Below are positions 1 through 28,731 of a stretch of DNA of 28,731 bases, piece after piece. The position numbers and the translations under genes are program-made. Location: the IMG/VR virus record IMGVR_UViG_3300025626_000100, positions 1 through 28,731 of that record; one strand, given 5' to 3'. Each line of letters starts with the position of its first letter. Position 1 is the stretch's first letter. Below the pieces are notes generated by a model. The model had not been told where the DNA came from. It ran no database searches and saw nothing but the letters and a program-made list of their open reading frames with translations. This DNA comes from a virus.

Positions 1-1
1 A

Positions 2-505
2 GCTGAGCTATTTTTTGAGGACGTTTTAATGGCTTGCGTATTTTACGGGATGCCTATACTAGCAGAGAATAATAAGCCTAGGCTTCTTTATCACTTCAAG
101 AATAGAGGATACAGGCATTACTCATTAAACAGGCCAGATAAAGCCACTAGGAAGCTCTCAGGCTCCGAAAAAGAGCTAGGGGGTATACCTAACTCATCTG
201 AGGCAGTAAAACAAGCACACGCAGCCGCTATTGAGACTTTTATAGAGAAATATGTTGGCATAGACACTGAAGGCGTATATAGATCTCCTGATGAGATGGG
301 GACAATGTATTTTAGTAAGACACTTCAAGACTGGGCTAGGTTTGATATAAACAATAGAACTAAATTTGATGCCTCAATAAGCTCAGGATTAGCTATAATG
401 GCTAACCAGCAGCATCTATATAAAAACGTTAAAAAAGAGTCCAAAATAAGCATTAACTTTGCAAGATATAATAATAACGGAATATCTAGTAAATTAATTA
501 GATGA
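2..505 (+). CDS. terL: Terminase large subunit, C-terminal part (partial at left edge)
   Basis: The reading frame is open from base 2 into the window with no stop, and the residues before the first internal ATG at base 29 (AELFFEDVL) read as normal protein, so the gene begins outside the window. The visible part fits the C-terminal nuclease region of the phage packaging motor, which cuts concatemeric DNA and drives it through the portal. The stretch KFDASISSGLAIMA (Asp codon at 368-370) looks like the last catalytic Asp plus following helix of the RNase H-like nuclease. The ATPase motifs would lie upstream and cannot be checked. The stop overlaps the portal start as ATGA at 502-505, which suggests translational coupling, and the position directly before the portal is the usual one for terL. 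The call combines context with C-terminal sequence style. Confidence 0.8.
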   Translation, partial: AELFFEDVLMACVFYGMPILAENNKPRLLYHFKNRGYRHYSLNRPDKATRKLSGSEKELGGIPNSSEAVKQAHAAAIETFIEKYVGIDTEGVYRSPDEMGTMYFSKTLQDWARFDINNRTKFDASISSGLAIMANQQHLYKNVKKESKISINFARYNNNGISSKLIR

Positions 506-2922
506 AAGAGATAAATATATCTATTAACCCATCTTCTTTTCCAAGTCAATATGTTCCTGATTCTATAAAGAAAACCAATGAATTTGGTCTTAAGATAGGT
601 CAGGCGATTCAGTATGAATGGTTCAGAAAAGACAATGGAGGTTCTAAGTTTTACGATCAATGGGATTCTTTCCATAAATTAAGGCTTTACGCAAGAGCAG
701 AGCAATCTGTAGGAAAATACAAAAACGAATTATCAATAGATGGTGATTTGTCACACTTGAACTTGGATTGGACACCTGTGCCTATTATACCTAAGTTTAT
801 AGATATAGTAGTTAATGGAATGTCTGATAGATTATTCGATGTAAAGGCATACGCACAAGATGCATTATCTGCTGATAACAGGAATAAGTACCAAGAAAAC
901 CTTGAGGCTGATATGGTTTCAAAGGATTTATTAAGTCAAATAAAGGAGGATTTTAATGTTGATGCATTCAATACTAATCCTGACGATTTACCAGAGAATG
1001 ATGACGAGCTTTCATTGCATATGCAGTTGAGTTATAAGTCATCAATAGAGCTAGCTCAAGAAGCAGCAATAAACACTGTTCTGTCTGAGAACCACTATGA
1101 AGATACACGAAAAAGAGTAATATATGATTTAACCACGGTAGGGATTGGGATTACTAAGCATGAGTTCCTGCCTGGGGCAGGTGTTGTGGCTAAGTACGTA
1201 GACCCTGCTAATGTGGTATATAGCTACACAGAGGATCCAAACTTTAAGGATTGCTTCTACTGGGGTGAAGTAAAAACAGTCCCTATAAATGAGGTACTTA
1301 AAATAGACCCAGACTTAAGCAAGGACGATCTAGAAAAGATCGCACAATCAAGCTCACAGTGGCACGACCACTTTAATGCTACTCAGTTTTATAACAATTC
1401 GTTATTTAACAATGACACGGTTACATTACTCTACTATAACTACAAGACCACCAAGAAATTTGTTTACAAGCAGAAGGGTGAGAAGGTAATACAGAAAGAT
1501 GATGAGTTTAATCCTCCATCAGAAATGATGGAAGAGAGAGGCTTTGAAAAAGTAGAAAAAACCATAGACGTTTGGTACGAGGGCGTTATGGTAATGGGAA
1601 CAAATATAATACTTAAGTGGAATATGTCTGAGAATATGGTTAGACCTAAGTCTGCCTCTCAACATGCTACACCTAATTATATCGCATGTGCACCTAGAAT
1701 GTATAAAGGTAAGATAGAGTCTACGTTAAGACGTATGATTCCATTTGCTGATCTTATACAGATGACGCACATGAAGCTTCAGCAAGTTATACAGAAGGTT
1801 GTACCGGATGGTGTGTTCATTGACGCTGATGGGCTTAATGAGGTTGATTTAGGTAATGGGTCTGCTTACAACCCAGAGGACGCCTTAAGGTTATACTTCC
1901 AAACAGGTAGTGTAATAGGTAGAAGTTTTACTGGAGACGGAGACTTTAATAATGCTAGAGTTCCAATTCAAGAGCTAGCTAAGAACTCAGCACAAGGGAA
2001 AATATCTAGCTTAATAGGTAGTTATAATCACTACCTCCAAATGCTTAGAGATGTAACAGGCTTAAACGAAGCAAGAGACGGGTCTATGCCAGACCCCAAT
2101 TCATTGGTTGGTTTACAGAAAATGGCCGCATTAAACAGTAATACCGCAACAAGACATATACTAGATGCAAGCTTAGATATCAGCAGGGATTTAGCCGTAG
2201 CGCTAACGTCTAGGATATCTGACGCACTAGAGTATTACCCGTACAAGGAAGAGTTTGTTATGCAGATTGGTAAGTATAACGTAGACTTGCTTAACGATAT
2301 AAGAGACTTACATATATATGACTTTGGTATATTTATAGAGATGGCTCCAGATGAGGAAGAGAAGCAACAGTTAGAGGCAAACATACAGGTTGCGCTATCT
2401 AGAGATTCTATTGATCTTGATGATGCTATTGATATAAGAGAGGTCAGAGATACGAAATTAGCTAACCAACTATTAAAGGTTAAGCGAAAGAAAAAAGAGA
2501 AGAAAAAACAGGAGTATGAGATGCAGAAAATGCAATCTCAACAACAGGCTCAGATGCAGTCACAACAAATGGCGGCTCAAACATCGGCTCAAAAACTCCA
2601 GATGGAGACCCAGTCAGAGATGCAGATTGCGCAAGCAAAGGCAGGATTTGATATTGAGAGAATGCGTGGAGAGGCTCAAATAAAGTCTGAGTTGATGAAG
2701 CTTGAGTTTGACTTAAACATGCAATTAAAAGGTGTTGAAGTTAAGGCATTAAGTGATAGAGAAGATCTTAAGGAGAAGTCTAAAGATAATAGAATAAGTA
2801 AACAAAACACACAGCAATCTAAATTAATAGAACAAAGACAGAAGGATTTACCTCCTATTAACTTTGAGTCTAACGAAGACACCCTAGATGGGTTTGATCT
2901 TGCTGAGTTTGAACCTAGATAA
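502..2922 (+). CDS. Portal protein
   Basis: This 806-aa protein is the likely dodecameric portal at the unique capsid vertex, through which DNA enters and leaves. Evidence is its place between terL and the scaffold/capsid genes, and its size, which matches the long portals of crAss-like and T7-like podoviruses. The central region (about residues 400-560) has helix-rich stretches such as FADLIQMTHMKLQQVIQKV and DVTGLNEARDGSMPDP, reminiscent of portal stem/wing segments. From about residue 650 to 780 the sequence becomes a highly charged Lys run followed by Gln/Met/Ala-rich coiled coil, typical of a portal barrel or C-terminal tail. The end (FDLAEFEPR) is acidic. The start overlaps the terL stop by four bases. 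No enzymatic motif is visible. Confidence 0.85.
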   Translation: MKEINISINPSSFPSQYVPDSIKKTNEFGLKIGQAIQYEWFRKDNGGSKFYDQWDSFHKLRLYARAEQSVGKYKNELSIDGDLSHLNLDWTPVPIIPKFIDIVVNGMSDRLFDVKAYAQDALSADNRNKYQENLEADMVSKDLLSQIKEDFNVDAFNTNPDDLPENDDELSLHMQLSYKSSIELAQEAAINTVLSENHYEDTRKRVIYDLTTVGIGITKHEFLPGAGVVAKYVDPANVVYSYTEDPNFKDCFYWGEVKTVPINEVLKIDPDLSKDDLEKIAQSSSQWHDHFNATQFYNNSLFNNDTVTLLYYNYKTTKKFVYKQKGEKVIQKDDEFNPPSEMMEERGFEKVEKTIDVWYEGVMVMGTNIILKWNMSENMVRPKSASQHATPNYIACAPRMYKGKIESTLRRMIPFADLIQMTHMKLQQVIQKVVPDGVFIDADGLNEVDLGNGSAYNPEDALRLYFQTGSVIGRSFTGDGDFNNARVPIQELAKNSAQGKISSLIGSYNHYLQMLRDVTGLNEARDGSMPDPNSLVGLQKMAALNSNTATRHILDASLDISRDLAVALTSRISDALEYYPYKEEFVMQIGKYNVDLLNDIRDLHIYDFGIFIEMAPDEEEKQQLEANIQVALSRDSIDLDDAIDIREVRDTKLANQLLKVKRKKKEKKKQEYEMQKMQSQQQAQMQSQQMAAQTSAQKLQMETQSEMQIAQAKAGFDIERMRGEAQIKSELMKLEFDLNMQLKGVEVKALSDREDLKEKSKDNRISKQNTQQSKLIEQRQKDLPPINFESNEDTLDGFDLAEFEPR

Positions 2923-2923
2923 T

Positions 2924-3241
2924 ATGAGTACTATAAAAAGAAAAAGAAAAAAGCATTTAAGAAGTCTTGAGCGAAACAGTTCAGGAAGAAATGCTACTGT
3001 AAAAATGGGTACATATAGTGGCGATAATAAGTATTATGCTGCACCTACTATTACATTTAAAGGTAACGAACCTGAAAAACCTCAAACTTTTCAACAAGCA
3101 TTAGAAGCAGGAGAGGTTTATGAGTTCAAATCTAGACGAAGAGCTGAACGATTTGCAGCAGGTTCTTGGAAAAAGGGAACGGCAAAAAGAGAAGCTATGA
3201 AGGCTTACAGGCAAAATAGAAAATCAATAAAAGGAAGATAA
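2924..3241 (+). CDS. Small basic protein between portal and scaffold, unknown function
   Basis: This is a 105-aa, Lys/Arg-rich protein beginning MSTIKRKRKKHLRSLERN. An in-frame ATG at 2888 would overlap the portal by 35 bases; the start at 2924, one base after the portal stop, is preferred because it gives a normal soluble N-terminus and tight spacing. The strong positive charge at both ends (RKRKKH near the start, RQNRKSIKGR at the end) suggests binding to DNA or to the acidic scaffold, but I do not recognise a family. Its place between portal and scaffold suggests a head-assembly role. Confidence 0.7.
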   Translation: MSTIKRKRKKHLRSLERNSSGRNATVKMGTYSGDNKYYAAPTITFKGNEPEKPQTFQQALEAGEVYEFKSRRRAERFAAGSWKKGTAKREAMKAYRQNRKSIKGR

Positions 3242-3274
3242 ATTCTTCTTTAAAAAACAAATAATACTAATGCG

Positions 3275-3282
3275 TATTTTTG
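3275..3282 (+). promoter_or_regulatory. Bacteroidetes-type -7 promoter element (TATTTTTG)
   Basis: The sequence matches the Bacteroidetes sigma-ABfr -7 consensus TAnnTTTG at all six fixed positions and lies in the 61-base gap before the scaffold-like gene, 20 bases ahead of its ATG. No clear -33 TTG element is visible at the usual distance, so it is a partial promoter match. It would drive the scaffold and major capsid genes up to the terminator at 5830. Confidence 0.5.
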
Positions 3283-3302
3283 CGTCATAAATTAAATCAA
3301 AT

Positions 3303-4403
3303 ATGGAATTAAAAGTAAAAGCGGTCCCCGGACCAGGTGAGAAGTCTGTACAAGAAGTTGAAGAAACTTTATTGGAACAGCATGAAGAGACTACTACCGA
3401 TGTTGAAGAAACAAAAGAAGTTGATCAACAACCTGTAGAAGAAGAAGTTACTGCTGACGAAGAGGTTGTCAGTGAAGCCGAAGAATTTGGCGAAGAGGAC
3501 GTTCTTTCATTTATTAAGAGTAAATATAACAAGGACATTGCATCTGTTGATGATTTGTTTTCTAAGGAAACACAAGAGTTACCAGAGGATGTGTCTGCGT
3601 TCTTAAATTATAAAAAAGAAACCGGGCGAGGTATCAATGATTTTATGAAGCTACAGGCTGATTTTGATCAAATGAAACCAGACCAGTTATTGCGTGATTA
3701 TTATGCTTCAACAGAGGAGGATCTTGATTCAGAAGATATTGAATATCTTATGAGTGAGAAGTTTTCTTATGACGATGAGCTAGATGATGAATCAGAGGTT
3801 AAGCAGAAGAAGATCGCAAAAAAAAGAGAACTTGCTAAGGCAAAGAAATATTTTAACGAATTGAAGGAGACGTACAAGGTTCCGGTTGAGTCAACTGGTG
3901 TTCCTGTCAATGATGATGAGTTAGAGTCTTACAACGCTTACAAGGAGTATATATCACAATCGCAAAATGTTCAAGAGGAGAATCAAAAGCGCTCTGAGTA
4001 TTTTCAGAAAAAAACAGAAGAATTGTTCAACGATGAATTCAAAGGTTTTGAATTTAAAGTCGGAGATCAAAAGATGAGTTTTAGTCCTGGAGATGCAGTC
4101 GAAGTGAAGAAAGTTCAGTCTGACGTAAACAACTTTATATCTAGATACCTAGATGATCAAGGTGTTATCAAAGACGCAGCAGGATATCACAAGGCATTAT
4201 CAGCAGCGATGAACCCTGATAAGTTAGCTGAGTTTTTCTACGAGAAAGGCAAGGCAGATGCTGTTGGAGATGTTTCAAGACAATCAAAGAATATAAACAT
4301 GGATGTCAGGTCATCACCTCAGCAATTAAAAGACAACTCAGGATTCAAGATTCGAGCCGTAGATCAAGACAGTGGGCGTGGTTTAAAAATTAAAAAACGT
4401 TAA
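3303..4403 (+). CDS. Capsid scaffold-like acidic protein
   Basis: A 366-aa, strongly acidic and helical protein located directly before the major capsid gene, where tailed phages usually encode the scaffold that templates procapsid assembly. About the first 70 residues are almost entirely Glu/Asp/Val/Thr and likely disordered. Residues about 70-300 are charged and helix-forming. The C-terminal end (about residues 340-366, ending GRGLKIKKR) turns basic, the usual pattern for a scaffold whose basic tail contacts the capsid protein. No protease motif is seen. Function is inferred from position and composition; sequence homology was not established. Confidence 0.7.
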   Translation: MELKVKAVPGPGEKSVQEVEETLLEQHEETTTDVEETKEVDQQPVEEEVTADEEVVSEAEEFGEEDVLSFIKSKYNKDIASVDDLFSKETQELPEDVSAFLNYKKETGRGINDFMKLQADFDQMKPDQLLRDYYASTEEDLDSEDIEYLMSEKFSYDDELDDESEVKQKKIAKKRELAKAKKYFNELKETYKVPVESTGVPVNDDELESYNAYKEYISQSQNVQEENQKRSEYFQKKTEELFNDEFKGFEFKVGDQKMSFSPGDAVEVKKVQSDVNNFISRYLDDQGVIKDAAGYHKALSAAMNPDKLAEFFYEKGKADAVGDVSRQSKNINMDVRSSPQQLKDNSGFKIRAVDQDSGRGLKIKKR

Positions 4404-4424
4404 ACATTAAAAAAAACAAAAATT

Positions 4425-5816
4425 ATGGCACTTACAGTGAACCCAACTCCTGGATTTAGCTTACAACCGACTCCGTCGCAAGTAGCAACTCCTGGATCTT
4501 ACATTGCAGATTTTGACTTCTTAAGTCAATATCTACCTGATACGCACGAAGCAGAATTCGAGCGTTACGGAAACCGATCAGTCTCTTCTTTCTTACGTTT
4601 AGTAGGAGCTGAGATGCCTTCTAACTCTGACTTAATTAAGTGGTCTGAGCAAGGAAGATTACACATTAAATACACAAGCGTAACAAGCGGTGGAGCTGCA
4701 ACAGATAACACGGCTATCTTTACTATTGGTGATGCTGGAATTACAGCTGCAGCTGTTAGAGTAGGACAAACAGTTATGATCTCTGATAATACTGCTGCTT
4801 CTACATTAAACAACAAAGGTATCGTAACTGCGGTTAGCGGACTTACTTTTACTGTTGCTTTTTACGAGGCAGGTGGTCAAGAGAACTACGCAGGATCAGT
4901 TACTGTATTCATTTACGGTTCTGAATTCAAGAAAGGATCTAACGGCATGGAAGGTGCTTTAGAAGCTGAGAGCGAAATTTTCGAGAACTCTCCAATCATC
5001 ATCAAAGATAAGTACACTGTATCTGGATCAGATATGGCACAAATCGGATGGGTTGAAGTAACAACTGAGAACGGAGCAAGCGGATACTTATGGTACTTAA
5101 AGTCTGAGCACGAAACTCGTCTACGTTTTGAGGATTACTTAGAGACAGCTATGATTGAAGCAGTACCTGCTGAGGCTGGTTCTGGAGCAATTGCTGCTGC
5201 TGGAGATTTAGGAAACAAAGGATCTGAAGGTCTTTTATATGTACTAGAAAACAGAGGAAACGTTGCCGCTGGAGCTTTAGCTGATTTAACTGAATGGGAC
5301 GCAGTAGTTGCACGTTTAGACAAGCAAGGATCTATTGAAGAAAATGTATTATTTGTTGACAGAGATTTCTCTTTCGAGATTGACAACATGTTAGCAGCGC
5401 AAAACAACTTTGGTTCTTCAGGAGCTTCTTATGGTTTGTTTGACAATGATACAGACATGGCTCTAAACTTAGGTTTCTCTGGATTCCGTAGAGGATACGA
5501 CTTCTATAAGTCTGACTGGAAATACTTAAACGATGCTACTATGCGTGGTGGAATTACAGGTGGAGCGATCAATGGTGTATTAGTTCCTGCTGGATCTACT
5601 TCAGTATATGATCAAGTTTTAGGTAAAAACGCTAAGAGACCATTCTTACACGTACGTTACCGAGCTTCTGAAGCTGAAGATCGTAAGATGAAATCATGGG
5701 TTGTTGGTTCAGCTGGTGGTGCATCAAATAGCGATAAAGATGCTATGGAAGTACACTTCTTATCTGAGAGAGCTCTTTGTACTTTAGGTGCAAATAACTT
5801 CTTCTTATTTAAGTAA
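4425..5816 (+). CDS. Major capsid protein
   Basis: This 463-aa protein follows the scaffold-like gene and ends just before a strong terminator, as expected for the most abundant virion protein. Codon use looks more uniform than in neighbouring genes (frequent TTA, GGA, TCT, GCT), consistent with high expression. Residues about 1-90 are N-terminal arm-like, and residues about 85-170 form a Gly/Thr/Val-rich beta module (VRVGQTV...IVTAVSGLTFTV). The remainder has the mixed alpha/beta look of an HK97-fold shell protein, ending in VHFLSERALCTLGANNFFLFK. The A-rich leader before the ATG (runs of A at 4406-4420) is typical of Bacteroidetes translation starts. The call is from position, length and style. 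Confidence 0.85.
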   Translation: MALTVNPTPGFSLQPTPSQVATPGSYIADFDFLSQYLPDTHEAEFERYGNRSVSSFLRLVGAEMPSNSDLIKWSEQGRLHIKYTSVTSGGAATDNTAIFTIGDAGITAAAVRVGQTVMISDNTAASTLNNKGIVTAVSGLTFTVAFYEAGGQENYAGSVTVFIYGSEFKKGSNGMEGALEAESEIFENSPIIIKDKYTVSGSDMAQIGWVEVTTENGASGYLWYLKSEHETRLRFEDYLETAMIEAVPAEAGSGAIAAAGDLGNKGSEGLLYVLENRGNVAAGALADLTEWDAVVARLDKQGSIEENVLFVDRDFSFEIDNMLAAQNNFGSSGASYGLFDNDTDMALNLGFSGFRRGYDFYKSDWKYLNDATMRGGITGGAINGVLVPAGSTSVYDQVLGKNAKRPFLHVRYRASEAEDRKMKSWVVGSAGGASNSDKDAMEVHFLSERALCTLGANNFFLFK

Positions 5817-5829
5817 GATTAAACTATAA

Positions 5830-5862
5830 GGGGGGACCGCAACAAAGCGGTCTCTCTTTTTT
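5830..5862 (+). terminator. Rho-independent terminator after the capsid gene
   Basis: A GC-rich hairpin with stem GACCGC/GCGGTC (extendable outward with GGG against TCTC by wobble pairs) and loop AACAAA is followed by TCTCTTTTTT. It sits 13 bases after the capsid stop and would end the scaffold-capsid transcript. Confidence 0.88.
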
Positions 5863-5884
5863 ATAAACTTTAAATTAAATTAAA

Positions 5885-6628
5885 ATGAAAAAACAAGCAG
5901 TCCTTAAGGACAGAACTTACCGATTACTAGGAGCAACCGCTCCATTAAGTTACTCACTTAACACAAGAAATTCAAGAAGAAAACCATTGCTACACTTTGA
6001 CGGTCAGTCAAATAGAGCATTGAGGTATGCTTCAAACCAACAATCACCATTTGAGGATGATCAGGATGGAAATGCTATTTTAGAGCCCGTTGTATTTGAT
6101 AGAGGGATGTTAAGCGTTCCAAAAACAAACCCAATACTACAGGAGTTCTTATCATTACACCCAGGGAATGGATCTATTTTCGATGAAATTGATGGAGAGA
6201 AAGATGCCAGCGTACAAGTTGAGGATTTAGATTACCAATTAGAGGCACAAATTCAGGCCCGTGATTTAGGTATCGAAATGCTAGAAACAATTGGGCGAGT
6301 GGTATTATCTCTAAACATAGATAAGATGTCTACAGCTGAGTTAAAGAGAGACGTTAGGCTATACGCTAAGAACGATCCTCAAGACTTCTTAGATACACTT
6401 AATGATCCTATGCTTAAGATGCAAAACTTAGCATCTAAGTTAGTTGATCAAAAAATATTAATATTAAAAAACAGTGGCAAAGACATTTACTTCAATATTA
6501 AAGGAAACAAAACCAAGCTAATAAGTATTCCGTTCGGACAGAACGCTATTTATACATTAGCTACGTTCTTCCAGACAGATGATGGTATTGAGGTCATGAC
6601 AATGCTAGAAAACAAGTTAGAAGACTAA
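5885..6628 (+). CDS. Hypothetical protein following the capsid gene, probably virion-associated
   Basis: A 247-aa protein of unrecognised family. The N-terminal 45 residues are basic (RNSRRKPLLHF), the middle is acidic (FDEIDGEKDASVQVEDLDYQ), and the C-terminal half (about residues 140-247) looks like a compact alpha/beta domain. The gene lies between two intrinsic terminators, so its mRNA either comes by read-through past the capsid terminator or from its own promoter; no TAnnTTTG match was found in the 68-base gap, only an A/T-rich leader. Position within the head genes suggests an auxiliary capsid or head-completion protein, but nothing in the sequence proves it. Confidence 0.75.
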   Translation: MKKQAVLKDRTYRLLGATAPLSYSLNTRNSRRKPLLHFDGQSNRALRYASNQQSPFEDDQDGNAILEPVVFDRGMLSVPKTNPILQEFLSLHPGNGSIFDEIDGEKDASVQVEDLDYQLEAQIQARDLGIEMLETIGRVVLSLNIDKMSTAELKRDVRLYAKNDPQDFLDTLNDPMLKMQNLASKLVDQKILILKNSGKDIYFNIKGNKTKLISIPFGQNAIYTLATFFQTDDGIEVMTMLENKLED

Positions 6629-6639
6629 CACAATCAATA

Positions 6640-6672
6640 GGCCCTCCATTATCGGAGGGTTTATTTTTTTTT
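6640..6672 (+). terminator. Rho-independent terminator after the 247-aa gene
   Basis: Stem CCCTCC/GGAGGG with a short loop (ATTATC) is followed by TTTATTTTTTTTT. It lies 12 bases after the stop at 6628 and immediately upstream of the next promoter-like site. Confidence 0.85.
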
Positions 6673-6675
6673 AAG

Positions 6676-6683
6676 TATCTTTG
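6676..6683 (+). promoter_or_regulatory. Bacteroidetes-type -7 promoter element (TATCTTTG)
   Basis: A perfect match to TAnnTTTG immediately after a terminator and 16 bases before the next ATG at 6700. The arrangement terminator-promoter-gene supports a real transcription unit boundary; the predicted leader would be only about ten bases. No convincing -33 element is visible in the T-rich terminator tail upstream. Confidence 0.6.
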
Positions 6684-6699
6684 CGTAAATTATTACAAG

Positions 6700-7392
6700 A
6701 TGATAAACAGCGTAAGAAACACTGTACTTGCGGTTGCTAATAAACAAAATTTCGGGTATATCACACCAGCAGATTTTAACTTATATGCAAAGCAGGCACA
6801 ACTAGACTTGTTTGAGGATTACTTTTACAGTTACTCCCAACAGTTATATAAACAAAATGCAAGACGTTCAGGGAGCGGATATGCAGATATAGTAAAAGGA
6901 TTAGAGGAGGTTATAGATTCATTCTCGGTTCTAAACACTCCATCCGACACAAACGCACCATTGTATCCGTTACCACTAGATTATTATTTAATAAACTCAG
7001 TTAGATATGGAACTAGAGAGGTTGAGCGTGTATCAAACAATAAAATAATTCAGCTTTCATCTTCAAACCTAACGGCCCCTAACGCAACATTCCCGGCCTA
7101 TGTATTAAATGGGAATGATATAACGGTATATCCTGATACAATATTAACTGGTGTTACTTTGCAGTACATAAGAAAACCTTTAGATCCTAAGTGGACCTAT
7201 GCTACTCTTTCTGGTGGTGAACCAGTTTTCGATCAGGGTAGTTCTGATTATCAAGATTTTGAGTTACCAGAGTCTGATGAACCATCTTTGGTTGCTAAGA
7301 TACTACAGTACGCTGGAATATCTATAAGAGAGAAAGATGTTTACCAATTTGGCGTAAACGAGGAGACCATAGAACAACAAACACAACAGTAA
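6700..7392 (+). CDS. Putative head-tail connector / ring protein
   Basis: A 230-aa protein in the position where short-tailed phages encode head-completion or connector proteins, after the capsid and before the tail genes. The N-terminal 60 residues are helical (MINSVRNTVLAVANKQNFGY, then DFNLYAKQAQLDLFEDYF), a style I associate with virion structural proteins of marine Bacteroidetes phages. Residues about 90-180 are beta-rich. The protein ends in a Gln/Thr-rich tail (EETIEQQTQQ). It is the first gene after the promoter-like site at 6676 and is separated from the next gene by three bases. The function is inferred from position. Confidence 0.65.
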   Translation: MINSVRNTVLAVANKQNFGYITPADFNLYAKQAQLDLFEDYFYSYSQQLYKQNARRSGSGYADIVKGLEEVIDSFSVLNTPSDTNAPLYPLPLDYYLINSVRYGTREVERVSNNKIIQLSSSNLTAPNATFPAYVLNGNDITVYPDTILTGVTLQYIRKPLDPKWTYATLSGGEPVFDQGSSDYQDFELPESDEPSLVAKILQYAGISIREKDVYQFGVNEETIEQQTQQ

Positions 7393-7395
7393 GAC

Positions 7396-8313
7396 ATGGC
7401 ATATATAACAGGATATCAGTACTACGAGAACTCAGGTAATAACTGGGAAGAAGACAATTGGGGTAGTTACCAATACGTTAACTTAATTGACATTGTAAAC
7501 AACTTCATGCTAATGTATGTTGGGAATGATAAATTAATAAACAACGTTGAGCGATATAACGTATTATTTCACGCCAAGCGTGGCTTACAGGAGTTGAACT
7601 ACGACGCAATGAAGGAAACTAAGATCGTTGAACTTACGGTCTGTGACAATTTAAGAATAGTTCTACCACCAGATTTTGTAAACTGGGTTAGAATATCTCT
7701 ATACAAGGATGGTATATTAAGCCCTCTTTCTGAGAATATACAAACAAATTTCGCACAGAGTTACCTACAAGATAATGACTGTCGTGTTCTTTTTGACATA
7801 GATGGAGGTGTCTTAATAGGAACATCGTCTCTAGATGGAGACAGAATAGACGGTACTCAGAAGACACCTTACCTAGGCGATGGCAAGATGCACGGAAGAA
7901 TGGGTTACAATATAGATGGTAACTGGGTCTTTGATATGCCACTAGGGGGAAGAATGGGCCTCAACACTGAAACAGCAAATACCAACCCAACATTTAAGGT
8001 TGACAAAAAATTTGGTGTTGTAAACTTTAGCTCTCACATGGCAGATCAAACCATTGTTATAGAGTATGTTTCTGATGGAATGGAAAATGGAGACGACGCT
8101 AAAGTAAATGTCAATAAACTTTTTGAAGAATTTATATATGCTTACATAAAGTATTCAATACTTAGCAGTAAGTTTGGAATTCAGGAATACATAGTAAACA
8201 GGGCTAGAAAAGAAAAATCAGCACTATTAAGAAATGCTAAGCTCAGATTAAGCAATATTCACCCAGGTAGACTACTTATGAATTTAAGGGGTCAAAATAA
8301 ATGGATAAAATAG
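7396..8313 (+). CDS. Putative connector or tail-tube (ring) structural protein
   Basis: A 305-aa protein three bases after the previous gene and one base before the giant tail gene, so the three are almost certainly co-translated. Residues about 25-90 are helical and resemble the start of gp11-like tubular/connector proteins (FHAKRGLQELNYDA). Residues about 90-235 are beta-rich with Gly/Asp turns, and about 240-305 are helical and basic (KYSILSSKFGIQEYI, then AKLRLSNIHPGRLL). The helix-beta-helix order and position fit a ring between portal and tail in podoviruses. I see no enzymatic motif. Confidence 0.65.
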   Translation: MAYITGYQYYENSGNNWEEDNWGSYQYVNLIDIVNNFMLMYVGNDKLINNVERYNVLFHAKRGLQELNYDAMKETKIVELTVCDNLRIVLPPDFVNWVRISLYKDGILSPLSENIQTNFAQSYLQDNDCRVLFDIDGGVLIGTSSLDGDRIDGTQKTPYLGDGKMHGRMGYNIDGNWVFDMPLGGRMGLNTETANTNPTFKVDKKFGVVNFSSHMADQTIVIEYVSDGMENGDDAKVNVNKLFEEFIYAYIKYSILSSKFGIQEYIVNRARKEKSALLRNAKLRLSNIHPGRLLMNLRGQNKWIK

Positions 8314-8314
8314 A

Positions 8315-11300
8315 ATGAATATAAATAACAACTTTATTGGGTCCAGAATGAACAAGAGTCTGGACGAAAGACTTATACCTCAGGGTGATTATATAGACGC
8401 ATTAAACATTAGAATATCTTCCGATGAAGACGGGGAGTCTGGTTCTCTTGAGAATGCGAAAGGTAACGAATTAGTTACCTCTTTGACTTATAACTCATCA
8501 CCACTTGTTGATGCGACGTGTATTGGGGCTTTTGAAGACGGTGAGCAGGAAACTATCTACTGGTTTGTAACTAGCCCTACGGTGGATATGATAGTATCAT
8601 ATAACTTCAACAATTCAACATTAATATACCACATTATCAGTACGGATGTTTTAAACTTTTCTACTGACTTCAGGATTGAATCTATAAACCTTATAGATGA
8701 TTTATTGTTTTTTACAGACAATTTAAACCCTCCAAGAAAGATAAATACTAAGAGGTCTTATCCAAGACCTATAACAGGGCAGGATCAAATAACTGAGGAT
8801 GATATATCTGTTATTGTTAAGCCACCCATTGAAGCCCCTGGGGTTGGGTTAGTAGAAACAGCTTCAACTCAGAATTATATTGAGGATAAGTTCGCTAGGT
8901 TCTCCTATAGGTATAAATATAAAGATGGAGAATATTCTGCTTTGTCTGAATTTTCTGACATTGCTTTTTTACCAGGTGTTTTTGAATTAGATTTCGGGAA
9001 CTACGATATGACTGGAATGAGGAATAGGTTTAACTCTGCTAACGTTTCATTTAACACAGGATCAAAGCATGTAATTGGAATTGATGTTTGTTTTAAGCTA
9101 TCAAACTCTAACGTAGTCCATATAATTGAAAAGTTTGATAAAGCAGAAGAGGGGTGGGGTAACAATGAAGTTAAGAGTGTACAATTTAGTAATCAAAAAA
9201 TATTCACAACACTGCCAGAGTCTGAACTATTAAGACTGTTTGACAATGTGCCAAAGCTAGCCAAGGAACAAACGTTAATGGGTAATAGAATTATGTATGG
9301 AAACTATACTGATGGGTATGATATCGATACTAACATTGATTACAGTTTAAGTCTTGTCTCTGAACTTATAGGTGATTCTGCATTAACAACAACTCATTTT
9401 TATAATGCAGACACTAATGAAACAGGATTTACGGTAGACCTTGATGGTTTAGAGTTAGTTCAAGGATTAAATTTATTTATAGATTTGAATATTCTCCACG
9501 TTAAGTTTGTAGGAGATCCAAATTACCCCATGACACCTGAGAATGACGTACAAGAAAATTGGTCATTTCAGCTCCCAAGAGATTATACTTCCGTTCAGGA
9601 TTTAGTAACTAGTACCGAGTGGAATGAGGCCATAGAATTAACAGACTTATGGACCAACACTGCTGACGGGGACAGCATGACTGACGTGTGGTTTACTGCT
9701 ATAACAGCAGCTAATGGGTGGGATAAGGTAGATGGCACTCGTGGTAGTGGCCCATACTCGGTTAACCAAGAAATAGAGACTACTTACTCAGGCACTGTAA
9801 TTACATTCGATATACCAGGGGTTAGGTATGAATCAGGCCCTGGTGTAACACCTTATGCTAGTGAGTTTTTTGAAAATTCAGTTACAGTGGCAAATGTTTT
9901 TGATGACACTACATCAAAAAGCCTCCATAGCAATAGAGATTATGAGGTAGCTATAGAGTATCTAGATGAGTATGAGAGAGCCTCTACGGCACTTGTTAGT
10001 ACAGCGAACAGTATATACGTGGGATCTGAACTATCTACTTTTCAGAATAAAATAAAGGTAACCCTAAACAGTCTTGCTCCAAGCTGGGCTAGCAGATATA
10101 GGTTTGTTTTAAAACCTAGTAAGGGTGATTACGAGACTATATACTCTAGGTTCTACTATCAAAGTATAAACGATGGTGGTGCTTGGTGGATTAGGCTTGA
10201 AGGAGATAATCAAACAAAGGCAAAGGTTGGGGATACATTAATAGTTAAGGCAGATTCAAGTGGACCTGCCCCAAGATATATTGAGACTAAAGTACTAGAT
10301 CTACAGGCCTTACCTTATAATGATGCGGAGAGAATAGAGGGAAATCATCCGGCTGGGTTATATATGAAGTTAAGGGCTACTAATTTCTCAATCTCTAGTG
10401 ACCCTGAAAATGAAAGAATATCTAGAACAGCTGATACTCGTCGTTCAAATTCAAACGCTGTATTGTGGATGTCTGAACTAGTAGACCCAGATGTCCCTGG
10501 TGTTTACCAACAAATAGCTATACCTGCTGGAGCTAAAGTGTCTTTTAGTTGCAACGCTTATACCTTTGGGACTTACGGGTATGAGTATGTGTTTAACGGA
10601 GAGTTTACAGCTCAAAATGATTATGATAATATAGGTCAATTTATAAATGGTGAGAACATAACTTTTTCGCCACCAACCGTAAATAGTGGTATGGGTAGCC
10701 CTGCTGATGGAGATGAGAACAGGTTCAAGTGGTTCTCTGCCGTGGGTGACTCCAATAATTTATATCAGGGGTCTGTTGTTGCTACACCTATTACACCAGA
10801 ATACAGTGGGCGTGGTAGAAATACTGACGTAACTCCTGTAGAGAGGGAGATGCAGATGAAGTATTACGAGAATCCTGCCGACCCAACACTGAGCTGGTTA
10901 ATGCTAACAAATAATAGTAACGGAAGCGGAGGTAGACCGGCAACGGCTATATTAAGAGTTGAAATTGAAAGACCTGGAGATATACTTGTTTTTGAGACTA
11001 AACCAGAGGAAATAGCTGGGGAGATATACTACCAAAGCAGCAAGAGTTACCCTATACAGTCAATAAAAAATAGTAATATAGGTCTATACGGTGTAACTGT
11101 TTCAGCAGCTGAGACAAATCAACAGACTATAGAGTATACAACACCAGCAACACCAGGGGTTGAAAGTGAAGTAAGGACTACCACGATAACACCAGGTGGG
11201 CCATCTTTTTTATTTGAGGCTGTAGTAGGTAGTGTCAGCTTATTGACAACGCCTTTATCACCTTCAAACATAACCATACAATTACTCAACTCTCCAACAT

Positions 11301-14300
11301 ACACTGGAGATGTGCCTACCCTTGGTCACTACGGAAACGTGTCTAATCAGTCCTCTACAGAGCCAGCAGTTATTGATTTAGAATTGTATAACTGTTTCTC
11401 ATTTGGAAATGGAGTTGAGAGCTTCAAAATAAACGATGGGTTTGCAACACCAGGGTTTCGCATAGGGGCTCGTACTACGGCTGTTTCTTTAGAAGACTAC
11501 AAAGAGGTTAACAGATACTTCGATATAACATATAGTGGTGTATATAACCAACAAACGAACATAAACAAGCTAAATGAGTTCAATTTAGCACTAGGAAATT
11601 ACAAGAGCTTAGAGGCTTCATTTGGACCTATAAACAAGCTACACGGAAGACAAACAGATATATTAGTTCTTCAAGAAGACAAAATATCATATGTTTTAGC
11701 TGGAAAGAATTTATTATCTGATGCTGCTGCAGGAGGGGCTATAACGTCTATTCCTGAGGTTTTAGGTACACAGATAGCTAGAACTGAAGAGATCGGAATA
11801 AGTAATGACACCGCTAGCTTTGCTACGGAATCTGGGGATGTATTCTTTACAGACTCAAAGAGAGGAATGGTATTAAACCTTAAGGGTGGATCATACCAAG
11901 GAGAGTCGTTGAATATTATCTCTACATTAGGTATGAGATCTTGGTTCAGGGATGAATTTTCAACTGGTTTTAATAAAATAAAACTTGGTGGATTTGATCC
12001 ATACATGAATGAGTATGTACTAACTTTTGGTGATTATGAAAGACCACTACCCCCTCTATTAGTAGGGTGTGGCACAGAATTATCTTACCAAGATAGATCC
12101 ACACCTGTGACATTTAATGTACAGTTAAATGATTCAATAGGAGATGTAAATACTGACTATAACTTTACCTCTGGGGCTGGTAATATTACCATTGTTTATA
12201 ACGGTATTGAAATTGTAAATGCAGACGTAACTGGGAGCGGTCAATTATCTTTCAATAAAGACATAATAGGACTAAACGAATGTACTGTTACTGTAACACC
12301 AAGTGAAGAATCTAGCTTTACTATTAACGCAAACTGTATTGCAGATAAGTCGCTTACTATTATTCATATTGTCAAAAATACCGACGAGATGGATGAGAAG
12401 ATTATACACCATGAGTACCAATGGGCTAGCGGAACATATTCTTCTCCAGTATACCAACAAGAGATTACTTTCGATGAAGGTCCGGTATCATATTATCGAT
12501 CCACAACTGGTATAGTATCACAGGGTGAATTCCCTGTTGAGGGATCTACAATAAGGCTAAGATACGCCCCTCAAATTGGTGACACCGCATCATGGGAGGC
12601 AGATAGATTCCAGTATCACTTATCTGATACACTTTATACTGAGTCTGAGATAGACTTATTAAAACCTTTATTAACTACTATTCCTGAGGTACCGTCATCT
12701 AACCCTGTAAATGTTCAGGGTGAATTCACTTATAGTAATCCTACCTCAAAACAATACTTATATTTAGTGTATGACTATGTGTCTCCAGTTATAGAGTGTG
12801 GTGTAGCTGTAAATACTACAGCCGCAGGAACAGGGGCTTATGAGATGAGATCAGATTTAGGAACAGATATAGGGTTCGTAACGGTTGCTTTTGATGGTTA
12901 TAACACACCGACTAGGCTTCAGTTAGTCTATGATGGCAGTATTGTAGCAGATTCACTATTTATTGGCGATGTGTTGCCAGACGCTACTCAAGAGGGACTG
13001 ATAACATCTTTATCAACGCTTGATACGTATAACTATAACGGATCTACTTATGACCTCTCTAATTCAGAATCGGTAACTTATACATCAGCAGATATAGCCG
13101 TATCAGATGGATCTGAACTAAGATCTAGTGGAGACGGTACGGGACAAACAGGTGTTGTTGCAGATTTCCCTTCACCAACGGCAAAAGCCTCAGACGGGAG
13201 TGTAAAGTTAAAGTTCTTAAAATCAACATCACTACCTACAGAAATGACAATAAGAGTCATAACGGCAAATGGTACTAACAACTGGAGCATGAATGGTGTT
13301 ACTTGTCCTTCAAGAGCACAAGTTCCTGATGATCAATTTGAGTGTACAAAGGCACCATTAGTAACGCCAGATGTGGCAGGTTTCTGGAACTTGAATTCAG
13401 ATATTGGCGTGGATACAGGTGCTGTTGTAATAACTATGAGACCTAAAGACGTTACAGATACATTAGGATCGATAGTCGAATATAATGGGGTAACATATAA
13501 CACATTTGTTAGTGATTTTGACGGAACTCATAAGTCAGATACTGATGGCAACTACACATGGGTAGGTGCTACAATTCCTTCAAGCCCACAGGTTAGGGAT
13601 GAGTACACGTTTGATAATGGTTCTTTTGTAGATACAGGGAACGATGTTAGTCAAGTAGTAGCTGCTGGAGATGTTTCAACATCAAACTTCCCGGTTGGAT
13701 CTACTACAAGACCTAATTACACTATAGTAATACCAAAAATTGAAACTAACATAGAGGCTCTAGACTTTAAGGTATTTAGTGACACAGAAACAGATATGAT
13801 AGTTAGATGTCCAAGATTGCTAGATTCAGTTCAAGTAGACGGTCCGTATGAGTTTCCTGACACTGCAATAAACCCACCAGGGGTAGTGTTTAGAGAATTC
13901 TTTACTGTTCACAAGAGTGGTATTGGTACTTCACTACCTGTTTATGTTCCAATTTCAGATGACCCTATATTACATTGCGAGCAATTATTTTTAGACGCAA
14001 ATGGTATACAAACACTGCAGAAGGGGTATTACTATACAAATGATATAGAGACACCTCCTGAGTTTACTAATCAAGACCAATATAAGATTATATATGTAGA
14101 TGATTGGGGAACAGCTTATTACTACACACCAGAGGAAGTAACAACAGAATGCTCTGGAGGTATGGATGTAGCCTTTATTATGGATTATACAGGAAGCATG
14201 TCAGATGAAATAGAAACATTAAAATCTGGTTTTGCAAGCTTAATTAATACTATAGACAGTTCATCTGGAGAAAACAACTATAGACTTTCTATTGTTACAG

Positions 14301-14890
14301 CAGATGAAAGAGATGGTTTCCCATTAGTTCCATCTTATAATTCTTGTACAGAATACACAAGCCTACCTTCCGCACAAAAATTAAATTATGCAGGTAGCAA
14401 TAACCATCAATTATTTATTACTGCTTGGGAAATGTTCCAAGATAATAATGCAACAACTGCTACAACTCAATTAAACTTATTAAATGGTGGCGGAGCATCA
14501 CCATGCGTTCAAATGGGTGATGGAGGTAGTACTGGACCTGAATGTACAGATCAAGCTATAAGTAGAGTGTTGAGTTACGATTTTGTAAACGCATGGAGAT
14601 CTAATGTTGCTAAATATATTATTGTTGGTACAGATGTACCAGCAGGTGGTGATGATGGAATTTTTGACGAAAGTGATTGGATATTTATTCAATCGTTAGC
14701 AGCTACAGCTATAAGTCAAGGAGTTAAGATATTTATCCTAGGACAAGGTGTTGATTATCCTTATACAACTTCATCCGGACAAGGTGTTTATCCTTGGAGA
14801 TATTTAGCTACTCAAACAGGTGGTGATTGGAATAATACCTTTGATACCACAACTATAAATAACCAAATAATAGCAGCTTGTGGCTCATAA
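8315..14890 (+). CDS. Giant tail (muzzle/fibre-like) protein with C-terminal von Willebrand A domain
   Basis: A 2191-aa tail protein. The N-terminus (NKSLDERLIPQGDYIDALNI) is a motif I recall from large tail proteins of marine and crAss-like podoviruses, followed by beta-rich sequence to about residue 1250. The conserved-looking end of this body includes ISYVLAGKNLLSDAAAGG and LGGFDPYMNEYVLTF near residue 1224. From about 1252 the protein has segments headed by Cys (C1252, C1495, C1677), two of which share the pattern of SDLGTDIGFVTV and SDIGVDTGAVVI. From about 1947 to the end is a vWA domain with a complete MIDAS: D1957-Y-T1959-G-S1961, T2078 (CTDQAI) and D2107 (VGTD). Such domains bind proteins through a divalent metal, so this end may contact the host surface. 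The long body would sit under the connector; muzzle-like identity is inference. Confidence 0.8.
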   Translation: MNINNNFIGSRMNKSLDERLIPQGDYIDALNIRISSDEDGESGSLENAKGNELVTSLTYNSSPLVDATCIGAFEDGEQETIYWFVTSPTVDMIVSYNFNNSTLIYHIISTDVLNFSTDFRIESINLIDDLLFFTDNLNPPRKINTKRSYPRPITGQDQITEDDISVIVKPPIEAPGVGLVETASTQNYIEDKFARFSYRYKYKDGEYSALSEFSDIAFLPGVFELDFGNYDMTGMRNRFNSANVSFNTGSKHVIGIDVCFKLSNSNVVHIIEKFDKAEEGWGNNEVKSVQFSNQKIFTTLPESELLRLFDNVPKLAKEQTLMGNRIMYGNYTDGYDIDTNIDYSLSLVSELIGDSALTTTHFYNADTNETGFTVDLDGLELVQGLNLFIDLNILHVKFVGDPNYPMTPENDVQENWSFQLPRDYTSVQDLVTSTEWNEAIELTDLWTNTADGDSMTDVWFTAITAANGWDKVDGTRGSGPYSVNQEIETTYSGTVITFDIPGVRYESGPGVTPYASEFFENSVTVANVFDDTTSKSLHSNRDYEVAIEYLDEYERASTALVSTANSIYVGSELSTFQNKIKVTLNSLAPSWASRYRFVLKPSKGDYETIYSRFYYQSINDGGAWWIRLEGDNQTKAKVGDTLIVKADSSGPAPRYIETKVLDLQALPYNDAERIEGNHPAGLYMKLRATNFSISSDPENERISRTADTRRSNSNAVLWMSELVDPDVPGVYQQIAIPAGAKVSFSCNAYTFGTYGYEYVFNGEFTAQNDYDNIGQFINGENITFSPPTVNSGMGSPADGDENRFKWFSAVGDSNNLYQGSVVATPITPEYSGRGRNTDVTPVEREMQMKYYENPADPTLSWLMLTNNSNGSGGRPATAILRVEIERPGDILVFETKPEEIAGEIYYQSSKSYPIQSIKNSNIGLYGVTVSAAETNQQTIEYTTPATPGVESEVRTTTITPGGPSFLFEAVVGSVSLLTTPLSPSNITIQLLNSPTYTGDVPTLGHYGNVSNQSSTEPAVIDLELYNCFSFGNGVESFKINDGFATPGFRIGARTTAVSLEDYKEVNRYFDITYSGVYNQQTNINKLNEFNLALGNYKSLEASFGPINKLHGRQTDILVLQEDKISYVLAGKNLLSDAAAGGAITSIPEVLGTQIARTEEIGISNDTASFATESGDVFFTDSKRGMVLNLKGGSYQGESLNIISTLGMRSWFRDEFSTGFNKIKLGGFDPYMNEYVLTFGDYERPLPPLLVGCGTELSYQDRSTPVTFNVQLNDSIGDVNTDYNFTSGAGNITIVYNGIEIVNADVTGSGQLSFNKDIIGLNECTVTVTPSEESSFTINANCIADKSLTIIHIVKNTDEMDEKIIHHEYQWASGTYSSPVYQQEITFDEGPVSYYRSTTGIVSQGEFPVEGSTIRLRYAPQIGDTASWEADRFQYHLSDTLYTESEIDLLKPLLTTIPEVPSSNPVNVQGEFTYSNPTSKQYLYLVYDYVSPVIECGVAVNTTAAGTGAYEMRSDLGTDIGFVTVAFDGYNTPTRLQLVYDGSIVADSLFIGDVLPDATQEGLITSLSTLDTYNYNGSTYDLSNSESVTYTSADIAVSDGSELRSSGDGTGQTGVVADFPSPTAKASDGSVKLKFLKSTSLPTEMTIRVITANGTNNWSMNGVTCPSRAQVPDDQFECTKAPLVTPDVAGFWNLNSDIGVDTGAVVITMRPKDVTDTLGSIVEYNGVTYNTFVSDFDGTHKSDTDGNYTWVGATIPSSPQVRDEYTFDNGSFVDTGNDVSQVVAAGDVSTSNFPVGSTTRPNYTIVIPKIETNIEALDFKVFSDTETDMIVRCPRLLDSVQVDGPYEFPDTAINPPGVVFREFFTVHKSGIGTSLPVYVPISDDPILHCEQLFLDANGIQTLQKGYYYTNDIETPPEFTNQDQYKIIYVDDWGTAYYYTPEEVTTECSGGMDVAFIMDYTGSMSDEIETLKSGFASLINTIDSSSGENNYRLSIVTADERDGFPLVPSYNSCTEYTSLPSAQKLNYAGSNNHQLFITAWEMFQDNNATTATTQLNLLNGGGASPCVQMGDGGSTGPECTDQAISRVLSYDFVNAWRSNVAKYIIVGTDVPAGGDDGIFDESDWIFIQSLAATAISQGVKIFILGQGVDYPYTTSSGQGVYPWRYLATQTGGDWNNTFDTTTINNQIIAACGS

Positions 14891-14904
14891 ACAATAAATA
14901 AAAC

Positions 14905-15654
14905 ATGGCATATACATTAACATATAGTGAAAACGCAAAGGGGTGGCCATCGTTCTACTCCTTTATACCTGAAAAAATGATAGGAATGAACAACTCATTC
15001 TATTCATTTAAAGGCGGTAGTTTATACAAGCATAACTCTAACTCTAGACCTAGGAATAATTTTTATGGGGAGCAATATGAATCAACAATTTCAGGAGTTA
15101 TTAACGTTGAGCCAACCATTATAAAGAAGTTTAAGACTATCTCATTAGAAGGTAACGCTGCCTGGGATTGTTCCGTGTATAGCGACCTAGAATCAGGTTA
15201 TATTGATAAGGATTGGTTCTCACTAAAAGAGGGTGAGCAATACGCATACATAAGAAGAAGAGCGGATGACGATACATTTGAGGCTAGATCAGCTCAAGGT
15301 GTTGGATCAGTATCAACCGTAGATTCATCTGTAATTACTAGCGTTGTACTTACCTTTACTTTTGACGTAGGTAGTATGGTATCTATTGGAGACAAGGTGT
15401 ATGGTGTTACTTCTGGAACACCTGAATTTGCAGGTACAATAACAGCTGTTTCAGGGACAACAATAACTATAGATAGCGATCAAACAGGGGCTACTATACC
15501 TGTGCCCGGACAGTTTATAATGTATGTTAAGAACAACATCGCAGAGTCCTATGGGGCTACTGGATACTACCTTGCATATACCCTTACAAACGACTCAACA
15601 AGTTTCGTAGAGCTCTATGGAATAGCATCAAATTTATTCAAGAGTTTTCCTTAA
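14905..15654 (+). CDS. Putative tail structural protein with beta-barrel insert
   Basis: A 249-aa protein starting 15 bases after the giant tail gene with an A-rich leader. The N-terminal 120 residues have aromatic and Gly/Asn-rich beta structure (GWPSFYSFIPEKMIGMNNSF). Residues about 130-200 form a small beta module (VSIGDKVYGVTSG, then ITAVSGTTITID) that resembles a segment of the capsid protein. The end (LYGIASNLFKSFP) lies against the promoter-like site for the next gene. It is probably a virion tail component by position; the exact role is not known. Confidence 0.65.
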   Translation: MAYTLTYSENAKGWPSFYSFIPEKMIGMNNSFYSFKGGSLYKHNSNSRPRNNFYGEQYESTISGVINVEPTIIKKFKTISLEGNAAWDCSVYSDLESGYIDKDWFSLKEGEQYAYIRRRADDDTFEARSAQGVGSVSTVDSSVITSVVLTFTFDVGSMVSIGDKVYGVTSGTPEFAGTITAVSGTTITIDSDQTGATIPVPGQFIMYVKNNIAESYGATGYYLAYTLTNDSTSFVELYGIASNLFKSFP

Positions 15655-15661
15655 TTTTTTG

Positions 15662-15669
15662 TATATTTG
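15662..15669 (+). promoter_or_regulatory. Bacteroidetes-type -7 promoter element (TATATTTG), close to start codon
   Basis: A perfect TAnnTTTG match in the 21-base gap between the tail gene stop and the GNAT start at 15676. Initiation about five to seven bases past the G would place the 5' end at or next to the ATG, so the transcript could be leaderless. No clear -33 TTG is seen upstream. Confidence 0.55.
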
Positions 15670-15675
15670 CAACTA

Positions 15676-16080
15676 ATGGAAGTTAGAAACTTAATACATT
15701 CAGATTACGATGAAATACTCGTTAAGTGGTGGAAAGACTGGCGATGGGTAGCCCCATCTAGAGATTTTCTTCCAGATAATGGTAATGGAGGCCTTATAGT
15801 TTATGATGGTGATGTCCCAGTTTGCGCTGGATATATGTATGTAACAAACTCAAAAACAGGGCTTTGCGAGTTTATAGTATCAAATTTTCATTACAAGGAC
15901 AAGGAAAAAAGAAAGGAAGCGATTAGTTTATTGATTCACACAATAGACAAAGTCCTTAAAAATGTTGGGTGTAAGTACTCATACTCAGTACTTAAAAATA
16001 AATCACTAATCAACATATATAAAGAAGTTGGATACCAGGAAGGGTCAAAGAATTGCACAGAAATGGTTAAAATATTATAG
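15676..16080 (+). CDS. GNAT-like N-acetyltransferase family protein
   Basis: A 134-aa protein with the layout of a small GNAT acyltransferase: N-terminal beta-strand/helix (MEVRNLIHSDYDEILVKWW), central strands (GGLIVYDGDVPVCAGYMYV), a helix following the presumed acetyl-CoA-binding turn, and a C-terminal LINIYKEVGYQEG similar to the GNAT motif-B region. The canonical R/Q-x-x-G-x-G/A pyrophosphate-binding loop is not recognisable; the place holds KDKEKRKEAISLLIH, so activity may be altered or the protein may be structural. ATG at 15676 is chosen over a TTG at 15667 because the upstream bases form the promoter-like element. GNAT-like proteins in late gene clusters are common in marine phages; the substrate is unknown. 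Confidence 0.65.
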   Translation: MEVRNLIHSDYDEILVKWWKDWRWVAPSRDFLPDNGNGGLIVYDGDVPVCAGYMYVTNSKTGLCEFIVSNFHYKDKEKRKEAISLLIHTIDKVLKNVGCKYSYSVLKNKSLINIYKEVGYQEGSKNCTEMVKIL

Positions 16081-16083
16081 ATT

Positions 16084-16878
16084 ATGGCAGCAGTAACATC
16101 GGCAGTAATAGCTGTAGCAGGCGCAGGAATGAATATAGCAGGTGGAATCGCCTCAAAAAAAGCAGCTAGAAAAGCGGCAATGGCAGCGCAAAACGCACTA
16201 AGTAAAGCTAAGAAACAGTTATCTATTACTAGATCAGAGGAACTACAAGTGCCTCTAGAATCTTACGAATTACAGCAACAAGCTTTAGTTGCTGGTCAAC
16301 AGCAAGCTATTGAAGGATTGAGAGAGAGCGGACAGAGAGCTGTTCAGGGTGGTCTACCAGCGTTACAAGCGCAGGTACAGGCTGGTGCAGAAGATATAAG
16401 ACAGGATCAGGCACAGGCCATATATGACAGAGAGAAAATGATTGTTGACGAGAAGAAAACGGCTGATCAACAACTCGCTAGTCTAGAGCTACAAACAGCA
16501 CAGGGAGCTCAGATGGCAGCAGCACAGGCTGAAGAAAGATCTGGTCAGCAGATCGCAGCAGGCGTACAAGGTCTAGCCTCGGCAGGGCAATCATTATATG
16601 CACAGTCAGACCTATACTCATCTAGACAAGGGGAATTAGCTGGTGCTCAAAGTGTGTTAGATTCAGGAGCTGATCTTGGAGGAGCAACAAACGCTAGACA
16701 GGCATTAAGATATATGAAAAACCAAGGTATTTCAGGGGCTAATATAGCAGGAATGGGAGTAGGTACAAGGAGTTACGATGACCTGAAGCCGTTACAGGGA
16801 CTAGAACTACAAACATCTGGTATACAAGGAATGGGGATTCAGCCTATAAACTTTTCTGGATTAACGATTAGAAAATAA
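16084..16878 (+). CDS. Putative internal virion / ejection protein, Ala-Gln rich
   Basis: A 264-aa protein with an N-terminal hydrophobic Ala/Gly segment (about residues 4-24, VTSAVIAVAGAGMNIAGG) followed by a Lys/Ala-rich helix (residues 24-50) and a long Gln/Ala-rich helical region to about residue 170. The C-terminal part is Gly-rich. This resembles the small internal core protein of T7-like podoviruses (gp14-like), which is ejected and inserts into the host envelope. Its neighbours are a 521-aa helical protein and a 2726-aa internal-type protein, the same set of three as in podovirus ejection cores. Assignment is by composition and order, not homology. Confidence 0.6.
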   Translation: MAAVTSAVIAVAGAGMNIAGGIASKKAARKAAMAAQNALSKAKKQLSITRSEELQVPLESYELQQQALVAGQQQAIEGLRESGQRAVQGGLPALQAQVQAGAEDIRQDQAQAIYDREKMIVDEKKTADQQLASLELQTAQGAQMAAAQAEERSGQQIAAGVQGLASAGQSLYAQSDLYSSRQGELAGAQSVLDSGADLGGATNARQALRYMKNQGISGANIAGMGVGTRSYDDLKPLQGLELQTSGIQGMGIQPINFSGLTIRK

Positions 16879-16881
16879 AAC

Positions 16882-18447
16882 ATGGGAACATACTACGGAT
16901 ACGTAAACAGAGATCAGGATAAATCAGTAATTGACTGGGCTGGAATAACTAAGAAAATATCTGACGATATACTCACAGAAAAGAAGAGTAGAGAGGCTCG
17001 AAGGTTTGAACTAGACAAGACTCAGAACGAGCAGTTAAGGAAACTAGACGAGTATACTCAAGGTATAGATAAGAACGCTAACCAGGCAGCAATGGAAGCG
17101 GCACAAGGTTACAGAGACTTCTTAATGGAAAACCACAAGCTAATGAAGGCAGGACTTGTTAGTGTTAATGATTCTAAGATAATAAAGGAGAATGCAAAAT
17201 CTACATGGTCGACATTAAATAAGACCTTTAAGGGGCACCAGGATGCGATACAGGCTAAGATTGATCAAGGTGGAGCAGGTAATCTACTCCTTGCTGAGAA
17301 AATGTCCACGGCTTTTGACTTCCAGAACAAAAAAATAGTACCAAGTAGAAATGGTGAGGCAGTATTCGTTAATATTGATCCAAAGACAGGGAAGATTGAT
17401 ATGAAGACAGCTATGCCAGTGTCTGGTTTATTGAATAATCAACAGAGAATGTGGGACACCATAGATGTACAAGAAAGCGCATCAAAGGCAGCCGATGCAG
17501 CTGCTATATGGAAAAAATCTCCAACATCAACCCTGTCGATTAAAGACGTAAGACAGAACCCTGAGTTTTCTGAGTGGAAAGAAAACAGCATAAAAGCTGC
17601 CCTAGATACACCTCAAAGACAAGCCTCTGTATTAATGGATTATTTAGGCGTTGACCCTGATGATATAAAAATGGTAGAAGATAGCCAAGGTATTCTACAA
17701 CCAGAACTAACCCCAAAACAACTAGATGCCGCTAAAGAGGCCTACGGGTCTGCCTTAGAGATTGGCTTAGGGTATGAGGAGACAAAACAATACGTTGCGC
17801 CTACTGCTCAATCTGGTAGGTTACAAGAAGAAGCTAATGTAGTAAAAATTATAGATGACTTTGTAGTGAGAGGCCAATACTCTGGATTAAAATCTACACT
17901 TGGTCAGGTCGCTAGTAATGTTAAACTTGATGAAGAAAATAAAACATTAACAGTTGAACTTCTAGATGGACTAGTTAAGACCATAGATTTAACAAGACCT
18001 CAAAGAGACATTGGAGTAGAGATAGCAGGTATAATAAATCCGAAAACAGCTGGCACATACAGAACCAAGGGAACAGGATCCTTAACATTAGATGTGAACC
18101 AAAAAGCTTTAGACAGTGCCATTTATACGCCTATAAGCCAGAAGGTTAGTTTGAGTGGTTCAGAAATCGATACATTTAATAAGCAATTATCACCAGTAGC
18201 TGGTCAAGATGCATTTGGAGAGACTGTTTACGGCTCTAGACCAGATATCGAGGTTAAATCAGCAGTAACAGCTGTTGCAAGAAAGCTGAATTTAGATCCA
18301 AACCAAGTGACTGTTACAAATGGAATAATGATGTATGGAGATACACAATTAGGAGCTATAGGTACAGTTACAGGTACTGAAGTAGCTCAAAAATTAGAAA
18401 CGATAGCTAGCGACACAAGAGGTAGGCTTGACGGGTTAGGAGAATAA
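16882..18447 (+). CDS. Putative internal virion protein
   Basis: A 521-aa protein three bases after the previous gene. About residues 25-160 are strongly helical and charged (ILTEKKSREARRFELDKTQ). Residues 160-300 mix short strands and helices, and the C-terminal half is beta/alpha with Thr/Gly-rich turns. No membrane segment, signal peptide or catalytic motif is visible. Its place between the gp14-like protein and the 2726-aa protein suggests a middle member of the ejected internal core; it could also be a tail-inner protein. The family is not recognised. Confidence 0.6.
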   Translation: MGTYYGYVNRDQDKSVIDWAGITKKISDDILTEKKSREARRFELDKTQNEQLRKLDEYTQGIDKNANQAAMEAAQGYRDFLMENHKLMKAGLVSVNDSKIIKENAKSTWSTLNKTFKGHQDAIQAKIDQGGAGNLLLAEKMSTAFDFQNKKIVPSRNGEAVFVNIDPKTGKIDMKTAMPVSGLLNNQQRMWDTIDVQESASKAADAAAIWKKSPTSTLSIKDVRQNPEFSEWKENSIKAALDTPQRQASVLMDYLGVDPDDIKMVEDSQGILQPELTPKQLDAAKEAYGSALEIGLGYEETKQYVAPTAQSGRLQEEANVVKIIDDFVVRGQYSGLKSTLGQVASNVKLDEENKTLTVELLDGLVKTIDLTRPQRDIGVEIAGIINPKTAGTYRTKGTGSLTLDVNQKALDSAIYTPISQKVSLSGSEIDTFNKQLSPVAGQDAFGETVYGSRPDIEVKSAVTAVARKLNLDPNQVTVTNGIMMYGDTQLGAIGTVTGTEVAQKLETIASDTRGRLDGLGE

Positions 18448-18463
18448 ACAATAAATAAAGTTA

Positions 18464-21400
18464 ATGAAAGAATTATACGATAATCTTTTTAAATCAGGCG
18501 ACTATACAAAGTCGTTTGAAGAGTTTGTTAATCAATTTGGTGACACAGAAAAATCCAAGGTTTTATACAACGCACTAAACGAATCAGGTGACTATACAAA
18601 ATCATTTGAAGAGTTTGTTGTTCAGTTTGGATTCGGTGAAAAAAAAAAGACAACCGACACCTCAAGTTCTACTTTGGAGACGGAAGATATGGTTTCCACT
18701 ACAGAAGAGGATCCAACAGATGGGTCCTTGGATTCTTCAGAAGTACCTGAAATATCAATACCTCAAGTAACTACACCAGAGGTTGAGGATGATTACGAGT
18801 ATTTAAAAGATGACTTTTTAAAACTTGAAGAAATTGAGACAGCCTCTACTCAAACTTTTACTCCAGGAGCCTCTGCTAGAGCTAGGGCTATGCGAGAAAA
18901 AAACAGAGAAGTAGACCCTATATTAAAAAGTAAGTTATTATCTGACTACAACATTTCTAGCGCTCTAGAATTTAATATCATAAACGACAGAACATTAGAG
19001 GCTGCATTAAAGGGAAATAAAAATGCCTTAAAAACTATACAAAGCTTATCTAGAAAAAGAAAAGAGGAATACCTACAAGAGATACAACAAAAAAGACTAG
19101 ACAAAGAAAACGCCTACGAAGATTCATCTAATCTTAACGCATATGAGATTACGGAAGATGAAAAAACAAAAAAAGATCAGGCAGTAAAAAAAGTCAATGA
19201 TTTTAATAAAGAGACAGAAAGACTCTTAAGTCAAATAGAAAAGCCTACAGAAGAACAGTTAAATGAAATATTCCAAAGGGATGGTGCTCCAACCGAAGAG
19301 GAGTTTGAATTAGCTGAAGACAGTCTCACACCAACTGGTTTTGAAGACTCTGATATTGATGATATGTACGATAGTCAAAAGCTAAAAAACATAAAAGGTT
19401 TTAACGCTAAGGACTTTGATGGATATCTTTCAGAAATGGGTTACGTAGAAAAATACCAACAACTACTGGAAGATGAAGTAGTTTCAGAAGATGGTAGGTT
19501 TTATGATATAAGCGGTAATTACAATCCAAAATTAGCTGCCGAAAGATTAAAGTTTCAGTACCTATCAAATTATATTAATGACAAGGTAGAGAGAAAAGTA
19601 GAATCTCAAATATTAAAGTATCAAGCTGAAAACGACGGTAGACATCCTTCATTTGATGGTGTAAAAATAGATTTTAGCACTGGATTAGATGACAAAGCGA
19701 TATCTTCATATGTAGAGGAACAATTCCCTACATTGACAGCTTATTTAAAAGACAGAGATAGAGAGAATCAAAAAAACTACCAAGAATACTTGAATGGTGA
19801 AAACCCTTGGGTGACCCAATCTGTAAAACAAGGTTGGAGATCAGTAGAAGATAGAATATCTACCACCTCAGAAGGTGTTTATGAATTCATAGGAATGAAT
19901 AATACCGCTGATGAAATAAGAATGAGCGCTGCTCAAACAGAACTAGAAAGAGACGACTTCATGAGGTATACATATGCCTCTGGTAAAAAGGCCACTATAG
20001 ATGGAAGAGAATATGGGATTGATGAAAGAGGTCAAATATATGATCTTCAAATAAAGAAAAACGTAACACAAGTTCTTACAGAAGGTCAAGAAGAATCCAT
20101 AAGAAAAAAAGTTGAGGGCAGTGATGAAACTTTTAAAAGTTTTAGTGGTGCAGGAGCTGTAATAGCAACCTCTGGAATAGTAAGTGATATGATCTTGCAA
20201 ATAGCCTTAACACGTGGTGTGGCAAACTTAGGAGCTGGAGGATCAGCTTTTTTAGGTGCTTTCGACAAAGGTTCTAAGGTTTTAAATGTGCTTAGTAAAA
20301 TACCTATGAAGGCTAATGTAGCTTCAGCTATGATAGCACAGGGTACTTTGTTTGGAACAAACATGTCAAGTGATGCATATAAAAAAGCTATAGAAAATGG
20401 TGTTGATCAAGAGACGGCTGAAGAAATAAGACAGTTAGCATCTAGACAAGGTTATGCACTAGGAGCGTTAACAGCACCTATATCTACACAAATTACTGCA
20501 ATGAACAAAATATTTGGAGAACAAGGTTCTAAAAAAATAAGTGAATCAGTTGTGAGGATATACCAAGAGAGTGGTAAAAAAGGTGTTAATGCTTATTTTC
20601 AAAAAATAAGACAAAATATAATACAAAATTACCCTGTATACTTTAGAGAGAGTGGAAAGGAAATGTTCCAAGAGAACGTTCAACAAGTTGGGCAGGCTTT
20701 TATAATAGCTGACAATGTAAATGAACTGGCTGGTAAAGAGATTATGATGAACACCATAACAGGTGCGGAATATACTAATACTACTATTCTAGCTGGTATG
20801 GCAGGTTTATTAATTCCTTTTGGAGGAGATTTAACGTCATCTACAGGTAGCAGTTTAAAGGCTTCATTTAGACCTGGTGAAGCAGCTATAGATAGAATGG
20901 AAGCGTTGCATGCGTTGTCTAGAAACCCTAAAAAAACAAAAGAGGTTTTAGATAGCATGGTAAAAAAAGGTGTTTATAGTCAAGAACAAGTTAATAATAT
21001 AATATCAGATGTAGATGTTTATTCTAAAAACATAGGAAGAATACCACCTAACCTTACACCTGAAACTTCTTTGAAGGTAATGGGTTCTTTAGAAAAAATA
21101 AACCAATTAGAAGAGCAGAAAAAAAATCTGGACAAGTCATTTCATTCGGATATAGATAAAAAAATACAGGACATAAGATCTCAGGTAACAAAAGCGACTG
21201 AGTTTGATTATGTAAACATAAAAGGAAAAACAAAGTTAAAAGAGGAAGCAGGTAAGCAATTGACTAAAGAAGCTGAAGATAGAGGAGAGAAAGACTTCAC
21301 TATTGCAGATAGCGCTATAACAGAAAGAGCTATTGATAACTTTAGTAAGATGACAATTGAAGAGAAGCTTTCATATACAGATATTCAAGATGCCATTCAA

Positions 21401-24400
21401 AAGCAAGAAACGGAAGTAGATAGAAAAAGTAGAATAGATAGCGCTCCAAAAATATTTGGTAAATCTCATACTGATAAAAAACTACCTTATGGTAGAGCTG
21501 TTATCGCTGATATAACAAGTCCAGATTCTAAGGGTGTACAAACAGCTAAGTATAATAATCCTCAGACAGGAGAGTTAGATGTTATTGTAAGTAGTAGTGG
21601 TGATTCTGCTAATTTTGTTGGTTTCACGAGAGTTTACGAGAATGGAAAACCTACAAATAGGTTTACCGCTAAAATGGAGTCTACTGGAGATGCTTTTAAA
21701 AACATGATTACCGAGGCGGAAAACGCCTTGCCAGACGGAGCGGAAGTAGTAGAGACAACCACTATATCTATAGGTGGTTTAAAAACATACAACAAATCTA
21801 AAACCTTAAATGAAAAGGTGGATTCAGATGGAAATGTTGTCACAAAAACAACAAGGTACAGCGATGCAACACAGCAATCTGTAAAAGAAAAAGGTAACGA
21901 ATCAGCTTTTAGTTCTTTCCGAACTAATGACAAAACTAAAGCTGAGGCTGAGGTTGAGAAAATTAAAGAAGCTTACCCAGGAATTGAGGTTAAAATAAAA
22001 ACACAAGGATCAAAGAGGGGTAAAAAAACTTATACTATAGATATAGAGTTGCCAGTTTTAGTTAAAACAGATGCTAAACCAGCCGAAGGTGTACAAGAAG
22101 TGGAAACAGAAGTACGGGTTACTCCTGAGCAAGAAACGGAAGTAGAGAGTCCAATAAAGGATAATCTACAAGAGAACGAAACTATTGTTCAAACTAGAAA
22201 AGATAGTAAAGGTCGAGTATTCACTACCACTAAACAAGAATCCGTAAGAGAACGTGATGGATTAAAAACTACTAAGTTTAAGTTTAACAGAGACGATAAA
22301 TCAACCGACCAAAGAAACGATGCTTTTGCTCCTGAGGACGTAGCATTAGCAGGAACTAACCTTGAGATTAACCCTGAAGATAGATTAAACCTTCAAGAAG
22401 GTGAGACAGCTACTTATGAGATAAGTGAAATAAGAGAGGGCGATACAGGAGTAAACGCTTCGGTAAAGTTTACAACAACTGATGCTGATGGGAACCAAAT
22501 AGGCAGCTTTCAAGGTGATGTGACATTGGTTGAAACAACTGTAGCTCCCCCAACTAAGCCAGAGACTAAAAGGTTTCAAGATGACCAAGTTGTTTTAAAA
22601 GAAGAAACATTTACTATAACCAATGAAGATGGTAGTAGAGAAGAGGTAATTGTAAAAACATACTTAGATGGCTCCTTTGGTACAGGTGCAAGAGTTAAAA
22701 GGTTTGATTCAAATGGAGAGCTTATTGAAGATACAGGTGGATTTTTCCAAAAACTTGCAGACAATGATATAGTTGTTAGAGATGGAATAACCGCTGAACA
22801 GCAAGTGGAATTTATTTATGCACCTGGTGAAGAGGTCTTTGAAAAGACATCAGAGAGAAGTGGTAATGAAATAAATAACCCTAAAAAGACAGCACAATTA
22901 ACAACTGAACAAAAACAGAAGTTAGGTATAGAAACCAAGAAAGATGAGAGTGAACAAACAGTATCTGAAATAGATGAAGTAACGGTCACTGAAGAGAAAG
23001 TAGTACCAGCTGGTAAGAGGTTGTTTAACAACCCCAACCCTGAGACTACAGAAATATCTAAGAAGTACAAGAAAGATAGAAACAACAAAACACCTGATGG
23101 TGAGCCAATAACATCTATTGACAAAGATAATTCCAGAGAAATTGCTGACGTGTATGAGTCGCTAGAAGACTCGCCTAATGATCCAAAGGTTCAAGAGGCA
23201 TACTCATTAATGGCAGATGAAACAGCGGCACAACACCAAGAGATTATTGACGCAGGATACGAGGTTGAGATCTGGAATGGAGAAGGTGAGCCTTACGCAA
23301 ACGCTCAAGAAATGATTGACGATGTTCGTGACAATAAACACATGTGGATATACTCAACTGAGGCCGGCTTTGGGGATACCGCAATAACAGAAGAACAAAG
23401 ACAACAAAATAAATTACTACAAGATTCTGGTTTCAAGGACAAGAACGGCAACACTTTACTATACAATGACTTGTTTAGATTTGTGCATGACTTCTTTGGA
23501 CACACAGAGAGAGGTAATGGTTTCGGACCTGTTGGTGAAGAGAACGCATGGGACGTACACTCAAGAATGTATACACCATTAGCTAGGAGAGCTATGACTA
23601 CCGAGACAAGAGGTCAGAATAGTTGGGTTAACTTTGGCCCTAAAATGAGAAACAAAAAGGGAGAGTTAATAAAAAAAGGGGAAGAAGGATATCTTTCTCC
23701 TAAAGACAGACCTTTTGCTCCTCAAAAAATGGCGCTAATGCCAGGGAAGTATTCAGAGATGTTACCTGAAAAACAAGAGGATATTGATAAGAGTGAACAG
23801 ACTCAGACACAAAAAGATCCTACCAAAGCACTTGAAAAAACAAAGAAAGACTTTGAACAAAGCGAACAGGCTCTAAAAGATAGGGTCAAGAAGCCAACGC
23901 TTAAAGAAAGAACAAGAATATTAAGGGAAAAAATATTTGATAGACAGACCAGAGTAAAAGATCTGCTAAAGGGTGTTGGAAACAAGCAAGCAACGAAAGC
24001 TAAAAACCTTTTAGTAACAAAGGCTGGTGCAACTGGTTTTGCTAACTTTAGATTTAAGAAAGCTGATGAAAAAATATACAAGGGATTAAAAGATCAAGAT
24101 CTAAAAACCCTAGACCATATCATATACCTACGAAGATTAAAAGCTATAAACGAAAACAGGAAAGCTCAAGGCAAGGAACCTTACGTGGGTATTAATGATA
24201 CTGATTACGATACGGCTGTTGCTGCTCTTAAAGGTTATGAAAATGAACTTGGAGATAAAAAGTACAAAGATTTTTCATCAAGAGCAGATACGTATTTTGA
24301 GGCAATGAACGAGAGTTTGACTAGGATGAAAGACAGTGGATTAATATCTGAAGAAGTTTTCAATCAGTTAAAAGATATTGACTACTCCCCTATAAAGACT

Positions 24401-26644
24401 TTAGACTATATAATACCAGATAATGCGGACGCAGCTGAAATAGACAGAATGGCCGAAATATCAGGCATAAAAGCAGATGTAATAAAAACACTTAGTGATA
24501 AAAACTTGAAGGACATTATAATGGACACTAAATGGTTGTTATCATCTAACCTAGGAATGATTGAAGCTAAAGTTTTTGAAAATAAAATGCTCAATGCTTT
24601 TAGCGAAGCTGTTGAGTCTGCTGAAGGAGACGTTAAGACTGAGATAGAAAATTATGTATTACCTAACCCTGTAACAGGGGAAACAAAAGACGGTAAGCCA
24701 AAGAGAAAATATGATAAAAAGACTCCCCCTGGTTTTACAAAAGTACACTTCAAGAAAGATGGAGTCGACAAATATATGGTAATAGACAATGCTTATGCAA
24801 ATCAGTTACTAGATATAAAATCTAACTCAAGAATAAATCTTGGAAATGTAGGTAAATTAACAGGGACTAATATTTTAAGATTCACTGCAACATCTGGTAA
24901 CCCTTTATTTATTGTAGGTAACACAGCTGTAGATTTTGCTAACATATTATTATTATCTGATGTATATTCCAATAATAAGTTTAAAGGAGGAGCAGAACTT
25001 GCTTTTGATTTTGTAAAAACATTTGGATCTAAAGTAGGAGGTACAAAGGAATACAAAAAGATATACGAAGAGTTTATGGAGCATGGCGGTGCAATGGACT
25101 ACCTATCTACAGATGGTTTAAAAGCAATAGGAGGACGTGGTAAAGCTAGATCCGCTGCTGGAAAAGCTTTTCAAAGTTATGGAAATTTCATGTCTTACCT
25201 AGGTGAAACTTCTGAGGTATCATTTAGGGTGGCTGTATATTCTAAGGTTAAAAATAATTTACTAAAAGACTTTGAAAAAGAAAATGGTAGAGATCCAAGT
25301 AAAGAAGAAGTGGAAGACATTATGAATGAAGCCGTTAGAGAAGCTAGAGAAACCATTGACTTCAGTCAAGGTGGCTCTATAGTAAAAGCTGCTGATAAGG
25401 TTTTACCATACCTAAACGCAGGAACTCAAGGTCTTAGAAAAGCTGTGGATTATGCGGCAAAAAATCCAAAGGGGTTTGCTTCTAGTATGTTACAGGCCAT
25501 GATAATGGCAGGAGGAGCTAGTGCAGCATCAATGTTTATGCTTCTTAGAAGTTTTGGTGATGATGAGGATCCTGAAAAAGTACTGGAAGTACTGAATTCA
25601 ATAAGTGACTACGAAAAATCAAATTACCACATACTATTCACTGGGGAAAAGGATGAGAACGGTGAACACAGATACATAAGAGTAAAAAAATTACCTACAA
25701 TAGGTATAGCTTCAACCATTGCTGAACAGTTAACAATAAAAGCAATACTAAAAAGTAGAGGTATTGATTATGATTTAAATGATGAGGCTTTGAAAAAATC
25801 CGCAAGCGGTATATCACCTATAGATGTATCTCAAGGTTTACCAGGTTTAATAAACAGAAACCCACTTGCTGCGGCAACTCTAACTTATAGATATAACTAT
25901 GATCATTTTTATGGTCAGGAAGTGTTCAAAGGGCCTAGAAACAAGAAGATACTACCATCAGCTGAGGGATTGCTAGACGACAGAGTTGATCAGATATACA
26001 AAGACTTAGGTCAAGCTTTTGGGTTTTCACCAAAAAGAAGCAAGGCTGCTGTTGAAAAAATAATAACATCAGAAAAAACAAACCCTTCTATAGGACTTGT
26101 ATATTCAGTATACGACAAAATGAGGGGAGTAGTTGGAGAAACCCCTACAAATAACGAAATAGATAATGTTATGAGTAGGATAGTCAAAAATACAGAAAGA
26201 AAGTTAGTTAGATCAACCAATAAAAAACTATTGAGCTATAAAGAGCAGGATGAAATCAAAGAACTTGAAACTAAGTTAGAAACGGGGATATATTTAAAAG
26301 AGAAGCAGGCTTATAATGATATAAGAAAGAGATACGAAAATAACGATCCATTTACTAATGAAGAGTTTAAGAAATACATATTAGATAACTTTCCTAGGTT
26401 GGATGCTAAAAAGTACGCTAAAAAATATGTAGCATATATCAAAAATATGAATGGTGACAGATCAATACTAGATATAGTATTTGAAGATACCCCAGAGGTT
26501 CAGGCTTATAGAATATACAAGAAGTTTGGTGACAGCTTTGATGAAGATGAAAAGAAAGAAATTATAAAAGTATTTAAAGCTTCAAGAAGAAAGTTTTCAA
26601 AAAAAGCTCTATACATATATAACCAAAAGTACAGAAAGAAGTAG
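18464..26644 (+). CDS. Giant polyvalent internal virion protein
   Basis: A 2726-aa protein closing the late block. Residues 1-62 hold two copies of a motif (GDYTKSFEEFVNQF and GDYTKSFEEFVVQF). Residues 62-130 are acidic, then come helices. About 560-690 is a Gly/Ala-rich hydrophobic region (SGAGAVIATSGIVSDMILQI) like membrane-active parts of ejection proteins. About 1005-1145 has a beta-rich module (TTTISIGGLKTYN), followed by further beta-rich Glu/Thr segments to 1510. About 1516-1770 is a highly conserved-looking module with H1675-D-F-F-G-H1680 and TTETRGQNSWVNFGP, a possible metal site. About 2135-2370 resembles large polyvalent protein domain LPD38 (NPLFIVGNTAVDF, TIDFSQGGS, VLPYLNAGTQG). 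The C-terminus is basic. The likely role is an ejected multifunctional protein acting early in infection; enzymatic function is not established. Confidence 0.75.
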   Translation: MKELYDNLFKSGDYTKSFEEFVNQFGDTEKSKVLYNALNESGDYTKSFEEFVVQFGFGEKKKTTDTSSSTLETEDMVSTTEEDPTDGSLDSSEVPEISIPQVTTPEVEDDYEYLKDDFLKLEEIETASTQTFTPGASARARAMREKNREVDPILKSKLLSDYNISSALEFNIINDRTLEAALKGNKNALKTIQSLSRKRKEEYLQEIQQKRLDKENAYEDSSNLNAYEITEDEKTKKDQAVKKVNDFNKETERLLSQIEKPTEEQLNEIFQRDGAPTEEEFELAEDSLTPTGFEDSDIDDMYDSQKLKNIKGFNAKDFDGYLSEMGYVEKYQQLLEDEVVSEDGRFYDISGNYNPKLAAERLKFQYLSNYINDKVERKVESQILKYQAENDGRHPSFDGVKIDFSTGLDDKAISSYVEEQFPTLTAYLKDRDRENQKNYQEYLNGENPWVTQSVKQGWRSVEDRISTTSEGVYEFIGMNNTADEIRMSAAQTELERDDFMRYTYASGKKATIDGREYGIDERGQIYDLQIKKNVTQVLTEGQEESIRKKVEGSDETFKSFSGAGAVIATSGIVSDMILQIALTRGVANLGAGGSAFLGAFDKGSKVLNVLSKIPMKANVASAMIAQGTLFGTNMSSDAYKKAIENGVDQETAEEIRQLASRQGYALGALTAPISTQITAMNKIFGEQGSKKISESVVRIYQESGKKGVNAYFQKIRQNIIQNYPVYFRESGKEMFQENVQQVGQAFIIADNVNELAGKEIMMNTITGAEYTNTTILAGMAGLLIPFGGDLTSSTGSSLKASFRPGEAAIDRMEALHALSRNPKKTKEVLDSMVKKGVYSQEQVNNIISDVDVYSKNIGRIPPNLTPETSLKVMGSLEKINQLEEQKKNLDKSFHSDIDKKIQDIRSQVTKATEFDYVNIKGKTKLKEEAGKQLTKEAEDRGEKDFTIADSAITERAIDNFSKMTIEEKLSYTDIQDAIQKQETEVDRKSRIDSAPKIFGKSHTDKKLPYGRAVIADITSPDSKGVQTAKYNNPQTGELDVIVSSSGDSANFVGFTRVYENGKPTNRFTAKMESTGDAFKNMITEAENALPDGAEVVETTTISIGGLKTYNKSKTLNEKVDSDGNVVTKTTRYSDATQQSVKEKGNESAFSSFRTNDKTKAEAEVEKIKEAYPGIEVKIKTQGSKRGKKTYTIDIELPVLVKTDAKPAEGVQEVETEVRVTPEQETEVESPIKDNLQENETIVQTRKDSKGRVFTTTKQESVRERDGLKTTKFKFNRDDKSTDQRNDAFAPEDVALAGTNLEINPEDRLNLQEGETATYEISEIREGDTGVNASVKFTTTDADGNQIGSFQGDVTLVETTVAPPTKPETKRFQDDQVVLKEETFTITNEDGSREEVIVKTYLDGSFGTGARVKRFDSNGELIEDTGGFFQKLADNDIVVRDGITAEQQVEFIYAPGEEVFEKTSERSGNEINNPKKTAQLTTEQKQKLGIETKKDESEQTVSEIDEVTVTEEKVVPAGKRLFNNPNPETTEISKKYKKDRNNKTPDGEPITSIDKDNSREIADVYESLEDSPNDPKVQEAYSLMADETAAQHQEIIDAGYEVEIWNGEGEPYANAQEMIDDVRDNKHMWIYSTEAGFGDTAITEEQRQQNKLLQDSGFKDKNGNTLLYNDLFRFVHDFFGHTERGNGFGPVGEENAWDVHSRMYTPLARRAMTTETRGQNSWVNFGPKMRNKKGELIKKGEEGYLSPKDRPFAPQKMALMPGKYSEMLPEKQEDIDKSEQTQTQKDPTKALEKTKKDFEQSEQALKDRVKKPTLKERTRILREKIFDRQTRVKDLLKGVGNKQATKAKNLLVTKAGATGFANFRFKKADEKIYKGLKDQDLKTLDHIIYLRRLKAINENRKAQGKEPYVGINDTDYDTAVAALKGYENELGDKKYKDFSSRADTYFEAMNESLTRMKDSGLISEEVFNQLKDIDYSPIKTLDYIIPDNADAAEIDRMAEISGIKADVIKTLSDKNLKDIIMDTKWLLSSNLGMIEAKVFENKMLNAFSEAVESAEGDVKTEIENYVLPNPVTGETKDGKPKRKYDKKTPPGFTKVHFKKDGVDKYMVIDNAYANQLLDIKSNSRINLGNVGKLTGTNILRFTATSGNPLFIVGNTAVDFANILLLSDVYSNNKFKGGAELAFDFVKTFGSKVGGTKEYKKIYEEFMEHGGAMDYLSTDGLKAIGGRGKARSAAGKAFQSYGNFMSYLGETSEVSFRVAVYSKVKNNLLKDFEKENGRDPSKEEVEDIMNEAVREARETIDFSQGGSIVKAADKVLPYLNAGTQGLRKAVDYAAKNPKGFASSMLQAMIMAGGASAASMFMLLRSFGDDEDPEKVLEVLNSISDYEKSNYHILFTGEKDENGEHRYIRVKKLPTIGIASTIAEQLTIKAILKSRGIDYDLNDEALKKSASGISPIDVSQGLPGLINRNPLAAATLTYRYNYDHFYGQEVFKGPRNKKILPSAEGLLDDRVDQIYKDLGQAFGFSPKRSKAAVEKIITSEKTNPSIGLVYSVYDKMRGVVGETPTNNEIDNVMSRIVKNTERKLVRSTNKKLLSYKEQDEIKELETKLETGIYLKEKQAYNDIRKRYENNDPFTNEEFKKYILDNFPRLDAKKYAKKYVAYIKNMNGDRSILDIVFEDTPEVQAYRIYKKFGDSFDEDEKKEIIKVFKASRRKFSKKALYIYNQKYRKK
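18494..18630 (+). repeat. Two near-identical 47-base repeats encoding the SGDYTKSFEEF motif
   Basis: Copies at 18494-18540 and 18584-18630 are 90 bases (30 codons) apart and differ at only a few, mostly third-codon, positions. They encode SGDYTKSFEEFV-NQF and SGDYTKSFEEFV-VQF at the N-terminus of the 2726-aa protein, preceded in each case by a related LYDNLFK / LYNALNE segment. This is an intragenic tandem duplication. Confidence 0.9.
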
Positions 26645-26884
26645 GTGAGTAATCCAAGCTATTAATCCGTTAATATTTAACGCAACAAGATTCCACTGCT
26701 TCCTGGATGAGGTTTGGACAATTACAAAAATAAAACCAATGATATACAGAGCTGGTTCAATGGTCCACTGGGCGGCGATAAGAAAACCGCTGCCCATGTA
26801 TCCCACTCTAGAAGCTACTTTTTGGTATGATGTTAGTCTGTTAGTGTATGCGAGCTTCTTTAGAAACCATCTCTTGTAATTCAT
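26609..26884 (-). CDS. Small membrane protein, unknown function
   Basis: A 91-aa protein with a basic N-terminus (MNYKRWFLKKLAYTNRL) and two to three hydrophobic segments: about residues 28-36 with 40-55 (IEPALYIIGFIFVIVQ) and about 70-91 (LIAWITHLLLSVLLVIYV). The frame is open upstream to an ATG at 26983, but ATG 26884 is preferred because it gives a positive-inside N-terminus and avoids antisense overlap with the zinc-finger gene. The last 36 bases overlap the 3' end of the 2726-aa gene in convergent orientation. A holin-like or superinfection-related role is possible but unsupported. Confidence 0.6.
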   Translation of the reverse strand: MNYKRWFLKKLAYTNRLTSYQKVASRVGYMGSGFLIAAQWTIEPALYIIGFIFVIVQTSSRKQWNLVALNINGLIAWITHLLLSVLLVIYV

Positions 26885-26899
26885 TGAAATAAAATTAAA

Positions 26900-27043
26900 A
26901 TGTGTAAACCAATTATAAAATGTAGTAGGTGTGGTGATTTGTTTTGTGGTGGATTCGAATATAGAATTCATTTTGATAAACACCTAGATGACTGGAGTAA
27001 ATCAAAAAACAAAAAAGAATACATTGAAAAAACAACGAAATAA
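26900..27043 (+). CDS. 47-aa C2H2 zinc-finger protein
   Basis: A 47-aa protein (MCKPIIKCSRCGDLFCGGF at the start) whose spacing matches the classical C2H2 finger at every position: C8-x2-C11-x3-F15-x5-Y21-x2-H24-x3-H28, followed by a short Lys-rich tail (SKSKNKKEYIEKTTK). The leader AAATAAAATTAAA before the ATG is like leaders of other genes in this window. It lies 15 bases from the divergent membrane gene and is the only + gene in this right-hand module, so it may be read from late read-through or an unseen promoter. A DNA- or protein-binding regulatory role is inferred from the fold only. Confidence 0.7.
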   Translation: MCKPIIKCSRCGDLFCGGFEYRIHFDKHLDDWSKSKNKKEYIEKTTK

Positions 27044-27067
27044 GTATAAAGATATGAGAGTGATAAT

Positions 27068-27238
27068 TTAACCCTCGCTTTCTTTAGTTAATTCAGCTAT
27101 AGCCTCTCCGTATCCAGGCATCTTCTTGATGGTCTCAAGGGTACCTATCGAAAGAGTTCTAACGTTTAAAAGCTCAGCAATTACAGCCTCAACTTTTTTA
27201 TCCAATAGATCTAATCTACTCTGTTTCTTTGTTTTCAT
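27068..27238 (-). CDS. 56-aa helical protein, unknown function
   Basis: Reads MKTKKQSRLDLLDKKVEAVI and continues with AELLNVRTLSIGTLETIKKM before ending TKESEG. The start overlaps the end of the dATP/dGTP-like gene by 23 bases on the same strand, with a good A-rich context, and the length and composition (helical, charged) are those of a small phage accessory protein. No family recognised. It is the last gene of the overlapping - strand series 28672 to 27068. Confidence 0.65.
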   Translation of the reverse strand: MKTKKQSRLDLLDKKVEAVIAELLNVRTLSIGTLETIKKMPGYGEAIAELTKESEG

Positions 27239-27575
27239 TTTCTAAGTATATTTGTAGTGAAGCAAGGGCTCTCCATGCAACCTTTGTTAAGTGAAGTATG
27301 CCATCATCATCAACTGGATCCTGTGAGTGATCAATCAAGTGACGAACTAATGCATCCTCATTATCTGTACTTTTATTCTTGTCCCAATGTAGTGACTTGT
27401 CTGGGTGGTGCTGTTTATTGCCAGCCTGAGAACACCTAGACACTTCTTTAAGAGCATCCGGGAAGTACTTTAAAACACCTGTAAATACAGGCATACCCTT
27501 CCTTACAAGGGACGAATCTATATCATCACTGTGGTACTCAACACCCCCATTTGTGTCTGTTGTTTGCCACATCAT
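27216..27575 (-). CDS. dATP/dGTP diphosphohydrolase N-terminal-like protein
   Basis: A 119-aa protein resembling the phage family annotated as dATP/dGTP diphosphohydrolase N-terminal domain (DUF5664-like). Recognisable parts are GMPVFTGVLKYFPDALKEVS, then SLHWDKNKSTDNEDALVRHL, and LTKVAWRALASLQIYLE near the C-terminus, with His/Asp-rich stretches (QHHPDKSLHW, RHLIDHSQD) that could bind a metal. In better known members this domain is associated with hydrolysis of purine dNTPs, sometimes to favour modified bases. Here it stands alone, without an attached or neighbouring catalytic domain in view, so substrate and activity are open. The start overlaps the stop of the upstream membrane gene as ATGA; a second ATG at 27572 is possible. 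Confidence 0.65.
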   Translation of the reverse strand: MMWQTTDTNGGVEYHSDDIDSSLVRKGMPVFTGVLKYFPDALKEVSRCSQAGNKQHHPDKSLHWDKNKSTDNEDALVRHLIDHSQDPVDDDGILHLTKVAWRALASLQIYLENENKETE

Positions 27576-27847
27576 TTTGCCGTAATCTTATTGTATATAA
27601 ATCGTGTAACAAACACAAGATATATCAAACCTACCATCCAAGAGTCGACAATTTTTATAGCTATCATCCAACCATCTGAAAGATACCCTCCAGATGTTAT
27701 TCCAATCCACAATCCTATAGCAAAGGTTACTAAAAGGTGTGAAATTTTAGCTAATAAAAAAGAAACTAACCCAGCCCAGAAGCCTGGCTTCATCCCCTTT
27801 GAAGATTTTTTGTCTATCTCCTTATTTAATTTATCATCTACTATCAT
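27572..27847 (-). CDS. Small membrane protein
   Basis: A 91-aa protein with a charged N-terminus (MIVDDKLNKEIDKKSSKGMK), hydrophobic segments at about residues 22-50 (FWAGLVSFLLAKISHLLVTF and following) and 58-84, and a basic C-terminus (RFIYNKITAK). It is a plausible two- or three-span inner-membrane protein and could be a holin by size and topology, but no lysin gene is present nearby to support that. Start and stop overlap its neighbours by ATGA on both sides, indicating translational coupling with the phosphoesterase and the dATP/dGTP-like protein. Confidence 0.65.
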   Translation of the reverse strand: MIVDDKLNKEIDKKSSKGMKPGFWAGLVSFLLAKISHLLVTFAIGLWIGITSGGYLSDGWMIAIKIVDSWMVGLIYLVFVTRFIYNKITAK

Positions 27848-28503
27848 AAGTCCATTAATTTATTAATTACTGTATCTCCTCCAAGAACAACAACACAACC
27901 AATAGCAGGCTTCTTGCCTCTCTTAGCGTATGCCATTGCATAACTATCGTGGTCTATGCCACATCCAACCTGTGTACCAAAAACTCTGAAGTTTTGACCC
28001 ACATACCAGTCAGTATAACACTGTGTATGTAAGTGACCCTGTACGGTAGACATCATATCAGCACGACACTTTGTTCTAGCCGTACCACTTTCACCGTGGA
28101 TATATTGAACGTTATCGTAAACAACACGATCAACAAAGTTCCAGTTAGGTGTCTCAAGAACATCCTTGAAATCTTTGACCCACTTAGCTGGTATAGCTGA
28201 GGTCATAGCCTTTCTCATTATTAACCTATCGTGATTACCAATTAGAACATCCGCTACTGGGAATGCCTTGTACCACTTGGATAATTTCTTTATAGCCAGC
28301 TCTAGTTCCTGACCACCAGAGAGACCATCTGGGTCTGTTTCGTGGTAGCTGCTGTAGTGATTGTCTATGACATCACCTATAAAAACAACCTGGTTACAAT
28401 TATAATCTTTAAATGTTTGCTTGCAGAAATCTAAATATCCGTCAAGACAAAAGGGTTCGTGAAGATCCCCTACTACTAGTATTCGTTTTTCATTATATTT
28501 CAT
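27844..28503 (-). CDS. Calcineurin-like metallophosphoesterase
   Basis: A 219-aa protein with all five motifs of the calcineurin-like (Mre11/PP2A-type) phosphoesterase fold: GD13LH15, GD44xxD47NH49, GN90H91D, H136G and GH157LH159. These residues coordinate two metal ions that hydrolyse phosphomono- or phosphodiesters. There is no signal peptide, so it acts in the cytoplasm; the length matches a single-domain enzyme without accessory domains. Phage members of this superfamily include protein phosphatases and nucleases; the substrate is not predictable here, but the neighbour related to dNTP hydrolysis suggests nucleotide or nucleic-acid metabolism. The start lies within the end of the 59-aa gene (11-base overlap) and the stop overlaps the next gene by ATGA. 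Confidence 0.88.
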   Translation of the reverse strand: MKYNEKRILVVGDLHEPFCLDGYLDFCKQTFKDYNCNQVVFIGDVIDNHYSSYHETDPDGLSGGQELELAIKKLSKWYKAFPVADVLIGNHDRLIMRKAMTSAIPAKWVKDFKDVLETPNWNFVDRVVYDNVQYIHGESGTARTKCRADMMSTVQGHLHTQCYTDWYVGQNFRVFGTQVGCGIDHDSYAMAYAKRGKKPAIGCVVVLGGDTVINKLMDL

Positions 28504-28672
28504 CGGTAAGTGTTTGATTTAATTCTTGTAATTCAATTATAAGTTCCTGACTAATTGCTAAGGCCTTATCATACTCCTCATCTACCAACGCCTCATATAT
28601 GTCGCTGCAAAGGTCATTAACAATGTTCATTGTTGAATTAATAAAACTTAACCTTTGATCTTCGTGTTTCAT
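28493..28672 (-). CDS. 59-aa acidic helical protein, unknown function
   Basis: A 59-aa protein beginning MKHEDQRLSFINSTMNIVND and rich in Glu/Asp/Leu, probably two helices. An ATG ten codons upstream exists but lies across the terminator-like hairpin and would add a Pro/Phe-rich stretch, so 28672 is preferred. It overlaps the phosphoesterase start by 11 bases and is the first gene of this overlapping - strand set in the window. No family recognised. Confidence 0.65.
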   Translation of the reverse strand: MKHEDQRLSFINSTMNIVNDLCSDIYEALVDEEYDKALAISQELIIELQELNQTLTDEI

Positions 28673-28676
28673 AACT

Positions 28677-28724
28677 AAAAAAAAAGGGGGCCTATCAAAC
28701 AATCAACACAATATGAAAGCCCCC
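28677..28724 (-). terminator. Terminator- or attenuator-like hairpin upstream of the - strand operon
   Basis: Read on the - strand, GGGGGC (28724-28719) pairs with GCCCCC (28691-28686) around a loop of about 27 bases, followed by a run of nine T. This looks like an intrinsic terminator for a - strand gene beyond the right edge. The T run ends only four bases before the ATG at 28672, so it may instead act as an attenuator for the genes below. The large loop lowers confidence. Confidence 0.55.
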
Positions 28725-28731
28725 ATAAAAT

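Follow-up and report, generated by a model that had tools for sequence, protein, structure and literature searches.

The window analysed here is a 28,731-nt stretch of viral DNA, and the gene under study, zinc-finger gene P0001, lies on its + strand at positions 26900–27043. This open frame of 47 codons plus stop translates to MCKPIIKCSRCGDLFCGGFEYRIHFDKHLDDWSKSKNKKEYIEKTTK followed by the stop, a protein of 47 residues. Residues 8–28 (26921–26983, + strand) form a C2H2 finger with C8, C11, H24 and H28 as ligands, and residues 32–46 (26993–27037, + strand) constitute a C-terminal element of the form W/F-x5-K-x2-Y-I-x2-T-T. An earlier note, made from the sequence alone, had described a stand-alone C2H2 finger that makes up nearly the whole protein of a bacteriophage. 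The translation bears this out for what is a Bacteroidota phage, with the complete C-x2-C-x3-F-x5-Y-x2-H-x3-H spacing at C8, C11, F15, Y21, H24 and H28. The opposite orientation that the note reported is likewise present, with the finger gene on the + strand and the surrounding genes on the - strand.

The finger gene is flanked on one side by a gene for a 91-aa predicted membrane protein (26609–26884, - strand), which has at least 265 relatives in IMG/VR and stands outside the finger module. On the other side lies a gene for a 56-aa protein of unassigned function (27068–27238, - strand), and beyond it are genes for a dATP/dGTP-diphosphohydrolase N-terminal-like protein, a 91-aa protein and a metallophosphoesterase. 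The last late gene upstream, encoding a large protein of 2726 aa (18464–26644, + strand), is the nearest + strand gene and ends 255 nt before the finger gene, so late read-through is inferred to be the likeliest source of its mRNA. No promoter or terminator site for the finger gene rose above shuffle expectation, and a hairpin near 27055–27082 was no better than shuffles. Across the window as a whole, the Bacteroidota -7 motif TANNTTTG is overrepresented (47 copies vs 32.6 expected, with 1 of 100 shuffles as high), with no copy suitably placed upstream of the finger gene.

A Probable Insertion in the Window Lineage

The finger gene is held within a 183-nt stretch (26885–27067) that, in alignment with loci L002 and L015, separates two genes overlapping or abutting in relatives. 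The 56-aa and membrane-protein genes overlap in L015 and are 66 nt apart in L002, whose diphosphohydrolase-like protein is 97% identical to that of the window; the finger is absent from both. Among relatives of the membrane protein with a measurable gap, the upstream gene overlaps or lies at most 27 nt away, the exception being L002/L021 with 66 nt (one surveyed locus has no upstream gene). The finger gene is accordingly placed as morons are, as an extra gene between two genes adjacent in relatives. Absence of the frame from related phages had been named in the earlier note as evidence against the gene. Such absence was indeed found among relatives of the flanking genes, but we read it as recent gain or loss of a mobile gene rather than as absence of a gene in the window. 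Gain in the window lineage is the simplest reading of these sequences, and loss in other lineages is possible.

The window portal groups with those of Flavobacterium Elemovirus, Maribacter Panino and MW202828, its relatives being Flavobacterium, Maribacter and Cellulophaga phages. No finger match was found in the stretches examined of MW202828 (30 kb searched) and elemoC 14-1A (33 kb searched), nor in any of 23 related records, the window itself being the only positive control. Two further candidates at the locus were rejected. An N-terminal extension of the membrane protein across the finger, from a GTG at 26983, is at odds with the starts in L002 and L015, which lie near the position of the window's ATG; a blastn match of Cellulophaga phi4:1 to 26882–26920 is AT-rich noise. 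Separately, the 66-nt spacer of L002 (positions 660–730) has room to encode a very short hydrophobic peptide, RVKFFSWVFITLISFFIWKLLLKLI, with a stop codon that overlaps the start of the following gene; this spacer also has TTATCACTCTCATA in common with the edge of the window's insertion.

Homologues and Sequence Conservation

Searches with the single sequence detected no relatives: exact-peptide scans of viral and genome contigs gave no match, and tblastn gave nothing significant in 50,697 phage or 72,556 plasmid records (a tblastn match in L010 proved to be a cysteine-free protein and was dismissed as chance). The family came to light only through a degenerate C2H2 DNA pattern (C..CG..F.....Y..H...H) applied to IMG/VR, followed by profile scans. 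The pattern scan returned 51 stretches, 3 of which encode full-length relatives of the finger protein (L105 and L123, each 70% identical, and L106, 50%), the others being chance matches or C2H2 proteins of no relation to it. Profiles derived from the first relatives retrieved 32 loci and then 41 viral-contig loci, which amount to 28 distinct proteins with the window counted; the homologous loci are 49–70% identical. A profile scan of a bacterial and archaeal genome collection, using an 8-residue-pattern method that is not exhaustive, found no member, and within the limits of that method the family therefore appears to be phage-borne.

Fifteen residues show no variation across the 29 distinct nucleotide cores, that of the window among them: C8, S9, R10, C11, G18, Y21, R22, H24, F25, H28, K38, Y41, I42, T45 and T46. 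F15 (28 of the 29 cores), D26, E31 and W32 are almost invariant. As its signature, the family has Ser-Arg separating the two cysteines, then YRxHF, and W/F-x5-K-x2-YI-x2-TT at the C terminus. Loss of the four ligands in homologues, which the earlier note had offered as a second way to refute the gene, was not observed, both cysteines and both histidines being kept in every homologue.

The rarity of C2H2 fingers in phages was overstated in that note: even a narrow scan of IMG/VR yielded 51 stretches, most of them from other, unrelated proteins. The pattern matches L105–L155 include many unrelated phage proteins with one canonical C2H2 finger, several of them fused to larger domains. Judged from such matches, single C2H2 fingers would be commoner in phages than is usually said. 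A Miz-1/CTCF-like finger is also reported in a fusion protein of Staphylococcus aureus kayviruses (PMC10127798), which gives C2H2-like fingers in phages a precedent.

Coding Potential and Selection

We considered whether the frame could have arisen by chance, with only the - strand transcribed at the locus and the finger motif a coincidence. Codon usage lends this some weight, the score of the finger gene (-0.09 per codon) being weak and, taken alone, indecisive between true genes (+0.39) and spurious frames (-0.41); the closest relatives of the flanking genes, moreover, have no finger frame. Of 300 dinucleotide-shuffled windows, 1 had a relaxed finger pattern within an open frame 47 codons or longer, and none had the canonical pattern. 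The strict pattern occurs a single time in the window, and 719 kb of related phage loci contain no other copy.

Against a chance frame stand the full-length homologues at 41 loci and their mode of divergence. Median dN/dS is 0.20 over 215 pairs of the family (0.156/0.918 for the window against L156), and nucleotide differences fall mainly at third codon positions (6137 vs 3733 and 2091). The window copy keeps all 15 of the invariant residues despite a dS to its relatives of 0.6 to saturated. Because of these homologues, the purifying selection and the retained residues, we conclude that the gene is real and under selection on the + strand. The homologues rule out a chance frame, to which we attach next to no probability, and the observation of a real, conserved single-finger gene is confirmed. 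Standard annotation overlooks this gene even though it is strongly conserved and tightly placed within operons.

Gene Neighborhoods of the Relatives

In the relatives, the finger gene is co-directional with its neighbors, with a start codon that in most cases touches or overlaps the stop of the gene before it. In group A, it follows a gene for an SF2 helicase (phrog_16), whose stop overlaps the finger ATG (TAATG) and whose relatives are found in Flavobacterium Fpv20-type and Bacteroides phages. In group B, the gene order is a 172-aa gene, the finger, GroES, the terminase large subunit (phrog_6681) and the portal (phrog_6547), the last matching Cellulophaga phi17:2 and, weakly, crAss001, a member of Crassvirales. 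In group C, the finger precedes a DNA polymerase (phrog_1252 in L179, with a similar polymerase in L212 and L216). Elsewhere, the finger follows an ATP-dependent DNA ligase (L170) or, as recognized by sequence inspection rather than by profile, a lytic-transglycosylase-like gene (L223 and L224).

For groups A and B, the indicated hosts are Bacteroidota. BLAST detected no gene common to the carrier loci and the window, and the window's portal and terminase fragment had no significant direct BLAST match to their group B counterparts, although both portals fall within phrog_6547. The carriers are several unrelated phages, distant relatives of crAss-like phages among them, and the finger gene is best read as horizontally mobile among phages without detectable common genes.

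These neighborhoods bear on the possibility that the protein is an accessory subunit of the phage replication or recombination machinery, a partner of helicase, polymerase or ligase that would bridge these enzymes to DNA. In three contexts, start/stop overlaps place the finger beside genes for an SF2 helicase, a DNA polymerase or a DNA ligase, as would be expected of such a subunit, and the recurrence of DNA-metabolism neighbors also suits a nucleic-acid-binding role more generally. However, the finger also occurs in GroES–terminase–portal and lytic-enzyme contexts, its neighbor differs each time, and no replication gene lies near it in the window. We consider such a replication role unlikely, at a little under one chance in five.

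Predicted Structure and Surface

AlphaFold2, supplied with 21 members, predicts two short strands, a helix at residues 18–34 and a second helix at residues 38–45, with a mean pLDDT of 89 (about 90 for the finger); a single-sequence model has the identical beta-beta-alpha core. The protein thus combines C2H2 ligand spacing and F/Y core positions with a predicted beta-beta-alpha fold, and zinc binding is inferred from sequence and model together. Foldseek neighbors are mostly C2H2 fingers, the majority DNA-binding, with a TM score normalized to the query of about 0.5; none is a significant match (E > 1 for these neighbors and above 0.4 for every hit), as expected for a 47-residue domain. The "basic tail" of the earlier note corresponds to the predicted second helix and is therefore better described as a conserved structural element. 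It is basic only in the window: the net charge of the shared core averages -0.15 across the family (sd 2.3), reaching down to -5, as against +3 in the window. A conserved hydrophobic stripe of F25, L/I/M29 and W32, taken with Y41 and I42, suggests packing of this second helix on the first.

The earlier note had proposed a small DNA-binding regulator at the junction of late and accessory transcription; as a sequence-specific regulator, the finger and basic tail would bind an operator there and switch transcription. The canonical finger fold, the mostly DNA-bound Foldseek neighbors and the charge of the window member favor this proposal, and DNA binding is known for single fingers that have basic arms. 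The residues of the finger helix count against it. With classical helix numbering (H24 = +7), positions -1, +2, +3 and +6 read [GSNTA], [FLYW], D/E (G in one) and [MWIL] in all 28 distinct proteins, examples being G-F-D-M, S-L-D-W, N-Y-D-W, A-F-D-M and T-L-D-W. Classical DNA-reading fingers carry polar or basic residues at these four positions, a set that the family does not display; Arg, Lys, Asn, Gln and His are absent from +2, +3 and +6 throughout. Because its base-reading positions are instead hydrophobic or acidic in nearly every member, base reading is disfavored, and DNA binding by the family is likewise disfavored on sequence grounds, with the qualification that the helix-position argument derives from classical multi-finger proteins and that single fingers can bind nucleic acid otherwise. 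A family charge of about 0 also speaks against an operator-binding protein, as does the junction itself, which is peculiar to the window phage; elsewhere the gene sits inside co-directional operons beside very different genes. A DNA-binding regulator is consequently doubtful, although it retains an appreciable share of the probability. Overall, the finger surface looks better suited to gripping a protein than to reading DNA.

Comparison with Known Families

The family shares with classical C2H2 fingers (Pfam PF00096 / PF13894) the arrangement C-x2-C-x3-F-x5-[hydrophobic]-x2-H-x3-H and the predicted beta-beta-alpha fold. Unlike them, it has an invariant SR between the cysteines, YRxHF in the helix, an added C-terminal helix and a helix face that is not of the DNA-reading type. 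PF00096 matched 9 of 21 relatives weakly (best E 0.008). The window protein had no match in Pfam, PHROGs or NCBIfam, its relatives had nothing significant in PHROGs (best E 0.024), and PADLOC found no defense-system match. PF24071 (Phage FDXHR zinc-binding domain), likewise a phage zinc-binding family, matched 1 of 4 members scanned at E 0.061, below significance and the curated cut-off. Ros/MucR-type regulators resemble the family in their prokaryotic use of C2H2 zinc coordination; they are larger DNA-binding proteins with different Cys-His spacing, and they gave no match. The finger family would, on these comparisons, lie outside every catalogued family tested.

Phage precedents for small zinc proteins are available. 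Lambda Ea8.5 is an accessory protein with a homeodomain/zinc-finger fold (PMC4195576); it differs from the window protein in its fused homeodomain and in its origin from a lambdoid prophage region rather than a Bacteroidota phage, and the searches made found no similarity between it and the family. Com of phage Mu is, like the window protein, a small, stand-alone phage zinc finger, and it activates translation of mom mRNA (PMC6483171). Com thereby provides a precedent for an RNA-binding or translational regulator, as would a small ribosome-bound C2H2 protein. Profile matches to small C2H2 proteins in ribosome-type PDB entries (6skg_Bo and 9qf4_Bk) and of one member to phrog_6417, "translational regulator" (E 0.41), lean the same way, but all are non-significant, the charge of the family is neutral to acidic, and no significant PDB, Pfam or PHROG match supports homology to Com. 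We regard a role on RNA as improbable.

A detached homing-endonuclease finger, left behind by a mobile intron or HNH element, was also considered. In L146, C2H2-like fingers stand beside an HNH-like stretch, and homing endonucleases of T4-like and Vibrio phages match residues 3–26 of one member below threshold. These matches have E values of 0.6–10, with no significant profile match to any endonuclease finger, whereas the C-terminal half of the family is specific to it and invariant, and no nuclease was recognized directly adjoining the gene in most inspected loci. Such an origin is very improbable.

Proposed Function

We propose that the finger protein is a zinc-stabilized mini-domain, composed of a beta-beta-alpha C2H2 finger with a lengthened helix and, after it, a second, short helix that carries the invariant K..YI..TT, and that it would act as a protein-binding adaptor rather than as a sequence reader of DNA. 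The putative docking surface would combine the hydrophobic/acidic face of the finger helix (residues 17, 19, 20 and 23) with the stripe R22, F25, D26, L/I/M29 and W32 and with the second helix. Since both the carriers and the adjacent gene vary (helicase, polymerase, ligase, GroES–terminase, lytic enzyme), an adjacent phage gene product is unlikely to be the partner. A single partner met by all carrier phages would fit better, most simply a component of Bacteroidota host transcription, replication or repair. In this reading the window copy is an isolated, moron-like cargo insertion, probably expressed by + strand late read-through.

A mobile, zinc-stabilized protein-binding mini-domain that docks on a common host factor is, in our judgment, the best explanation of the sequences and models, held with a confidence that stops somewhat short of even. 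The nearest solved folds, mostly DNA-binding C2H2 fingers though without a significant Foldseek match, count against it, and its chief rivals are a DNA-binding regulator and an accessory role at the replisome. The wider proposal, that these are uncatalogued mobile phage mini-proteins in which a eukaryote-like C2H2 finger and a C-terminal helix seize a conserved Bacteroidota host factor, is more tentative. It does not follow from the presence of a C2H2 finger that a phage protein is a DNA-binding regulator. If the adaptor model holds, the predicted rigid zinc module of 47 residues, simple to produce and conserved across these phages, could be used as bait to find a host protein targeted during takeover, in a phylum where genetic tools are scarce.

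Additional Features of the Window

Relatives of the 91-aa membrane protein (L003, L019, L020, L024, L071 and L080 among them) have a strongly conserved core, YQKxASRxGYMGxGFxIAxQWT, and some carry an N-terminal CxxC...CxxC extension that the window copy does not have; the protein had no match in 50,697 named phage records. At 8315–14890 (+ strand), the window encodes a virion-type protein of 2191 aa with a von Willebrand A-type-looking stretch at its C terminus (VAFIMDYTGSMSDEI...), and its matches to MW202828 and Elemovirus are limited to about the first 1490 residues. The 2726-aa protein is of polyvalent type, with mycobacteriophage and cyanophage matches at residues of about 1530–1790 and Cellulophaga and Maribacter phage matches in its C-terminal third.
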